Assembly: GCF_012516395.1 (NCBI RefSeq)
Contig: NZ_CP051206.1
Location: 868,001 to 932,000 of the forward strand
DNA: 64,000 bases
Reading direction: 5' to 3'
DNA from: Dolichospermum flos-aquae CCAP 1403/13F
GTDB lineage: Bacteria; Cyanobacteriota; Cyanobacteriia; Cyanobacteriales; Nostocaceae
Shown here: one piece after another, positions 1 through 64,000 of the stretch
Numbering within the stretch: the stretch's first letter is position 1
How the letters are laid out: each line of letters starts with the position of its first letter
Position numbers and translations under genes: made by a program
Notes under the pieces: generated by a model
The model's input: only the letters and a program-made list of their open reading frames with translations
What the model was told of the DNA's origin: nothing
Database searches by the model: none

Positions 1-1
1 C

Positions 2-160
2 GACGGCATGACATTTTTGATTATTGAACATAACATGGACGTAATTATGTCCTTATGTGATCGAGTTTGGGTATTAGCTGAAGGACAAAATTTAGCTGTT
101 GGTAGCCCTACAGAAATCCAAAATAATACCAAAGTTTTAGAAGCATATTTAGGACAATGA
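2..160 (+). CDS. ABC transporter ATP-binding protein, LivG/NatA type (3' end only)
   Basis: The window opens inside this gene; 52 residues and the stop are present. The sequence runs from the Walker B/H-loop side (IIEHNMDVIMSLCDRVWVL) to the end (VLEAYLG). The H-loop histidine follows IIE, and the C-terminal signature is that of the LivG-like ATPase of branched-chain or neutral amino acid importers (or urea importers). It would power substrate uptake from the cytoplasmic face of the inner membrane. The substrate cannot be told from this end. A hicA gene begins 13 bp downstream on the same strand. Confidence 0.85.
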   Translation, partial: DGMTFLIIEHNMDVIMSLCDRVWVLAEGQNLAVGSPTEIQNNTKVLEAYLGQ

Positions 161-173
161 TATTATATTAGAT

Positions 174-404
174 ATGCCCAAAAAAATTAGAGAACTGAAA
201 AATTTATTACTGCAATTCGGCTTTACTTGTCGGACTGGAAAAGGTAGTCACACTAACTGGTATCATCCTTTATTATCTGGACGAGTTACTATATCAGGTA
301 AAGACGGAAAAGATGCGAAAGAATACCAAGAGAAAGATGTTAGTAACGCCATCAAAAGAATAGAAGAAATAAAAAAAGCTCAAGAGGAAGCACAAAATGA
401 ATAA
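174..404 (+). CDS. hicA: HicA-type toxin (mRNA interferase)
   Basis: This 76-residue protein has the HicA layout: an N-terminal helix, then a beta strand carrying the catalytic histidine in TGKGSHTNWYHP (residues about 22-33), followed by a basic C-terminal helix. HicA toxins cleave mRNA through a double-stranded RNA-binding-like fold. The stop overlaps the start of hicB by 8 bp, the usual toxin-first order of hicAB. Length and motif are normal, so it looks intact. It is probably autoregulated through HicB, as in the family, but no operator was identified. Confidence 0.88.
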   Translation: MPKKIRELKNLLLQFGFTCRTGKGSHTNWYHPLLSGRVTISGKDGKDAKEYQEKDVSNAIKRIEEIKKAQEEAQNE

Positions 405-609
405 TCATTACACAATCATTATTCAATGGTCAGAAGAAGATAAATGCTTTGTTGTAAGTCTTCCTGAATGGGGAGAATTTTGTCATACTCATGGAGACAC
501 TTATGAAGAGGCTTTAAAAAATGCCCAAGAAGTTTTAGAAATGCTGATTTCATCTTATTTAGAAGACGGACAACCAATACCCGAACCGCAAATTATCGGC
601 ATTAATTAG
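397..609 (+). CDS. hicB: HicB-type antitoxin
   Basis: This 70-residue protein has the HicB partial RNase H-like fold: YTIIIQWSEEDKCFVVSLPE at the N-terminus and GDTYEEALKNAQEVLEMLI in the middle. It would bind and neutralise the upstream HicA. It has no added C-terminal DNA-binding domain, so it belongs to the short HicB group. It overlaps hicA by 8 bp. Its TAG stop lies inside the left arm of a 33-nt palindrome (608-640), which is probably the transcription terminator of the pair. Confidence 0.88.
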   Translation: MNNHYTIIIQWSEEDKCFVVSLPEWGEFCHTHGDTYEEALKNAQEVLEMLISSYLEDGQPIPEPQIIGIN

Positions 610-640
610 ATCCCCGACTTCTTTAAGAAGTCGGGGATCT
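608..640. terminator. 33-nt palindrome, copy 1 (family CCCCGACTTCTT)
   Basis: Perfect 16-nt arms (608-623 and 625-640) around one base, with core CCCCGACTTCTT/AAGAAGTCGGGG. It directly abuts the hicB stop. Other copies are at 7609, 28312, 53976 and 56458, all just after stop codons. As RNA it would form a strong hairpin usable as a bidirectional terminator, although no long T-run follows. Confidence 0.7.
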
Positions 641-663
641 GAAAATCCACAATCAAAAATCCT

Positions 664-2022
664 ATGAATCGTAACCTACAAGAAACTCATTTAAATCGCG
701 CCCGTGCTAGTCTCAGACAAGCATTATCTTGGTATGGATATCTCCGTAAATCGGGACAAATGGCAGCAAATCCAGAATTAGCAAGTTTGCTAAAACCAGA
801 AATAGAAACTTTAAATGCCACACTCAATAAATTAGATGCCAATGTCATCAGAATTGCGGCTTTTGGTTTAGTCAGTCGGGGAAAATCAGCAGTATTAAAT
901 TCTTTATTGGGAGAAAAAATTCTGCAAACCGGACCCCTAAATGGTGTCACTCAATCACCACGTTCTGTACCTTGGAAACCCGGAGATAAGGTATTAGTTG
1001 AATTAATTGATACTCCCGGTTTAGATGAAATTGAAGGTGATTCACGGGCGCAAATGGCAAGAGAAGTAGCGCGTCAAGCTGATTTAATCTTGTTTGTGGT
1101 TTCTGGGGATATTACGAGAACTGAATATCAAGGATTATTAGAATTACGTCAAGCACAAAAACCTTTAATTTTGGTATTTAATAAAATTGATTTATATCCC
1201 GATACAGATAAAAATGCAATTTATAAAAATCTGCAACAATTAGGGGCAGGAAATATCCAAAATCAGCCATTATTACCTGATGAAATTGTGATGATAGCGG
1301 CTGAACCTGCACCAATGGAAGTGAGAGTAGAATATGCAGATGGAAGCATCACCTCTGAATGGGAAACACCACCACCGCAAGTAGATGAATTAAAGCAAAC
1401 AATCTTAAATATATTAAATCGAGAAGGACGATCTCTTTTAGCTTTAAATGCACTTATTCAAGCTAGAGAATCCGAAGAAAATATCGCCCAAAAAACCGTT
1501 CATATCCGCGAAAAAGAAGCAGAAGATATTATTTGGAGGTTTAGCCAATATAAAGCCCTAGCCATTGGTTTAAATCCTATTGCTTTCTTAGATATAATAG
1601 GTGGTTTAATTACCGATTTAGCCTTAATTCGGGCATTAGCTAAATTGTATGGTTTACCCATGACTGGCTATGAAGCCAGTGAATTATTAAAAACAATTTT
1701 ATTTAGTTCTGGTGGTTTATTATTAAGTGAAATTGGCAGTAGTTTTATATTAGGCTTAGGTAAAAGTGCCGCAGCCATAGCTAGTGGTGATAATCCCTTT
1801 AATATTACTACTTTTTTCGGGAGTGCATTAGCCCAAGGTGGAATTGCCGGTTATGGTGCTTATACAGTCGGTAAAGCCGCCCAGTTATATCTAGAAAAAG
1901 GCTGTACTTGGGGACAATTGGGGGCTAATACTGTCATTCAGGAAATTTTGTCACAAGTTGATAAAAATACTATTTTGTATCGCTTACAGCAAGAATTAGG
2001 CGGTACTTTTGGTGAGTTTTGA
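664..2022 (+). CDS. GTP-binding protein with C-terminal DUF697 membrane domain
   Basis: This 452-residue protein has an Era/HSR1-type G domain in the first half: P-loop GLVSRGKS (about 69-76), switch/G3 DTPG (about 117-120) and G4 NKID (about 173-176). The second half matches DUF697, with hydrophobic segments (PIAFLDIIGGLITDLALIRAL and SSGGLLLSEIGSSFILGL), so it is probably anchored in the inner or thylakoid membrane. Cyanobacteria carry several such dynamin-like or YcjF-like GTPases; their cellular role is not settled. It stands alone on the plus strand, 54 bp after hicB with a palindromic terminator between, and is followed by a 165-bp MITE. Confidence 0.85.
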   Translation: MNRNLQETHLNRARASLRQALSWYGYLRKSGQMAANPELASLLKPEIETLNATLNKLDANVIRIAAFGLVSRGKSAVLNSLLGEKILQTGPLNGVTQSPRSVPWKPGDKVLVELIDTPGLDEIEGDSRAQMAREVARQADLILFVVSGDITRTEYQGLLELRQAQKPLILVFNKIDLYPDTDKNAIYKNLQQLGAGNIQNQPLLPDEIVMIAAEPAPMEVRVEYADGSITSEWETPPPQVDELKQTILNILNREGRSLLALNALIQARESEENIAQKTVHIREKEAEDIIWRFSQYKALAIGLNPIAFLDIIGGLITDLALIRALAKLYGLPMTGYEASELLKTILFSSGGLLLSEIGSSFILGLGKSAAAIASGDNPFNITTFFGSALAQGGIAGYGAYTVGKAAQLYLEKGCTWGQLGANTVIQEILSQVDKNTILYRLQQELGGTFGEF

Positions 2023-2035
2023 GAGATTGAATCTA

Positions 2036-2200
2036 AGAGGGTGTTTGAAAAGTTTTGAATGTATAAATTGACCCCTCTCCAAACCTCTCCCCGACGCGGG
2101 GAGAGGCTTTGAAAACCCCATTCCCTGGTAGGTAAGGGGGGCAGGGGGGTTAGGTTTTTGGAGATTATGGGTTTCATCTGATACTTTTCAAACAACCTCT
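2036..2200. mobile_element. 165-bp MITE, copy 1
   Basis: Terminal inverted repeats 2036-2053 and 2183-2200 (18 nt, one mismatch, outer end AGAGG, inner TGTTTGAAAAGT). The interior is rich in C-runs and holds a GGGGAGAGG hairpin. A copy of identical length lies inverted at 33965-34129. There is no coding capacity for a transposase. It sits between the DUF697 gene and the convergent PemK-like gene. Confidence 0.75.
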
Positions 2201-2218
2201 AAGTAACCATCACAAACT

Positions 2219-2617
2219 TTATGATTTGGGATTTTTACCTCTTTTCCATGCTTTTGATGCTGGAAGTGTAGGTTCACAAGGCTTTTGTAAAATTTCAATA
2301 ATGGTAGCAATAACTTGATTTATTTTTTCATCCCTTAATTTTCCGATATTCCTAATAACATTACTTTTGTCAACTGTTGCAATGATGTTAGGACGAATAT
2401 AACAGGGACTTAAATTAAGTTTACCAAACATAAAATCCTGGTCTTCTAACTTAATTTCATATTCTCTACCTGGTTTACTGGTAATAGGACAGAGAATAAT
2501 ATTATTACTATCTGATTCTGCTATAATCAAGGCAGGTCTTCTTTTAGTAGCAGATGCGTCAGAAAATGGAAAAGGTACAGAGATAACGTCACCTTTAGCA
2601 AATTTTTCCATAAGCAT
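2219..2617 (-). CDS. PemK/MazF-family toxin
   Basis: The family begins with a short strand and a loop, here FAKGDVISVPFPFSDAS, followed by KRRPALIIAES and ILCPITSK, all typical of the PemK/MazF SH3-like barrel (endoribonuclease toxins). I place the start at the ATG at 2617, after an AAGGA at about 2630-2634; an in-frame TTG at 2638 would overlap the antitoxin stop. The length of about 132 residues is slightly above the MazF norm because of a basic tail (KAWKRGKNPKS). It lies 5 bp after its presumed antitoxin. Confidence 0.8.
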   Translation of the reverse strand: MLMEKFAKGDVISVPFPFSDASATKRRPALIIAESDSNNIILCPITSKPGREYEIKLEDQDFMFGKLNLSPCYIRPNIIATVDKSNVIRNIGKLRDEKINQVIATIIEILQKPCEPTLPASKAWKRGKNPKS

Positions 2618-2622
2618 AAATT

Positions 2623-2904
2623 CTATAAATCCTTCCAAGCTTCGTCTTCTTCTGGTTCAAGCCAAACTTTATTGAGTGATGATTCACTTAACTCAAGAAA
2701 ATCTTTTACTAAAATTTCCAAATCATCTACATTACTAACTTGCAAATTTTGAATCTTTTCAAGTGGTAGATTAGTTAGTTTAGCTACTAGAGATAAATCA
2801 ATACCTTCTCGTAGCATATTGAGTGCAACTTGAGTTAAACCTTCTTGTAACCCTTGTTCCCAGGCTTCACGTAAAGATTGAGATTGAAGTGCTAATTCAC
2901 GCAT
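2623..2904 (-). CDS. Probable antitoxin with Rpn-type tail module
   Basis: This 93-residue protein is made of two recognisable pieces. Residues about 1-55 (WEQGLQEGLTQVALNMLREG, then LSLVAKLTNLPLEKIQNL) are the C-terminal tail found in Rpn/PD-(D/E)XK transposase-family nucleases. Residues about 58-93 (LEILVKDFLELSESSL, WLEPEEDEAW) match the acidic toxin-binding C-termini of cyanobacterial antitoxins. No nuclease body precedes it. Being upstream and nearly contiguous with a PemK-like toxin, it is most simply the antitoxin, with the Rpn-like helices replacing a DNA-binding domain. The pairing is inferred from position. Confidence 0.65.
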   Translation of the reverse strand: MRELALQSQSLREAWEQGLQEGLTQVALNMLREGIDLSLVAKLTNLPLEKIQNLQVSNVDDLEILVKDFLELSESSLNKVWLEPEEDEAWKDL

Positions 2905-3161
2905 AATTATAAGTTACAGATACTCTGTTTAAATTATAACTAAAATATTTGGATTATTTAATAATTTAGCATTGCTAAAACTCCATTAGTGAATAATTAA
3001 GTCATGATTATATCATCATAGAATCAAAAAGTATATAAATTAACTAAAAATAATTATTTGAATTGTTACTCTGAAAAAGAGTTTACCAACTATGAGTAAT
3101 TCTCTTCATTAGCAATCCTTAAAATTCCTAATTAACCTTTATCTCCCTCAAAAAAGGTAAC

Positions 3162-3422
3162 ATGATCATGGTATCCCTAAACGAAGTTATCAATGGTAAA
3201 AAACCCATTGAAGCAGCAATTCTTGAAGCCATTACAGAAGCGCGGACAACCTGTACAGAAAATGGCAATAATTCCGCTAATTGTGCAGTAGCTTGGGATA
3301 TTGTCGAAGAATTGCAAGCAGAAAAAGCCCATCAAAAACAAGCAAAACACCGCAAAACAGCCTTAGAAACCTATTGCGAAATGTATCCAGATGCTTTGGA
3401 GTGTTTGATTTACGATCTTTGA
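3162..3422 (+). CDS. CP12-family protein
   Basis: CP12 is a small disordered protein that links GAPDH and phosphoribulokinase into an inactive complex in the dark. Both redox cysteine pairs are present: a first pair in CTENGNNSANC followed by the core AWDIVEELQAE (about 36-57), and a second pair in YCEMYPDALEC near the C-terminus, ending IYDL. At 86 residues the N-terminus is about 10 longer than classical CP12. Either the ATG at 3162 or the one at 3168 could start it; AAGG at about 3152-3156 fits both. It stands alone, between a toxin-antitoxin pair and a MITE. Confidence 0.88.
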   Translation: MIMVSLNEVINGKKPIEAAILEAITEARTTCTENGNNSANCAVAWDIVEELQAEKAHQKQAKHRKTALETYCEMYPDALECLIYDL

Positions 3423-3480
3423 TTTAGATCAGCAGCAATTCTCATTTTAAAGAAATAAGATGAACTTCTCTTATTTAAAG

Positions 3481-3630
3481 ATAGGACTCCTATTTAATTT
3501 TTGATAGCTTGCGTGGCGTAGCCATACAAAACTCGGTACACCTTCATATTCTCAAATCCTCTTGCCTTCCTACGCAGGAAAATATGGCTAACGCCACGCT
3601 ATGCTATCAGGAATCAAACCGGAGTCCTAT
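3481..3630. mobile_element. 150-bp MITE
   Basis: Outer inverted repeats of 28 nt: ATAGGACTCC at 3481-3490 and its complement at 3621-3630, continuing to GATAGC/GCTATC with about six mismatches. Nested inside is a second inverted repeat, GCGTGGCGTAGCCAT against ATGGCTAACGCCACGC. There is no open reading frame. A solitary relative of the inner part (ACGCCACGCTA) lies at about 13379-13413. Confidence 0.65.
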
Positions 3631-3688
3631 ATTAATGATACTATTTTAGTTTGTTACCACAGTCATTTTCACCAACAAGGAGTAACGA

Positions 3689-4198
3689 GTGCAACTGCAA
3701 GTTCAGCTAATTCGTGGTGACGATAGCACTCTTGTAAATGCGTATTTAGCAACCCCGATGGATTTATTACTTAATGAAGAATGGTTGAGAAAAAGTATCC
3801 AAGCTGAGGAAAAAGTAGGGGGTAATATTGGTGCTGGTTTAGATTGGGGTTCTGGTTTTGATCAACTGTTACTTAATCCCGAATTGTTTTATCGCTTAAA
3901 AACTTTGCGGATTTCGTTGAATCGAGAAGTGCGTTTGTTGCTCAAAGATTGGAATTTAGGAACTGCCACTTCTATAGCATCTGCTACCGCAAGAGAGAAG
4001 TTGCTGGAAAGATTCAGGCTACCTACATCTACTGTTAAAGAACATATTCAAACTGTGTTGCAGAAGGATGAACTTTTTGGTGAGGAGTTTATTTCTAATC
4101 ATCAGGTATTGCGCGAATTGCTTGGGGTAATGTTGACAGAAAACGATAAAGCATCTATCACAATAACAAAACAAACACACTTAGATCATAATATTTGA
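3689..4198 (+). CDS. Hypothetical protein, unknown family
   Basis: This 169-residue protein starts at GTG, supported by AAGGAG at 3676-3681, 7 bp upstream. It is soluble, with no signal peptide, membrane segment or clear motif. It has an alternating helix and strand composition and a glycine-rich stretch (VGGNIGAGLDWGSGFDQLLL, about 42-61). It is followed 13 bp later by an Mrr-like nuclease on the same strand, so the two are probably co-transcribed. The pairing with a nuclease in a toxin/defence stretch makes a role in defence conceivable, but nothing in the sequence shows it. Confidence 0.6.
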   Translation: MQLQVQLIRGDDSTLVNAYLATPMDLLLNEEWLRKSIQAEEKVGGNIGAGLDWGSGFDQLLLNPELFYRLKTLRISLNREVRLLLKDWNLGTATSIASATAREKLLERFRLPTSTVKEHIQTVLQKDELFGEEFISNHQVLRELLGVMLTENDKASITITKQTHLDHNI

Positions 4199-4211
4199 AC
4201 TCAAAATTTTT

Positions 4212-4742
4212 ATGTTAGAAAAACAAACAAGCTGGCGAAAATATGAAGAATATACAAGTAGTATTCTTAATGATGAAGTAGTTAAAAAATATTTAGAAAA
4301 ACACCTGAGCTTAAAAGATTTTAAAATTCAACCTCAAGAAAAATTGCCTGGGAAATCTGGTACAAATTGGCAAGTAGACGCTTATGGTGATGACATCAAT
4401 GAACAGCGTATTTTGGTTGAATGTAAACACTACAAAGGCAAAAGATACAAAAAAGATGCAGCATTAGAACAAAATATAATAGCTGCATTTGCTTATATAA
4501 TTAAAGATGTGGGAGCAAGTAGAGGAATAGTTGTAACTACACAAGGATTACAAGAAGGGGCTAGTAAAGTAGCAAAATATGAAGGTATAGAATTATTGCA
4601 ATTAGACTATAATTCAACAGACAAAAACTTTGTTATTCGTTTTCCTGAAAATAATCAGGCTGTTGCTGTATTTACTGAAGAATTTGGTACTATAAGTGCT
4701 GCTAAACTATATTCATCATATACTAAGCATCCTCTAGGATAA
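4212..4742 (+). CDS. Mrr-like restriction endonuclease family protein (PD-(D/E)XK)
   Basis: This 176-residue protein has the core of a PD-(D/E)XK nuclease: the aspartate in WQVDAYGD (about 55-62), then after a short loop ILVECKHYKGK (about 73-83) with the E-x-K pair, and a later strand/helix GIVVTTQGLQEGASKVAKYEGIE region typical of the Mrr catalytic domain. Mrr enzymes cut modified or foreign DNA. The usual winged-helix recognition domain of full Mrr (about 300 residues) is missing, so specificity may come from the upstream unknown protein 13 bp away or the enzyme may serve repair. Confidence 0.7.
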   Translation: MLEKQTSWRKYEEYTSSILNDEVVKKYLEKHLSLKDFKIQPQEKLPGKSGTNWQVDAYGDDINEQRILVECKHYKGKRYKKDAALEQNIIAAFAYIIKDVGASRGIVVTTQGLQEGASKVAKYEGIELLQLDYNSTDKNFVIRFPENNQAVAVFTEEFGTISAAKLYSSYTKHPLG

Positions 4743-4912
4743 GCACTATAAAAGTTTATACTAAATGTCTATGTGTTGACGGTTCTTGATGCGGTCGAAT
4801 AAAATACAATCGTATAGGGCTTCATAGTTTGTTTAACATTCATTGTGTAGCCCTTCTGTGAATTGCCATTGATCTATTTTAGCTAATGTTGAAGTATTTT
4901 TAGTTAGGTGCT

Positions 4913-5131
4913 ATGGAAAATAAAAATTGGATAAGTTGGGGTACTGGTTTGCTAGTTTTTGTTATACTCAGAAATTGTAGTATTGCTAACGAACCACACT
5001 ATAAAACAGTTATTACTGGGAGAGAACCAGTCCGCGAATCTATGCTAGGAATGGGATGTGAATGTTCCTACGATTATGATATAAATGGTAACCCTTTAGG
5101 TATTAATCCTATGCTGGAAATTCTTTCATAA
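4913..5131 (+). pseudogene. Fragment of a small secreted cysteine-motif protein
   Basis: The 72-codon frame begins with a short hydrophobic segment (GTGLLVFVILRNCSIA), then has GMGCECSYDYDINGNPLG. This resembles the start of small secreted CxCPYD-type cyanobacterial proteins, but the expected CGxRSAY ending is absent. The last 20 or so codons read antisense into the neighbouring minus-strand frame, so a junction near 5095 probably truncated both. It may not be a functional gene. Confidence 0.3.
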
Positions 5132-5430
5132 TCTATATCACCATTTTCTTTCAAACGGGGATTTTTTTCTGCAATAAACATTAATTCATATCCATTTAAT
5201 CCATTTTCAGAATTTAAATTATTTTTTTGTAATACAATTTGTTTAATTACATAAATACTTCCTTCAATTGAAGAAACAAGAGACTTGATATGTAATCTAT
5301 TGAAAGATTGAATTTCTTCTGAACTTATCAGTTCTTTATTGTTTTTCGTTAAGATTTTTGTATCTGTGTAAAAAGTCATGAGAACATCATAAAGTTCAAG
5401 TACCGTAGGAATAAAATCTTGGTCTTCCAT
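5074..5430 (-). CDS. Hypothetical protein, possibly 3'-truncated
   Basis: This frame encodes 118 residues, largely helical and charged (VLMTFYTDTKILTKNN, IEGSIYVIKQIV), with no signal peptide, transmembrane segment or known motif. It begins 5 bp downstream of the stop of a truncated VapC frame. The 3' end overlaps the plus-strand fragment ending at 5131, and its last residues (IGLIPKGLPFIS) look like read-through into that fragment rather than a natural C-terminus. It is probably a remnant; the family was not recognised. Confidence 0.4.
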   Translation of the reverse strand: MEDQDFIPTVLELYDVLMTFYTDTKILTKNNKELISSEEIQSFNRLHIKSLVSSIEGSIYVIKQIVLQKNNLNSENGLNGYELMFIAEKNPRLKENGDIDYERISSIGLIPKGLPFIS

Positions 5431-5435
5431 AAATT

Positions 5436-5582
5436 TTAAATTTTGTTTGTTAGATAACGATTAATAATACTTGTATAGCATATATAGCACCCATCAATCA
5501 ACGCATTTTCTACAATTTCCGCTCCGGTTTCATCTCTAAGATAAGCTAAAAAGGCAGAAGCATCTAACACAGATTTATTCAA
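5436..5582 (-). pseudogene. VapC-type PIN toxin, truncated
   Basis: Starting at TTG 5582, which overlaps the end of the vapB-like gene (TTGAATAA), the frame reads VLDASAFLAYLRDETGAE and VENAL. This is the first strand and helix of a PIN-domain RNase with its first catalytic aspartate. After about 29 residues the match is lost (GCYICYTSIINRYL) and the frame stops at 5436, giving 48 residues instead of about 130. The other acidic residues of the PIN active site are gone, so the toxin is dead. Confidence 0.65.
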
Positions 5583-5847
5583 TTAAATACTCCTGTCTGC
5601 GTTCCTGGATAAGTTCATCTACTAAGTTTCTATCAGGTGATTTATCTTTTAATAAACCTCTTAATTTTTTAACTTGTTGTTTGAGGCTGACTAATTGGAG
5701 TTTTCCATTATCTTCAAGAGTTAAAATTAATCTATCTCCTGATTCTAAATTAAGTATTTCTTGGATTTCTTGGGGTAAAGTTAAACGTCCTTCTGGTTCA
5801 ATATCAAGTGTATATTGTTGAGGAATTGATAAATTAGCAAGTGTCAT
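5575..5847 (-). CDS. AbrB/MazE-family antitoxin (VapB-type)
   Basis: This 90-residue protein has an N-terminal swapped-hairpin AbrB domain: YTLDIEPEGRLTLPQEIQEI followed by LESGDRLILTLEDNGKLQLV (about 12-55). A charged C-terminal helix follows (LRGLLKDKSPDRNLVDELI) that would wrap around a VapC toxin. The matching toxin frame directly downstream overlaps by 8 bp but is truncated, so this antitoxin is now an orphan; it could still repress its own promoter or counter a related VapC elsewhere. Confidence 0.78.
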   Translation of the reverse strand: MTLANLSIPQQYTLDIEPEGRLTLPQEIQEILNLESGDRLILTLEDNGKLQLVSLKQQVKKLRGLLKDKSPDRNLVDELIQERRQEYLIE

Positions 5848-5936
5848 AGTTGAATATTTCCTTGTTTTATAGCCATTTACATTTTAGCAAAACTCTCGTA
5901 GCTAAAACATCTTAGCTTTCGCTTTATTTTTGAACC

Positions 5937-6269
5937 CTATTTATCAATCTCCATTGCCAAATTTTCAAAATTAGTAATTGTTACTTCTACATCAGGGAAT
6001 TTTGCCGTTATTTTCAATTCTCCTCCCATAGCTTCAATAACTTGTCGCAGATGACTAACATACATATCAGTACGATTCTCTAATCTAGAAATAGCAGGTT
6101 GTTTAATTTGCAACTTTTCAGCTAATTGAGCTTGAGATATTTTTAAAGCTTGGCGTAATTCAGCTAATGCCATTTCTTCTTTTAATTTAGCTGTTTGAGT
6201 AGCAATTTTGGCTTTTCTTTCTGCGGAGAAATCTTTAGTAAGATTGCTAAACTTTTTATGTCCTGTCAT
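5937..6269 (-). CDS. HigA-type antitoxin, XRE helix-turn-helix
   Basis: This 110-residue protein has an N-terminal basic helix and an XRE/Cro-type helix-turn-helix at about 35-90: LAELRQALKISQAQLAEKL, then QPAISRLENRTDMYVSHLR. The tail (GGELKITAKFPDVEV) is the usual C-terminal strand pair of HigA antitoxins. It overlaps the upstream HigB-like toxin gene by 4 bp (ATGA), in the toxin-first order of higBA. It would bind the toxin and repress the shared promoter upstream of 6625. Confidence 0.85.
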   Translation of the reverse strand: MTGHKKFSNLTKDFSAERKAKIATQTAKLKEEMALAELRQALKISQAQLAEKLQIKQPAISRLENRTDMYVSHLRQVIEAMGGELKITAKFPDVEVTITNFENLAMEIDK

Positions 6270-6625
6270 ATTAAACCCTCCCGACTAATTTCTTGGAGAT
6301 ATTCTTCATAAAGACGATCTGCTATGGGAACATATTTTTCATAAAATCGCTTATCTCCTGTTTTATCTCCACCAATAAGTAAAATTGCCACTCGTCGCGG
6401 ATCAAAAGCATAAAATACTCTGATTGGTTTACCACGACTTTGAATACGTAACTCTCTCAGGTGAGAGTTTTTTGCACCTTTGACATCGGATGAATAAGGA
6501 AAGGGTAATTGTGTTCCCTTTTCTTCAAGTAGTTGAACAACGCTGACAATATCATCTTGTTGCTCTTCTCTAAGAGTTTGCCACCAAATATCAAACTCAT
6601 TCGTATATTCTATTTCCCAACTCAC
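6266..6625 (-). CDS. HigB-type toxin (RelE superfamily, Gp49-like)
   Basis: This 119-residue protein matches the phage-derived Gp49-like/HigB branch of RelE ribosome-dependent RNases: a helix pair with EFDIWWQTLREEQQDDIVSV, then the core SHLRELRIQSRGKPIRVFYAFD and RRVAILLIGGDKTGDKRFYE. These basic residues (R/K around 75-110) form the mRNA-binding and catalytic face in the family. It is the first gene of the pair and overlaps the HigA-type gene by 4 bp. Both look intact. Confidence 0.87.
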   Translation of the reverse strand: MSWEIEYTNEFDIWWQTLREEQQDDIVSVVQLLEEKGTQLPFPYSSDVKGAKNSHLRELRIQSRGKPIRVFYAFDPRRVAILLIGGDKTGDKRFYEKYVPIADRLYEEYLQEISREGLI

Positions 6626-6708
6626 TTTCTATTATATTACGTTGATGTAATAAATCATAGCTTTAATTTGTCAATTTTCACAACTTTTTTTGCCTATACT
6701 GATACTCA

Positions 6709-7533
6709 TCATTTTTTCCCAAACTCCTGCATGACTTGTTTAGTAATTTCTTGAATTGCTGCTAAAGTTGGAGGGATGATTTCGCTGTCCATTCCCAACC
6801 ATAACAGATATTCAATATTTCCCGCAGGTCCTGTTATGGGTGACCAAGTTAAACCCTGATATTTCCATCCTAACTCTAACGCCCCTTTCATCACATTAAA
6901 AATTGCATCAGCTTGGTCATCAGAATCGCGGACAACGCCTTTTTTACCTATCCGAGACTTGCCAACCTCAAATTGTGGTTTTACCAGCAATACAGCCTCT
7001 CTAGGAGCTTGTGTTAATTGCCATACCGCCGGCAAAATTTTGGTTAAAGAAATAAACGAAACATCCACAACTATCAAATTAGGAAATATGGCATTTTCAG
7101 CATACAATTCCTCTGGTTGTAGTTGACGTAAATTCGTCCGTTCTTTTAAAATTACTCGTTGATCATTTCTGATTTTCCAATCAACTTGTCCATAACCAAC
7201 ATCTACACCATAAACTTGTTTTGCACCGGCTTGTAATAAACAATCAGTAAAGCCACCAGTAGAAATTCCCCCGTCTAAACAAATCCTGTCAGTTACAGAA
7301 ATCTCAAAAAATTTTAAAGCCTTAGCCAGTTTTTCACCACCACGAGAAACAAAAGGAGGACGTTCTTTAACTTGAATTTCTGCGGTAATATCAACTTCAG
7401 TCCCGACTTTATCAACCATTTGTTGATTTACAGTCACTTCTCCAGCTTGAATTAGCCGTTGTGCTTGCTGACGGGAGGGACATAATCCCAAATCTACTAA
7501 TAATGTATCTAATCGCTGTTTAACCAATTTCAC
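6709..7533 (-). CDS. tlyA: TlyA-family rRNA 2'-O-methyltransferase
   Basis: This 274-residue protein has an S4 RNA-binding domain at residues about 4-65 (RLDTLLVDLGLCPSRQQAQR) followed by an FtsJ/RrmJ-like Rossmann methyltransferase. Motif I is LDGGISTGGFTDCLL (about 97-111), then VYGVDVGYGQ (SAM-binding acidic residue) and a catalytic-lysine motif near VLLVKPQFEVGK. TlyA proteins 2'-O-methylate cytidines in 16S and 23S rRNA; some members are called hemolysins. The length is normal. It is monocistronic, between the higBA pair and a DUF1361 gene on the same strand 128 bp upstream. Confidence 0.9.
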   Translation of the reverse strand: MKLVKQRLDTLLVDLGLCPSRQQAQRLIQAGEVTVNQQMVDKVGTEVDITAEIQVKERPPFVSRGGEKLAKALKFFEISVTDRICLDGGISTGGFTDCLLQAGAKQVYGVDVGYGQVDWKIRNDQRVILKERTNLRQLQPEELYAENAIFPNLIVVDVSFISLTKILPAVWQLTQAPREAVLLVKPQFEVGKSRIGKKGVVRDSDDQADAIFNVMKGALELGWKYQGLTWSPITGPAGNIEYLLWLGMDSEIIPPTLAAIQEITKQVMQEFGKK

Positions 7534-7608
7534 TTTTTATAGCTGTTTATATTTGCTTTCCTATTCTAAATCCTAAATTATACGATTAATCTTAAATATT
7601 CAAAAAAT

Positions 7609-7641
7609 ATATCCCCGACTTTTCAAAGAAGTCGGGGATAT
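7609..7641. terminator. 33-nt palindrome, copy 2
   Basis: Arms 7609-7621 and 7629-7641 (ATATCCCCGACTT and its complement). It begins 20 bp after the stop of the minus-strand DUF1361 gene, so it is positioned as that gene's terminator. Same family as 608-640. Confidence 0.65.
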
Positions 7642-7661
7642 TTGATTTTAATTTAATGTCA

Positions 7662-8318
7662 TTAGTTAATATTGTGAATATGATGATCATTTATTTGTGA
7701 ATTAACACCCTTATTCAGAAAACCCAAAGTAATTCGTTTCATAAACCAATACAAACCCCAAAGGATTATAAAAGTGAGAGTAATAATTATCAAGGGTTGT
7801 TTACCAAGAATTTCCTCTACACCTTTTGTGATTATGGCATCTGGTTGAGTAATAAAATCCCAACTGTTAAATCTCAAAAATCGTCCCCAATAAATACCCA
7901 CAGCAGAAAGAGCATGAGTGATTAACTCAACAGGAAAAATCCATTGACTTTTACCCGTTCGATGTAAATAGTAACCCAAATTTATTAAAGATATAACATA
8001 AGCTTCAAATCCGCCAAAAATGACAACAAAATACACAGGTATCAACACTAATGTAATCATCCATATTGACTGAACTCGCCGGATATCATCTATCAAATGA
8101 ATGACATCAGTTAATAAATAAGGCGCATTTGGTAAAAAAGCATAGAAACTCAAAAATCCTAGCCACCAAACCCATGAACCACTGCGCTGACGGCGAAATA
8201 GCCAAACACTCAAAGCTAAAGGAATAAAAGCCAAAAATAAATTCCAAGTCATCCACCGCAGATTAACTTGTAAAACATGGAAAACCGTTGTTATTAATTC
8301 AATCACTTCTGCTTTCAT
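7662..8318 (-). CDS. DUF1361 membrane protein
   Basis: This 218-residue integral membrane protein has about six hydrophobic helices. The DUF1361 signature is visible: WWLGFLSFYAFLPNAPYLLT followed by DVIHL (about 52-76), then a helix with VYFVVIFGGFEAYVISL and a late GIYWGRFLRFNSWD motif. The function of the family is unknown. It ends in a palindromic terminator. A 515-bp gap separates its start from prfC, which is divergent. Confidence 0.85.
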   Translation of the reverse strand: MKAEVIELITTVFHVLQVNLRWMTWNLFLAFIPLALSVWLFRRQRSGSWVWWLGFLSFYAFLPNAPYLLTDVIHLIDDIRRVQSIWMITLVLIPVYFVVIFGGFEAYVISLINLGYYLHRTGKSQWIFPVELITHALSAVGIYWGRFLRFNSWDFITQPDAIITKGVEEILGKQPLIIITLTFIILWGLYWFMKRITLGFLNKGVNSQINDHHIHNIN

Positions 8319-8692
8319 GGAATTGCAATAGCTAGAATAAATTTGTTTTTTTGGTTACACAAAATTTGCAGTTGTAGATTTGTTAAAAATCTCAAGACAT
8401 TGTTTGTGAAACTCTATTTTAGATCACTGCTGCATGAAATGGTTATTTATCAACATTTCTATCATGGAGCAGTTGATATTCACAAGGTTTTTGCCGATGT
8501 TCGGTGAATTTAGAAATTAATACTTTCGGAAAAATTCAACCCCTATATATATGGGCGCACAGATTTCCACTATACTCTTATAATAGAGGAAAGTCCGGCA
8601 TTTGTCAACTATCTCACCCATAAATTTCTGATAGCGTCGTCTGACATAAACCAGATTAAGATTGAATTAACGGCAAGAATTAATATAGCAGT
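8319..8692. other. Intergenic region between DUF1361 gene and prfC, first part
   Basis: This AT-rich stretch presumably holds the promoters of both divergent genes. A TATAAT at 8579-8584 could be the -10 element for prfC, but no good -35 is seen 17 bp upstream. The string GAGGAAAGTCCGG at about 8585-8598 recalls the RNase P RNA core, but nothing around it supports that. Confidence 0.3.
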
Positions 8693-8809
8693 ATGCACTT
8701 GAATCAGATCCTAATTTTAATCCCAGAGCGTTATATTCAAAGGGTTTTACTGAAAGCTGCTAGAGAATTTATAAATTTGTTCCCCCGTCCTGAAAAAGAT
8801 TACATTTAG
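8693..8809 (+). CDS. Possible small ORF, 38 residues, upstream of prfC
   Basis: An ATG-initiated frame encodes MHLNQILILIPERYIQRVLL followed by a basic segment and FPRPEKDYI. It ends 24 bp before the prfC start and would lie in the prfC leader. There is no strong ribosome-binding site before 8693, and the peptide matches nothing I recognise. It could be a small gene, a leader peptide, or chance. Confidence 0.25.
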   Translation: MHLNQILILIPERYIQRVLLKAAREFINLFPRPEKDYI

Positions 8810-8833
8810 TGAAGTTACAAAGAAATTACAGAT

Positions 8834-10462
8834 ATGTCCATTGAACTGCAAGCAGAATTAGGTCAAGCGGTGGAACAGCGTCGCAACTTTGCGATTATTT
8901 CTCACCCTGATGCTGGTAAAACCACACTGACAGAAAAACTATTATTATACGGGGGTGCTATTCACGAAGCTGGAGCAGTAAAAGCCCGCAGAGACCAGCG
9001 CAAAGTCACTTCTGACTGGATGGCAATGGAACAACAACGGGGAATTTCCGTAACTTCTACGGTATTACAATTTGCCTATCGTAACTGTCAAATTAATTTA
9101 CTCGACACTCCTGGACACCAAGATTTTAGTGAGGACACCTATCGGACTTTGGCAGCAGCCGATAATGCGGTGATGCTAATAGACGCGGCTAAAGGTTTAG
9201 AACCCCAAACTCGGAAACTCTTTGAAGTGTGTAAAATGCGGGGTATCCCAATTTTTACCTTTGTGAATAAACTCGACCGTCCGGGCAGAGAACCCATAGA
9301 TTTGTTAGATGAAATTGAGAAAGAATTGGGATTACAGACTTATGCAGTGAATTGGCCTATTGGGATGGGCGATCGCTTTAAAGGCGTATTTGACCGCCAA
9401 CAGCAGCAAATTCATTTATTTGAGCGCAGTTCTCATGGTAGTAAAGAAGCAAAGGAAACTATCCTCAATATAGGCGATCAGCGACTTGAAGAATTACTAG
9501 AAAAAGAACTATACCACCAACTTAAAGACGAGTTAGAACTCTTAGAAGGAGTTTGTCCAGAACTAGATTTAGACTTAGTACACGCCGGCAAAATGACCCC
9601 AGTATTTTTTGGTAGCGCCATGACTAACTTTGGGGTGGAATTATTCCTCAAGAACTTCCTTGACTTTGCCCTCAAACCAGGTACACATAGCAGCACTGTC
9701 GGCGATATTCCTCCTACCTATCCAGAATTTACCGGATTTATTTTCAAACTGCAAGCCAACATGGACCCAAAACATCGAGATAGGGTGGCTTTCGTCCGGG
9801 TTTGCACAGGCAAGTTTGAAAAAGATATGACAGTAAATCACGCTCGAACTGGCAAAGTTGTCCGTCTATCACGTCCGCAAAAACTATTTGCCCAAGAAAG
9901 AGAATCTATTGATGTCGCTTATCCAGGGGACGTGATTGGTTTAAATAATCCAGGTGTTTTCGCAATTGGTGATACAATTTACACAGGACAAAAATTAGAA
10001 TATGAGGGAATTCCTTATTTCTCACCTGAACTTTTTGCCACGTTGAGAAACCCCAACCCATCGAAATTTAAGCAGTTTCAAAAAGGCGTTTCCGAATTGC
10101 GAGAAGAAGGTGCTGTCCAAATTATGTACTCCACCGATGAAGCCAAGCGGGAGCCAATTTTAGCAGCGGTTGGTCAATTGCAGTTTGAAGTAGTCCAGTT
10201 CCGCTTAGAAAATGAGTATGGTGTGGAAACTATTCTCGATTTATTACCTTATAGTGTCGCCCGTTGGGTTGAAGGTGGTTGGGAAGCTTTAAAGCAGGTG
10301 GGACGTTTATTCAATACCACTACTGTTAAAGATAGCATGGGACGACCAGTATTGTTATTCCGCAATGAATGGAATTGTCAACAGTTGGAGGGTGATCATC
10401 CAGAGTTGAAATTAAGTGCCATCGCTCCCGTCTTTTCCCATCAACAATCAGCAGAAAGTTAG
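8834..10462 (+). CDS. prfC: Peptide chain release factor 3
   Basis: RF3 is the GTPase that recycles RF1/RF2 from the ribosome after termination. This 542-residue protein has a P-loop HPDAGKTTL (about 23-31), the switch segment [10 protein letters not shown] (about 65-74), DTPGHQD (about 93-99) and NKLDR (about 147-151), followed by domain II ([19 protein letters not shown]) and the RF3-specific C-terminal domain ([20 protein letters not shown]). The length is normal. It is preceded by a 515-bp gap with a possible small ORF and followed by a 73-bp hairpin repeat, so it is probably transcribed alone. Confidence 0.96.
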
Positions 10463-10488
10463 AGGCAGTTGTCAGTTGTCCGTTGTCA

Positions 10489-10561
10489 GTAGGGGCGAAG
10501 CATTTGGAAGATAAATTATCGGTCATTGCCAAAAATAGTTCTCCAAATGCTTCGCCCGTAC
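10489..10561 (+). repeat. 73-bp hairpin repeat, copy A
   Basis: Perfect 16-nt arms GGGCGAAGCATTTGGA / TCCAAATGCTTCGCCC with a 33-nt middle. The outer ends are GTAG and GTAC. It is flanked by CAGTTGT heptamers. Same family at 12837, 12910, 12980, 16081 (inverted), 19569 and 19650. Confidence 0.85.
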
Positions 10562-10692
10562 AGTGGTCAGTGGTCAGTGGTCAGGAGGAAGAAAGAAGTT
10601 ACCCAATGACCAATGACCAATGACCAATGATCAGGGTATCTCAATAAGCGTGCTATTTGTCACTTAGAACAGATTGGAGTACCAAAGTTTGT

Positions 10693-12819
10693 ATGCCTTC
10701 CCACGCTGAATCATGTTTAGAGGCTGGTTTAGCTGCTCTCAAGCAGGGGAATTACTACACAGCGATCGCTAACCTTCAACCACTAGCCAAAGATCAAAGT
10801 CAAGAAAGGATTTGTTTACAGGCGCAAGTTGGGTTAGTGATGTCCTATGCCCGCACGGGTGAAGTCTCTAAGGCGATCGCTCTGTGTCAAAATCTGATTG
10901 CTAATAGTAATCCCCAAGTTCAAGAGTGGGCAACACTTGCTCTTGAACACCTGCATAAACGCAAAAACCAGAAGAAAAAATCCCATAAAACCAATACTGG
11001 ACTTGTTTCTAGTTTAAATCCTGCCCAACCACAGCTACAAACAGCTTATACTGGTAATGATGGTAACAATACTATCAAACCGGTTAGCGTTTATTGGCGC
11101 AATGCTAGACGCGCTAAAGTGTGGCAACCCCTAGGCAAGCCTAACATCATTCCCTCTCGACTACTTGCTCTGGGAACATTCATGGCATTGTTTTGGACTT
11201 GTCGAGAAGTGCTTAAATTAGTATTGGGTTTAATCAATCAAATTCTCTATCAACTGCCCTACTTAGAACCCATCCAGATTTTATATAGCGATCCTAGTTC
11301 CTTGATGCTAGGATTGTTGATCATCTTCATGGCATCGTCTCCTTGGTTGCTCGACTGGGTACTAACAAGATTTTCCGGTCAAGAAGAGTTAACCAAAGAG
11401 AAATTAAACTCCTACAGCCGGGAAACACCCAGAGTATTACAACGCGCTTGCCAACAGCGGCACTGGTCAACCCCTCAACTGAGAATCTTACCAATTTCCG
11501 CCCCGATGATTATCAGTTATGGCAACCTCCCCCGCACAGCGAGAATAACTGTTAGTCAAGGTTTATTAGAACAACTGGCAGATGACGAAATAGCTGCCAT
11601 CTATGCTTTATCTTTAGGACAAATTGGGCGTTGGGATTTTGCGGTCATGTCCCTAGTTTTACTCGTGGCCATGCCATTTTATGGAATATATCAGCAAGTG
11701 TCAGTTTGGGGAAATCAACATGACAGTAAAATTTGGCGTTGGCCAGGTACAGTTTTAGCAGCCATCAACTATGCAATTTGGTGTCTGTTCACGGGTACAG
11801 CCTTACTTAATTGCCAATTGCGGCTTTACCATAGCGATCGCCTGGCCGCAGAAATCACCGGTAATCCTAATGGACTAATTCGCGCTTTACTGAAAATATC
11901 CATTGGTGTAGCCCATGATATCAGCCTCAAAGAACAAACCTGTTGGCAGTTAGAAAGCCTGAATCTCCTCTCGCCAGTTGCATACCAACACAGCATAATT
12001 TTAGGTAGCACCGCCGGTCATCTACCTTTTGAATCATTTTTAAAGTGGGAAAATTTTCATCCCTATCGGCAATGGTTTACAATTAATAGTTGTCATCCAA
12101 CAATAGGCGATCGCATCGATCGCCTTTGTCAAATAGCCCGTCATTGGCATTTAGACACCGAATTATATCAAACAAAGCCATCACAACCCATTCTCATCAA
12201 GCCCCAATCCTTCTATTTACAAATTGCCCCTTGGTTGGGAATCCCCCTCGGTGTTGTATTTGCCTGTCTAACTTGGTTAATTTGGCAAACAGCATACACC
12301 TTACACTTGTTAAACCTCAAGTGGATCTATGATAATTGGTCTTTTGTCGGAGGTTGTATGTTGATTGGCTTTAGCATTGGCACAGTTATGCGGATAAATG
12401 CTTTATTTCCCGATATTACACCTGTCAATGTTCAAAAAGATGAAAACTTTACCAACCTCTTAGCAAATCCCGCTATTTTACCAATTGATAGCATTAGAGT
12501 TCGGTTTACTGGTAAGCTATTAGGCCGCCCTGGTATTGGCAATTGTTTAGCACAAGACCTAATCCTGCAATCTAGCCAAGGTTTAATGAAATTACATCAT
12601 ATTCCCTGGTTAGGAAAGTCATTCAATCCTCAAGACTTGATTGGCAGACAAATCACTGTTACAGGTTGGTTACGACGGGGGACAACTCCTTGGATTGATA
12701 TCCAAACTTTAGAAACTAAAGGTGGCAAAAAAATTAATAGCCCTCATTCTATCTGCTCCACTGTCATCGCAGTTGTTGCCCAAGCCTGGGGTGCTTATAT
12801 TATGCTCACAGGTTCTTAG
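10693..12819 (+). CDS. M48-like membrane protein with degenerate protease site, TPR N-terminus
   Basis: I choose ATG 10693 over an upstream TTG at 10657, giving about 708 residues. Residues about 1-90 are TPR-like (AALKQGNYYTAIANLQPL; GEVSKAIALCQNL). Two hydrophobic segments follow, then a region aligning with Ste24/HtpX peptidase M48 (ITVSQGLLEQLADDEIAAIY), another membrane pair, and a C-terminal region ending in a membrane helix. Where M48 enzymes have AHELGHI, this protein has ALSLGQI (about 304-310). The third zinc ligand segment EYEAD reads LYHSD. All metal ligands and the catalytic glutamate are lost, so it is probably a non-catalytic relative. Flanked on both sides by 73-bp hairpins. 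Confidence 0.72.
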   Translation: MPSHAESCLEAGLAALKQGNYYTAIANLQPLAKDQSQERICLQAQVGLVMSYARTGEVSKAIALCQNLIANSNPQVQEWATLALEHLHKRKNQKKKSHKTNTGLVSSLNPAQPQLQTAYTGNDGNNTIKPVSVYWRNARRAKVWQPLGKPNIIPSRLLALGTFMALFWTCREVLKLVLGLINQILYQLPYLEPIQILYSDPSSLMLGLLIIFMASSPWLLDWVLTRFSGQEELTKEKLNSYSRETPRVLQRACQQRHWSTPQLRILPISAPMIISYGNLPRTARITVSQGLLEQLADDEIAAIYALSLGQIGRWDFAVMSLVLLVAMPFYGIYQQVSVWGNQHDSKIWRWPGTVLAAINYAIWCLFTGTALLNCQLRLYHSDRLAAEITGNPNGLIRALLKISIGVAHDISLKEQTCWQLESLNLLSPVAYQHSIILGSTAGHLPFESFLKWENFHPYRQWFTINSCHPTIGDRIDRLCQIARHWHLDTELYQTKPSQPILIKPQSFYLQIAPWLGIPLGVVFACLTWLIWQTAYTLHLLNLKWIYDNWSFVGGCMLIGFSIGTVMRINALFPDITPVNVQKDENFTNLLANPAILPIDSIRVRFTGKLLGRPGIGNCLAQDLILQSSQGLMKLHHIPWLGKSFNPQDLIGRQITVTGWLRRGTTPWIDIQTLETKGGKKINSPHSICSTVIAVVAQAWGAYIMLTGS

Positions 12820-12836
12820 ATATTAGTCAGTTGTCA

Positions 12837-13049
12837 GTAGGGGCGAAGCATTTGGAAGATAAATTATCGGTCATTGCCAAAAATAGTTCTCCAAATGCTT
12901 CGCCCGTACAGTTGTTAGCATTTGGAAGATAAATTATCGGTCATTGCCAAAAATAGTTCTCCAAATGCTTCGCCCGTACAGTTGTTAGCATTTGGAAGAT
13001 AAATTATCGGTCATTGCCAAAAATAGTTCTCCAGATGCTTCGCCCGTAC
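12837..13049 (+). repeat. 73-bp hairpin repeat, three tandem copies (B, C, D)
   Basis: A full copy at 12837-12909 is followed by two 70-bp units, 12910-12979 and 12980-13049, that lack the left GTAGGGGCGA and are linked by AGTTGTT. Unit D differs by one base (CCAGATGC). The tandem arrangement suggests amplification by slippage or unequal exchange after insertion. Confidence 0.85.
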
Positions 13050-13521
13050 AGTTGTCAGTGGGAAGAAATATTCCCCCTGCTCCCTGCCTGTTTTGCCTCT
13101 TGCTTTAAAAATGTGTTTTATGTTACGATAAGCTCATGCTATTGGCTATTGGCGGAAAAGTTTCTGCGGAACTAGCTACGTAGGAAATACCATGATAATG
13201 TTAAGGAATGGTATTTTGTTCTGCGGGCAAGAATTAAGAAGAATGAATTTACTGTGGTGGATAGTTGGCTATTAAATTAACAATTCCGAAAATTAAAGTG
13301 ATATTAGCCCACGAGTGCATAAGTGCTTTCGTGGCAAATAAGCTTGATCCCAATAAAAAACTGTATTCTATAAGTTGATAGCATGACTTACGCCACGCTA
13401 CACTATCGGATTACAGAAATTGGTTTGTGGCAGTTTTTAGTCCATAGTATCTATTCAAAAACCAAAGCCAATTGATTGTTTTTGTCTTGCCCTGTTTAAT
13501 CCCAATTTGGAGGTATGTTCC
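13050..13521 (+). other. Long leader region of the RRM gene
   Basis: This 472-bp stretch without a gene contains a small hairpin (AATACCAT...ATGGTATT, about 13186-13217), a CCACGA/TCGTGG hairpin (about 13310-13336), and a palindromic GATAG...CTATC block with ACGCCACGCTA (about 13379-13413) related to the 150-bp MITE. Cyanobacterial RRM genes often have long regulated leaders; a promoter could not be assigned. Confidence 0.35.
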
Positions 13522-14028
13522 ATGTCCATTCGCCTATATATAGGAAATTTGCCCAAGGAAGAAATTGATCGTCAAGATTTGCAAGCTGTATTTGCAGAAG
13601 AAGGCGATGCTGTCACCACTAAACTAATTAAAGACCGTAAAACAGGCAAATGCCGTGGTTTTGGGTTTTTAACGGTGAACAATGACGAACAAGCCGATCA
13701 AATTATTGAAAAATATAATGGTCAAATGTTCAAAGATACACCCATTAAGCTAGAAAAAGCTTTACCACGGACTAAAGGTGAGGAAGGGGACGAACAACCA
13801 CAACAACAGGTCCCTAAACCAGTCATCCAAGGTAGTAGTTCCCCCGTTCCTAGCAGCAACAAAGAAGGCAACCGTCGGGAGAGAACTAAAAAACCTCGCC
13901 GTGGTGGTGGTGGTGGTGCGCGTGAGACTGTTGGTAACGTTGATAACGAAGCTTTTCGTCCAGATCCCCGTTGGGCAGCGGATTTAGAAAAGCTCAGACA
14001 GATGTTGGAAGCACAAACTACCAACTAG
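13522..14028 (+). CDS. RNA-binding protein, single RRM
   Basis: This 168-residue protein starts at ATG 13522, 8 bp after GGAGG (13509-13513); an upstream TTG lies in that ribosome-binding site and is rejected. One RRM at residues about 1-80 has RNP2 LYIGNLP and RNP1 KCRGFGFL. The C-terminus is low-complexity (GGGGG and basic patches around KKPRRGGGGGAR) and ends in a helix (WAADLEKLRQMLEAQ). Cyanobacterial Rbp proteins bind RNA, and many are cold-induced. This one is longer than the classical 80-100-residue type because of the C-terminal helix. Confidence 0.9.
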   Translation: MSIRLYIGNLPKEEIDRQDLQAVFAEEGDAVTTKLIKDRKTGKCRGFGFLTVNNDEQADQIIEKYNGQMFKDTPIKLEKALPRTKGEEGDEQPQQQVPKPVIQGSSSPVPSSNKEGNRRERTKKPRRGGGGGARETVGNVDNEAFRPDPRWAADLEKLRQMLEAQTTN

Positions 14029-14705
14029 ATTGTCTATTCAATCAATGTGCTTTGAGAGTAATTCTTGAAGCTGCTTCGATATCAGTTTCAGCGGTTAGAA
14101 ATTTCTTTCAAATCCAATCAACAAGCAGTGCAGGTAGCCACATCAGGTTATCTGCACTATTTGTTTTGGCAATTTTTGAGGTTTGACGGTGCAATTACAC
14201 AAAATTTGTGATTTTTTAGGAAAACTGTATCTAAATTAACAAAAATTCTGACAATGTAGGAATAGTATAAGCCAATACACTTGTCTTGATTAAATCAGTG
14301 CTTTTGAAAATGATGGTAATTAAGGTAATATTTTCGGCAATTTAATTTTGATGTATTTACTTTCATGGAAATAATTTTGATTGCTTGAACCTTGTAAATA
14401 ATGAATTGTAAATATCTAACTTAGGATGTGGCTTTGCTACTTCAGATAGGTTTTATCATGAATTAACTCATATATCATGATAGATAATATTCGTTTGTCG
14501 CTATAAAAAGATAGAGAAAAATATCTATCGAAGGTATTAAACATAAATATAGAAAGTGGGGAAAATTAACCAATATTTTGGTAATAGTTAAAATATAATA
14601 AATATTAATTATGCAAAGTTCCCCAGAAAAACACAGATTTAAGTTTAATAAGCGCAAGTTGAAAATTCACTCCCATATTGTTAAAATCAGGAACACAACA
14701 AATTT
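14029..14705. other. Intergenic region with possible terminator
   Basis: The gap is 677 bp. An inverted repeat AGTGCAG/CTGCACT at 14127-14158, followed by ATTTGTTTT, could end the RRM transcript. The rest is very AT-rich and shows no gene, tRNA or clear repeat. The promoter of the glycosyltransferase gene must lie here but was not recognised. Confidence 0.35.
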
Positions 14706-15974
14706 ATGAAAGCTACCACTAAAAAACACATTGCTTTAATTTCAGTTCATGGCGATCCAGCAATTGAAATAGGCAGAGAAGAGGCAGGAGGACAAAATGT
14801 TTATGTCCGCCAAGTGGGTGAAGCCCTGGCACAGCTAGGATGGCAAGTAGATATGTTTAGTCGGAGAGTCAGTGCTGATCAAGAAAGGATAGTGCAACAT
14901 CACCCTAATTGTCGGACTATTCGTTTAACCGCAGGTCCGGTGGAATTTGTGCCAAGAGATCAGGGTTTTCAATATTTGCCAGATTTCGTCTTTCAGTTAC
15001 TAGAATTTCAAAAAGAAGCTGGGATTAATTATGATTTAGTGCATACTAATTATTGGTTATCTAGCTGGGTAGGGATGGAACTCAAGAAAAGACAAGGAAC
15101 TAAACAGGTTCATACCTACCATTCTTTAGGGGTGATTAAATATAACACCATAGAAAATATTCCTTTGGTGGCTAGTCAACGTTTAATAGTAGAGAAACAA
15201 GTATTGGAAACAGCGGAAAGAATTGTGGCCACCAGTCCCCAAGAACTGGAACATATGCGATCGCTTGTTTCCCAAAAAGGCAAAATTGATATTATTCCCT
15301 GTGGGACAGATATTCAGCAGTTTGGTTCAGTGGAAAGACAAGCTGCCAGGGCTACTTTAGGAATTGATCCAGAAGCTAAAGTGGTGTTATATGTAGGTAG
15401 ATTTGACCCCCGAAAAGGCATAGAAACTTTAGTCAGGGCAATGCGAGAATCTAAGTTTTATGAATCAAAACAATTGCAGTTGATTATTGGTGGTGGTTGC
15501 ACACCGGGAAATAGTGATGAAAAAGAACGCGATCGCCTTACCGGAATTGTCAACGAATTAGGGATGAATGAATGTACCTCTTTTCCCGGTTGTTTGAGTC
15601 GGGAGATATTGCCAGCTTATTACGCCGCTGCGGATATTTGTGTTGTTCCTAGCCACTATGAACCCTTTGGATTGGTAGCTATCGAGGCTATGGCCTGCGG
15701 TACACCTGTAGTCGCTAGTGATGTCGGTGGATTACAATTTACCGTTGTCAATGAAGAAACTGGTTTATTAGTACCGCCACAAAATGTCCCAGCTTTTAAC
15801 CACGCTATTGATCGGATTCTGGGTAATCCTGTATGGCAGCAAGAATTAGGAAAAGCTGCTAAAAAGCGTGTTATTAATAAATTTAGCTGGCATGGTGTAG
15901 CGAGTCAGTTAGATGAACTATATACCCAACTGTTGCAACAATCTGTTAAAGAACCCGCATTAGCAATTAAATAG
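14706..15974 (+). CDS. GT4 glycosyltransferase, sucrose-phosphate/sucrose synthase type
   Basis: This 422-residue GT-B enzyme has the N-terminal donor/acceptor motif of sucrose-phosphate synthases and sucrose synthases, HGDPAIEIGREEAGGQNVYV (about 15-34). The second Rossmann domain has VVLYVGRFDPRKGIETLV and the nucleotide-binding ExxxxE element HYEPFGLVAIEAMACG (about 311-326). The size matches the short cyanobacterial SPS that lack the phosphatase domain. The likely reaction is UDP-glucose plus fructose-6-phosphate to sucrose-6-phosphate, but other sugar donors cannot be excluded. The stop TAG abuts a 9-bp tandem repeat. Confidence 0.72.
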   Translation: MKATTKKHIALISVHGDPAIEIGREEAGGQNVYVRQVGEALAQLGWQVDMFSRRVSADQERIVQHHPNCRTIRLTAGPVEFVPRDQGFQYLPDFVFQLLEFQKEAGINYDLVHTNYWLSSWVGMELKKRQGTKQVHTYHSLGVIKYNTIENIPLVASQRLIVEKQVLETAERIVATSPQELEHMRSLVSQKGKIDIIPCGTDIQQFGSVERQAARATLGIDPEAKVVLYVGRFDPRKGIETLVRAMRESKFYESKQLQLIIGGGCTPGNSDEKERDRLTGIVNELGMNECTSFPGCLSREILPAYYAAADICVVPSHYEPFGLVAIEAMACGTPVVASDVGGLQFTVVNEETGLLVPPQNVPAFNHAIDRILGNPVWQQELGKAAKKRVINKFSWHGVASQLDELYTQLLQQSVKEPALAIK

Positions 15975-15980
15975 GGAACA

Positions 15981-16034
15981 GGGGAAGTTGGGGAAGTTGG
16001 GGAAGTTGGGGAAGTTGGGGAAGTTGGGGAAGTT
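15981..16034 (+). repeat. Six-copy 9-bp minisatellite (GGGGAAGTT)
   Basis: Six exact GGGGAAGTT units, followed by a run of six G. It lies directly after the glycosyltransferase gene and before an inverted 73-bp hairpin. Confidence 0.9.
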
Positions 16035-16080
16035 GGGGGGGAGAAAGAATTTTCCCAATGACAACTGACAACTGCCAACT

Positions 16081-16153
16081 GTACGGGCGAAGCATTTGGA
16101 GAACTATTTTTGGCAATGACCGATAATTTATCTTCCAAATGCTTCGCCCCTAC
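16081..16153 (-). repeat. 73-bp hairpin repeat, copy E (inverted)
   Basis: Reverse-complement copy of the family at 10489, full length with both ends (GTAC...CTAC), flanked by ACAACTG heptamers. Confidence 0.85.
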
Positions 16154-16240
16154 TAACAACTAACAACTGACAATTCGTACATAGTTGTAAGATAGGAAAG
16201 ATCAAGTAAGCTCTAAACATACTTGCAGTTAGACGGTGAA

Positions 16241-16519
16241 ATGATGGAAGTTCAAGAAATCAAAAAATTCCCTAAGCCCAGGAAACCAGACAGCGAATCC
16301 CAAAATTTTCAGCACGTCAAGATCCTTGACTGCAACGAACCAGTATGCAGGGTAATTTGTGAGTGTTGGCACTGCAAACAGGGGATATTATCTGAGGTAG
16401 ACGTATCAACTTCACAGTATTTAGAGGTAGAATGCCCAAGTTGTGGGAAAACTGCCGTGAGACTGATGGCAGAAAAAGTGATTTCCACTACACCTATCCC
16501 TTCACCCTGGCAAGGATGA
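16241..16519 (+). CDS. Small zinc-ribbon protein, unknown function
   Basis: I start at ATG 16241 (or 16244), rather than the TTG at 16223, giving about 92 residues. Two CxxC knuckles are visible: CECWHCKQG (about 42-50) and CPSCGKTA (about 69-76), which would coordinate one zinc ion. The N-terminus is basic and proline-containing (KKFPKPRKPDS). It has no signal peptide. It is isolated between repeats and an Rpn-family gene. No specific family is recognised beyond the ribbon. Confidence 0.62.
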   Translation: MMEVQEIKKFPKPRKPDSESQNFQHVKILDCNEPVCRVICECWHCKQGILSEVDVSTSQYLEVECPSCGKTAVRLMAEKVISTTPIPSPWQG

Positions 16520-16704
16520 GTGAATTTTAGATTTTGGATTTTGGATGATACTCTTGACGGTTGAGATGTGAACTTTTACAAGATTACGAGCAACCTAGAT
16601 ATGTAGGGGTAAAGCGCAATACTAAACCCCTGCGTTTTACTAAGTTATCGCCATCACCCAAAAAATGTTAAATTAATAGTTCTGTCTTTAAATTATTAAT
16701 GTAA

Positions 16705-17673
16705 ATGACTCGCTTTATACATGATCAATTTGCTAAACAATATCTAACGGAATTATTAACGCCTTATGGAGAAGTAGAAACCAGCAAAGATATTACCGCA
16801 GAAGTCAGACAAATAGACGTATTATTTATCCCTTCACCCCAACCAACACAAAGTCTAGAAACACTAGGAATACTGGGGAAAATGGTGACAAATTATGCCA
16901 TATTTGAACCATTCCGTAATGCCGTCAGCAAAAGTGAAACTCGCAGTTGTATAGGTAAATTGTTTGACATTCATGCAGACCTAGAACGGCAAGCAAAACG
17001 TAATAATACGCGAATAAATGAAGCAGAATTAGCTCAATTATGGATTTTTACACCTACAGTATCATCAGAAATCCTAGAGATTTTTCATGGGACTCTGGAT
17101 GAAACAAACTGGGGAAAAGGTATTTATTTCTTACCAAAAGGATTTAAAACCGTAGTTGTGGCGATTCATCAACTACCGAGTACACCCGAAACACTATTTT
17201 TGAGGGTTTTAGGCAAAGGGAAAGTCCAAAGACAAGCAGTAGAAGAATTAGAAGCACTAGCAAATAATAGTCCGTTCCTTTCGGATATTATACAATTAGT
17301 ACATAACCTAATTGCTGTGTTATCGGCTCGTCAGCGTCAAGAACAAGATATTGATAAAGATGATCAGGAGTTAATTATGAAATTGTCTGAAATGTATCAA
17401 CAACAATTAGAAGAACTGAAAAAACAAGGACTTCAAGAAGGACGACAAGAAGGACGACAAGAAGGACGACAAGAAGGACGACAAGAAGGACGACAAGAAG
17501 GTATCGAGAGAGAACGACGCGCTATGATTGAAAGTATATTGCAAGTACGTTTTGGTGCAGTTGATTCACAGTTAGCAATAATTATCAACCCTCTAATTGC
17601 AATGTCCAGAGAAGAATTTACGCCTTTGCTTCTACAATTGTCTCGTGAGGAATTATTAGCTAGATTTGAGTAA
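16705..17673 (+). CDS. Rpn/PD-(D/E)XK transposase-family nuclease-like protein with DUF4351-like tail
   Basis: This 322-residue protein starts MTRFIHDQFAKQYLTELLTP, with TAEVRQIDVLF (about 31-41) corresponding to the first acidic active-site position of this group. In the middle it has the LWIFTPTVSSEILEIF and YFLPKGFKTVVVAIHQLP blocks typical of the large cyanobacterial family. Residues about 245-268 are a tandem QEGR repeat (12-bp DNA repeats at about 17430-17503). The C-terminus (SILQVRFGAVDSQL) resembles DUF4351. Rpn relatives are recombination-promoting DNases or defence factors; the function here is unproven. Confidence 0.72.
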   Translation: MTRFIHDQFAKQYLTELLTPYGEVETSKDITAEVRQIDVLFIPSPQPTQSLETLGILGKMVTNYAIFEPFRNAVSKSETRSCIGKLFDIHADLERQAKRNNTRINEAELAQLWIFTPTVSSEILEIFHGTLDETNWGKGIYFLPKGFKTVVVAIHQLPSTPETLFLRVLGKGKVQRQAVEELEALANNSPFLSDIIQLVHNLIAVLSARQRQEQDIDKDDQELIMKLSEMYQQQLEELKKQGLQEGRQEGRQEGRQEGRQEGRQEGIERERRAMIESILQVRFGAVDSQLAIIINPLIAMSREEFTPLLLQLSREELLARFE

Positions 17674-17844
17674 ATCTTACAAAAAAAGGGAACAGGGAAC
17701 AGGGAACAGGGAGAAGATTCATTATCCAAAATTTTTGTCTGAAATTAGAGAACATAGACTTAGCAAGCTGAAAAATATTTATTTAATGAACCAAGAAAAT
17801 AATCAAGAAAAAAGTAATTTTGTCGGGAAAAAGGGGTAATTGTT

Positions 17845-19572
17845 TTGCAACCCCTGGACTTTACCGCTTTAACTGCCGCTTGTGGCGAAATCCGCGCTAA
17901 TTGGTTGCCTGCACGCATAGAACAGGTATATCAGCGCGATCGCTTTACCATTGCCATTGCCTTACGCACCTTAAATCAACGGGGTTGGCTGGATATTTCC
18001 TGGCATCCCCAAGCCGCCCATATTTGTATTAGTGAACCACCACCACGCGCCCCAGATACTTTTACTTTTAGTCAACAGTTGAAACACCAATTGGGTGGGT
18101 TAGCCTTAGTAGGAATTGAAGCGATTTCCCCTTGGGAACGGGTAATTGATTTACAATTTGCCCGTCGTCCTGAAGAAACAGCCCTGTATCACCTTTATGC
18201 GGAAGTGATGGGCAAATATAGTAATGTGATTTTAACTGATGCTAGTAATGAAATTATCACTGCTGCCCATCAAGTTAGTCACCAACAATCTAGTGTTCGT
18301 CCGATTCAAACTGGACAAAATTACGAAACACCACCGAAACTGACGGGAAAAGTCCCTAATTTAAGCGAATCTCTAGAACGTTGGCAAGAACGGGTAAGTT
18401 TAGTCCCAGGGGGAATTAAACGCCAATTACTCAAAAGTTATAGTGGGTTAAGTTCGGCTTTGCTAGATACGATGCTGTTGGCGGCAAATATCATCCCAGA
18501 TACGAATACTGATGAACTTACTCCCCAAGATTGGCAAAATTTATTTCAACGTTGGCAAGAATGGTTACAAGCTTTAGATTTAGGTAAATTCCAACCTGCT
18601 TGGACAGAAAATGGATATACGGTGATGGGTTGGGGTGGAGTTGCACCCACAAAGAATATCCAAGAGTTACTTTACCGTTATTATTCTGATCAACTGAATG
18701 AACAGTTATTTGGGCAACTGCGTCATCAGTTAAGTCAGAAATTATTGAATATTTTGGGTAAATTACGCACCAAAGCGAAAACTTTTAGCGATCGCCTGCA
18801 ACAATCAGATCAAGCTGAAGAATATCGTCAAAAAGCTGACTTATTAATGGCTAACCTGCACCATTGGCAACCGGGAATGCAGGAAATTATTCTACCAGAT
18901 TTTGAAACCGAACAGCCAATTGCGATCGCTCTTTTGCCCGATAAAAACGCCGTCCAAAATGCCCAAAAGCTTTATAAACAGCACCAAAAACTCAAACGCG
19001 CCCGTGCGGCTGTTGAACCGCTACTATTTGCAGTTCAAGCAGAAATTGACTATCTCGAACAAGTAGAAGCCGCAATTTCGCAAATAGACAAATACCAAAA
19101 TCCAGAAGATTTACAAGCCTTAGAAGAAATCCGTGATGAACTCATTGGGCAAAAATATCTAGAAAACTTAGAATATCGCAGCCGTAGCAGCAACGACACT
19201 CCCGGCACTAATTTTCATCGTTACCGCAGTCCGAGTGGCTTTGAAGTCCTCATTGGTCGCAATAATATTCAAAATGATCAACTGACATTCCGTGTCGCTG
19301 GAGACTATGATTTGTGGTTTCACGCCCAAGAAATACCAGGGAGTCATGTTCTCCTGCGTCTAGAACCGGGTACAGTGGCGGAAGAAGCTGATTTACAATT
19401 TACAGCCAATCTAGCAGGTTATTTCAGTCGCGCCCGTCAAAGTGACCAAGTACCAGTAGTTTACACCCAACTCAAGCACGTCTACAAACCCAAAGGTGCA
19501 AAACCAGGACTTGTGGTTTATAAACAAGAAACGATTATTTGGGGGAAACCGCAATTGGTCAGTTGTCAGTAG
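17845..19572 (+). CDS. NFACT-family protein (RqcH/FbpA-like)
   Basis: This 575-residue protein has the NFACT-N domain (residues about 1-430, with ANWLPARIEQVYQRDRFTIA and LYAEVMGKYSNVILTD), coiled coil, and the C-terminal NFACT-R/DUF814 domain (FHRYRSPSGFEVLIGRNN, LWFHAQEIPGSHVLLRL). RqcH proteins bind obstructed 50S subunits and recruit tRNA-Ala for C-terminal tailing; the name fibronectin-binding protein is historical. The start is TTG 17845, after AAGGGG at 17831-17836; no ATG fits the conserved N-terminus. The last residues (LVSCQ) and the TAG stop are supplied by the CAGTTGT/73-bp repeat that begins at 19569. Confidence 0.88.
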   Translation: MQPLDFTALTAACGEIRANWLPARIEQVYQRDRFTIAIALRTLNQRGWLDISWHPQAAHICISEPPPRAPDTFTFSQQLKHQLGGLALVGIEAISPWERVIDLQFARRPEETALYHLYAEVMGKYSNVILTDASNEIITAAHQVSHQQSSVRPIQTGQNYETPPKLTGKVPNLSESLERWQERVSLVPGGIKRQLLKSYSGLSSALLDTMLLAANIIPDTNTDELTPQDWQNLFQRWQEWLQALDLGKFQPAWTENGYTVMGWGGVAPTKNIQELLYRYYSDQLNEQLFGQLRHQLSQKLLNILGKLRTKAKTFSDRLQQSDQAEEYRQKADLLMANLHHWQPGMQEIILPDFETEQPIAIALLPDKNAVQNAQKLYKQHQKLKRARAAVEPLLFAVQAEIDYLEQVEAAISQIDKYQNPEDLQALEEIRDELIGQKYLENLEYRSRSSNDTPGTNFHRYRSPSGFEVLIGRNNIQNDQLTFRVAGDYDLWFHAQEIPGSHVLLRLEPGTVAEEADLQFTANLAGYFSRARQSDQVPVVYTQLKHVYKPKGAKPGLVVYKQETIIWGKPQLVSCQ

Positions 19573-19722
19573 GGGCGAAGCATTTGGAAGATAAATTATC
19601 GATCATTGCCAAAAATAGTTCTCCAAATGCTTCGCCCGTACAGTTGTTAGTAGGGGCGAAGCATTTGGAAGATAAATTATCGGTCATTGCCAAAAATAGT
19701 TCTCCAAATGCTTCGCCCGTAC
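19569..19722 (+). repeat. 73-bp hairpin repeat, two copies (F, G)
   Basis: Full copies at 19569-19641 and 19650-19722, separated by AGTTGTTA. Copy F has one change in the loop (GATCATT for GGTCATT). Copy F provides the stop codon of the NFACT gene. A CCTGCCT heptamer tract follows (about 19749-19780). Confidence 0.85.
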
Positions 19723-19966
19723 AGTTGTTATTGGGAAGAAATATTCCCCCTGCCTCCTGCCTCCTGCCTCCTGCCCCCTGTTCCCTCATCTTTCCTTGAA
19801 CAGAAAACTTACTCATCGAAAGACAGATATTTTTTGAGATATTTTCATGAAAAAATTGTACTGCCTGTTACAATCTTGTTAAGAAAAGTTGCCCGTTGAA
19901 TTTTGGGAACGCGCAATTTGGTTTTGACTCTACTGAGAAGACAACTCGAACAACGTTTTTTCGCTG

Positions 19967-19994
19967 ACCAGCCTGTGGGAGGGCTGGTTTTTTT
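19967..19994 (+). terminator. Rho-independent terminator, plus strand, no assigned gene
   Basis: Stem ACCAGCC (19967-19973) and GGCTGGT (19982-19988), with a run of seven T. It is 395 bp after the NFACT gene with no plus-strand gene between. It either ends a long NFACT transcript or marks a small RNA starting near TACAAT (19869-19874). Confidence 0.7.
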
Positions 19995-20008
19995 GTTACC
20001 TGAAAAAC

Positions 20009-21580
20009 TTAGAAGCTGAAGGTAGTTCTTAAAGCACCAATCACCACATTATCATTGTTATCATTGTGATCTGGGGCTGTTAGCCAAATCACAGCAGGAG
20101 TAAGGGTGATATTGTCGCTGAGTTTGTATTGATAAAATCCCTCAATGTGATAAGAGGTATTTGGATCTTTCGTAACTCCAACAACGTTAGAACTTGTGAC
20201 TTTTGGTTCCATACCAACTATGACACCAGCCAAATTACCTTTTTTACCCAAATCAGGGAAACCAAGGGTAACAGCATAGTTAAAAGTGTCAACTTCTCCC
20301 TTTGTCGTCAAAACCTTACTATTGGTATAACCAGCCCAACCACCAAGAACAAACTTCTTGCTAATACCTAGAGATGCTTGAACACCATAGGAATTGCTGG
20401 AAAAATTTTCACCCGAAGCGACGACACCAGAAGTTGCTGCATTACTACCAGTGAGTAATGGTTGATTGTAGGAATTGATATAAGTTAAACCAAGAGAAAT
20501 GCGATCGCTTGGCTTGACAGTTAACTGCGCTAAAGCACCATAATTCCCATCAAACAAGCCATTTCCAGGGGTAGGGTCATTAGCCGTACTACTTAAATAG
20601 CCTAAACTGAGGGCTAACTTATCGCCAAACTGGTGGTTAACTGCTATACCTTCATCGCCCAGTTGTCCATAAATTGGGTTTCTTGTGCCAAAAGTAGACA
20701 CAGCCCCAAAAGCACCATCACCATCAAACAGGTTAACTGTACTGGTAACATCGTCTGCTGCACCACCAGTAGCAATTAGTTTTACTTGTGTATTCTTGCT
20801 AACAGGAAAGGTATATGATAGAGTTGCTATGGAAAAATTGTTACTAGGATTGCTACTAGCAAAAAACAAGTTTCCTTCTGGAGTATTAATATTGGGACTA
20901 TTAATATTATTACTTTCCAGTCTGGCAAGAAGTGTGTCTTTGCCTGTAAAACTGCTGACAAACTCCAATCGTGTTCTCGCAGCTAAAGTAGTATTTTTCC
21001 CAGGAATATCCGCACCATTGACCTTTTTATTTGTCAAAACATCACTAACAACTGCCACAACCTGCCCTTGTAGCTTAGTGGTGGTAGAAAATTGATTAGC
21101 TTCCAATTCAGCAGTTTTGGCTTCTACTGTATCTACACGCCCCCGGAGGGTGACTAATTCTCCTGAAAAGTCCTTTTGCAACTTTTGGATTGTTGCTAAA
21201 TCTTGCTTTGATACTAAATCACTGGTAGCAGTAGCAATTAATTCATTGACTCGATCTAAACAGGCATTTAAACCAGCCGCAAATTCGTATCGTGACAACG
21301 CCCGATTACCCCGAAAAGTCCCGTTAGGATAACCTGCAATACATCCATAGCGTTCTACCAATGATTGTAAAGCCTGAAATGCCCAATCATTAGGTTGAAC
21401 ATCGGATAACTGAGATACGGAAGTAACTTGAGATACTGTCTCTTCTTGGCTATTATTAACTTGTTGTTCTGAATTAGTTGCTGGTACTGGTAATGCTTCT
21501 GCCCTTGCAACAACATTCATACATAATATGCCACTCACAACTGTTGAACTAGCAATTAGATAAGTCCAGAATTTTTGCAT
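20009..21580 (-). CDS. SLH-domain outer-membrane porin (iron/cation uptake porin type)
   Basis: This 523-residue protein begins with a signal peptide (about 1-27, ending VVARAEA). It then has an SLH domain at about 58-115 (DVQPNDWAFQALQSLVERYG, FRGNRALSRYEFAAGLNACL) that binds peptidoglycan-linked polymer, a coiled coil (KLQKDFSGELVTLRGRVDTV), and a beta-barrel of OprB/SomA type ending in an aromatic residue (ALRTTFSF). Cyanobacterial members are called iron uptake porins; the actual substrate is not visible. It is divergent from the zinc transporter genes across 247 bp, which suggests a shared metal-responsive control region. Confidence 0.87.
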   Translation of the reverse strand: MQKFWTYLIASSTVVSGILCMNVVARAEALPVPATNSEQQVNNSQEETVSQVTSVSQLSDVQPNDWAFQALQSLVERYGCIAGYPNGTFRGNRALSRYEFAAGLNACLDRVNELIATATSDLVSKQDLATIQKLQKDFSGELVTLRGRVDTVEAKTAELEANQFSTTTKLQGQVVAVVSDVLTNKKVNGADIPGKNTTLAARTRLEFVSSFTGKDTLLARLESNNINSPNINTPEGNLFFASSNPSNNFSIATLSYTFPVSKNTQVKLIATGGAADDVTSTVNLFDGDGAFGAVSTFGTRNPIYGQLGDEGIAVNHQFGDKLALSLGYLSSTANDPTPGNGLFDGNYGALAQLTVKPSDRISLGLTYINSYNQPLLTGSNAATSGVVASGENFSSNSYGVQASLGISKKFVLGGWAGYTNSKVLTTKGEVDTFNYAVTLGFPDLGKKGNLAGVIVGMEPKVTSSNVVGVTKDPNTSYHIEGFYQYKLSDNITLTPAVIWLTAPDHNDNNDNVVIGALRTTFSF

Positions 21581-21800
21581 TTTTCCTCACACCCGTGTTT
21601 AAAGTTGATAATGCTACACTTGAATTAGTACAGCTATTAATAGTGATCTTTAATATACTACAGTCCTAAGTTAAGTTGATCACAATAAAAAGTTAAGAAA
21701 TCCTTATCAACTGGAAATATCCTCAGTATACAGCAGTATTACCTGAAATTTCCAAATATTCTGTAATTCTTGATACAGTAGCATTTTTTGATGACTTATA

Positions 21801-21815
21801 TGAGAATGGATCTCA
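21801..21815. promoter_or_regulatory. Zur/Fur-like palindrome before znuA
   Basis: TGAGAATGGATCTCA is a 7-1-7 near-palindrome resembling the cyanobacterial Zur box (TGATAATNATTATCA). It lies just upstream of a TATAAT (21824-21829), so a bound repressor would cover the promoter. If that TATAAT is the -10 element, the znuA start is probably the later ATG at 21861. Confidence 0.5.
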
Positions 21816-21827
21816 TTATAAGATATA

Positions 21828-22850
21828 ATGCCAATGAAGTTTTATTGTCAACCTCAAACCATGAGAAGTTCTAGAGAAGTTAAAATAGATAGAAAAACCA
21901 GAAATTTTTTACCGCTGATTACCTTAATAATTTTGTCAGCAGTTTATGGATGTAACAATCCTAACAGTAGGGAGGTTGTAAAAACGGAACCAGCCCCAGT
22001 CCAAAAATCACCAAAAACTAAAGTAGTTACCACATTTTTACCAGTTTATTTGTTTACTAAAGCAGTAGCCGGAGATGTAGCAGATGTAGAAATTTTAGTT
22101 AAGCCTGGCACGGAAATACACGAATATCAAGGGACACCAGCAAACGTAAAAGCGATCGCTACAGCGAAGATATTAGTCAAAAATGGTTTAGGCTTAGAGG
22201 AGTTTTTGGCAGATACAATTAAAAATGCCGGAAATTCCCAATTAGTGGAAATTGATGCTAGTAAAGGTATTCAAGCTATTAATAAAATTTCCCCCATAGA
22301 TAAAACACCAACAGGAGAACATGATCATGATCACGAACACCAATTTGGAAATCCTCATGTTTGGCTAGATCCAGTTTTAGCAAAACAGCAAATCATCAAT
22401 ATTCGAGATGGTTTAATTATCGCAGATCCGGTCAATAAAGTCAAATATCAGACCAATGCAGCGGCATATATTCAGAAATTAGATAATTTAAATAATGAAT
22501 TTCAGCAGACTATTAAACAAACACCAAACTGCACCTTTATCACCTTTCATGATGCTTTTCCCTATCTTGCCAAACGTTATAACATTAAACAATTAGCAGT
22601 AGTAGAAATTCCTGAAAAGCAACTTTCCCCAACAGACGTGCAAAAAGTGGTGAATACAGTCAAAAAATACCAAGTTAAAGCCCTATTTAGCGAACCAGGG
22701 TTAGATAACAAATTACTCACCAGCATTTCCCAGGATTTGGGGTTAACTGTGCGGACTTTGGATTCTTTAGAAACGGGTGATACCAATCCAGAGTATTATT
22801 TTAAGGCAATGAAAACCAATTTGGAGAGTTTAGCCGCTGGATGCAAGTAG
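21828..22850 (+). CDS. znuA: Zinc ABC transporter substrate-binding lipoprotein (ZnuA-like)
   Basis: This protein of up to 340 residues belongs to the cluster A-I metal-binding family (ZnuA/TroA). The membrane segment LITLIILSAVYGC ends in a lipobox cysteine. Metal ligands expected in the family are present in EIHEYQ, NPHVWLDP and ITFHDAFPYLAKRY. An acidic histidine-rich loop (EHDHDHEH, about residues 162-169) is the mark of zinc-specific members. ATG 21828 overlaps a TATAAT, so ATG 21861, giving 329 residues, may be the true start. It is the first gene of znuA-znuC-znuB. Confidence 0.88.
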   Translation: MPMKFYCQPQTMRSSREVKIDRKTRNFLPLITLIILSAVYGCNNPNSREVVKTEPAPVQKSPKTKVVTTFLPVYLFTKAVAGDVADVEILVKPGTEIHEYQGTPANVKAIATAKILVKNGLGLEEFLADTIKNAGNSQLVEIDASKGIQAINKISPIDKTPTGEHDHDHEHQFGNPHVWLDPVLAKQQIINIRDGLIIADPVNKVKYQTNAAAYIQKLDNLNNEFQQTIKQTPNCTFITFHDAFPYLAKRYNIKQLAVVEIPEKQLSPTDVQKVVNTVKKYQVKALFSEPGLDNKLLTSISQDLGLTVRTLDSLETGDTNPEYYFKAMKTNLESLAAGCK

Positions 22851-22920
22851 CAGGAAAATTCAAATCTCATTATTTCCCATCTATCACGATAAATTATTGG
22901 CATCTCAAATCCTAAATTCC

Positions 22921-23703
22921 ATGACTGACGAACAAGCAGAATTTACATTACCAATATTAAAAGTTTCTGGGTTAACAGTCTACCAAAGTAGTTATTTAGC
23001 TGTGCGAGATGTTTCCTTTGAATTATTAGCAGGAACAGATACAGCTATAGTTGGTCCAAATGGGGCTGGGAAAAGTACCTTAATCAAAGCTATCTTAGAT
23101 TTAATTCCCCGAAATGCGGGAACAATTGAAGTTTTTGGTCGCCCAATTTCCAGACTAGGAAATTTGCGGAATCAGTTGGGATATATGCCACAAAATTTTA
23201 TTTTTGATCGCAGTTTTCCAATTTCAGTTAGTGAATTGGTGGCTTTAGGAATAGGGAATAGAAAACATTCATTTTTCTCAAAATTTTGGCAACAAAACCG
23301 GGAAACATCAGCAGCAGTCACCGCAGCTTTACACCGTACTGATGCTTATCGCTTGCGAAATCAGGCTATTGGCACTCTGAGCGGTGGTCAACTCAAACGG
23401 GTATTATTAGCTTATTGTTTGGTAACACGGCGAAAATTGTTAGTATTGGATGAAGCTTTTGCCGGGGTAGATGTCCAAGGAACAACGGATTTTTATGCTT
23501 TGTTAAATGAATTAAAACGAGAAGAGAATTGGACAGTGTTGCAAGTATCCCACGATATTGATATGGTAAGCCGTCATTGCGATCGCGTCATCTGTCTAAA
23601 TCAAACTCTTGTCTGTTCTGGTAAACCGGAAATAGCCCTTTCCCCACAAAATCTTTTAGCTACTTATGGACCAGGTTTTAGTCGCTATGAACATCATCAT
23701 TAG
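22921..23703 (+). CDS. znuC: Zinc ABC transporter ATP-binding protein (ZnuC-like)
   Basis: This 260-residue ATPase starts at ATG 22921, 70 bp after znuA; a TTG 24 bp upstream is less likely. It has Walker A GPNGAGKST, Q-loop YMPQNF, signature LSGGQLKR, Walker B LLVLDEAFAGVD and H-loop VSHD. It belongs to the manganese/zinc ABC family and would energise the ZnuB permease. The stop TAG runs straight into a heptamer repeat tract that separates it from znuB. Confidence 0.9.
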   Translation: MTDEQAEFTLPILKVSGLTVYQSSYLAVRDVSFELLAGTDTAIVGPNGAGKSTLIKAILDLIPRNAGTIEVFGRPISRLGNLRNQLGYMPQNFIFDRSFPISVSELVALGIGNRKHSFFSKFWQQNRETSAAVTAALHRTDAYRLRNQAIGTLSGGQLKRVLLAYCLVTRRKLLVLDEAFAGVDVQGTTDFYALLNELKREENWTVLQVSHDIDMVSRHCDRVICLNQTLVCSGKPEIALSPQNLLATYGPGFSRYEHHH

Positions 23704-24010
23704 GGAATTGGTAATTGGTAATTGGTAATTGGTAATTGGTAATTGGTAATAAACTATTCTTCTTCCTTCTTTCTTCTTTGTTCTTTCTTCTTTGTTCTTT
23801 CTTCTTTGTTCTTTCTTCTTTGTTCTTTCTTCTTTGTTCTTTCTTCTTTGTTCTTTCTTCTTTGTTCTTTCTTCTTTGTTCTTTCTTCTTTGTTCTTTGT
23901 TCTTTGTTCTTTGTTCTTTGTTCTTTGTTCTTTCTTCTTTCTTCTTTCTTCTTTCTTCTTCCTCCTGAACTCCTGACTCCTGAACTCCTGACTCCTGACT
24001 CCTGACTCCT
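23704..24010 (+). repeat. Heptamer low-complexity tracts inside the znu operon
   Basis: Three blocks: GGTAATT units (about 23705-23750); a long TTCTTTGTTCTTTC block of 14-bp and 7-bp units (about 23760-23965) that is almost pure pyrimidine; and ACTCCTG units (about 23970-24010). They fill the whole gap between znuC and znuB. The frames read through them are low-complexity artefacts. Confidence 0.9.
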
Positions 24011-24015
24011 CTTAT

Positions 24016-24849
24016 ATGACCATTAACTATCATGATTTGCTGAATTTATTACAATTTCCCTTTATGCAGCGTGCCATTATGGGTGCTGTGTTAATGGGCA
24101 TTTTAGGCGGTTTATTGGGTAGTTTTGTTACTTTACGACAATTATCCTTTTTTAGTCATGCCGTTGGTCATGCAGCATTGGTAGGTGTGGCGTTAGGGGT
24201 GTTACTCAACACTAATCCTACTTGGATGTTACTCCCTTTTACTTTAATTTTTGGGGTTGTTGTTCTCTACCTAATTGATAAGACTGATTTGGCTAGTGAT
24301 AGCGTTCTCAGTATAGTGCTATCTGGGGCGTTAGCAATTGGTGTAATTCTCACCAGTTTTATTAAAGGATATCGCGGTAACTTAATGGGGGTACTATTTG
24401 GCGATATTTTGGCTATAGATAACACAGATTTAATTTTGACGCTATTGGTACTTGTGGGTAGTAGCTTTTTTTTATTATCAACTCTGCCACAACAGATTCT
24501 ATTAACTCTTAATCCCGATGTTGCTCAAGTCCAAGGCGTACCTGTGCAATTGTATCGTTATGGATTCGTTGTTTTGCTTTCCCTCGCTGTAGCTGTGGCG
24601 ATTAAAGCGGTTGGTGTGTTATTAGTAAATGCGTTTTTAGTGATTCCGGCTGCTACAGCCAAACTTATGAGTCACCATTTCAGCCGCTTTCTGATTCTAT
24701 CGGTGGTTGTCGGCTGTAGCAGTAGTATCGCAGGAATGATGGTTTCTGGGTTATTTAATCTAGCTTCTGGTCCGAGTATTGTTTTTGTGCAGTTTCTGGT
24801 ATTTGTGACTGTGTTTACCTGGGTGAAGTTGACAATGAAGGTTAGCTAA
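24016..24849 (+). CDS. znuB: Zinc ABC transporter permease (ZnuB-like, ABC-3 family)
   Basis: This 277-residue membrane protein has about eight hydrophobic helices. It has the ABC-3 hallmarks MGILGGLLGSFVTLRQLSFF then SHAVGHAALVGVALG near residues 29-60, and the late GVLLVNAFLVIPAATAKLMS motif. It would form the zinc channel with ZnuC and ZnuA. The 312-bp heptamer tract upstream is unusual within an operon; transcription may pass through it, or a promoter may lie close to the start. Confidence 0.9.
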   Translation: MTINYHDLLNLLQFPFMQRAIMGAVLMGILGGLLGSFVTLRQLSFFSHAVGHAALVGVALGVLLNTNPTWMLLPFTLIFGVVVLYLIDKTDLASDSVLSIVLSGALAIGVILTSFIKGYRGNLMGVLFGDILAIDNTDLILTLLVLVGSSFFLLSTLPQQILLTLNPDVAQVQGVPVQLYRYGFVVLLSLAVAVAIKAVGVLLVNAFLVIPAATAKLMSHHFSRFLILSVVVGCSSSIAGMMVSGLFNLASGPSIVFVQFLVFVTVFTWVKLTMKVS

Positions 24850-24868
24850 AATTATTTTAAATAACCCC

Positions 24869-24897
24869 TTGACTTATCTTTTTTTCTATGCTAAATT
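24869..24897 (+). promoter_or_regulatory. Sigma-70 promoter of tRNA-Phe
   Basis: TTGACT (24869-24874), 17-bp spacer, TAAATT (24892-24897). Transcription would start about 20 bp before the tRNA. Confidence 0.6.
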
Positions 24898-24926
24898 CAA
24901 TATCGGTGGTGAAGCAAAAGCCCCCT

Positions 24927-24999
24927 GCCGGGATAGCTCAGTTGGTAGAGCAGTGGACTGAAAATCCACGTGTCACGAGTTCAAGTCTCGTTCCTGGCA
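24927..24999 (+). tRNA. tRNA-Phe (anticodon GAA)
   Basis: A 73-nt cloverleaf: acceptor GCCGGGA pairs with TCCTGGC (one G-T), D arm GCTC/GAGC, anticodon stem GTGGA/TCCAC with loop CTGAAAA (GAA), T arm ACGAG/CTCGT with TTCAAGT, and discriminator A. CCA is not encoded. An integrase gene follows 165 bp downstream. Confidence 0.97.
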
Positions 25000-25044
25000 T
25001 TAATTAGAATAGCTAAAATCCTTGTTAATCAAGGTATTTGGATA

Positions 25045-25084
25045 ACTCCTGCTGGAATTAAGTAAATTTCTAGCGGGAGTTTTT
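25045..25084 (+). terminator. Rho-independent terminator after tRNA-Phe
   Basis: Stem of about 15 bp (ACTCCTGCTGGAATT with AATTTCTAGCGGGAGT) followed by TTTT, 45 bp after the tRNA. Confidence 0.75.
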
Positions 25085-25163
25085 GTATTTTTGGGTTTGA
25101 CTACGAATTGACTATGATGATATAGAGCAGAGGAGAAATGATAGTCAAAAGGACGGAAGGAAT

Positions 25164-26306
25164 ATGGTAATGAAGGTGGAACAGAAAGCATCTAAAGGTT
25201 CAGTCGGTGTCGAAACGTTCCAAGACAGACTCAAACTGCGTTTACCATGTCACTTATTTGGGGGGAAACAAAAGTATCTCACTTTGGGAATGTCAGATAC
25301 ATCAGAAAATCGTAAGCTTGCTGAGGCTAAAGCTAAACAGATAGAATCAGATATTGCATTTGAACGCTTTGACCCGACCTTAGCTAAATATAAACCTCAA
25401 ATTCATTTAACCCTTGTTGCTCCCACAGAAAGTCAACAACTACCAATATTAATTGAGTTATGGGATAAGTACACAACTTATAAGTCTAAAACTTTGAGTA
25501 TAACGACTATTAATAAGGATTTCAAGAAAACTAGAAACCATATTGCCAGTTTACCAACTCATAAGCTTTCAGAAGCGGTAATAATCAGAGATTTCTTGCT
25601 AGAGAAATTAACACCAAATGCAACAAAGCGTGTTTTAACACAATTAAAAGCTTGTTGTGATTGGGCAACAGATTGTGAGTTGATTAGTAATAACCCATTT
25701 ATAGGGATGTCACAGAAGGTAAGAGTAGCTGTGAAAGATGAAGATGAAACAATCAACCCATTTAATAAAGGTGAGCAAGAACAGATTATTGCAGCTTTTG
25801 AGAGGAATATGTACTACAATCACTACACAAATTATGTTAGATTTCTGTTTATGACGGGTTGTAGGACTTCTGAAGCTATAGGGTTAAGTTGGGGTCACAT
25901 CAATAGTAATCTAACGTTAATTACTTTCAGTGAAGCAGTTGTAGAAGGTAATCGTAAAGATACCAAAACTCATAAGAGCCGTAAATTCCCTATTAATCAA
26001 TCACTCAAAGAGTTGTTACTTTCCATTAAACCAAGTAATCCTAATGCAGATACACCAGTCTTTAAAGCTCCCAAGGGCGGTTTAATTGATGCTCATAACT
26101 TCCTTAATCGAGCCTGGAAAACTGTATTATCTGAGTTAAATGTTCCTTACCGTCCCCAGTACCATACACGACATACGTTTATCACAAATTGCTTAGAAAC
26201 TGGTGTGAGTGTGGTACAGGTTGCTAAATGGGTAGGTAATTCACCTGAAATAATTATGAAACATTACGCAGGTACAATAAGACAGGTTCAAGTTCCTGAG
26301 TTTTAA
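25164..26306 (+). CDS. Tyrosine recombinase/integrase
   Basis: This 380-residue protein has an N-terminal arm-binding part (FGGKQKYLTLGM), a core-binding SAM-like domain (ITTINKDFKKTRNHIASLP) and a catalytic domain. Catalytic motifs visible are box I MTGCRTSEAIGLSW (Arg, about residue 235), box II YHTRHTF (Arg), VGNSP where many integrases have LGHSS, and the nucleophile in MKHYAG (about 370). The ribosome-binding site GGAAGGA is 5 bp before the ATG. Its position next to tRNA-Phe is typical of an integrated element, but no cargo or matching att repeat is seen in the window. Confidence 0.88.
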   Translation: MVMKVEQKASKGSVGVETFQDRLKLRLPCHLFGGKQKYLTLGMSDTSENRKLAEAKAKQIESDIAFERFDPTLAKYKPQIHLTLVAPTESQQLPILIELWDKYTTYKSKTLSITTINKDFKKTRNHIASLPTHKLSEAVIIRDFLLEKLTPNATKRVLTQLKACCDWATDCELISNNPFIGMSQKVRVAVKDEDETINPFNKGEQEQIIAAFERNMYYNHYTNYVRFLFMTGCRTSEAIGLSWGHINSNLTLITFSEAVVEGNRKDTKTHKSRKFPINQSLKELLLSIKPSNPNADTPVFKAPKGGLIDAHNFLNRAWKTVLSELNVPYRPQYHTRHTFITNCLETGVSVVQVAKWVGNSPEIIMKHYAGTIRQVQVPEF

Positions 26307-26620
26307 CTGCAATTATCAGACTGCCAATAGTTTACGATCCTACTCATTACTTAATCTGCTACTTGCCACGATGTAATAATGATTCGACTATGAAGATGAA
26401 TGACTATCAGTCATTCCACTCAAAATAGTTAGCATTGATGAAAAATATCACTCAAAAACACACAAAGTCAACAGCCTATTTCCGAGGTGAGTATCGGGAT
26501 ATGTGAAGAAAGTTGTTGAGGAATTGCGCTTTGTAACTATTTTGGATAACTCTGAGGCATATTCCTTTAGACTAGGTTTCCATAGGAATATCAAAACATT
26601 GAAAATGGAGACTAGGACAA
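26307..26620. other. Intergenic region after the integrase
   Basis: The gap is 314 bp. A perfect hairpin GAATGACT-ATC-AGTCATTC at 26398-26416 could end the integrase transcript. Otherwise I see nothing definable. Confidence 0.4.
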
Positions 26621-26941
26621 ATGCCTACGGTAAATTTATGTTGCCATGAGTTTGTAGTTGCTATTTCCTCCGTCGCTTGTATTGTCGGTCTATGGTTACT
26701 CAAGAATCACAATCAAGCTATAGATGATTTTCAAGAAACAGAACAAAGTCTTTTAACAATGAGCTTTGCTTACTGGTTAGTGTATTGCATCGCCTTTGGG
26801 ATGGAAAAAGTATTTTTATTCAATTGGGAAGCTGTAATTATAACTTTGAGAATTACTACAGCTTTGTCATATTTCTTAACATTTTCTTGTATCTTGAGTT
26901 TGCCGTTACATAAATTTGCAGTTCATAAAATTGAAGAATAA
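26621..26941 (+). CDS. Small membrane protein, unknown
   Basis: This 106-residue protein is predicted to have three hydrophobic segments (FVVAISSVACIVGLWLL, SFAYWLVYCIAFGM, TALSYFLTFSCILSLPL) and a charged tail (HKFAVHKIEE). ATG 26621 is preceded by GGAG at about 26606. It may be phage- or element-derived, since it follows the integrase, but I recognise no family. The coding status is probable, not certain. Confidence 0.5.
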   Translation: MPTVNLCCHEFVVAISSVACIVGLWLLKNHNQAIDDFQETEQSLLTMSFAYWLVYCIAFGMEKVFLFNWEAVIITLRITTALSYFLTFSCILSLPLHKFAVHKIEE

Positions 26942-26999
26942 TCAAAAGTCAAGGTTAGAACTATATTTAGCTCCAACCTTGCTATTGTAAATTCATAAT

Positions 27000-27317
27000 T
27001 TAGGCAATTCTCATAGCAATAGCGATAGCGAAGCGCTCCGTAGGAATCGCACCTTCGAGTTGTTCCTGGAGTAAAGTTGTGAGGATAAATACCTCTTGCA
27101 CAGTTTTGCCTTGACGAGCAATGATTTTATAACCACCGCGAATGGGTACAGACACACGCAACTGCATTTTTGGTGCATGACCTCTAGCTCTACCAATCAC
27201 CGCAGGTGTCACCGTCCCAATACCATCCTCTCGACACAAACGTTCTAAAATAGGAATTAGACCGGGAATATGGGTAGAGTGATTCCAAACTAGCCTACCA
27301 TCGGTGGGTTTAGACAT
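27000..27317 (-). CDS. DUF2103 protein with repeat-derived C-terminus
   Basis: This 105-residue protein matches DUF2103 (predicted metal-binding): GRLVWNHSTHIPGLIPILER near the N-terminus with the two histidines, then TVTPAVIGRARGHAPKMQLR and VPIRGGYKIIARQGKTVQEV. The last 17 or so residues (AIPTERFAIAIAMRIA) are encoded by an interspersed cyanobacterial repeat (27019-27050, CTACGGAGCGCTTCGCTATC on the coding strand). The gene follows clpS by 5 bp and is surely co-transcribed with it. Confidence 0.8.
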   Translation of the reverse strand: MSKPTDGRLVWNHSTHIPGLIPILERLCREDGIGTVTPAVIGRARGHAPKMQLRVSVPIRGGYKIIARQGKTVQEVFILTTLLQEQLEGAIPTERFAIAIAMRIA

Positions 27318-27322
27318 AATGA

Positions 27323-27685
27323 TTAGGCTGCTTCCAGGGGAGCCATTGTCAACCCAGCCCGACGGAGTTGTTGGTGGTATAATTCCGCTTGTTCTTGGGG
27401 TCCTGTCCAGACAATTGCTTGTCCTTCATGGTGGACTTGATTAGTGAGATCCCAAGCGAGATCCCCCGACATTCCCGGAATATACTTCATTAAACACTCA
27501 GCTACGTGCTGGAAAGTATTGAAATCATCATTCAATACAATTACCTTGTAATTAGGATAGGTTTTCCGAGTCACTTGATTAACTCGGTCAGGTGTCACAG
27601 TCGGTGCTGAAACCATACTGTACACATCTGCAAGTCTTGTCACCATAGAAAAATCAGCCAAAAATGACGTTGTACAAACTGACAT
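27323..27685 (-). CDS. clpS: ClpS, ATP-dependent Clp protease adaptor
   Basis: ClpS delivers N-degron substrates to ClpAP/ClpCP. The conserved core is intact: YPNYKVIVLNDDFNTFQHVA (about residues 44-63), CLMKYIPGMS, and AWDLTNQVHHEGQAIVWTG, then EQAELYHQQLRRAGL. As drawn it has 120 residues; starting at the internal ATG (27616, MVSAPTVTPD) gives 97, nearer the family norm. No clear ribosome-binding site decides between them. It is the first gene of a two-gene operon with DUF2103. Confidence 0.93.
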   Translation of the reverse strand: MSVCTTSFLADFSMVTRLADVYSMVSAPTVTPDRVNQVTRKTYPNYKVIVLNDDFNTFQHVAECLMKYIPGMSGDLAWDLTNQVHHEGQAIVWTGPQEQAELYHQQLRRAGLTMAPLEAA

Positions 27686-27864
27686 TACAAATAACTAGTT
27701 TAATCCATTGCTGACTGAGTTAGTAGTCAGACACAAGCCGATAATGTGTAAAAATATTAATTTATATCTATGAAGTAATTGACATTTTACCTTTTAAGAA
27801 CTTCCTATATGAGATATAGAATACAATTGAACTAAGAACATATAAACCTATAATAGGTGCGAAA

Positions 27865-28302
27865 ATGAACACCTTTCTCCTCTATACAAGCGACTTTCAT
27901 GCTTGGACTCAAGAACAGGTTAATTTACTCAAAACTCAACAATGGGATACATTAGATACTGTCAACCTAATTGAAGAATTAGAAACCTTGGGAAGAAAAG
28001 AAAGACAAGAATTTAGAAATAGATTAGCTGTGTTACTAGGACATTTATTAAAATGGCAATTTCAAGCACAAAAACGGAGTAGTAGTTGGTTGAGTACAAT
28101 TCGAGAACAACGGATTCAAATCAAACTACTTTTACAAGATAGTCCCAGTTTAAAACTTTATTTAGAAGAAGTATTTCTCACCGCTTACGAATTAGGTTTA
28201 GCATTGGCAATGAGAGAAACCCAATTAGGTCAACAGGTATTTCCCGAAATATGTCCTTACACTTGTGAACAAACCCTCAATTCTGAATTTCTACCAGATT
28301 AA
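27865..28302 (+). CDS. DUF29 family protein
   Basis: This 145-residue soluble helical protein has the DUF29 signatures: DFHAWTQEQVNLLKTQQWD at the N-terminus (residues about 10-28), NLIEELETLGRKERQEFRNR, then LLGHLLKWQFQ and SSSWLSTIREQRIQI. The family is abundant in cyanobacteria, with no established function. It is convergent with the following oxidoreductase gene across a palindromic terminator. Confidence 0.85.
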   Translation: MNTFLLYTSDFHAWTQEQVNLLKTQQWDTLDTVNLIEELETLGRKERQEFRNRLAVLLGHLLKWQFQAQKRSSSWLSTIREQRIQIKLLLQDSPSLKLYLEEVFLTAYELGLALAMRETQLGQQVFPEICPYTCEQTLNSEFLPD

Positions 28303-28311
28303 GCTTTATTT

Positions 28312-28344
28312 AGATACCCGACTTCTTGGAGAAGTCGGGTATCT
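28312..28344. terminator. 33-nt palindrome, copy 3
   Basis: AGATACCCGACTTCTT and its complement around one base. It fills most of the 47-bp gap between two convergent genes (9 bp and 5 bp from their stops), ideal for a bidirectional terminator, with TTTT on the plus side. Confidence 0.75.
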
Positions 28345-28349
28345 TTTAC

Positions 28350-30374
28350 CTACCACCAATCGTCCCAATTTTCGTTAAAAATAGAAGTATCAGGAAAAGC
28401 CGTAGGATTCCCATTTGCTTCCAACAGCTTTCTTAGAATTTGTAATTGTGGTTCTTGTTTAGGTAAATTATCAACCAATTGATAGGGTGCAATTCCTTGT
28501 TTGAGTGCAAAACTAGCCACAGTTCCCGCAGCAGCGCCAGAAGACCATTCAAAGGAATGAACTCGATAAGCAGCAGCCGCAATATGACTTGTAGCAATAC
28601 TTTTTCCTCCTACCAATAAATTATCAATTTTTTGGGGAATCATTGCCCGTAGGGCAATTTGGAAAGGATAAGCTTGTCCTGCACCGCGTCTTTCTCCAGC
28701 ACGTTCCTTATTACCAGGTGCTTCTACTGGACTTTTTGCCATACATGGATGAAAATCTATGGCATAATGACCAATACCCACAGCATCAGGGTAAATTGTG
28801 GAACGAGTTCTTCGCATAGCTTTTTCTGGGGAAATTCCCCCCCTAATTACAGATGTTGCTTCCAAACCTGATACAGTTGCTTTTAAACTGCGATACATAT
28901 TTGCTGGCAGAGTTTTCTGATAATATTGATCATTATAATTACGACGAGAAATATCAACTTCCCAAATGCCAAAACCCTCTGGTTGTCCCCAACTAGGACG
29001 GCCAATAATCCGTCTTCCTTCTCTCATGTAGGGGTATTTAGATAACCCATGAACTGTCCCCATTGGCGAATCTAAACCTGTTAAGAAACGGATATTTGTT
29101 TGCGGTTGTTTCACACCATTACCTAGTTGAGAATCTGTAGTTCCTGCATATAACCAATAAAAAAAAGAAAATGCCTTTTCTTCAGCTTTACGCAGGGTTT
29201 CTGTGCGTAGTCCTCCTTGCCAACCTCCAGGTTTTAGCTGTCCAGAATTTTCTAATTGTTGACGAGTATAAATGAGATTATCTGCGGCTGTTCCCGGACG
29301 GTAATCATTTCCCCAAGTCCAGTTTTGCATGGAAATATCCCCTGGTGTGGGTGCAGTAAACTTCACCCCATTAAATGTAGTTGGTTGTCCTTTTTGGGGA
29401 CTCCAAATTCGCCGATAGGTAAAGACTAAATCAAAGTTTGCTAATCGTTTTAATTCATAACTAAAATATGGTGAATATTGTAAATAAAATGGGGGCATTG
29501 TTTGTTGCTGCGCTGCTTTTGTTGCCTCCATTGCAAAGGTATAAGTGAAACCTTGGGTACAGTAAGGATCATTTGTAGTGCTAGAAGATGAAGGTTCAAG
29601 ATAGGAACGGGCATCAATTCCTAGACGATAGGGAACATCTGCTAAAGCGATAATTTCCCCGGTTTCACTTGCGTCTATAATGTACCATTTTCCTGGGTTA
29701 TTTTGAGATTGTTTGGGGAGAAACTGAATAATAGTTTTACTCAAACGAGATGAGTTTTTATAACTATAAGCATCTTCAATGGTTTGAGATAAGGTATTAG
29801 TATTTAGAGGTGGTTGATTTTTTGCTGGTTGATGTTGAATTGCTATGGCGTTATTAATAATTTTGCCATCTTTGCTAATTTGTAGATCTTTAATTACCGT
29901 ATTGGGAAACCATTGTAATTTTCCTTTACCTTTTTTTTGGGCATCTTTGAGCATTTGTGTCATGATATTGTGGGCATCACGAGGCAGAAAGCAGGAGTCA
30001 CTCACCCAACAATCACCAGGGTTAAGTTTGCCATATTTGCGTTCAATACGGTTTCTTAATTCGGAATAACCGCGAGAATAGAATTGTTTATCTCGTTGAG
30101 TTGGTCTTTCGTCTAATGCAGATGTTCCTTGAGCAGAAATTTGTCCCCCTAACCAGTCGGTTATTTCTGTTAAACAAACTGTGCGTCCTGCAAGTAAACC
30201 TTCATAAGCTGTAGCGACTCCTGAGAGTCCACCACCCACAACGAGAAGCTCACAGTTAACGATTTTATCTGGGATACGTGGAGGGGTAGCGGTGACGGCA
30301 TAAGGGATGAGAACGGTGGTAAATAGGCTGAAGCTGATGAACGTTTGCAAACGTTTTTTGTATCTACGGTTCAT
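28350..30374 (-). CDS. Exported FAD-dependent oxidoreductase
   Basis: This 674-residue protein begins with a signal peptide (RYKKRLQTFISFSLFTTVLI to VTATPP). The mature part starts with a Rossmann dinucleotide motif CELLVVGGGLSGVATAYEG (about 42-60) and belongs to the FAD-dependent oxidoreductase family of pfam12831 type. Near the C-terminus, DNLLVGGKSIATSHIAAAAY and SGAAAGTVASFAL complete the FAD site. The substrate is unknown. It lies 102 bp after the CruA-like flavoprotein gene on the same strand, so the two may form a unit, though this one is secreted and the other is not. Confidence 0.8.
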   Translation of the reverse strand: MNRRYKKRLQTFISFSLFTTVLIPYAVTATPPRIPDKIVNCELLVVGGGLSGVATAYEGLLAGRTVCLTEITDWLGGQISAQGTSALDERPTQRDKQFYSRGYSELRNRIERKYGKLNPGDCWVSDSCFLPRDAHNIMTQMLKDAQKKGKGKLQWFPNTVIKDLQISKDGKIINNAIAIQHQPAKNQPPLNTNTLSQTIEDAYSYKNSSRLSKTIIQFLPKQSQNNPGKWYIIDASETGEIIALADVPYRLGIDARSYLEPSSSSTTNDPYCTQGFTYTFAMEATKAAQQQTMPPFYLQYSPYFSYELKRLANFDLVFTYRRIWSPQKGQPTTFNGVKFTAPTPGDISMQNWTWGNDYRPGTAADNLIYTRQQLENSGQLKPGGWQGGLRTETLRKAEEKAFSFFYWLYAGTTDSQLGNGVKQPQTNIRFLTGLDSPMGTVHGLSKYPYMREGRRIIGRPSWGQPEGFGIWEVDISRRNYNDQYYQKTLPANMYRSLKATVSGLEATSVIRGGISPEKAMRRTRSTIYPDAVGIGHYAIDFHPCMAKSPVEAPGNKERAGERRGAGQAYPFQIALRAMIPQKIDNLLVGGKSIATSHIAAAAYRVHSFEWSSGAAAGTVASFALKQGIAPYQLVDNLPKQEPQLQILRKLLEANGNPTAFPDTSIFNENWDDWW

Positions 30375-30476
30375 AGAAGAGGGATAGAGTGGAGTTGAAA
30401 CCGAATAAGTTATGAAATTAAGGATTTTAGAAGTTTTAGGACTCCAAAATCCCCAATTCCTTGATAATATATGAAA

Positions 30477-32552
30477 CTAACGCAATGCCGGCGGTAATCG
30501 TGGTCTACCTGTAGTAATTGCATAGTTAATTACTAACAATTGTAACCATAATCCTGGAAAGCGATTTTCTAACCAAGATTGATTCCATTTCAAAAATTGC
30601 GGCAACCATATTCCCAAAATAACACTGATGAAAGCATGACGAGCAAAGCTGACATAATTCCCAACCCAACGGCATAAATCTCGCCAACCAGCTAATTGCC
30701 AAATCCACAATAATAAAGCCGGATTTTTCATAGCTGCTTTCAAAGCTAGACGGTTAAAAGTGAACCAATCACAACGGTCTTTAATGAAATTATCAGTTAC
30801 TTCTGGGGTTTCATCTGTTAATAAGCCAAAGAAAGTATTCAGCATCGAATTTATCATTTGGGGGGCGATAAATCTGCCCGTGGGAACCATCATTCCCTTA
30901 GAAAACAACCACATTACAGCCACATTGCTTTGGTAAGCTCGAATTTTATTTAAGTGCTGCTGACTCAATAAATCATGTTTAAGGGCAATATTTAACAGAG
31001 TAGTTAATCGGTCTAAATTGCGGACTAAAGAACCAAAACCAGTAAAAACTAGCGGAGATTGCAAAGAAGCAGCATCACCAATGGCAATTAATCTATCAAC
31101 TGCAATTGTGCGATCGCTACTATCTGCGCTAAAATGTCCTGGGATATAGCCAAAAGTTGGTTTCCTCCAGACTAATTTATCTAGATCACAACGCCGATAT
31201 TCTGGCAAAATTGTGAAAAAGTCCTCATACATTTCCAACAAAGAACCAGGATTCTCTTCATTTACCTCATGATAGTGAAATAGGTAAATTGTTAATTCTT
31301 CACCAACACCAGGAAACAACTCCCAAATTAACTGTCTACCTCTCGAAATATCCCCATGACTGTAAAGAACATCCCCATATTCAGAATCCCAAACCCCAGG
31401 CTCAAAGCCCTTTTCAATCACTGCTCCCACCGTTGGACACACACTATCAAAAGCCCGACCACCATTTAATTGCCAAGCAATTGGTGAAGCCGTTCCCATT
31501 GCGTCTATCAATAAACGTCCACTCACCTGCTGTTCATTACCAGTAGGCAAATGTTTGACGTTAATCGTAACTTGTGTAGGACTAATATTCACTTGGGAAA
31601 ACTCAGTTTCATCCCAAATATCACCACCGGCAGCTTGAAGTTTTTGCCCACATAATGCCAGTAACCTTTCTGAATCTAAAGCTATATTTAGGACTGTGGG
31701 AGTATGGAGAACAGAGGATTTCAAATTAGAGGGATTATTACCATCAAAAAACTTATTAAAACCGTCTTTATATTCCCTAGAAATAATTTCTGCTAATTCA
31801 GCATTGGTGAGCAAACCCAAATTTATTAAACTTTGGATTTCATCACGGGAAATATTCCATTCTCGGTTCATTTTACCAAAAGGTAATCTTTCCACCAACA
31901 GCACCTTATAGCCCAATTTAGCCATGACTGCGGCATGAATTGACCCCAAAGCACCACCAATATAAATGAGGTCATACTGAGGACTAGCAGCAGGGGAGAG
32001 GATAGGTGATATTTCCTGACTATTCCCTTGATAAAATACTACTTGACGAGGCTTTTGAGGATTTCTTACCCCTTCTCGCCACCTTTGCTCCCACCAGTAA
32101 GCGCGCTTGAGGTCATATTCTCCATTAGGCATTTTCTGAAAATACTTGACAGTTAGAGGATAATAGGGTTCTAACTCTGCGAAAATTGATTTTTGGGGAT
32201 CAATGACAGGTGGTTCTGGGTAGCAATTGGGAAAGCGACTTCTAATTTTCCGCGTTAGAGATTGGAGAATGCGTCTCTCCTGGGGAAAAGGTTTATCTCC
32301 CCAACGGAATACTTTTAGGTAAGTTGTCCGCTGCACCGACCACACAAATACAGATAGTTCTACGCTATTGGCAATGGTACTTTTAGCCGCACTTCCCAGC
32401 CGAAACCCATCTGGGGTGATGAATTTTTGACTATTTTCGACAACGAAATCTGTTTGTAGCCATTTGCTGACGGATACTGTATCGGGTGTAGGAATTTCTA
32501 AATAAAGAAGTTCTTGCATATTGTTCTGATATCTCATAACGAATCTACTCAC
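30477..32552 (-). CDS. Lycopene cyclase CruA/CruP-family flavoprotein
   Basis: This 691-residue protein has a cyanobacteria-specific N-terminal region of about 190 residues, then an FAD-binding motif YDLIYIGGALGSIHAAVMAK and VLLVERLPFG (about 193-222). It has the CruA/CruP-typical NREWNISRDEIQSL (about 227-240). Further FAD elements are RLIAIGDAASLQSPLVFTGF and GSLVRNL. The C-terminus carries hydrophobic segments suggesting membrane association. CruA converts lycopene to gamma/beta-carotene; CruP is a paralogue of less certain role, and I cannot tell which this is. An internal ATG at codon 12 is an alternative start. Confidence 0.7.
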   Translation of the reverse strand: MSRFVMRYQNNMQELLYLEIPTPDTVSVSKWLQTDFVVENSQKFITPDGFRLGSAAKSTIANSVELSVFVWSVQRTTYLKVFRWGDKPFPQERRILQSLTRKIRSRFPNCYPEPPVIDPQKSIFAELEPYYPLTVKYFQKMPNGEYDLKRAYWWEQRWREGVRNPQKPRQVVFYQGNSQEISPILSPAASPQYDLIYIGGALGSIHAAVMAKLGYKVLLVERLPFGKMNREWNISRDEIQSLINLGLLTNAELAEIISREYKDGFNKFFDGNNPSNLKSSVLHTPTVLNIALDSERLLALCGQKLQAAGGDIWDETEFSQVNISPTQVTINVKHLPTGNEQQVSGRLLIDAMGTASPIAWQLNGGRAFDSVCPTVGAVIEKGFEPGVWDSEYGDVLYSHGDISRGRQLIWELFPGVGEELTIYLFHYHEVNEENPGSLLEMYEDFFTILPEYRRCDLDKLVWRKPTFGYIPGHFSADSSDRTIAVDRLIAIGDAASLQSPLVFTGFGSLVRNLDRLTTLLNIALKHDLLSQQHLNKIRAYQSNVAVMWLFSKGMMVPTGRFIAPQMINSMLNTFFGLLTDETPEVTDNFIKDRCDWFTFNRLALKAAMKNPALLLWIWQLAGWRDLCRWVGNYVSFARHAFISVILGIWLPQFLKWNQSWLENRFPGLWLQLLVINYAITTGRPRLPPALR

Positions 32553-32681
32553 TCAGACAGATTAAAAAAAGGCAGAAACTAGGTTAGACTCTGCGCTAAT
32601 TAACTTCATAAAGATTCCATAAAGAATTTTAATGATTTATCAATTTTATTGTTCATGTTGTAAATTTCCTAAACCCATGCC

Positions 32682-32915
32682 ATGAATTATCCTATCCCAG
32701 ACAGTCCCCAAGAAATATCTGCATTAAGAAAACAGCCAGTTGATGAAGAATTAGTGGCTGCGGTAATTGCTGGTGTAATTAGAGTAGTTCGCTCTCAGGG
32801 TCAGTCTTTAGATCAATTAACTACCCAGGTATTAGCGGATGATAAAATGTTAGATAGACAACAAAGGTGCTGGTTAAGTCAGTTGGTTGCCCAAGCATGG
32901 GAAAATTTTCCTTAA
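32682..32915 (+). CDS. Small conserved-looking protein, unknown
   Basis: This 77-residue soluble helical protein (ELVAAVIAGVIRVVRSQGQS and CWLSQLVAQAWENFP) has no motif known to me. It is divergent from the CruA-like gene across 129 bp and ends against a GUN4 remnant on the opposite strand (4-bp overlap). Codon use and composition resemble neighbouring genes, and the frame is bounded by reasonable signals, so it is probably real. Confidence 0.6.
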   Translation: MNYPIPDSPQEISALRKQPVDEELVAAVIAGVIRVVRSQGQSLDQLTTQVLADDKMLDRQQRCWLSQLVAQAWENFP

Positions 32916-33208
32916 TGCGCTGATGATATACAAGTATGTAGACGAGAGAAGACTTCCACCCACCCCTGTCCACTGCCCAAACCGCCTAAACCTAAGAGAA
33001 ACCAACCCTCATATCCAAATGCTACAGGGATGTGTGCTTTAAGGTCTTGTTTAGTTGCTGTTTTGTCAAAACTAATATTTGTATAATACAACCACTTTCC
33101 GTCTTTCCTCCATCCTACTGTGTCGCATAAGGACTGCCAAACTTTATCGTCGTACTTTTTCGTTCCCCCCAAACTTTGATAAATCTTTTTTTGGACTGAA
33201 AAACCAAG
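32912..33208 (-). pseudogene. GUN4-domain protein, C-terminal fragment
   Basis: From 33208 the open frame reads LGFSVQKKIYQSLGGTKKYD, then WQSLCDTVGWRKDGKWLYYT, with no initiator and a TAA just before. This matches the second half of GUN4 domains (FGFSVQ..I...). The N-terminal half, which holds most of the porphyrin-binding face, is missing. A TTG at 33172 could start a shorter product, but this looks like the remains of one of the multi-domain GUN4 proteins common in this group. An intact GUN4 gene is at 54021. Confidence 0.7.
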
Positions 33209-34362
33209 TTATCCATTACTGTAAATAGGTCAAAATTGTGTAAAGAAAAGTAAAATCTCCAAAAACTTCTTCACTCTTGCATGAGTGCCTCTTGCCTCTT
33301 CACAACGATAATTTTTAACGCCGACCTACTTATTTAACCCACAAATTATCAATAGTACACAAGTCTTCACAGGGAAAATTATTAATACTCCTAGTATCTA
33401 AATAACCCAACAAATGCGTCGGGTTGCGCTGTCGCTTAACCCGACCTACAAAAAATGGACAAGGTATTGAACGATAAATAGGGATTTCTTGGTTTACACA
33501 TTAAAACGGTATTTTGTCAATAAGATTTAGATGCGTTTCCCCTGCTTCACTATCACTCCACATTCAGATATAATTTATGCTGTAATCTAAAATTAATATT
33601 GCAAAAACTACCTAAAGTTATGAAACAAAGGTTATAGAACTTATGTACTGTACAAATTAACCATCATGTGTATGAATGATATTTGGTCGTTTCAGGCTTT
33701 GCGGATGAAGTCTAGATAAATAGCGATAGCGAAGCGCTGCTGCAAGCAGTTCGCTAAAAAATCATCAAAAAATCGGGTTTAAATCCCTGAAAGTCATACC
33801 CCCTATTTGGTATTTCCTGTCAATGCCTAAGTCCTAGGTTATTTAAAGAAGTCCAGATAGGGTTGACGCAAACTGTAACTTTAGTTTTCTTTAATTTTTT
33901 CTTAACTATCAATTATTTATTTCTTAAACAATCTGGGATAAATTTGCTCTGTAGTCAAAGCTTTAGAGGTTGTTTGAAAAGTATTATATGAAACCCATAA
34001 TCTCCAAAAACCTAACCCCCCTTCCCCCCTTCCCTACAAGGGAATGGGGTTTTTAAAGCCTCTCCCCTGGTAGGGGAGAGGTTTGGAGAGGGGTCTGTTT
34101 ACACATTAAAAACTTTTAAAACATCCTCTTAGTCATTCTTTTTAAATCTCAAGAAAACTAAAATCCTCCTAGGGGAATAAGCAACAGCAAATCTCTAATT
34201 GCAAAAATGGAAACATTCAAATGCAATAATTTTAATAACAATGATAAACTTTTGTAGAAACTTTCCTTTGAAGATTTCCCATGAGTTTATTAGCGTTCTT
34301 TAATAAAAATAAGTAAACAAATTTAAACCAGTATCTACTAATTTTTGAACAGGAGCATGACA
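33209..34362. other. 1.15-kb gene-free region with several repeats
   Basis: Contains a GTCGGGTT/AACCCGAC hairpin repeat (33418-33445), a TAGCGA...TCGCTA repeat (33721-33755) sharing GCGATAGCGAAGCGCT with the one inside DUF2103, and the second 165-bp MITE (33965-34129). The remaining sequence is AT-rich leader of the Calx-beta gene. No RNA gene was recognised. Confidence 0.6.
33965..34129. mobile_element. 165-bp MITE, copy 2 (inverted relative to copy 1)
   Basis: Termini AGAGGTTGTTTGAAAAGT (33965-33982) and the complementary end at 34112-34129. Same length as copy 1 (2036-2200), whose reverse complement it follows closely, including AAACCCATAATCTCCAAAAA and the GGGGAGAGG hairpin. Confidence 0.75.
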
Positions 34363-37300
34363 ATGGCAACATCATTTGTACCAGCAGGCAACACAAACTA
34401 TACCCTAGTTGGTACGGCAGACGATGATATTCTTGATGCCTTAACTGGAGGGGGAAATAATATCCTTCAAGGTGGTGACGGGAATGATGAGTTATTTGCC
34501 TATACTAATGATAAACTCTTTGGAGAAGCAGGAAATGATGAACTCCACTCTGAGGGTAATGGTGGCAATACCTTAGATGGTGGAGATGGTAATGATATTA
34601 TTTTTGCTGACCGTAATGATACTATTTTAGGCGGCGCAGGTGATGACACAATTTTTGGTGGTCGCGGTGGCAATACTTTAACTGGTGGCACAGGTAACGA
34701 TACATTCTGGCTGACTAATGCCGAATATCCCATCAGTCCAAATATCATTACAGACTTTAATCCCACAGAAGATCGGTTGCAAATTGCTTTTGATGGCATT
34801 ACATTAGATAAACTCAGTTTTGTACCCCAGGGAAATGACACCCTGATCAGTATCAATAGTACACAATTGGCTATTCTTAAAAATCAAAATTATGAATTAC
34901 CAATATTTACTATTACTTCAGCTTCAGCAATAGAAGGAAGTGCAATCAATTTCACTGTCACCCGCACAGGAGATAAGCAAACTACTCGCAGTGTAACTGC
35001 ATCCACAGCTATTAATACAGACGATACAGCTAGTGCAAATGACTTAACTGCAAATACTCAAACTCTCACATTTGCACAGGGAGAAACTAGCAAAACCTTT
35101 ACTGTACAAACAACTCAAGATAGCCTATTTGAAGGCAATGAGACTTTCACTGTGAGTTTGAGTAATCCTAGTAATGATGCAGTTGTCAGTTCCACAAATG
35201 GTACAGCTAAGGGAACAATTAATAATGATGATGCTGCACCTATATTTAGTATTGCTGCGGCTTCTGCAACAGAAGGAAGTGCCATTAATTTCACTGTCAC
35301 CCGCACGGGAGATGCTCAAGCTAGTCAGAGTGTCAATGTAGCCACATCTATTGCGACAGAGGATACAGCTAGTGCCAGTGACTTAACTGCAAATACTCAG
35401 ACTCTCACATTTGCCACAGGAGAAACAACTAAAACTTTCACTGTCCCAACAACTCAAGATAGCCTATTTGAAGGCAATGAGACTTTCACTGTTAGTTTAA
35501 GCAATCCTACAAATAGTGCAGTTGTCAGTTCCACCAACGCTACAGCGAAAGGAACAATTAACAATGATGATGCTGCACCTGTATTTAGTATTGCTGCGGC
35601 TTCTGCAACAGAAGGAAGTGCCATTAATTTCACTGTCACCCGCACGGGAGATGCTCAAGCACCACAAAACGTAACTGTAGCCACATCTATTGGTACTGAT
35701 GATACAGCTAGTGCCAGTGACTTAACTGCAAATACTCAGACTCTCACATTTGCCACAGGAGAAACAACTAAAACTTTCACTGTCCCAACAACTCAAGATA
35801 GCCTATTTGAAGGCAATGAGACTTTCACTGTGAGTTTAAGCAATCCTAATAATGATGCAGTTGTCAGTTCCACCAACGCTACAGCGAAGGGAACAATTAA
35901 CAATGATGATGCTGCACCTGTATTTAGTATTGCTGCGGCTTCTGCAACAGAAGGAAGTGCCATTAATTTCACTGTCACCCGCACGGGAGATGCTCAAGCA
36001 CCACAAAACGTAACTGTAGCCACATCTATTGGTACTGATGATACAGCTAGTGCCAGTGACTTAACTGCAAATACTCAGACTCTCACATTTGCCACAGGAG
36101 AAACAACTAAAACTTTCACTGTCCAAACAACTCAAGATAGCCTATTTGAAGGCAATGAGACTTTCACTGTGAGTTTAAGCAATCCTAGTAATGGCGCAGT
36201 TGTCAGTTCCACAAATGGTACAGCGAAGGGAACAATTAACAATGATGATGCCGCACCTATAAACCAAGCTCCCACAAATATTACTCTACAAAATTCAATT
36301 ACAAACCTTCCTGAAGGGACAAGTACCACAGCACGGCTCAAAGTAGCTGATATTGTTATTACGGATGATGGACTAGGAAGCAATACTATCTCTTTAACAG
36401 GTGTAGATGCTGCTAGTTTTGAGGTAGAAGGAACAGTTCTTTACATCAAAAAAGACACAAAGTTGGACTATGAAACCAAGAACAGTTATGGTGTAACAGT
36501 CAATGTTGATGATACAACCGTAGGTAATACTCCTGATGTTTTTACCAACTTCACTCTCACGGTAACAGATGTAAATTATGCTCCCGAAGTCAAACCAAAT
36601 CAAATCTTTAGCTACACTGAAAACAAAACAGCAAATTTCCAAATAGGAACTGTTTTGGCTACGGATGACATAGCTGTAACAGGTTTTGCGATCGCCAGTG
36701 GAAATGATTCTGGTTTCTTTAACATTAATAATCAAGGTATAATCACCCTGACGGACAAGGGAGTAACCAGTGCGGCCAATGACTTTGAACGCAGTCCTAA
36801 TGGTTTTACCTTGGGGATTATTGCTAAAGATGCAGCAGAAGCTACTTCCCAGGTTACGAATGTGACTATTAATGTTACCAATGACCCAACGGATGATAAC
36901 AAAAAACCAAATCTGCAAAGCTTCACCCAAAATGGGCAAGAAGATCAAATAATAAGTTTTGGTATTGGAGACTTCAAAGACAAGGGTAAATACCAAGACG
37001 AAGACAATAATGATTTAATGGCAATTAAGGTAATAAGTTTACCAACCTCTGGAAGCCTAACTTTTGTCAATGGTCAACAAGTGATTAAGAATCAAGAGAT
37101 ATTAGTTAATGACCTAGCTAATGTGCGATATAATCCCGTTGTTAATGCTAATGGTAATGTTGCCACATTGACAGTAGCAGCGATTGATAATGGTACTCCA
37201 AAAGTAGAATCTGATCCTGCTACAATCACAATCAATCTGACTCCGGTAAATGATCCTCCCGTTGCACAAAATGATCAATTATCTGTCAGTCAAGGAAGTG

Positions 37301-38178
37301 CGGGAACTATCAACCCTTTAAACAATGATAGTGACCCTGAAGGAGATAGTTTAAAGCTCACCGGCAAAACCGACGGTAAACATGGCAAAGTGGATATCAA
37401 TGGCAATAATTTGACCTATACGCTGTTAGATGGCAATTATTTGGGCAATGATGTCTTTAGTTACACTGTCTCTGATGGTGGTTTTTCCGCAAGTGCTGAT
37501 GTTAGTGTGACGGTTACGGGTAAAGCTACAACTGCTACTGTAGCACCAACTCAGCTAATCTCAATTGCTCCTGTTGATAGACTGATTCCCAAGGAAGCAG
37601 GTGCATTAACTGGTATTGTCGATAAATTGGGCTACGAATTTCCTAATAACTACAACCCATCCCTTGTCAAAAACTCTCTGCAAAATGCTCTAAATCAGAC
37701 CACCGCAGCTTTTAATAATCTGTTTGGTCTTTATGAGGTGGACAATGCAACGGGGTCTGTAAATGGCATTAAACCCGGGGAAAGCGGTTATGCAAAAGCC
37801 GCTTTGAGTAAGGTAGTAGATAACTTTATTGTGCGGGTAGGGGGTTCAAGTAGTGGTGCTGCGAGTGATGTCGTTGTCAGTGGTGGTAAAATCTATTCTC
37901 CCTTTGTGATTGCCAATGGTGGTAACTTCTCTGGTAATCTTCAACAAGCGATTAATGCTTTCTTTGCTGCGAACCCTAATAATAGCCCGGCTACCGCCCA
38001 AAATTACACGACTTTACCTGTAGCCTATTTTAGCTTTGGGGTAGCTAACCCGGACGGTGCGGCTCATTTGAGAAGTTTTGGGAATAACACCTTTGGTTTT
38101 GAAGATCTACCTGCGGGTGTGGGGGTAAGTGACTACGATTTTAATGATGCGGTTTTCTCTTTTGGAGCGGTCGTCTAG
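34363..38178 (+). CDS. Large Calx-beta / RTX / cadherin-like surface protein with DUF4114
   Basis: The start is ATG 34363, 7 bp after AGGAG (34351-34355); earlier TTG and ATG codons overlap that site. About 1271 residues. Domains in order: RTX-type GGxGxD calcium repeats (about 18-115, e.g. LQGGDGNDELF, GGAGDDTIFGG); four Calx-beta domains of exactly 113 residues (about 180-631); two cadherin-like domains; a cadherin-like/Big domain (PPVAQNDQLSVSQGSAG); and DUF4114 (FGFEDLPAG, DYDFNDAVFSF) at the end. It has no N-terminal signal peptide, as in type I secreted RTX proteins. It probably acts in calcium-dependent adhesion or the cell envelope. Confidence 0.88.
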   Translation: MATSFVPAGNTNYTLVGTADDDILDALTGGGNNILQGGDGNDELFAYTNDKLFGEAGNDELHSEGNGGNTLDGGDGNDIIFADRNDTILGGAGDDTIFGGRGGNTLTGGTGNDTFWLTNAEYPISPNIITDFNPTEDRLQIAFDGITLDKLSFVPQGNDTLISINSTQLAILKNQNYELPIFTITSASAIEGSAINFTVTRTGDKQTTRSVTASTAINTDDTASANDLTANTQTLTFAQGETSKTFTVQTTQDSLFEGNETFTVSLSNPSNDAVVSSTNGTAKGTINNDDAAPIFSIAAASATEGSAINFTVTRTGDAQASQSVNVATSIATEDTASASDLTANTQTLTFATGETTKTFTVPTTQDSLFEGNETFTVSLSNPTNSAVVSSTNATAKGTINNDDAAPVFSIAAASATEGSAINFTVTRTGDAQAPQNVTVATSIGTDDTASASDLTANTQTLTFATGETTKTFTVPTTQDSLFEGNETFTVSLSNPNNDAVVSSTNATAKGTINNDDAAPVFSIAAASATEGSAINFTVTRTGDAQAPQNVTVATSIGTDDTASASDLTANTQTLTFATGETTKTFTVQTTQDSLFEGNETFTVSLSNPSNGAVVSSTNGTAKGTINNDDAAPINQAPTNITLQNSITNLPEGTSTTARLKVADIVITDDGLGSNTISLTGVDAASFEVEGTVLYIKKDTKLDYETKNSYGVTVNVDDTTVGNTPDVFTNFTLTVTDVNYAPEVKPNQIFSYTENKTANFQIGTVLATDDIAVTGFAIASGNDSGFFNINNQGIITLTDKGVTSAANDFERSPNGFTLGIIAKDAAEATSQVTNVTINVTNDPTDDNKKPNLQSFTQNGQEDQIISFGIGDFKDKGKYQDEDNNDLMAIKVISLPTSGSLTFVNGQQVIKNQEILVNDLANVRYNPVVNANGNVATLTVAAIDNGTPKVESDPATITINLTPVNDPPVAQNDQLSVSQGSAGTINPLNNDSDPEGDSLKLTGKTDGKHGKVDINGNNLTYTLLDGNYLGNDVFSYTVSDGGFSASADVSVTVTGKATTATVAPTQLISIAPVDRLIPKEAGALTGIVDKLGYEFPNNYNPSLVKNSLQNALNQTTAAFNNLFGLYEVDNATGSVNGIKPGESGYAKAALSKVVDNFIVRVGGSSSGAASDVVVSGGKIYSPFVIANGGNFSGNLQQAINAFFAANPNNSPATAQNYTTLPVAYFSFGVANPDGAAHLRSFGNNTFGFEDLPAGVGVSDYDFNDAVFSFGAVV
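34900..36255 (+). repeat. Four 339-bp tandem repeats encoding Calx-beta domains
   Basis: Units begin at 34900, 35239, 35578 and 35917 with exact 339-bp spacing. Units 3 and 4 are almost identical and unit 1 is the most diverged, pointing to recent duplication or conversion within the gene. Confidence 0.92.
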
Positions 38179-38215
38179 TTTGTCCTATTCTAGATCCTGA
38201 TCATCGTCTCTGTAC

Positions 38216-39070
38216 TTAGCCGCTAAGTTCAATTGTCAAAGCTAGTTGATAGAGATAGCGACGAGATAAACCCGTATCCTTTGCTATCTCACGACTAGCT
38301 TGAGAACGAGAAATACCCTGTTTAATCATTGATAATAGTTCGTTTTTTAATTCGGTTTCTGTGAGTTGAGGTTTACTAGGTGGATTTCCAGCTACTAAAA
38401 GAGTATATTCTCCTTGGGGTTCTTTGTCTTGGTAATGGGTAATCCCCTCGGCAATTGTTCCTCGCCAAAATTCCTCGTATAATTTAGTTAGCTCCCGTGC
38501 TATAACTAGAGAGCGATCGCTGCCTAAAACTGTCCCCAAATCTGCTAAAGTATCCCGCAATCGGTGAGGTGATTCATAGAAAACCAAAGTTCGAGATTCA
38601 CCTTGCAAAGATTCCAAATATTTCTGGCGTTGTTGACTTTTAGCCGGTAAAAAACCATCAAAAATAAACCTATCTGTGGGTAATCCCGCCGCACTCAAAG
38701 CCGTAATTACAGCACTTGCACCGGGGATAGGCACAACAGTGATACCATTATCAATACAAGCCTTAATTAACTCATATCCTGGGTCAGAAATTCCCGGCAT
38801 TCCCGCATCACTTACCAAAGCGATCGCTTTACCATATTGTAAATGCTCTAATAATTCAGGAATGCGACTATGACTATTATGTTCATGGTAACTAATTTGG
38901 GGAGTTTTCACCTGAAAATGCTGTAGTAATCTGCCTGTGTGGCGTGTGTCTTCTGCCGCAATCATATCCACTGCTTGCAAAATTCTCACCGCTCTAAAAG
39001 TCATATCTTCTAGATTACCAATAGGTGTAGCGACAATATAAAGTGTTCCTGGTTTTGGTTCAGTTTGCAT
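38216..39070 (-). CDS. rsmI: 16S rRNA (cytidine-1402-2'-O)-methyltransferase
   Basis: RsmI methylates C1402 in the ribosomal P site. This 284-residue protein (from ATG 39070; an ATG five codons upstream is less likely) has the tetrapyrrole methylase fold: GTLYIVATPIGNLEDMTFRA, VDMIAAEDTRHTGRLL, ISYHEHNSHSRIPELL, and the SAM-binding LVSDAGMPGISDPGYELI and PGASAVITALSAAGL. The C-terminus has a helix-turn-helix-like tail (GISRSQASREIAKDTGLS). It stands alone and is convergent with the Calx-beta gene, 38 bp apart. Confidence 0.95.
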   Translation of the reverse strand: MQTEPKPGTLYIVATPIGNLEDMTFRAVRILQAVDMIAAEDTRHTGRLLQHFQVKTPQISYHEHNSHSRIPELLEHLQYGKAIALVSDAGMPGISDPGYELIKACIDNGITVVPIPGASAVITALSAAGLPTDRFIFDGFLPAKSQQRQKYLESLQGESRTLVFYESPHRLRDTLADLGTVLGSDRSLVIARELTKLYEEFWRGTIAEGITHYQDKEPQGEYTLLVAGNPPSKPQLTETELKNELLSMIKQGISRSQASREIAKDTGLSRRYLYQLALTIELSG

Positions 39071-39177
39071 ATTAATTTCGAACACGGATTCAACGGATTA
39101 AAGGATTTCACAGATTAGATGATTTTTGAGATGATTTAATCTGTGAAATCTGTAATTTGCAGGAAAGAAGTTATCAG

Positions 39178-39789
39178 CTAGTTGTTAATAAACTTCTCAA
39201 ACACCTCACCAAAATCTTTCCGCACATAAGTTTCATGAGCATATTTTAACCAATTAAAAGCATACTGATTAATTGATTTAAATTGCTCTTCTGAAGTTGA
39301 TGTAGTTGTTGAACGACTAACTGTACTAGCTGCTGTATTTAAACTAGTTTGAGCATATTGATAATAAAGAGCATTTTCTCGTTGAATTGAGGCAATTTTC
39401 AGTAAAGCCTTGTACAAGTCTTTCAAAGGATCAATATAAATTTTAGCAACATCAATAGAATAGGATATATCCCCCATTATTAACTTGATTTCGATATCCA
39501 TATCTATTGTTCCTGCGGTTTCTAGCTTCACATCCTTAATAATATGATGACTATAACTAAAACGTTTGAGTAGACGTTTTTTACTAACCGCAGAATTTCC
39601 ATCTAGATGAATTAACGCTAGGTTAGTAAAACAGTATTCATCAGTTTTCGACTTAATTAAAAAATAGATCTTTTCCCCTTCTTCATGAATCACATAATCA
39701 TCACTATCAACTTTATGAAAATCTTCTGGTTTGATCACAGCACCAATATCACTCAAACCTAGTGCATCCATCGCCATATTTTTGAACAT
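39178..39789 (-). CDS. YvbH-like bacterial PH-domain protein
   Basis: This 203-residue protein closely follows the Bacillus YvbH type: ALGLSDIGAVIKPEDFHKVD, then HEEGEKIYFLIKSKTDEYCF and NSAVSKKRLLKRFSYSHHII in the bPH_1 domain (about 1-125). A C-terminal helical YvbH extension follows (ALLKIASIQRENALYYQYAQ). There is no signal peptide. The function of the family is unknown. It is divergent from the PfkB kinase across 112 bp. Confidence 0.82.
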   Translation of the reverse strand: MFKNMAMDALGLSDIGAVIKPEDFHKVDSDDYVIHEEGEKIYFLIKSKTDEYCFTNLALIHLDGNSAVSKKRLLKRFSYSHHIIKDVKLETAGTIDMDIEIKLIMGDISYSIDVAKIYIDPLKDLYKALLKIASIQRENALYYQYAQTSLNTAASTVSRSTTTSTSEEQFKSINQYAFNWLKYAHETYVRKDFGEVFEKFINN

Positions 39790-39901
39790 GATCTTTTACT
39801 CTCTTTTAAAAAATGAGTTTTACTATTATCCCGTTGATTAGATAGCAGTGCTAATTCCTTGGTAAACTTACTTAATAGTTTAACAAGTTTACCAATTAGC
39901 A

Positions 39902-40765
39902 ATGAGCAAATCTGGCTTATTTGTGGGTTTAATTACCTTAGATTTAATTTATCTCGCGGACTCTTCCCCCCAAAATAATCAAAAACTTGTTGCCACTGAC
40001 TATACTGTAGCAGCAGGAGGACCAGCAACAAATGCCGCCGTCACCTTGAGTCATTTAGGCAACCAAGCTACAGTTTTAGGTGTATTGGGTTCCCACGATA
40101 TTACACAGCTAATTCGTAGCGATTTAGAGAATTACCAAGTCGCAATTATTGACTTAGACTCCCATCGCCATACACCACCACCCGTTTCTTCAATTATTGT
40201 TACGCAAGCTACAGGAGAAAGAGCGGTAATTTCTATTAATGCCATCAAAACTCAGGCAAATATTACCTCTATCCCCGCAAATATTTTACAAAATATTGAT
40301 ATTGTCTTAATTGACGGACATCAAATAGAAGTTAGCAAAATCATTGCCCAAATGGCTAAAAAACAAAATATTCCCGTTGTCATTGATGGTGGTAGCTGGA
40401 AACGAGGATTTGCAGAAATATTACCTTTTGTAAACTATGCTATTTGTTCTGCTAATTTCTATCCCCCTAACTGCAAAAATCAGCAAGATGTTTTTGCCTA
40501 TTTGCAAAATTTTAACATTCCTCACATTGCCATTACTCAAGGGGAAAATCCCATTCAATACTTAAATTGTAGTCAATTTGGTGTGGTAAATGTGCCAAAA
40601 ATCCAGCCCGTTGATACACTAGGAGCAGGAGATATTTTTCACGGTGCTTTCTGTCACTATATCCTGGAAACAAATTTTATAGAAGCATTAGCACTAGCTG
40701 GTAATACTGCTACGGAAGCGTGTAAATATTTCGGTACGCGCCCTTGGCTAAATTCAAATATTTAA
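39902..40765 (+). CDS. PfkB-family carbohydrate kinase
   Basis: This 287-residue kinase has the N-terminal VGLITLDLIYLAD, the GG region AAGGPATNAAVTLSHLGN (about 37-54) and the catalytic PfkB signature DTLGAGDIFHGAF (about 239-251) with the base aspartate. It phosphorylates a sugar or nucleoside; the substrate is not deducible from sequence alone. It precedes a CysQ-like phosphatase by 37 bp on the same strand, so they are probably co-transcribed. Confidence 0.9.
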   Translation: MSKSGLFVGLITLDLIYLADSSPQNNQKLVATDYTVAAGGPATNAAVTLSHLGNQATVLGVLGSHDITQLIRSDLENYQVAIIDLDSHRHTPPPVSSIIVTQATGERAVISINAIKTQANITSIPANILQNIDIVLIDGHQIEVSKIIAQMAKKQNIPVVIDGGSWKRGFAEILPFVNYAICSANFYPPNCKNQQDVFAYLQNFNIPHIAITQGENPIQYLNCSQFGVVNVPKIQPVDTLGAGDIFHGAFCHYILETNFIEALALAGNTATEACKYFGTRPWLNSNI

Positions 40766-40802
40766 TGTTCATTTTTCCTATTCCACCCAAATTTATCCTC
40801 AA

Positions 40803-41657
40803 ATGAAAGACTTATCCGAAATATTAACAATTGCGCGGTCAGTTGGTTGGGGTGCAGCCAGTCTCCTCAGTTCTTATTATCATGGTACTATCGCTGCACC
40901 AAATTTAGATATTCAATATAAAGACAATGAACCCGTTACAGTTGCAGATTTGGCTGTTAGTGAATATATCTTGTCACAGCTACAAGCCGCTTTCGGGAAT
41001 GAAGACTTTGGATATATCAGCGAAGAAACTCATAAATCAGAACAGGGAAAAAATCCCGCTGAGTGGGTATGGATAATTGATCCATTAGATGGGACAAGAG
41101 ACTTTATCAACAAAACTGGAGAATATGCCATTCATATTGCCTTAGTGCAAGGAACACAGACAATGTTAGCCGTCGTGGCAGTTCCAGAGACACAAAAGTT
41201 GTATTATGCCACCAGAGGCAGTGGGACTTTTATCGAAACCACAACTGGTTCTGTGCCTGTGCGACTTAACTCCCATAAAAATATCCAAGATCTAATTTTG
41301 GTTGTTAGTCGCTCACACCGCAACGATAGGTTAGAATATCTCTTACAGCACTTGCCCTGTCAAAATCAAAAAGCGATTGGTAGCGTCGGTTGCAAAATTG
41401 CGGCAATAGTTGAACAGCAAGCAGATGTTTATATTTCCCTTGCCGGTAAATCCGCACCGAAAGACTGGGATATGGCTGCTCCCGAACTTATATTAACGGA
41501 AGCAGGTGGCAAGTTTACCCATTTTGACTGCACGCCATTAAAATACAACACCGGCGACATTCATCAATGGGGGGAATTACTGGCGAGTAATGCTCAAAAT
41601 CATGAGGAACTATGTCAAGAAGCACAAAGCATTCTCACACGGTTTGCTTCAAACTAA
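40803..41657 (+). CDS. CysQ-like 3'(2'),5'-bisphosphate nucleotidase / inositol monophosphatase family
   Basis: This 284-residue metal-dependent phosphatase has motif A WIIDPLDGTRDFI (about 98-110), an upstream acidic pair in GYISEETHKSE, and motif B KDWDMAAPELILTEAGGKFT (about 223-242). In the CysQ subgroup it hydrolyses 3'-phosphoadenosine 5'-phosphate from sulfate assimilation; inositol phosphates are the alternative substrate. It is downstream of a PfkB kinase (37 bp) and upstream of rpsU (264 bp). Confidence 0.85.
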   Translation: MKDLSEILTIARSVGWGAASLLSSYYHGTIAAPNLDIQYKDNEPVTVADLAVSEYILSQLQAAFGNEDFGYISEETHKSEQGKNPAEWVWIIDPLDGTRDFINKTGEYAIHIALVQGTQTMLAVVAVPETQKLYYATRGSGTFIETTTGSVPVRLNSHKNIQDLILVVSRSHRNDRLEYLLQHLPCQNQKAIGSVGCKIAAIVEQQADVYISLAGKSAPKDWDMAAPELILTEAGGKFTHFDCTPLKYNTGDIHQWGELLASNAQNHEELCQEAQSILTRFASN

Positions 41658-41747
41658 AATAGTATTGATCGGGGCAAATTCCCTAACAATGCTCAAAGTT
41701 TTGTGGGGGAATTTTGCTCGTCATGGGTTAATATTCTCATATAGTGT

Positions 41748-41753
41748 TATAAT
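41748..41753 (+). promoter_or_regulatory. Possible -10 element for rpsU
   Basis: TATAAT at 41748-41753, about 170 bp before the S21 start. No consensus -35 is present, so this is tentative. Confidence 0.3.
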
Positions 41754-41921
41754 GGGCGAGGTGAGGATTATTTTCGGTTGAGATCGCAATCGCTATTAAG
41801 TCCAGTAAAAAAAATTAAAATCTAGAGTATCCAGCAGATACAGTCCTAGACTAAACGCCGCTGGAATATTTTACTTTGACTTTAGTTCTCAAATATTAAT
41901 TTAAACTACGGAGGAACAGGA

Positions 41922-42119
41922 ATGACACAAGTGGTCTTAGGTGAAAATGAAGGAATTGAATCGGCACTGCGAAGATTTAAGCGGGAAGTTTCCAAAGCGG
42001 GAATTTTCCAAGATATGCGGAAAAAGCGTCACTTTGAGACACCTTTAGAAAAAGAAAAGCGCAAAGCTATAGCTAGACACAAACAACGTCGTCAACAACG
42101 TTCTCGCTTCAAACGATAA
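41922..42119 (+). CDS. rpsU: Ribosomal protein S21
   Basis: S21 is a small subunit protein near the anti-Shine-Dalgarno of 16S rRNA. This 65-residue form has the core [20 protein letters not shown] (about 13-32) and the basic tail [13 protein letters not shown]. It is preceded by GGAGG, 7 bp before the ATG. The length is within the cyanobacterial range. A short hairpin GGAAATCC-CGAC-GGATTTCC at 42145-42164 follows and may end the transcript. Confidence 0.96.
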
Positions 42120-42144
42120 GTTTTTAGTCTTGTCTGCTGCAACT

Positions 42145-42164
42145 GGAAATCCCGACGGATTTCC
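42145..42164 (+). terminator. Hairpin after rpsU
   Basis: Perfect 8-bp stem GGAAATCC/GGATTTCC with CGAC loop, 25 bp after the stop. The T-tract is weak (TGTTAATTG). Confidence 0.5.
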
Positions 42165-42274
42165 TGTTAATTGAAACAAATTACAAGTAGTTACTAATGA
42201 TATCAAGTACAATTTATGCAGTGGTTAGGGGCGAGTTTATCCTGCCCCTATTTGATTTTTTGTGCAATTAACTG

Positions 42275-43162
42275 CTAGATTTCAGCGATCGCTCGTTCAA
42301 TTAAGCGGCGTGCTAATGTCTGCGTACCTGTGTGTTCATAGTAGTTTGTAGACACGTCTAGGAATGCGGCTACATAGTCCAATTTATCATCAGCAAAGTC
42401 GAGAAAACCTTTGCAATGTCCTAAGACTTTTTGGGCTGTTAAAGCATTAGCTGTAACAATACCATTCATCCAGCCTTTAACTCCGTCTAAACTGTTGCCA
42501 ATAAAGTCGATTTTACCACCCACACCATTACCGGGAATTGTATCTTGGATGGTTCTAAAAGTCGGGTTTTGTTGTAACTCTTGAGGGTTCATTTGACTAA
42601 TCATTGATAATGATTTATCAATGAAGTCGGGTCCGAGGGGAATTAAACCATCAACACAAATTAATGCCACCATGCGGATCAGTGATTCGCCACCATACTC
42701 ACCTAAAGCAGCAACAAAATCACCAATGCTGTCCCCAGGAATGCCATTAATTTGACAAAAGGCGACTAATTCAGCAACTACTTTCAAGGTTAAGTCAATA
42801 GTTTGCGCTTTGTCAGGTTTGGGGGTCAAAGAGTTTAAAAAACCGAACAGGGGAATTGTTTGACCAACTTTGTTAGCTAAAGCGGCTGCACCTAAAACTT
42901 TATCTGTACCGTCAACGGTTTGATACAGCCAGAGGGCGGTTTGATAGCCTTGGGATTTGTCGTTAAATAGATAAATCGCTCTTTCGCCAATTTGTTGAAT
43001 TAGGTCTTCGTCAGTTTCACCAGTAACAGTTTTAATGGTATTCACAAAACCAACAGTATTTTGCCATTCACCAGGAGCAACAAAATCTAAAGCATTCAAC
43101 ATGGAAACAGTCAAGTTACTGCTAGGAAGTTCATCAACTAACTGCTGAATTGGTTTACTCAC
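42275..43162 (-). CDS. Conserved hypothetical protein, unknown
   Basis: This 295-residue soluble, largely helical protein (TVSMLNALDFVAPGEWQNTV, GAAALANKVGQTIPLFGFLN, GYQTALWLYQTVDGTDKVLG) has no signal peptide or catalytic motif known to me. It lies 91 bp after the lipoprotein gene (43254-43736) on the same strand and may be co-transcribed. It is clearly a coding gene by length and composition. I cannot assign a family. Confidence 0.7.
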   Translation of the reverse strand: MSKPIQQLVDELPSSNLTVSMLNALDFVAPGEWQNTVGFVNTIKTVTGETDEDLIQQIGERAIYLFNDKSQGYQTALWLYQTVDGTDKVLGAAALANKVGQTIPLFGFLNSLTPKPDKAQTIDLTLKVVAELVAFCQINGIPGDSIGDFVAALGEYGGESLIRMVALICVDGLIPLGPDFIDKSLSMISQMNPQELQQNPTFRTIQDTIPGNGVGGKIDFIGNSLDGVKGWMNGIVTANALTAQKVLGHCKGFLDFADDKLDYVAAFLDVSTNYYEHTGTQTLARRLIERAIAEI

Positions 43163-43253
43163 AAAAGTCTCCTTATCTATGTTTTGTATTAATGTCAGTT
43201 GCTAATCAGGAAAGCGGTTGCTGACCTATTTCAACTTTGCTAAACCATCGAGA

Positions 43254-43736
43254 TTAAATTTTTCTATCCAGGCTGCGCGAATCGCTCGCAGTAAATGATG
43301 GACTTTTAGAAATTACCTTGACTTGGTACTTATCCACCAAAACCGAAGTTTGAGTGTTACCAACTTTTACCGCAGGATAACCGCCTATTTTTTCAGTGCT
43401 GTTAGCAAATTTAGCCGCTGCTCCTGGTATGCTGCTAGTATCAGAAATAGCGAGTTGAGCAACTACTTTGCCACCTTTTTTCAAGTTTGCTTCAGAAAAG
43501 CCTTTTTTCTCTTGGGTATAGACACGATCATAGCCATCTTCGCTACTGGGGAAGAAGTTATTTAATTTGCTACCTTGAGTCGCATTTTTAACTACAGCTT
43601 GTCCGCTTTTTTGCTTGGTACTTTCTTGTTGTACCTGATCAAAACGACTAGGTGCTTTTGGAGAACAAGCTGTAGTTAGTAGGACAACTGATAGCAATAA
43701 AGCCGCTAAAACTCTCCGCCCACGATTTTTCACCAT
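43254..43736 (-). CDS. Lipoprotein, C-terminus altered by an apparent frameshift
   Basis: The signal peptide RVLAALLLSVVLLTTAC ends in a lipobox cysteine at about 24. The rest (FPSSEDGYDRVYTQEKKGFS, KVVAQLAISDTSSIPGAAAK) resembles small cyanobacterial lipoproteins of unknown function. The frame ends DSRSLDRKI. An extra base in a damaged HIP1 site (GCGATTCGC, plus-strand 43277-43285) separates this from a continuing frame reading SDRAAWIEKFNLDGLAKLK that stops at 43226. Without the extra base the protein would be about 10 residues longer with a sensible amphipathic end. It is a real mutation or a sequencing error. Confidence 0.75.
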   Translation of the reverse strand: MVKNRGRRVLAALLLSVVLLTTACSPKAPSRFDQVQQESTKQKSGQAVVKNATQGSKLNNFFPSSEDGYDRVYTQEKKGFSEANLKKGGKVVAQLAISDTSSIPGAAAKFANSTEKIGGYPAVKVGNTQTSVLVDKYQVKVISKSPSFTASDSRSLDRKI

Positions 43737-43842
43737 TTTTGGCTTCTCCTTAATACTTGAGCTTGTGAGGCAATTATCAACTATTTTGCCATTTACAAAC
43801 TAGAAATTTACTTTTAAATAATGATTAGAGGTATTGATAATA

Positions 43843-44490
43843 CTACGCAAGACGTTGAGCTATCACCGCATACAAAGGATCTCCGCCTGGTACCCCCAAC
43901 CACTGTAAAAAACCTGGTGCTGCTGACTTTGAGCAAATCACTTCTGGGGTGGTGAATCCAGGAACTGAGGCAAAATAGCCTTTGACCAATTCTACCCTAA
44001 AAGCTTCGGAACCGTCTCGCCAGACTTGAATTGCCTTTTGAAAAAACATCCGGTTAGAAAAACTAATAATTGCTATCCCACCGGGTTTAAGAATGCGGTG
44101 TATTTCCGAAAATATAGCCTCTGGGTATTGGATATATTGCACAGAAACACAGTTAATAACAGCATCAAAGTCTTGATCTGGAAAAGGTAACTGGGGATTT
44201 GTGTTGATATTTTGGACAAAGTAATGATTTAACTGGGGATTTCGGGCTAATTCTTCAGCATTTAGTCCATGTCCTGCTACATGAGCAAAATCTATATCTG
44301 TGGGTAGATGCGATACCCAACTACTCATCAAATCAAGAATACGAGTATTTGATTGCAGTCGCTGACGATATAAATCAGTTAATTGTTGAATAAAACCCTC
44401 ATCTACATGAGTGACAAAGCGAGGGTAACTATAGAATAACAGATCATCCGATTCATCTAATTTAATGCGTTGACTTGGTTGCAGGAGCAT
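43843..44490 (-). CDS. SAM-dependent methyltransferase, class I
   Basis: This 215-residue protein has a Methyltransf_11-like core: TRILDLMSSWVSHLPTDI at motif I (about 48-65), FAHVAGHGLNAEELARN, then LPFPDQDFDAVINCVSVQYI (motifs III/IV, about 100-119) and EIHRILKPGGIAIISFSNRM. The glycine-rich DxGxGxG of motif I is replaced by DLMSSWVSH, a feature of one cyanobacterial/plant subfamily. The substrate is unknown. It is monocistronic and divergent from the GT39 gene. Confidence 0.78.
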   Translation of the reverse strand: MLLQPSQRIKLDESDDLLFYSYPRFVTHVDEGFIQQLTDLYRQRLQSNTRILDLMSSWVSHLPTDIDFAHVAGHGLNAEELARNPQLNHYFVQNINTNPQLPFPDQDFDAVINCVSVQYIQYPEAIFSEIHRILKPGGIAIISFSNRMFFQKAIQVWRDGSEAFRVELVKGYFASVPGFTTPEVICSKSAAPGFLQWLGVPGGDPLYAVIAQRLA

Positions 44491-44601
44491 AAACGTCTTT
44501 TTTCCCCGATTGGAAAATTTTGAATAGTATTCTAATTGATAAGTTATTTTTGATAACTTAACTTATTCTACATGAGTAAATACTATATTTACTATTCATA
44601 A

Positions 44602-46257
44602 ATGTTTTTTAAATCACCCCTAATTATTTTGATTATCCAATTAATTCGGCTATTTTGGCAATTACCATATCCCAAGTTGTTAATTTGGCTACTTCCTTTG
44701 TTGTTATTTACTTCTGGGGAAACCAGTCTCATGGCTCATGATGAAACCCTTTATGCGTTAAGAGCCAGACAAATGTTGGAAACTGGTGACTGGGTATCTC
44801 CTTGGGGTAATCCTCATCATAAAACCCCTGGTTTTTATTGGTTAATTGCTATTTTTTATCAGCTATTTGGTGTTAGTGATACAACTGCGCGAATACCGAC
44901 AATGATTGCGGGAATTTTGAGCATATTTGTTATTTATAAAGTTGGGGAAATTTTACTATCTCAAGAATTAGCATTTTTGGGAATTATGATTTTAAATGTA
45001 GCATTTTTGTGGTTACAATATTGTCGGTTAGCCACACCAGATGTCCCAACTATCTTATTAGTATTTATGGGAATTTTCTCCCTATTAAAATCTGACATAG
45101 ATCCTCGAAAACGATATTTTTATGGTTTTATAACTGGGTTAAGTTTTGGCTTAGGCTTTTTAATGAGAAGCTTAATGATTTTTTTACCAATGATAGCATT
45201 ATTACCTTATTTAATTATAGATCATCGCCGTCATCGTCATTTAACTAACCCCATGTTGTATTTAGGGTTTTTAGTGGGTTTAATTCCTAGCTTAATTTGG
45301 CTTTATTTTAGTTGGTTGCGTTATGGTAGCGATAGTATTGGGGCTTTATTGGGATTTGTCATAGAACTAGGTAGTCATGAACAACATAAAAATGGCATTT
45401 TCTTTTATGTGTGGAATCTAGCTTTAAAATCTTTTCCTTGGTTATTTTTTAGTTTATTAGGTTTAGTATTAGTCAGACGGCGTTCAATTTCTAAATATCC
45501 ATTAATATTAATCGGGTTTCCTGTTGTCTTATTTACTGAATTGAGTATATTTTCTACTCGTTTCTCTCATTATAGTCTTGGCCTTTATCCATTTATTGCT
45601 TTTCTAGCTGCGGTGGGTTTAGATTGGTTAGGAAAAATTTACCAAAAAGGATTTGATGATCAATATTCATCTCACAAGATAGTTTATTTACCCAGAAATA
45701 TTAGTTATGCTTGGGGAATATTAGGCGTTATTTTAGTTTTAGCTGGAACAGGTATTTTAATTTGGGGTGAAGTAGATATTCACAAATATGCAATTCTAGG
45801 AATATATTCTGGTTTTGGCAGCTTAATTGTACCATTAATCTGGATAGGTAATTTTCACTATCACCACAAGTTTTTGACTTCTCGTTATTGGCTAGGTGGA
45901 TTATTAATTAGTTGTTGGTTATCTCTAGCTACAGCGGGTAATTTAGGTTTATTAGGTGATTTCAACCCGAATTTTAGAGTATTTTATCAACAAGAATCAA
46001 TTAATAAAATTTTGCATAATCATCCTATTAACTTTGTCAAAGGAACAGGATTTAATGATAAAGAATCTCTGTTAATTTACTTTTATACACCCCAGTATGG
46101 TAAAAGTGTAGATTCAATTTCTCAGTTACCTATTTTTAGTTATGCTTGGATTTATCAACCAAGTTTTGTTAAGTTACCAATACCTTATCGGATTATTGGT
46201 AGTTTTAAAGATTATCAATTAATTCAGATTTTATCTGCAAATAATTCTGATAAGTGA
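44602..46257 (+). CDS. GT39-family glycosyltransferase (ArnT/PMT-like), membrane
   Basis: This 551-residue polytopic membrane protein has the acidic catalytic loop of the ArnT/PMT_2 family near the N-terminus: MAHDETLYALRARQMLETGD then WVSPWGNPHHKTPGFYWLIA (about 44-83), with the DE pair. At least ten hydrophobic helices follow. These enzymes move a sugar from a lipid-phosphate carrier to protein or lipid on the outer face of the inner membrane. The acceptor is unknown. A lipoprotein gene follows after 75 bp. Confidence 0.82.
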   Translation: MFFKSPLIILIIQLIRLFWQLPYPKLLIWLLPLLLFTSGETSLMAHDETLYALRARQMLETGDWVSPWGNPHHKTPGFYWLIAIFYQLFGVSDTTARIPTMIAGILSIFVIYKVGEILLSQELAFLGIMILNVAFLWLQYCRLATPDVPTILLVFMGIFSLLKSDIDPRKRYFYGFITGLSFGLGFLMRSLMIFLPMIALLPYLIIDHRRHRHLTNPMLYLGFLVGLIPSLIWLYFSWLRYGSDSIGALLGFVIELGSHEQHKNGIFFYVWNLALKSFPWLFFSLLGLVLVRRRSISKYPLILIGFPVVLFTELSIFSTRFSHYSLGLYPFIAFLAAVGLDWLGKIYQKGFDDQYSSHKIVYLPRNISYAWGILGVILVLAGTGILIWGEVDIHKYAILGIYSGFGSLIVPLIWIGNFHYHHKFLTSRYWLGGLLISCWLSLATAGNLGLLGDFNPNFRVFYQQESINKILHNHPINFVKGTGFNDKESLLIYFYTPQYGKSVDSISQLPIFSYAWIYQPSFVKLPIPYRIIGSFKDYQLIQILSANNSDK

Positions 46258-46332
46258 AAATATAGAATAAATCTGATTAAATCAGGTCTATGTTAGAATA
46301 TAGGAATATTCTCAACTATTGTAATTTGTACC

Positions 46333-47205
46333 ATGAAAAAATTAATGCTCACAATTTCTTTATTTCTTAGCTGCATATCTCTGGTAAGTTGTGGTAACGC
46401 ACCCAAGGATATGTTTAAAGAAGATTCGAGTAATACTGTCACACAAAGTCAAAGGGAAAGTTCTTCAGTAGCACCAAGGGAACAAAAAGATAAACAAGAA
46501 TCTTCTCCAGAATCAGAAACTCAAGAAGATGAAAATAATAAAGAAGAGGAGAAAACCCCTGTTCGTAAAAACCTGGATAAAAATACTAAAAGAGATGGAA
46601 GTAAAAAACCAAAATTAGGAATAGTAAAGGAGTTAGTTAATGGTGATTTAATGTGCTACGTTACCTTAGTAGATAAAAAAGGCATTGAACACAATGTTGG
46701 TGCGAGTTTTGATATTTGTGCTGACGAGAAGAAGTTTGTCAATAAAAAAGTCCGTGCTGTTTATGAAATACAATCAGTTAATGATTGTGAAAGTGCAGAA
46801 CCTTGCGGTAAAACTCGCAAAGAATCCATCATTACAAAAATGCAAGTTGTCAGTAAAGGTTCAGAAAGAAGATCCTCAAGCGATAATTCAAAAAGTGGTA
46901 ATTCACAAACTTTAAGTAATGATGAATGGACAATTACTTTGAGTAATACTGATTCTTGGAATGGGGTTAATGGTACAGGAAATGTGAATTATAAAGGATG
47001 TGATACTAATGGTAAATGTCTCAAGTTAACAGGTGGTAAAGTTTCCTGTCGAGATGGTAAATGTGTTACAGGTTGGAAAAATGGGGATTATGTCTACATT
47101 TTAGAACAACCGATAACTGAAGATGGTAATTCTACTTCTACTTTAAGAGTGAGAAAAGATAATACTGAAATTTTGAAGACTACAGACTTGAAATTGCTGA
47201 ATTGA
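46333..47205 (+). CDS. Lipoprotein with charged linker, unknown
   Basis: This 290-residue protein has a signal peptide MLTISLFLSCISLVSC with lipobox cysteine at about 20, then about 80 residues rich in Ser, Glu and Lys (a probable disordered linker). Two folded parts follow: one with four cysteines (LMCYVTL, DICADEKKF, NDCESAEPCGK) and a C-terminal one with CDTNGKCLKL and SCRDGKCVTGW. Paired cysteines suggest disulfides in the periplasm. No family is recognised. It is 75 bp downstream of the GT39 gene and may be a substrate or partner, which is only inference. Confidence 0.68.
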   Translation: MKKLMLTISLFLSCISLVSCGNAPKDMFKEDSSNTVTQSQRESSSVAPREQKDKQESSPESETQEDENNKEEEKTPVRKNLDKNTKRDGSKKPKLGIVKELVNGDLMCYVTLVDKKGIEHNVGASFDICADEKKFVNKKVRAVYEIQSVNDCESAEPCGKTRKESIITKMQVVSKGSERRSSSDNSKSGNSQTLSNDEWTITLSNTDSWNGVNGTGNVNYKGCDTNGKCLKLTGGKVSCRDGKCVTGWKNGDYVYILEQPITEDGNSTSTLRVRKDNTEILKTTDLKLLN

Positions 47206-47250
47206 GGTATAAAATTCAAAAATTCCATCTCTCAAACTCTGACTCTCTGA

Positions 47251-47355
47251 GCAAATCTGGGCAACCACAGGGGGTTTGCCCCTACGCAAATCTGGGCAAC
47301 CACAGGGGGTTTGCCCCTACGCAAATCTGGGCAACCACAGGGGGTTTGCCCCTAC
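47251..47355 (+). repeat. Three 35-bp tandem repeats
   Basis: Exact 35-bp units at 47251, 47286 and 47321, each with the hairpin GGGCAACC...GGTTTGCCCC. The last unit ends in CTAC; read on the minus strand, this gives the TAG stop of the NrtD-like gene. Confidence 0.92.
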
Positions 47356-48185
47356 TCTGGTGTGAAATTTTGATCCAGAAAATTAAGAGCATGATTGCGA
47401 AGTTCAAAATATTCTGTAGAGTTCCGCATGGCCACTCTATCTCTAGGATGTTCAAAAGGAACTGTTAAAATTTCTCCTATTTTTGCAGATGGTCCATTAG
47501 TCATCAAAATAATTCTGTCAGACATATAAATTGCTTCGTCAACATCATGGGTAATCATCATAACAGCTTGCCGATTATGTTCCCAAATATCTAATACCTG
47601 ACGTTGTAATTTACCACGAGTTAAAGCATCTAAAGCCCCAAAAGGTTCATCCATTAATAACATTTTGGGACGAATTGCTAAAGCCCTCGCAATACCCACT
47701 CTTTGTTTCATTCCTCCAGAAATTTCATCAGGATATTTGTCTGCGGCTGCTGTTAAGTTTACCATTGTCAAGTGTTCATTGACAATGCTGATTTTTTCGG
47801 CACGATTAGCATTTTTCAAAACTTCATCTACTGCTAAACGGATATTTTCACGGACTGTTAACCAAGGTAATAATGAATAATTTTGAAATACCATCATTCT
47901 ATCTGCTCCTGGTTTCCGAATCTCTTTACCATCTAAGCGAATTGAACCAGATGTAGCTTTTTCAAAACCACCAATTATTTTTAATAATGTGGATTTACCA
48001 CAACCAGAATGACCAATAACAGAAATATATTCATCTTCACCAATGGTCAAATTAACATTATCTAAAACTGTGAATTTTCCTTTATCCTGGGTTGGATAAG
48101 ATTTAACTAAATTCTCTACTTCCAAAAATCCGTTACGGGGTAAACTTTCTGGAGAAGTATGATCTTTTAAAACCGTATATTCCAT
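47352..48185 (-). CDS. ABC transporter ATP-binding protein, NrtD/SsuB type
   Basis: This 277-residue ATPase has Walker A GHSGCGKST (about 57-65), Q-loop MMVFQNYSLLPW, signature EISGGMKQRVGIARALA, Walker B MLLMDEPFGALD and H-loop MITHDVDEA. It belongs to the nitrate/sulfonate/cyanate importer branch. It is the third gene of an operon (permease, binding protein, ATPase) with 31 bp to the gene before. The stop codon lies in a 35-bp tandem repeat. A free-standing NrtD-like subunit without an NrtC fusion partner differs from the classical nrtABCD set. Confidence 0.88.
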   Translation of the reverse strand: MEYTVLKDHTSPESLPRNGFLEVENLVKSYPTQDKGKFTVLDNVNLTIGEDEYISVIGHSGCGKSTLLKIIGGFEKATSGSIRLDGKEIRKPGADRMMVFQNYSLLPWLTVRENIRLAVDEVLKNANRAEKISIVNEHLTMVNLTAAADKYPDEISGGMKQRVGIARALAIRPKMLLMDEPFGALDALTRGKLQRQVLDIWEHNRQAVMMITHDVDEAIYMSDRIILMTNGPSAKIGEILTVPFEHPRDRVAMRNSTEYFELRNHALNFLDQNFTPE

Positions 48186-48216
48186 GATTAATTCCTTTTG
48201 ATATAATTAGCTATTT

Positions 48217-49659
48217 TTAAGACATGAAAAACTGAGAAGGAGCGTTAGCACGAATATCAAAACTATTGAGATATCCTACAGGATCACTAGGATCAAATCC
48301 TTTTTTATCTATAAATGCTTCCGGGGGTTCAACTTTGTCATCATCCTGGGGACATTCAATTCCCATTTCTGCCGCTATCTCTCGATATAAATCGGTTCTC
48401 CAACCTTTTGCAGCTACTTCTTCGGCGTTTTTAGGAATTTCTTTGATTTGTCCCCACCGGGCTGCTTGAGTCATTAACCAAAGACTGCGAGAACGCCATA
48501 AAAATGTGGAATGTTCTCCTTTTTCGTGGGGAATACTATTAGGAAGATCATAAAAAATTGTGGTATCATCTGCTTTGATAGTTCTGTCTTTACCATCAAA
48601 ACCACCATAATTATAATTGCCAATAATTCCCGGTCCAGTAAACTTAGTAATAGGGACACCCGGCTTTTTGGGTTTTGCCCCAGTGAAAGAACGTTGTGTG
48701 AGTAATTCGGCTATTTCTTGGCGATTTTCGGGTTTTCCACAATATTGACAAGCTTCGATCATTGCTTTCACCAAAGAACGGTAAGTTTTGGGATAATTGA
48801 CAATAAAAGATTCCATTACTCCCAGGAGTCTATCTGGGTGTCCTTGCCAAATTTCCTTACCTTGGGCAAAGGTAAAACCGATACCTTCATTACCTGTAAT
48901 TGCTCTAGTGTTCCAAGGTTCAGCAACCATGTAAGCTTCCATTGCCCCAATTCTCATGTTTGTCACCATTTGCGGTGGAGAAACAATGATTACCCGAAAT
49001 TCCTTTAAAGGATCAACACCCGCAGCAGCAGAAAGATAGCGAGCAAAGTATTCATAAATGGCAGAACTGAGGACTACAGCCCAAACTTTCTTTTCCGGGG
49101 GTTGTTTGTCAAAATAGCCGCGAAAGTCCCGCCCAAAGGCTTCCAAAGCCCCATCACCGTATTTTTGCTGATATTCAAACCAAGGACGGATGCCATAGTC
49201 CCACATATCCTTACTCATGGTCATAGCGTTACCATGACGGTGAATGGTCATTGCTGCACACAAGGGAGCATGACGCGCCCCTTCAGCCCCTATTCTAGCG
49301 TTGGTAACAGCACCAGAAACGACGGGGGAAGCGTCGAGACGACCAAAAATTAAGCCGTCGCGGGAAGTAGCCCAACTGGCTTCGCGGTTGAGTGTGACAT
49401 TTAAACCATATTTGCGGAAAAATCCTTTTTTCCAAGCGATCGCAAATGGCGCACAATCATTAACAGGAACATAACCAACAGTAATATCCGATTTTTCTAA
49501 ATCTTGGGATTTAACTACAGGTGTCACCGCTAAAGCTTCTTCTGTGAGTCCCTTAGCAGACCTATCTCCAGAAACATTACAGGATGATAATATCATTCCC
49601 GCAGTTGTCGCACCTATTCCCGTAATAAAATTCCTGCGAGTTAAATGATTTTCAGTCAT
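48217..49659 (-). CDS. NrtA/CmpA-family substrate-binding lipoprotein
   Basis: This 480-residue protein has a twin-arginine-type leader RRNFITGIGATTAGMILSSC ending in a possible lipid cysteine. The solute-binding part (DITVGYVPVNDCAPFAIAWK, MVTNMRIGAMEAYMVAEPWN) belongs to the NrtA/CmpA family, which binds nitrate, bicarbonate or related small ions. The ligand region has HRHGNAMTMSKDMW instead of a motif I could assign to nitrate, so the substrate is open (nitrate, cyanate, guanidinium and others have NrtA-like carriers). It is the second gene of the operon under the riboswitch. Confidence 0.85.
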   Translation of the reverse strand: MTENHLTRRNFITGIGATTAGMILSSCNVSGDRSAKGLTEEALAVTPVVKSQDLEKSDITVGYVPVNDCAPFAIAWKKGFFRKYGLNVTLNREASWATSRDGLIFGRLDASPVVSGAVTNARIGAEGARHAPLCAAMTIHRHGNAMTMSKDMWDYGIRPWFEYQQKYGDGALEAFGRDFRGYFDKQPPEKKVWAVVLSSAIYEYFARYLSAAAGVDPLKEFRVIIVSPPQMVTNMRIGAMEAYMVAEPWNTRAITGNEGIGFTFAQGKEIWQGHPDRLLGVMESFIVNYPKTYRSLVKAMIEACQYCGKPENRQEIAELLTQRSFTGAKPKKPGVPITKFTGPGIIGNYNYGGFDGKDRTIKADDTTIFYDLPNSIPHEKGEHSTFLWRSRSLWLMTQAARWGQIKEIPKNAEEVAAKGWRTDLYREIAAEMGIECPQDDDKVEPPEAFIDKKGFDPSDPVGYLNSFDIRANAPSQFFMS

Positions 49660-49744
49660 AGCTTTTTATCATTTGGGATTTTATGAAAATACAAATTCAT
49701 CTGCGTTTATCCGCGTCCATCATCTTCTATCTGCGTTTAAATCA

Positions 49745-50590
49745 TTAACTTCCTGAACGGTGAGTAACTAACTCTTGAAGTTTTCCCACACCGTAATCTA
49801 AAATCAACCCAGTTAAGCCAATTACAAACACGGCTAAAAATACAGAACTCAGATTTAAACGACTCCATTCGTCCCAAACAAAAAATCCTATTCCTACCCC
49901 ACCAGTGAGCATTTCTACAGCCACAATTACCAGCCAAGCTATCCCCAAACTAATTCGCAAACCTGTAAAAATATAGGGCAAACTTGCAGGTAAAATAATT
50001 TTGGTAATCTGTCCCCAGCGGTTCATTCCCAAGACTTGTGCTACATCTAAATAATCTTTAGGAACATTAGAAACTCCCAACGCTGTATTAATAATAGTTG
50101 GCCACAGCGACGTAATGAAAATCACAAAAATAGCGGAAGGATCTGCTAAATTGAACAGAGATAAAGAAATGGGCAACCAAGCCAGTGGTGATACTGGTTT
50201 AAAAATCTGAATAATGGGATTAAAAGCCAGCATTGCCGGTCTGGACATTCCGATCAAAAATCCCAAGGGAATGGCGACTAATGCACCCAAACCAAATCCT
50301 AATATTACCCGCCGTAAACTTGCTAATAATAACCAACCAATGCCTAAATCACCGGGACCTCTTTCATAGAATGGATGTAAGATATAGTCCCAATTAGCAA
50401 TTAAAGCTTCTGGTGGTGTGGGCATTAATTCATGATTAGCTAATGCTACTATCCACCACAATAAAATAATTCCTAAACAGCCTAATGCTGGGAATAAAAA
50501 AGTATCTTGAAAAATTACAAGTTTGGCTTTTCTCCAAACAGTTTGTCCCGCAACTGCAAAAATGGCAGCTATATTTAGTTGCAATATCAT
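49745..50590 (-). CDS. ABC transporter permease, NrtB/SsuC type
   Basis: This 281-residue membrane protein has about six helices and the EAA-type loop of the BPD_transp_1 family (AQVLGMNRWGQITKIILPAS, about 183-202, then LPYIFTGLRISLGIAWLVIV). It is the first gene of the operon; the binding protein and ATPase follow, 85 bp and 31 bp apart. The ATG lies about 100 bp after a ydaO-type riboswitch, so the whole operon is probably controlled by cyclic-di-AMP. Confidence 0.88.
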   Translation of the reverse strand: MILQLNIAAIFAVAGQTVWRKAKLVIFQDTFLFPALGCLGIILLWWIVALANHELMPTPPEALIANWDYILHPFYERGPGDLGIGWLLLASLRRVILGFGLGALVAIPLGFLIGMSRPAMLAFNPIIQIFKPVSPLAWLPISLSLFNLADPSAIFVIFITSLWPTIINTALGVSNVPKDYLDVAQVLGMNRWGQITKIILPASLPYIFTGLRISLGIAWLVIVAVEMLTGGVGIGFFVWDEWSRLNLSSVFLAVFVIGLTGLILDYGVGKLQELVTHRSGS

Positions 50591-50691
50591 TTATTTCACC
50601 TCAGCAGAGTTAAGCTTGGATACGCAAATATTAACTAGTACCAACCTTGGACACTGATGAGATCAGAACATAATTAAAATTCTGTCTCTTC

Positions 50692-50880
50692 AGTCTCCTC
50701 TCAATGCCTACGAAGTTAGCTGACGGGCTAGGGTTGAGAGATACCCTTTTTTGCTTGATTTTAGATTTGATTTGATTTTTAAAGCTCAAATTCCTAAATT
50801 AATCAAGACAAAAATACGCCCCACAATTCGGTTCCTCCGTTCCAGCACTATTAACTGAAATATACTGGATTAAGCTGACT
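50692..50880 (-). promoter_or_regulatory. ydaO-yuaA riboswitch (cyclic-di-AMP)
   Basis: On the minus strand, reading towards the NrtB-like gene, the order of ydaO elements is: P1 strand AGTC (50877-50880); hairpin CCAGTA/TGCTGG (50863-50868 with 50842-50847); GGAACGGAGGAACCGA (50828-50843); GGGGCGTA (50815-50822); a variable AT-rich arm; AGGGT/ACCCT; the near-invariant GTCAGCTAACTTCGTAGGC (50706-50724); and GAGGAGACT closing P1 (50692-50700). B. subtilis ydaO has GTCAGCTAACCTCGTAAGC at that place. Members bind two c-di-AMP and usually turn expression off. The operon leader continues 100 nt to the start codon. Confidence 0.85.
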
Positions 50881-50960
50881 TACTCAATTATGAATAACGA
50901 CAGAATATTAACATTTATATTCAGTAATAACATCAGTAGTTGTCATGAATATTAGTTTCC

Positions 50961-51076
50961 AGCGATTATAAATCGCTACTACACAAACAAAGTCCACCTG
51001 CGTGGACTTATTAAAAATCAAGACCTTTGAACCCACGTAGCTGGGTCTTGTCTATGTAGCTGCGACTTCTAGTCGC
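50961..51076. repeat. Array of four consecutive hairpins
   Basis: AGCGATT-ATA-AATCGCT (50961-50977), AAGTCCAC-CTGC-GTGGACTT (50990-51009), AAGACC...GGTCTT (51020-51049) and GCGACT-TCT-AGTCGC (51062-51076). It looks like a compact multi-hairpin repeat element; it sits 3' of rnc and 5' of the riboswitch. Confidence 0.7.
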
Positions 51077-51107
51077 CAAATCAAGCAGAAAATCAACAAT
51101 TATCAAT

Positions 51108-51788
51108 CTAATAAACCTGATTTTTCCATTTCGCTAACGCATCTTCAGCAGCAGCTTTTTCGGCTTCTTTTTTATTCTTTCCTTTACCTTCTCCCTTTTC
51201 TTTACCTTCTACTAATACTTTAGCTCTAAATTCTGGCGCGTGAGATGGTCCCCCTATTTGTTCCGTTACATACTTAGGGGGATTTGTGATACCTTTAGCT
51301 TGTACCAATTCTTGAAACCGATTTTTGGAATCTACATTAGAACGGATTTCTACAATGTGTTTTGAGGCATCATTAAATAATATTTTAACAATCTCACGGA
51401 GTGGTTCAACATTACGATTATTATCTAAATAGTAAGCGCCAATTACAGCCTCAAATGTACTACTTAGTAAGTTAGGATTTTGAAAACCGCCATCTCTAAT
51501 TGTTCCTTTTCCTAATCTCATTCTAAAGTCTAAACCTACTTCTATAGCAAATTTTGCCAGTTGTTTTTCTTCTACTAATGCGGAACGAAGACGAGTTAAT
51601 TCATCTTCTCCTTTTTCAGCAAACTTTTCATAGAGATATTCACCGCTTAAAAAATTGAGAATAGCATCACCGAGAAATTCTAAGCGCTCGTTATGTTCCC
51701 CTTCTCCGGGGTTTTCGTTAACATAGGAACGATGGGTAAGTGCTTGACGCAAAAGTTTTTCGTTATTGAATGTGAGAAGTTTGTGCAT
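51108..51788 (-). CDS. rnc: Ribonuclease III
   Basis: RNase III cuts double-stranded RNA in rRNA and mRNA processing. This 226-residue protein has the signature NERLEFLGDAILNFLSGEYL (about 33-52) with the catalytic Glu and Asp, a second acidic site in NPNLLSSTFEAVIGAYYLD, and a C-terminal dsRBD (NRFQELVQAKGITNPPKYVT, then KNKKEAEKAAAEDALAKW). A glycine/lysine-rich insert (KEKGEGKGKNKK) lies in the dsRBD. It is monocistronic, 125 bp after the end of the NYN gene, which is terminated by its own hairpin. Confidence 0.95.
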   Translation of the reverse strand: MHKLLTFNNEKLLRQALTHRSYVNENPGEGEHNERLEFLGDAILNFLSGEYLYEKFAEKGEDELTRLRSALVEEKQLAKFAIEVGLDFRMRLGKGTIRDGGFQNPNLLSSTFEAVIGAYYLDNNRNVEPLREIVKILFNDASKHIVEIRSNVDSKNRFQELVQAKGITNPPKYVTEQIGGPSHAPEFRAKVLVEGKEKGEGKGKNKKEAEKAAAEDALAKWKNQVY

Positions 51789-51825
51789 TTTGATATTTTA
51801 TCTTTTAGGGAATTATTGAAAAAAA

Positions 51826-51850
51826 CAAAAAACCGCAAGGTGCGGTTATC
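51826..51850 (-). terminator. Rho-independent terminator of the NYN gene
   Basis: On the minus strand, AACCGCA-CCT-TGCGGTT followed by a T-rich run (TTTTTTG). It is about 65 bp past the NYN stop. Confidence 0.85.
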
Positions 51851-51913
51851 ATAAACCAGTTATATTAATAAACTGGAATTATCAAGACAAATTCAGGCAG
51901 ATATTTTATCTAA

Positions 51914-52681
51914 TTATTCTAAAAATAAATCCTGATTTTGTCTGATGATTCTACCTTCCTTGACAACCATATCAACAAATTGTGTAAAGGTTTTGATTTT
52001 TTTGCCATTAGGTGTGGAAATAGAAGGAACACCTTGATATTTAGGCAAAAGTTGACGCATCAATTTACTAAGATAGCTGTAGTTTGTAGGTTTACCTTGA
52101 GTGACTGCTTTCTTAATAGCTTTTTTCAAACATTCTACAGCTTCATTATAACTAATCTGAGCATGGATATTAGTTATTTGAGGTTGATTTCTTTTCTGAA
52201 CTAATTTAGGTAAATTGTCTATTAAATAGAAATTCTCATCTCCAACCAGGTTGATTAATCTTGGACTTGCACTACCTTTTTGAGCAAAAACAATTACTTT
52301 TTTTCCCATAGCTTTGAGAATTGTAATTAATCCAGCAAAATCCCAATCTCCTGAAACAAGAATAATCGTTTTTAGCAAAGGATTAACAGCAACTGTTCTG
52401 CAACATTCTTTATTAAGTTGCTTATCTGCACTATTTTTTGAATTATCAGGAATATCTACACAATTAAAACCAAGTAATTCAAATTTATTTTTAGCATCAA
52501 CTTGACTTTTGTGCAGGGAATTATAGTAAAAATTCTTCCATTTTATAATTCCCTGCATTTTCGCAAAATCAAGCAATAAATCAGCATTTTTTGTGATTAA
52601 ACCGACATTCTGAAAGTCACAAAAAATGGCAACAGAGTCTTGTTTTTGAACTGTTTCGGTGTTCAAAGGTAGATGAAGCAT
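51914..52681 (-). CDS. NYN-domain (LabA/DUF88) nuclease with C-terminal LOTUS-like domain
   Basis: This 255-residue protein has the PIN-like NYN fold at about 17-165: VAIFCDFQNVGLI (first acidic site), NSADKQLNKECC (second) and TIILVSGDWDFAGLITIL (third, Asp pair). Proteins of this type are RNases or RNA-processing factors; cyanobacterial LabA is linked to circadian output, but this is a longer relative. The C-terminus (YSYLSKLMRQLLPKYQGVPS, then FTQFVDMVVKEGRIIRQ) resembles an OST-HTH/LOTUS domain. A 390-bp leader with a candidate structured RNA precedes it. Confidence 0.85.
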   Translation of the reverse strand: MLHLPLNTETVQKQDSVAIFCDFQNVGLITKNADLLLDFAKMQGIIKWKNFYYNSLHKSQVDAKNKFELLGFNCVDIPDNSKNSADKQLNKECCRTVAVNPLLKTIILVSGDWDFAGLITILKAMGKKVIVFAQKGSASPRLINLVGDENFYLIDNLPKLVQKRNQPQITNIHAQISYNEAVECLKKAIKKAVTQGKPTNYSYLSKLMRQLLPKYQGVPSISTPNGKKIKTFTQFVDMVVKEGRIIRQNQDLFLE

Positions 52682-52766
52682 AGTAAAATATCCAGGGTTT
52701 TAAGTTAACTGGACAGCTTCAACAAATCACACCTCTATAGCAGTGCAACTAGATGAAATAAAAAAC

Positions 52767-53072
52767 TAAAAAACTAGCTTTCCCTCATTTAGTTGCTCTA
52801 TGTTAACCAATTTCAGTGTTAAATCAGTTTCAGTCTCAGCAGCAAAATTTCTCCCTGGGAAAACCTCCGTTATGCCTTAGACTCAATATTTATCCAGACA
52901 GCTTATTTCATTCGTACTAATTGAGTAATTAGCGACGCAACAAAACATCGGGATAAATATTGAAACTAAGCCACAACGCAAGATTTGCCATAAAGGAATC
53001 CTGCTTCTGAGACAACCACCGATGCTTTAGCCATAGAGTTCTAAGCTGTTGTACCATTTGTTTGGTTGTCCT
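52767..53072 (-). ncRNA. Candidate structured RNA upstream of the NYN gene
   Basis: From a consensus promoter (53078-53107), the minus-strand transcript would begin near 53072 with GAGGACAACCA, which pairs with TGGTTGTCTC about 50 nt later. Next comes a 22-bp inverted repeat (52951-52972 with 52874-52895, three mismatches) enclosing a CTAATT/AATTAG hairpin. It may end at AACTA/TAGTT followed by TTTTTT (about 52794-52767). It is either an independent RNA of about 305 nt or the leader of the NYN gene. No known family was recognised. Confidence 0.45.
52929..53057 (-). CDS. Possible 42-residue ORF in the candidate RNA
   Basis: ATG 53057, with AGAGG 12 bp upstream, encodes MVQQLRTLWLKHRWLSQKQD, then MANLALWLSFNIYPDVLLRR. 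The AGAGG lies at the likely transcription start, so translation is doubtful. Similarity is unknown. It competes with the structured-RNA reading of the same segment. Confidence 0.25.
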   Translation of the reverse strand: MVQQLRTLWLKHRWLSQKQDSFMANLALWLSFNIYPDVLLRR

Positions 53073-53077
53073 CTTTA

Positions 53078-53107
53078 ATTATATACACATCTGATTTGAG
53101 GTGTCAA
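53078..53107 (-). promoter_or_regulatory. Consensus sigma-70 promoter
   Basis: TTGACA (53102-53107) and TATAAT (53078-53083) on the minus strand with an 18-bp spacer. Both hexamers match consensus exactly. It drives the candidate RNA and probably the NYN gene. Confidence 0.72.
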
Positions 53108-53231
53108 TACTTAATTTAGATGTACTATCTATAACGCACAAATACTTGTTTGGGCTATTACGAGAATTTCAGTTAGGTGAGACGGAAAATATTATTATAA
53201 TCATAGATAGAAATGACTTAATTGTAAGCTA

Positions 53232-53648
53232 ATGTCTGCTAAAGATATTTTTCATGATGCTGTTAGGAAAGGATTAGAAAAAGAGAGTTGGGTAATCACA
53301 GATGATCCTTTGAGAATTCGCTCAGGTAGGGTTGATATGCAAATTGATTTGGGTGCAGAAAGAATCATAGCTGCTGAGAAAGGAGAAGAAAAGATCGCGG
53401 TTGAGATTAAAAGCTTTGTTAGTTCCTCAAATATTTCTGAATTTCATACAGCCTTGGGTCAATTTCTTAACTATCGTCTTGCTTTGAAAAAACAACAGCC
53501 TGATCGTTTTTTATATTTAGCAGTTCCGCAGGGGGTTTATGAAACCTTTTTTAACTTGCCATTTATAGAAGAAGTTATTGACCATTTTCAATTAAGTTTA
53601 CTAATTTATGATCCAAATAATGAGGTGATTTCACTATGGAAAAAATAG
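53232..53648 (+). CDS. XisH-family protein
   Basis: XisH and XisI were defined as factors that control excision of the fdxN element in heterocysts of Anabaena, but homologues are widespread and many have no element nearby. This 138-residue protein is typical: MSAKDIFHDAVRKGLEKESW, DMQIDLGAERIIAAEKGEEK, AVEIKSF (a PD-(D/E)XK-like core: D, then E-x-K) and FHTALGQFLNYRLAL. It overlaps xisI by 13 bp, so the pair is translationally coupled. Confidence 0.92.
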   Translation: MSAKDIFHDAVRKGLEKESWVITDDPLRIRSGRVDMQIDLGAERIIAAEKGEEKIAVEIKSFVSSSNISEFHTALGQFLNYRLALKKQQPDRFLYLAVPQGVYETFFNLPFIEEVIDHFQLSLLIYDPNNEVISLWKK

Positions 53649-53971
53649 AACAATATCGTGGGTATATCCAAAATTTATTAATTGAATATGCCCAGGGAAG
53701 TCCATCGGATGAAGAAGTAGAAACACAACTCATTTTTGATCAAGAAAGAGATCATTATCAGGTTGTTTATACGGGTTGGAAAAATCGCCACCCGATGTAT
53801 GGTTGTGTTTTACATCTTGATATCAAAAACGGCAAAATTTGGATACAACAGAATGGAACTGAAATTGGTATTGCCGATGAATTAGTTAAATTAGGTGTAC
53901 CAAAAGAAGATATTGTCTTAGCTTTTCATGAGCCTTTGATGAGACAATATACAGGCTTTGCAGTTGGTTAA
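53636..53971 (+). CDS. XisI-family protein
   Basis: This 111-residue partner of XisH has the standard features MEKIEQYRGYIQNLLIEYAQ, then DHYQVVYTGWKNRHPMYGCV, LHLDIKNGKIWIQQNGTEIG and the conserved end VLAFHEPLMRQYTGFAVG. It has no DNA-binding motif. The overlap with xisH and the overall architecture suggest a two-protein module, perhaps toxin-antitoxin-like or nuclease control. It ends 4 bp before a 33-nt palindrome. Confidence 0.92.
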   Translation: MEKIEQYRGYIQNLLIEYAQGSPSDEEVETQLIFDQERDHYQVVYTGWKNRHPMYGCVLHLDIKNGKIWIQQNGTEIGIADELVKLGVPKEDIVLAFHEPLMRQYTGFAVG

Positions 53972-53975
53972 TTTC

Positions 53976-54008
53976 AGATACCCGACTTCTCAAAGAAGTC
54001 GGGTATCT
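53976..54008. terminator. 33-nt palindrome, copy 4
   Basis: AGATACCCGACTTCT... and its complement, between the convergent xisI (4 bp) and GUN4 gene (12 bp) ends. The arms are identical in sequence to copy 3 except around the loop. Confidence 0.75.
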
Positions 54009-54020
54009 AACGGGATCTAA

Positions 54021-54737
54021 CTACTTATTCCAAGCAGGATGACACAACAGAGAAGACATCACCCGCACACCACGCAATTGATTAGAGAGGGGTAGATGAC
54101 CTCTAGGAGCGCTTAAATCCCAGGTGAACCCGTTAGGATATCTTGTCCAGTTATTACCATTCTTCCAGTCAATTTTTGGCCACAAGTTGACCCAATTTTT
54201 ACTTAAACCTAACCAAATTTCGCGCTGGACAGAAAAGCCAAATTTACCTTCTGAGTGAACTACCCAGAGTTGATTAATGGTGCGTAAGTCTTGAATTGGT
54301 AAACTTTCTACTTCTGTAAAGTATAGCCATTTTCTTTTTACCGCTTGGGGACCTGCTGCTTCACACATCTTTTGAATTGTCAAGAGGTCCGCGGCTTGAA
54401 AATCTTGATCTGCAAGTAGCTTTTGCAAAGAATTGTAACTGATCCCACAGTCCGATTTTAGAGGTACAATTCCTTCAGGAAAGTTAGTTTGTAGAAATCC
54501 TTGACTTGTCGGTGCATCAGTATTGTAGATGACTTGGTAGACTTTGCCATCAATCCAAGTTGCTGGGGTATCACGACGTTTCAGCAAAAATTCCTTCAAC
54601 ACATCTAACCCATCATTACCCAAGTCAGCTAACTGCGGGATGATTTGTTGTTGGACTTTTTCGGACCCAGCGATTAACTTTTGGCGGAGGGAGTCGAGAT
54701 CATTTGTAGTGCCTGATACAATCATTGGGTCTGTCAT
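54021..54737 (-). CDS. gun4: GUN4, regulator of Mg-chelatase
   Basis: GUN4 binds protoporphyrin IX and Mg-protoporphyrin and stimulates Mg-chelatase at the first step of chlorophyll synthesis. This 238-residue protein has an N-terminal helical bundle (about 1-85, LRQKLIAGSEKVQQQIIPQL) and a GUN4 core: LLADQDFQAADLLTIQKMCE (about 107-126), IQDLRTINQLWVVHSEGKFG and FSVQREIW, with the C-terminal LSNQLRGVRVMSSLLCHPAW. The full two-domain cyanobacterial layout is intact. A truncated paralogue is at 32912. Confidence 0.92.
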   Translation of the reverse strand: MTDPMIVSGTTNDLDSLRQKLIAGSEKVQQQIIPQLADLGNDGLDVLKEFLLKRRDTPATWIDGKVYQVIYNTDAPTSQGFLQTNFPEGIVPLKSDCGISYNSLQKLLADQDFQAADLLTIQKMCEAAGPQAVKRKWLYFTEVESLPIQDLRTINQLWVVHSEGKFGFSVQREIWLGLSKNWVNLWPKIDWKNGNNWTRYPNGFTWDLSAPRGHLPLSNQLRGVRVMSSLLCHPAWNK

Positions 54738-55015
54738 GCCGTTACTCGTGTTAGCGTGAGCGTGAATAAACTATCTACTGCTATCGGTTATTCTACAAAA
54801 TGAAAGCCGAATAGCGAAAAGTAGTTTACTCCGAATCTTGGGTAAAGTTGGCAAGCCCTTGAGTATATATCTGAAAAAATCACTCACGGTGGCTTTAGCG
54901 AAATCCTAGCCCACAATACTTTATCAGGTAAGGAGTTACAGAATCCAGGAGTTACAGAAATTATGACTCCTGACTCCATACCCGGTGAATTTCTTCTATT
55001 TGGAATTTGTGAATT

Positions 55016-56437
55016 ATGTACGAAAAGATTACTCCTCCCACCACCGGCGCAAAAATTACCTTCAAAAATGGTGAACCGGTTGTTCCTGAAAATCCCATTA
55101 TTCCCTTTATTCGCGGTGACGGTACGGGTATAGATATTTGGCCTGCAACTGAAAAGGTGCTTGATGCTGCGATCGCTAAAGCATACAATGGTCAAAGAAA
55201 AATTAGCTGGTTTAGGGTTTATGCTGGTGATGAAGCCTGTGATTTGTACGGCACATATCAGTATTTGCCCCAGGATACATTGACGGCTATTAAAGAATAT
55301 GGCATAGCAATTAAAGGACCTCTAACTACTCCCGTTGGTGGCGGAATTCGGTCTTTAAATGTGGCATTACGCCAAATCTTTGACCTTTATACTTGCGTGC
55401 GTCCTTGTCGTTATTACGCTGGGACACCTTCTCCCCACAAAACTCCTGAAAAATTGGATGTGATTGTTTATCGGGAAAATACGGAAGATATTTATTTGGG
55501 GATTGAGTGGAAGCAAGGTAGTGAAATCGGCGATCGCCTGATAAAATTCTTAAATGAAGAATTGATACCCGCTACCCCAGAACACGGTAAAAAGCAAATT
55601 CCCCTCGATGCTGGTATCGGTATCAAACCCATCAGCAAAACCGGTTCTCAGCGGCTTGTGCGTCGTGCCATCAAACACGCCTTATTATTGCCCAAAAATA
55701 AGCAACAAGTCACCTTGGTGCATAAAGGCAATATCATGAAGTACACAGAAGGCGCTTTCCGGGATTGGGGTTATGAATTAGCCACTACGGAATTCCGTCA
55801 AGAAACTGTGACCGAACGGGAATCTTGGATATTAGGAAATAAAGAGAAAAATCCCAATATTTCCGCAGAACAAAACGCCCATGAAATTGATCCTGGTTTT
55901 GATTCCTTGACACCAGAGAAAAAAGCGCAAATTGTCAAAGAAGTAGAAACCGTTCTGAATACAATTTGGGAAAGCCACGGCAATGGCAAATGGAAAGAGA
56001 AAATCATGGTCAATGATCGCATTGCTGATAGTATCTTTCAACAAATCCAAACTCGTCCAGATGAGTATTCTATCCTGGCGACAATGAACCTCAACGGTGA
56101 TTATTTATCTGATGCTGCTGCTGCTATCGTTGGCGGTTTAGGCATGGGTCCAGGGGCAAATATTGGCGACTCCTGCGCGATTTTTGAAGCTACCCATGGG
56201 ACAGCCCCAAAGCACGCTGGTTTAGACAGAATTAACCCCGGTTCTGTAATTCTTTCCGGTGTAATGATGCTGGAATTCATGGGTTGGCAAGAAGCCGCAG
56301 ATTTGATTAAAAAAGGATTGGGTGATGCCATAGCAAATGGTCAAGTTACCTATGACTTAGCGCGGTTAATGGAACCACCTGTACAACCATTAAAATGTTC
56401 TGAATTTGCTGACGCAATCATCAAACATTTCGGTTAA
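55016..56437 (+). CDS. icd: Isocitrate dehydrogenase (NADP)
   Basis: This 473-residue enzyme oxidises isocitrate to 2-oxoglutarate, the carbon skeleton for ammonium assimilation and the signal for NtcA and PII in cyanobacteria. Visible motifs: [20 protein letters not shown] (about 28-47); substrate-binding [20 protein letters not shown] and the arginines after it (VRPCRYY); [14 protein letters not shown] (about 152-165); and [20 protein letters not shown] with [19 protein letters not shown] in the nucleotide site. The cyanobacterial insert ([20 protein letters not shown]) is present. No NtcA box (GTAN8TAC) is evident upstream. Confidence 0.97.
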
Positions 56438-56457
56438 TTTCCGTTATCGTGAAATTA

Positions 56458-56490
56458 AGATTCCCGACTTCTTCAAGAAGTCGGGGATTT
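56458..56490. terminator. 33-nt palindrome, copy 5
   Basis: AGATTCCCGACTTCTT and AAGAAGTCGGGGATTT around one base, 20 bp after the icd stop. Slightly less symmetric than the other copies. Confidence 0.65.
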
Positions 56491-56595
56491 GAGTAGCGTT
56501 TGCTTAGACTGTCTGAATCAGGATAACCAGGATTTAAGGATTAACAGGATGTGATTTTTTATTTAAAGTGGGGTTTTCGGATCATAGAGAAGCTG

Positions 56596-56632
56596 CTATT
56601 ACTTAAATAATAAATTATTATTTAAGTAATAG
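56596..56632. repeat. Perfect 37-nt AT-rich palindrome
   Basis: 18-nt arms CTATTACTTAAATAATAA and its complement around a single A. It differs from the GC-cored 33-nt family. It could extrude as a cruciform, bind a protein or end transcription. Confidence 0.8.
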
Positions 56633-56794
56633 GTTACAAAATAACGTTTTCAATTTGAGAATATTCAATTTATCAATCTGTGCTAGTAATTTTTCCAAAG
56701 TTTCAGATTCTTCATTTGACAATTGATTATCAGAATTTTTTATTAATAAATCATCTTCGTAAGAAATTACTAAAACCTGGAATAATAACTCCTT

Positions 56795-57574
56795 TTATGA
56801 TTCACCACTAGAAAAAAACAAAGGTAAAACAAATGCTGTGATAATTCCCGCCAATACAATCACCTCGATTATTTTCATTAATAAACCAACTGCCATAAAT
56901 TGATTAATTTCTTCTCTAAGATTATTAGAAAAATCATTGAACCAAGCACGTAAACGATCATACCAGTTAGCAGGGCTATCTTCTGGACGGAATTTCCATG
57001 ATAATATTGACAGTAATAATGGCACACCACCAACTTTAGCAGACATCAAAACATGAATTGCTAAACAACAAATCATGATTAACCAAGCTATTAAATGAGC
57101 ATAATACCAAACATGATCAAGTTCTCCTATAGGTAGCCATTCTTCTTTCATCATTCTTCCAGATACTACCGCCAAAACAGCAGCAAGCAACATTTTAGTA
57201 TTTACTAAACGTTGGAGACTTACCCACCAAATTGGTTTACCAAATTGAGTTAAATTTTGGATAGAGTCTGGTTGTAATAGTCGTCTTTTTCCAGCATGGA
57301 AACTATAAACAGCAAAAAATGGCAGTAAAATCAAGAAAAATACTGCCAATGTCCCATGAATATCCTGTATAGGATTGATTTTGGGAATGGGAATATATCC
57401 AAATCTTTTGTCAAAAGTGTTGTACACTAAGAATCCACTAATAATTGCGCCAATGACTAAAATCCCGCTTATACCATGCAGGATTCTGAATATTAATGGT
57501 TGATAGGGGGCTGAACGGTTCATAGATTGATGTAGTAAGTTTGAAGAAGGGTAATTTTGTTGTAAATACGCCAT
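56795..57574 (-). CDS. Cytochrome b561-type membrane protein
   Basis: This 259-residue protein has four to five hydrophobic helices. Candidate haem-ligand histidines lie in FRILHGISGILVIGAIISGF (about 29-48), IQDIHGTLAVFFLILLPFFA, VWYYAHLIAWLIMICCLAIH and VLMSAKVGG, the usual pattern of di-haem cytochrome b/b561 proteins. It probably carries electrons across the membrane, perhaps between quinol and a periplasmic partner; the partner is unknown. Monocistronic and divergent from the restriction pair across 45 bp. Confidence 0.82.
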   Translation of the reverse strand: MAYLQQNYPSSNLLHQSMNRSAPYQPLIFRILHGISGILVIGAIISGFLVYNTFDKRFGYIPIPKINPIQDIHGTLAVFFLILLPFFAVYSFHAGKRRLLQPDSIQNLTQFGKPIWWVSLQRLVNTKMLLAAVLAVVSGRMMKEEWLPIGELDHVWYYAHLIAWLIMICCLAIHVLMSAKVGGVPLLLSILSWKFRPEDSPANWYDRLRAWFNDFSNNLREEINQFMAVGLLMKIIEVIVLAGIITAFVLPLFFSSGES

Positions 57575-57619
57575 GAAAATATATAATATCCTAAAGAGTA
57601 ACTAGAGAAGAGTGCATTA

Positions 57620-58762
57620 ATGGTTGAAATTATACATTTTACAGGATTTATTAAAGGCGTAACCTATAAAACTTGCTTAGGTGAAAAATTAAATGAAATT
57701 AATATAGATAGTTTTGATGTCAATCAAGCAAGTAGTTATGGATTAATAAAGTCATCTATAACTGAGATTGCTTATTCTAAATGGGTTTCACCTAAAAGAA
57801 CTAGAAGTTATCCTTTTGCGAGAATATATACTACATATAATTCATCTAAAATTATTACTATTATTCCAGTAATTAAAGATGAAGGTGAAGATGGAGATAG
57901 AGATGTAATTCAATACTCCACAATTTCATGGATGAATTTACTAAATATTTATATTGTGCTTGCTTATTATGAAACAGCCCAGAAAAGTAATAAAAAAGGA
58001 CAGCTAACCAAAGATAAACTTTCCAATCAAAAGTTTAATGATGAATTTGTAAAAGCTCAAATTAACGAAATACTAGCATATCGTCAAAGTGCTTTACACT
58101 GGAATAAAAATTTATTTGAAGAAAGGTTTTCATCAATTTTTGAAAAAGCACTAAACTCTTACGATTCTATTGCTAGTCAAACTGGAGTAGTTATTCACTC
58201 ACGAATAAGCATGGATAACTATTTACAAAAAATTATTTTTGAGTTTGAAGAATTTAAAAATATTTCTCTTAAAGGTTCTCAAAGTGCCAGTAAACGAGAA
58301 GCTATGACTTCTCATAAAATGGAATATTTAGAAGATGGACTAAAAGCAACTTTTAGTATTGAGAATTATTTAGGAGGAGTTTATCACTTGACTGCTGATG
58401 AAATATTTGTTTATAATAATGACTATATAATTCAAGAATCCAAAAATTCTTCAAAAGAATCTTTACCTAAACTTCCTGATATTCAAGATGGTTTATTTAA
58501 GTTAATTTTATTTTCCAACCTAGATTCTTTAAGACTGAATGGAGAACCAGTTGATTTTCTAACAAAATTAAAGCTTACTGGAAAAAATGTAGTTGGTTCT
58601 ATTATTTTTCCTGATGCAACAGTGGAAGAACTAGATAACTTTTTACAAGCTAACAAGACAATTTTTACTAAAAAGCAAAAACAGATTATCGGAAAGTTGG
58701 CTTTAGAAGCAGAAAATAATCAAAAATTAAAAATACAAGTTTCTGGTAATTCCAAAATATAA
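57620..58762 (+). CDS. Putative restriction endonuclease partner of a Dam-type methylase
   Basis: This 380-residue protein precedes a Dam-family methylase by 7 bp. I see no textbook PD-(D/E)XK motif. A candidate core is ARIYTTYNSSKIITIIPVIK followed by DEGEDGDRDVIQ (about 67-98), with strand, strand and acidic residues. A conserved-looking stretch is SWMNLLNIYIVLAYYETAQK. The C-terminal part is lysine-rich. Codon use is AT-rich compared with neighbours, as expected of a transferred module. Position and size strongly suggest the restriction enzyme, but the function is inferred. Confidence 0.65.
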   Translation: MVEIIHFTGFIKGVTYKTCLGEKLNEINIDSFDVNQASSYGLIKSSITEIAYSKWVSPKRTRSYPFARIYTTYNSSKIITIIPVIKDEGEDGDRDVIQYSTISWMNLLNIYIVLAYYETAQKSNKKGQLTKDKLSNQKFNDEFVKAQINEILAYRQSALHWNKNLFEERFSSIFEKALNSYDSIASQTGVVIHSRISMDNYLQKIIFEFEEFKNISLKGSQSASKREAMTSHKMEYLEDGLKATFSIENYLGGVYHLTADEIFVYNNDYIIQESKNSSKESLPKLPDIQDGLFKLILFSNLDSLRLNGEPVDFLTKLKLTGKNVVGSIIFPDATVEELDNFLQANKTIFTKKQKQIIGKLALEAENNQKLKIQVSGNSKI

Positions 58763-58769
58763 TGTCGTT

Positions 58770-59618
58770 ATGATAAAAAGTCCTCTCCGTTATCCTGGTG
58801 GAAAATCAAGAGCAATTAAAAGCATCGCTGAATGTCTCCCAAAAAAGTTTTCTGAATTTAGAGAACCCTTTGTTGGTGGTGGTTCAGTTTTCATCTATCT
58901 TAAACAAAAATTTCCTCATCTCCAGATTGCTATTAACGATTTAAACCCAGAATTATATCTATTTTGGCATTTTGTAAAATCTGATTTATCAAAATTAGTT
59001 TCCGAAGTTTGGCAAATTAAAAAAACCTCCCAAGATGGAAAATTACTCTTTGCCAAATTAGCTCATGTAGATGTTAACACCTTATCTGATTTAGAAAGAG
59101 CAGTGCGCTTTTTTGTTCTTAACAGAATTACATTTTCGGGAACTATAGAATCAGGAGGTTTCTCCCTAGAATCTTTTCATAAAAGATTTACTAACTCATC
59201 AATAGATAGACTGGAAAAATTAGAACATATACTAACACAAGATGTGAAAATCACCAACTTAGATTATAGTCATCTAATTAATGAACCAGGAAAAGACGTA
59301 TTTATATTTTTAGATCCTCCTTATGTTAAAGCCGAAAAATCTAAATTGTATGGTAAAAAAGGAGATTTACATATAGGATTTGATCATCAAAGACTTGCAC
59401 AAATATTAAAGCAATGTCCCCATAACTGGTTAATAACCTATGATGATTGCCCAGAAATTAGAGAAAATTTTCAATGGGCAAATATCATTGAATGGGAATT
59501 ACAATATGGCATGAATAACTATAAACAAAAAAAAGCCGAAAAAGGTAAAGAACTATTCATTAGTAATTATGAAATAAAACCAAAACCCGAAAAATCTCTT
59601 CCTTCTCCACCTCTGTGA
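58770..59618 (+). CDS. DNA adenine methylase, Dam/D12 class
   Basis: This 282-residue N6-adenine methyltransferase has the D12-class motifs: SPLRYPGGKSRAIKSI at the N-terminus (about 4-19), SAM-binding EPFVGGGSVFIYL (about 32-44), INDLNPELYLFW, and catalytic FIFLDPPYVKAEKS (about 177-190). Close relatives modify short sites such as GATC, but the specificity here is unknown. It forms a two-gene unit with the putative endonuclease upstream. The C-terminus ends in a proline/serine tail (KSLPSPPL) that may derive from a repeat. Confidence 0.9.
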   Translation: MIKSPLRYPGGKSRAIKSIAECLPKKFSEFREPFVGGGSVFIYLKQKFPHLQIAINDLNPELYLFWHFVKSDLSKLVSEVWQIKKTSQDGKLLFAKLAHVDVNTLSDLERAVRFFVLNRITFSGTIESGGFSLESFHKRFTNSSIDRLEKLEHILTQDVKITNLDYSHLINEPGKDVFIFLDPPYVKAEKSKLYGKKGDLHIGFDHQRLAQILKQCPHNWLITYDDCPEIRENFQWANIIEWELQYGMNNYKQKKAEKGKELFISNYEIKPKPEKSLPSPPL

Positions 59619-59734
59619 CCTCTGTGCCTCTGCGGTTCGTTCTCATTCCATAAAATATCCACTAACAGCGATAGCGCGAAATAAAAAGCCATTTTTCGGT
59701 AAAATCACATTCAACATCATCAAAAACCCGAACA

Positions 59735-60781
59735 ATGGATTTTAGTATTTGGTCTAACTTACTCAAACAATTATTAGAACGTCAATCATTATCCCGCACT
59801 CAAGCCGCAGAATTGATGCAAGGATGGATAAATGAAACAATTCCCCCAGAACTATCAGGGGCGATTTTAATGGCCTTAAACTTCAAAGGCGTTTGTGCAG
59901 AAGAATTAACAGGAATGGCCGAAGTCTTAAAATCCCTGTCTTCCGTACCCATAAACAAACGTGAGCATACCCCATTTGTCCCGTTAATTGATACTTGTGG
60001 TACAGGTGGTGATGGAGCATCAACCTTTAATATTTCCACCGCTGTCGCCTTTGTAGTGGCTGCTGCTGGTGTACCTGTCGCTAAACATGGTAGTCGTTCA
60101 GCCTCCAGTCTTACAGGCAGCGCCGATGTTTTAGAAGCACTGGGAGTAAACTTGACTGCTGCGAGTGAAAAAGTCCAAGCAGCAGTACAAGAGGTAGGAA
60201 TTACATTTTTATTTGCCCCTGGTTGGCATCCAGCCCTGAAAGCAGTTGCCCCATTACGGCGAAATCTCAAAGTGCGGACTGTGTTTAATTTACTTGGGCC
60301 TTTGGTAAATCCCCTGAATCCCACCGGTCAGGTAATTGGTGTTTTTGATCCTCAACTGATAGAAACCGTTGCTGAAGCCTTAAATCTCTTGGGGACACAA
60401 ACAGCAATGGTTCTCCATGGGAGAGAAAAATTAGATGAAGCTGGTTTAGGCGATATTACCGATTTGGCGATCTTAAAAGATGGTAAAGTATTGTTAACTA
60501 CTGTTGATCCCCAAGAAGTCGGTGTCACACCTGCCCCCATTACCGCCGTCAAAGGTGGTAACGTTCAAGAAAATGCGGTGATTCTGCAAGAAGTTTTGCA
60601 AGGGAAAGGAACACAAGCGCAACAGGATATAGTGGCGTTAAATGCTTCCCTGGCATTGCAAGTAGCAGGTGCAGTTCCCTGGCTAAATCATGCTCAAGGA
60701 GTGACTTTAGCTAAAGAAATTTTACAAAGCGGTAGCCCTTGGACAAAGTTGGCACATTTAGTGGAATTCCTGGGGGATTAG
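59735..60781 (+). CDS. trpD: Anthranilate phosphoribosyltransferase
   Basis: TrpD joins anthranilate to PRPP in tryptophan synthesis. This 348-residue protein has the PRPP-binding glycine motif [18 protein letters not shown] (about 84-101), [20 protein letters not shown] (about 119-138), anthranilate-binding [20 protein letters not shown] and the metal site [11 protein letters not shown]. The length is normal. Its last 71 bp overlap the C-terminal coding part of a minus-strand aspartyl-protease gene, tail to tail. Confidence 0.96.
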
Positions 60782-61763
60782 CTTCTGAGTAGGCTTGAGG
60801 ACGAAATTCCACAACATTACGTTTGATAGTTACATCGTAATTACCGAAAAAATCATGTCCTAAAAGTCCTGTTTCTAATTCTGTCCCAGCGATCGCTACT
60901 GGGACTTTATTTACCGTCATCCCCCCAACTTCCATAGAATCAAGATAGCCAATGGGGAATTCCACAGCCTTAGCGCTGGCCGTATTCGCTTTAGCTTTTC
61001 CTACCGTTACCACTCCTAAAGCCGCTGCTATCTTTTGGGTGATTACAGTCCCACTAGCTCCCGTATCCACAATCATCTCAAATCGCTGTGTACCGTTGAA
61101 TGTAACTTCAATAATTGGTGTACCACCAATTCGCCGCTTAATTGGGGCAATAAATACCTCATTATTGCGGGGGAGGATAGTTGATGACGGGAAACTAGGC
61201 TTAGATAAGGATGGTTTTAGGGTTTTGACAGAGGAACGGGGGGGAACTATGCCATGACTCTGTGGCTGAGGAACATCAATGACAACCGATTGCGGTTGAG
61301 TTAAAGAAGATGCTAAATTTTTGGGGTAGGCTTTGCGGCGAGCAAAAGCAATTTGACGGCGATATTCACCGATTTGGCGTTGAGCAAAGGCAAAATTGCC
61401 ACTATCACGGCGGACTTGCTTCATGAGAGCGATCGCATCTTGCAACTGACTCACTACCAAATTCCAATCATCCACAGACACAGCAGATTGGCTGATACTT
61501 TTAGCACCAGCAGCTTTATCTAGTGCCATTGCCAAAGGACTTAATTGGGTGGGGGAAGATTCTCGTGGCGTTGATTTCGGACTAGCTAACAATTGTTGAC
61601 GTTGACGGGGAGAATGGATGGCTGCCAAACTCCCAGTTGACAAAGATTGCTTAGATTCATCAGTTGTCGTTGTCTGCTGATCTTGATCACAGGCAACAGT
61701 CAAAACCGCTAAACTAACGGAACAAAAAATGAGGGCTGTCCGGGACAAAAAAGACTGAAGCAT
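60711..61763 (-). CDS. Retropepsin-like aspartyl protease, probable lipoprotein
   Basis: I choose ATG 61763 over a GTG-type start at 61814, giving 350 residues. The signal [20 protein letters not shown] then VAC is a lipobox; a long linker rich in Ser, Gln and Pro follows. The C-terminal domain (about 215-320) has [19 protein letters not shown] with the catalytic Asp of clan AA peptidases, then [15 protein letters not shown] as the psi-loop. One domain would dimerise. It probably works in the periplasm on envelope proteins. It overlaps the 3' end of trpD by 71 bp. Confidence 0.8.
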
Positions 61764-62026
61764 AGTGAATGTTTTAACCGCCCTGGCTGCTCTTCCCAAG
61801 TGTACTCCTCCCACCCAATTAAAGATGCGTGACTATTGAATCATTTTAAAATTAAAGTTTTGATGAAGAATTTTTGGTGATTTTATATACATATATATGA
61901 TTTATATGATTTTTTTGTAAAGGATTGTATAGTAACTACGGGAAGGTTCTGAGTTTTCGATCAACAATATGAATATATTGTCTGTCTGGCATTACCAGAT
62001 ATTATATACAAGTAGAGGTATTAACC

Positions 62027-62509
62027 ATGTCTAGCGCAGTTTTAATTGATTTTGGTCAAATTTATCAAGTTCGAGGCAACAAGGTTGCTTCTGCTGCAAA
62101 ATTTGATGAAATTACTTCACGTTTAAAAAAAGCATCAAGAGAGATCAAGACTGAATGGAACAATTTTTCTTCTGAACAACGTGATTACTTAACAGATTTT
62201 GCCTACTCTTTCATTGAACCAACGCAGGAAGCTACAGGGTTTTTGGATATCCTCAAATCAAAAATTTATTTGCTTTTTTTGAATCTTACCTCCCAAAGAG
62301 AATCTTTTGATGCTTGTGTTGATGCTATTGATTTCTTGGTTGATACAATTCTTGATTGTATTGAGCAAGATGATCCCGGCTATCAGGCTGTTTTATCTGA
62401 TACTTTAGAGGAATTGCGTTTAAATTACGAACGGATTCCAGAAGTAAAGCCGGAGGATAGTAGTGCCTGGTTGCGAAATATATTCGATAAGGCCATTGCC
62501 GAAGTTTGA
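62027..62509 (+). CDS. Hypothetical helical protein, possible antitoxin
   Basis: This 160-residue protein is acidic and mostly helical (TSRLKKASREIKTEWNNFSS, FDACVDAIDFLVDTILDCIE), with no HTH, AbrB or ribbon motif I can identify. It starts at ATG 62027 and is separated by 70 bp from a small RelE-like frame downstream, so it might be the antitoxin of that pair, but this rests on position only. It has no signal peptide. Confidence 0.6.
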   Translation: MSSAVLIDFGQIYQVRGNKVASAAKFDEITSRLKKASREIKTEWNNFSSEQRDYLTDFAYSFIEPTQEATGFLDILKSKIYLLFLNLTSQRESFDACVDAIDFLVDTILDCIEQDDPGYQAVLSDTLEELRLNYERIPEVKPEDSSAWLRNIFDKAIAEV

Positions 62510-62579
62510 GATTAGTCTTGTTAAACTTGTTAAAACTCACTACAAAAAAAATAAAAGAGCTAGAGATTGATTTGAGACT

Positions 62580-62894
62580 TTGATACAAAAGTATATAGAG
62601 ACTCTTGCAAAAGATCCGCTTTTTGATGAATCAGATAGCGAGAATTTTCCTAAAGGTGCTTACAAACCAGATTTTGAATTTAGAAAAATTCGGTTTTTAA
62701 TGCCGGAACTTCAAGGTGCTTCTCGTCAAGGCAGATTTATGTATGTTGTTCATCAAGCTTCTTGCTCTGTCTATCCTGTATGGATTTATACACACGAAGA
62801 ATATTCGAAAAGACCTAGCGATCAGGAATTGAAAGAGCAATTTGCAATTATAGAAGAAATGAATATTGTAGATGTAGATTCTCCACCTTCATAA
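62580..62894 (+). CDS. Possible RelE/HigB-like toxin
   Basis: This 104-residue frame starts at TTG 62580, as a stop lies four codons upstream and no ATG is near. The centre FRKIRFLMPELQGASRQGRF then MYVVHQASCSVYPVWIYTHE and EEYSKRPSDQELKEQF resembles the strand-loop-strand of RelE-superfamily toxins (RIRKVRF..., YRLIYLV..., LTIYAK...). A ribosome-binding site is weak (GAG 5 bp upstream). If translated it would be the toxin partner of the gene at 62027. Moderate support. Confidence 0.5.
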   Translation: MIQKYIETLAKDPLFDESDSENFPKGAYKPDFEFRKIRFLMPELQGASRQGRFMYVVHQASCSVYPVWIYTHEEYSKRPSDQELKEQFAIIEEMNIVDVDSPPS

Positions 62895-62990
62895 ACCATG
62901 AGAAGATATACCTTTGCTGTCTTCTAAAAAAATAATTTATAGAAGATATAAAACCCTTTTTTCTCTCCAATTACTAATTACAAATAATCT

Positions 62991-64000
62991 ATGCCCCTAT
63001 CTGACGCAATACCTGCTCTACTTGTCCTCGCAGATGGCTCTATTTATCGCGGTTGGTCTTTCGGAGCGACAGGAACTGCCATTGGCGAAATCGTATTTAA
63101 CACAGGCATGACCGGATATCAAGAAGTGTTAACCGATCCTAGTTACTGTGGTCAAATTGTCATTTTTACCTATCCCGAATTAGGTAACACTGGCATTAAT
63201 CCCGAAGACGAAGAATCAAATCAACCTCATGTTAAGGGAGCGATCGCTCGGAATATTTGTCATAAACCCAGCAATTGGCGTTCCACCCAATCCCTCCCCA
63301 ACTACCTCCAACAGCACCAAATTCCAGCTATTTACGGCATAGATACCCGCGCCCTCACTCGGAAAATCCGCACCCTTGGGGCAATGAATGGCGGCATTTC
63401 CACAGCAATTCTCGACGAAGCAGAATTGTTAGAAATGGTACAAGCTGCTCCCAACATGACAGGCTTAAACCTGGTCAAAGATGTCACCACACCAACCGTT
63501 TACGAATGGCTGGAAGCCACAACAGCCCCTTGGGAATTCAATTCCGCAGCAGTGGCTAAAATTGGCGAAACCTTCACCGTCGTCGCTCTAGACTTTGGTG
63601 TCAAGCGGAATATCTTGCGTCGTCTAGCCAGTTATGGATGTCGCGTCATAGTTGTTCCTGCCGATACACAACCAGAAGAAATTCTCAAATACAATCCAGA
63701 TGGTATTTTCCTCTCCAACGGACCAGGAGACCCCGCCGCCGTCACAGAAGGTATCAACACCACAAGAGCCTTACTAGACAGCCAAAAACCCATATTTGGC
63801 ATTTGTATGGGACACCAAATTTTAGGTCATGCTCTCGGTGCAGAAACATTTAAACTAAAATTTGGACATCGGGGTTTAAATCAACCTGCTGGTTTACAAA
63901 CAAGAGTGGAAATTACCAGCCAAAATCACAGTTTTGCTCTTGATCCAGACTCCTTACCAACTGCTACAGTCGAGGTCAGCCACTTGAACCTCAATGATCT
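62991..64000 (+). CDS. carA: Carbamoyl-phosphate synthase small subunit (5' part)
   Basis: CarA releases ammonia from glutamine for carbamoyl phosphate in arginine and pyrimidine synthesis. The frame starts [20 protein letters not shown] and runs past the window end (336 complete codons seen). The N-terminal CPSase domain has [20 protein letters not shown]; the glutaminase domain has [25 protein letters not shown] and the nucleophile cysteine in [15 protein letters not shown], with NHSFAL further on. Intact so far; the last glutaminase residues lie beyond the window. Confidence 0.97.

Follow-up and report, generated by a model that had tools for sequence, protein, structure and literature searches.

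Why should a c-di-AMP riboswitch stand in front of an ABC importer of the nitrate type? The question is raised by the window analysed here, a stretch of 64,000 nucleotides from the Dolichospermum flos-aquae CCAP 1403/13F genome, for which an earlier note had described a ydaO-yuaA-type leader on the minus strand, containing the string GTCAGCTAACTTCGTAGGC (50706..50724), upstream of an importer resembling NrtB, NrtA and NrtD. Both parts of this description are borne out. The Rfam covariance model RF00379 matches the leader at full length: positions 50886–50690 of the minus strand align with model positions 1–134 of 134 at 70 bits (gathering score 38), with an E-value of 3.5e-14 for a search of both strands of the 64 kb window. 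The importer operon leader thus contains a c-di-AMP-type (ydaO/yuaA) riboswitch, the aptamer of which reaches 50886 and not, as first delimited, 50880. Judged from its sequence, the leader RNA is predicted to bind c-di-AMP and to alter importer expression. The host genome (5.2 Mb, 2 contigs) contains one match to the diadenylate cyclase (DAC) domain and one further RF00379-type riboswitch besides the window aptamer. The latter (L002 / L033, G000:C1:1435777-1435892) lies at a distant place in front of a Usp-domain gene and displays a compensatory pseudoknot.

The fold of the aptamer is maintained across the order. In an alignment of 30 homologous aptamers from the order, oriented by strand, the consensus comprises 29 pairs, of which 13 vary on both sides. 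A pseudoknot is formed between the loop strand CTCTCAA (50734..50740, minus strand) and the tail strand TTGAGAG (50698..50704, minus strand); its helix is paired in 97.2% of the cells, shows double-sided changes in two of six pairs and appears in the compensatory form CCTTCC/GGAAGG in four of the 30 aptamers. With the loop-tail pseudoknot included (35 pairs), 97.2% of all cells are paired at a covariation score of 0.344, compared with 88.9% and 0.180 in shuffled controls and at most 52.1% and 0.109 in slid-partner controls; the margin over the shuffles is small for two of five measures, where 14 and 112 of 500 shuffles match the observed value. Full-length match above the cut-off, consensus helices and pseudoknot are shared with the RF00379 family at large. 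The target, in contrast, is here an NrtA-family ABC importer, whereas the available passages of the literature name K+/osmolyte transporters, wall enzymes and a chloride-type transporter as targets of c-di-AMP riboswitches.

The permease gene begins 99 nt downstream of the aptamer on the same strand. It encodes an NrtB-type ABC permease of 281 aa (49745..50590, minus strand; TIGR01183 'ntrB', 234.6 bits, cut-off 209.05) and is followed on the minus strand by the genes for a substrate-binding lipoprotein-like protein of the NMT1_2 family with 480 aa (48217..49659; PF13379, 212.8 bits) and for an NrtD-type ABC ATPase with 277 aa (47352..48185; TIGR01184 'ntrCD', 363.9 bits, cut-off 291.8). The NCBIfam models that permease and ATPase match above cut-off are named after nitrate importers; the binding protein reaches the cut-off of no NCBIfam model. 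All 34 sequences compared share Cys27 of the binding protein, whose best named match comes from a Dolichospermum (95%), and a search for viral copies of it found none. Strand and gene order (permease, binding protein, ATPase) are as described in the earlier note, and so is the lack of NrtC: the operon has no ATPase of the NrtC type, with its C-terminal binding domain, and its sole ATPase is the 277-aa protein. The operon therefore resembles NrtABCD in its NrtB-type permease, NrtD-type ATPase and NMT1_2 binding protein, but differs in gene order and in lacking NrtC. CmpABCD (BCT1) belongs to the same ABC branch, yet no CmpC is found in the operon.

The pairing of aptamer and importer is widely conserved. 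Homologues of the binding protein at 1e-100 occur in 97 of 243 genomes of the order, at 98 places comprising 91 close ones (including G150, a fragment) and seven distant ones (341–395 bits). An aptamer lies upstream in 84 of the 91 close places. For 69 of these it is found among the matches listed, on the same strand and no more than 4.5 kb upstream, a distance that by itself does not establish immediate adjacency to the permease; the 15 others emerged when the 29 places without an aptamer among the matches listed were fetched and scanned individually with our own model R1. This model was built in part from aptamers of this operon, and the Rfam scans of window, genome and order are independent of it. 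Among the close places, the aptamer is cut by the contig end at L184, the contig starts inside the permease at L174, so that the upstream region lies outside it, and L179 carries a degraded aptamer of 21 bits. Two operons look as if split over contigs (G001 with L047, G004 with L260). In the 80 named loci, which overlap with the order genomes (L054 and L168 are one locus), the aptamer precedes the permease in 79, at a median distance of 98 nt (87–133 nt), the exception being L054. Other orders of the class show the aptamer with all five close homologues (5/5), and at least 147 of the 243 order genomes have an RF00379-type riboswitch. No aptamer was detected at the eight distant sister loci (seven from the order plus L309), four of which were rescanned with filters off and gave 13.2 bits at best, or at 34 NrtA, CmpA, regulatory-ATPase and other NMT1_2 loci with flanks of about 1.5 kb (best 12.6 bits).

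Two members of the window's genus, L168 (= L054) and L169, which account for the remaining close places, have kept the operon together with upstream sequence and a ribosome-binding-like sequence and have lost most of the aptamer, which makes them natural comparison strains. Their losses could indicate that the window aptamer, too, is decayed and non-working, if its match is not a chance resemblance altogether. Against this stand the E-value obtained with the public Rfam model, the leader of the close relative L053, which is 94.6% identical over 411 nt, and the covariation across the order, and we regard chance or decay as highly improbable.

Between aptamer and permease, two hairpins are conserved in 41 representative leaders. 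Hairpin A (minus strand, about 50649..50699) abuts the tail strand of the pseudoknot and keeps each of its pairs in 33–40 of the 41 leaders; hairpin B (minus strand, about 50612..50648) does so in 27–35. Further downstream follows the sequence GAGGTG (50597..50602, minus strand), a putative ribosome-binding site. A consensus scan of the minus strand from 50690 to 50590 lists neither a promoter-like nor a terminator-like site, although such a scan is weak evidence of absence. A leader terminator or promoter was discarded as control element on this basis, and the view that no strong promoter separates the element from the permease start agrees with the same scan. Owing to the two conserved hairpins and the ribosome-binding-like sequence, together with the lack of a terminator in the scan, control is more likely exerted at translation initiation. 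Binding of c-di-AMP would fix the pseudoknot and P1, upon which the leader would refold and access to the ribosome-binding sequence would change.

Known members of the c-di-AMP riboswitch family are mostly described as OFF switches, and by analogy with these a high level of c-di-AMP would, in our own estimate, quite likely lower importer expression. The opposite polarity, an ON switch through which c-di-AMP raises expression, draws on the many co-targets described below that resemble exporters or exchangers and would be expected to go up, not down, in ion excess. Folding of 38 leaders gives a divided picture: with the aptamer folded apart, the ribosome-binding site is more open in six, less open in 13 and little changed in 19. 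The slight lean of these numbers and the behaviour of the known members both speak against an ON switch, which we consider possible but distinctly less probable. The available passages of PMC5986932 report that c-di-AMP in Fremyella rises about twofold with sorbitol and is lower with salt, and that it is higher with salt in Anabaena. Since the responses differ between species, the physiology of the riboswitch is not predictable from them.

The company that this aptamer keeps in the order points to ion and stress functions. Apart from the operon, the matches listed contain 72 riboswitches, of which 71 were classified by their first open reading frame of at least 90 aa, so that short genes can be missed; G001:C53 was left out as part of a split operon (L047). 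Among these 71, the first reading frame encodes a CitMHS/ArsB-type permease in 30 cases, a Na+/H+-exchanger type in six, a DUF937-like protein in six (assignments below or near the cut-off), a glycosyltransferase in five, and Usp and ExoD proteins in four each. The remainder comprises an unnamed small protein (three), an NrtB-like permease (two), a PMT_2-like protein and a cation P-ATPase (one each), and nine frames with no assignment. Ion transport is the largest co-target class in the order among the matches listed, though others exist. Synechocystis slr0753 is presumably also of the CitMHS/ArsB type, the commonest co-target in the order among the matches listed. As far as the accessible text of PMC10117731 goes, this putative chloride efflux transporter is controlled by a c-di-AMP riboswitch; it resembles the present case as a membrane transporter under a cyanobacterial c-di-AMP riboswitch, but is of another transporter class than the importer. 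The prominence of ion transport fits this report as well as passages of PMC5986932 and PMC4284465, according to which c-di-AMP riboswitches point to osmoprotectants in cyanobacteria. In addition, the part of a regulon survey available to us (PMC3766115) describes the riboswitch family as regulating many transporters, with a possible role in osmoregulation. The co-targets are often ion or stress genes. The caveat in the earlier note, according to which the importer may carry an osmolyte, is supported.

A second aptamer follows the ATPase gene in 65 of the 80 named loci, 22–261 nt downstream (median 30), a weak extra match at L109 (24.5 bits) being left out of the count. It is missing in 15 (L053–L062, L066, L115, L122, L123 and L127), and the window organism has no second aptamer beside this operon. 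In the loci examined (L063, L129, L273, L274), the gene after the second aptamer resembles a Usp-type gene, although the L063 copy has no Pfam match itself. L274 and L275 contain three c-di-AMP aptamers in a row, which in L274 front a CitMHS/ArsB-like permease, the importer operon and a Usp-like gene. At L276, two tandem aptamers (701–847 and 1254–1388) precede the permease. The core motif is present in two copies in L003, L004 and L009.

The binding protein belongs to neither the NrtA nor the CmpA group. In the PDB, NrtC and CmpC come nearest with their C-terminal regulatory domains (about 224 bits), ahead of NrtA (157) and CmpA (146). In a tree of 58 proteins, which is unrooted, drawn with midpoint and accompanied by a program warning of long branches meeting, the binding proteins of riboswitch operons form a clade of 26 (100/100), with seven other binding proteins, L190–L196, as its sister group (99/97); clade and sisters are jointly separated from the regulatory domains as well as from NrtA/CmpA. 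According to the passages available from PMC8786288, NrtA contacts its anion via K269 and H196. At these positions, all 26 clade members carry Arg and Tyr, respectively, which distinguishes them from NrtA, whereas the seven sister proteins mainly retain Lys (6) and His (5), and CmpA has Glu and Gln (5/5). Moreover, the Met-Pro pair of most other groups is replaced by Ala (25/26) and Val (26/26). The altered pocket of the window protein (encoded by 48217..49659, minus strand) includes Trp96, Asn144, Tyr202 and Arg277. Nitrate is thus probably not the main substrate. Arg277 would still point to an anion or zwitterion, and the cargo is probably anionic or zwitterionic, that is, a counter-ion or compatible solute.

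The L190–L194-type importers of nitrate operons share with the riboswitch operon the permease-first order and a related binding protein (about 38–44% identity), but their gene order is permease, binding protein, NrtC, NrtD, with NrtC in the loci examined, they adjoin nirA or narB, and they lack an aptamer. Seven of the eight sister loci (L190–L194, L196 and L309, not L195) adjoin nirA or narB; in L191 and L192, nirA precedes permease, binding protein, NrtC-type and NrtD-type genes, the L192 nirA being over its cut-off. In G207, moreover, an operon with an NrtA-like protein, permease, and NrtC-type and NrtD-type ATPases lies directly upstream of the riboswitch operon. Nitrate is a possible substrate in view of these neighbours, and also because the regulatory domain of CmpC, likewise near the binding protein, is reported to respond to nitrate in the accessible part of PMC13249358. 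Together with the nitrate-named models passed by permease and ATPase, this is the case for a true nitrate/nitrite importer, with nitrogen uptake gated directly by c-di-AMP. However, the pocket is changed throughout the clade, and a search of 133 fetched loci from the riboswitch group, a few of which lack the binding protein, turned up no relative of NirA, NarB or NrtP. A separate nitrate cluster is also present in the host: its nirA scores 901 bits (cut-off 594) and its NarK-family transporter 361 bits (cut-off 312), while its nitrate-reductase-like protein stays below every NCBIfam cut-off. These observations, along with the place of the binding protein outside the NrtA and CmpA groups and the frequent ion and stress genes among the co-targets, weigh against the suggestion that c-di-AMP is here tied to nitrogen uptake, and a nitrate/nitrite importer appears rather unlikely. 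A second BCT1-like system, importing bicarbonate under c-di-AMP control, would be in keeping with the shared ABC branch and with a link of c-di-AMP to carbon control via SbtB, mentioned in the available portions of PMC10117731 and PMC13249358. Nevertheless, the Glu and Gln of the CmpA pocket are Arg and Tyr here, the tree puts the binding protein at a great distance from CmpA, and the genome has a CmpA/CmpC-like pair, so named on the basis of pocket residue and tree, at another place, all of which renders bicarbonate a very improbable cargo.

The explanation that we favour, with some confidence, is a riboswitch-led importer of nitrate lineage that has been recruited to c-di-AMP-dependent ion and osmotic control and probably carries an anionic or zwitterionic substrate. 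The importer has a common origin with a nitrate-operon transporter, an altered anion pocket and no regulatory ATPase NrtC, and would serve the ion and osmotic balance controlled by c-di-AMP. Direct results of the computation are the operon, the aptamer with its conserved position shortly ahead of the permease, and the retention of both together in many cyanobacteria. Support for the recruitment comes from the aptamer with its covariation, the conservation of the pair and its absence from sister, Nrt and Cmp loci, the ion-rich regulon, the neighbouring aptamers of other loci, the changed pocket, the separate nitrate cluster of the host and the DAC domain; the nitrate-operon sisters, the G207 operon, the non-ion co-targets, the two aptamer losses and the absence of a second aptamer in the window count against it. 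More tentatively, a nitrate-lineage transporter may have turned into an osmolyte or counter-ion importer by loss of NrtC, rebuilding of the pocket and c-di-AMP control through neighbouring aptamer-bearing units, of which there are up to three. If so, importer, CitMHS/ArsB-type permease and Usp-type gene would be set together by c-di-AMP, and ion control by this nucleotide would gain a new branch.

The riboswitch family itself is already known, while the importer as target and the rows of two to three aptamers have no match in the literature passages covered. The search, which extended to partial texts, found no paper that lists the operon among the targets of c-di-AMP riboswitches, and an earlier mention is possible. 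In these passages, few cyanobacterial c-di-AMP targets are named; a conserved aptamer on this importer provides a concrete, testable one and a clue to the cargo.

Two minor features border the operon in the window. Convergent to it, a reading frame on the plus strand (46333–47205) encodes a protein of 290 aa that begins like a lipoprotein and matches no Pfam family. A sequence of about 35 nt with the core GGGCAACCACAGGGGGTTTGCCCCTAC occurs in three direct copies where the ATPase gene reaches its 3′ end (about 47250–47356), which is approximately the place of the second aptamer in 65 of the 80 named loci.
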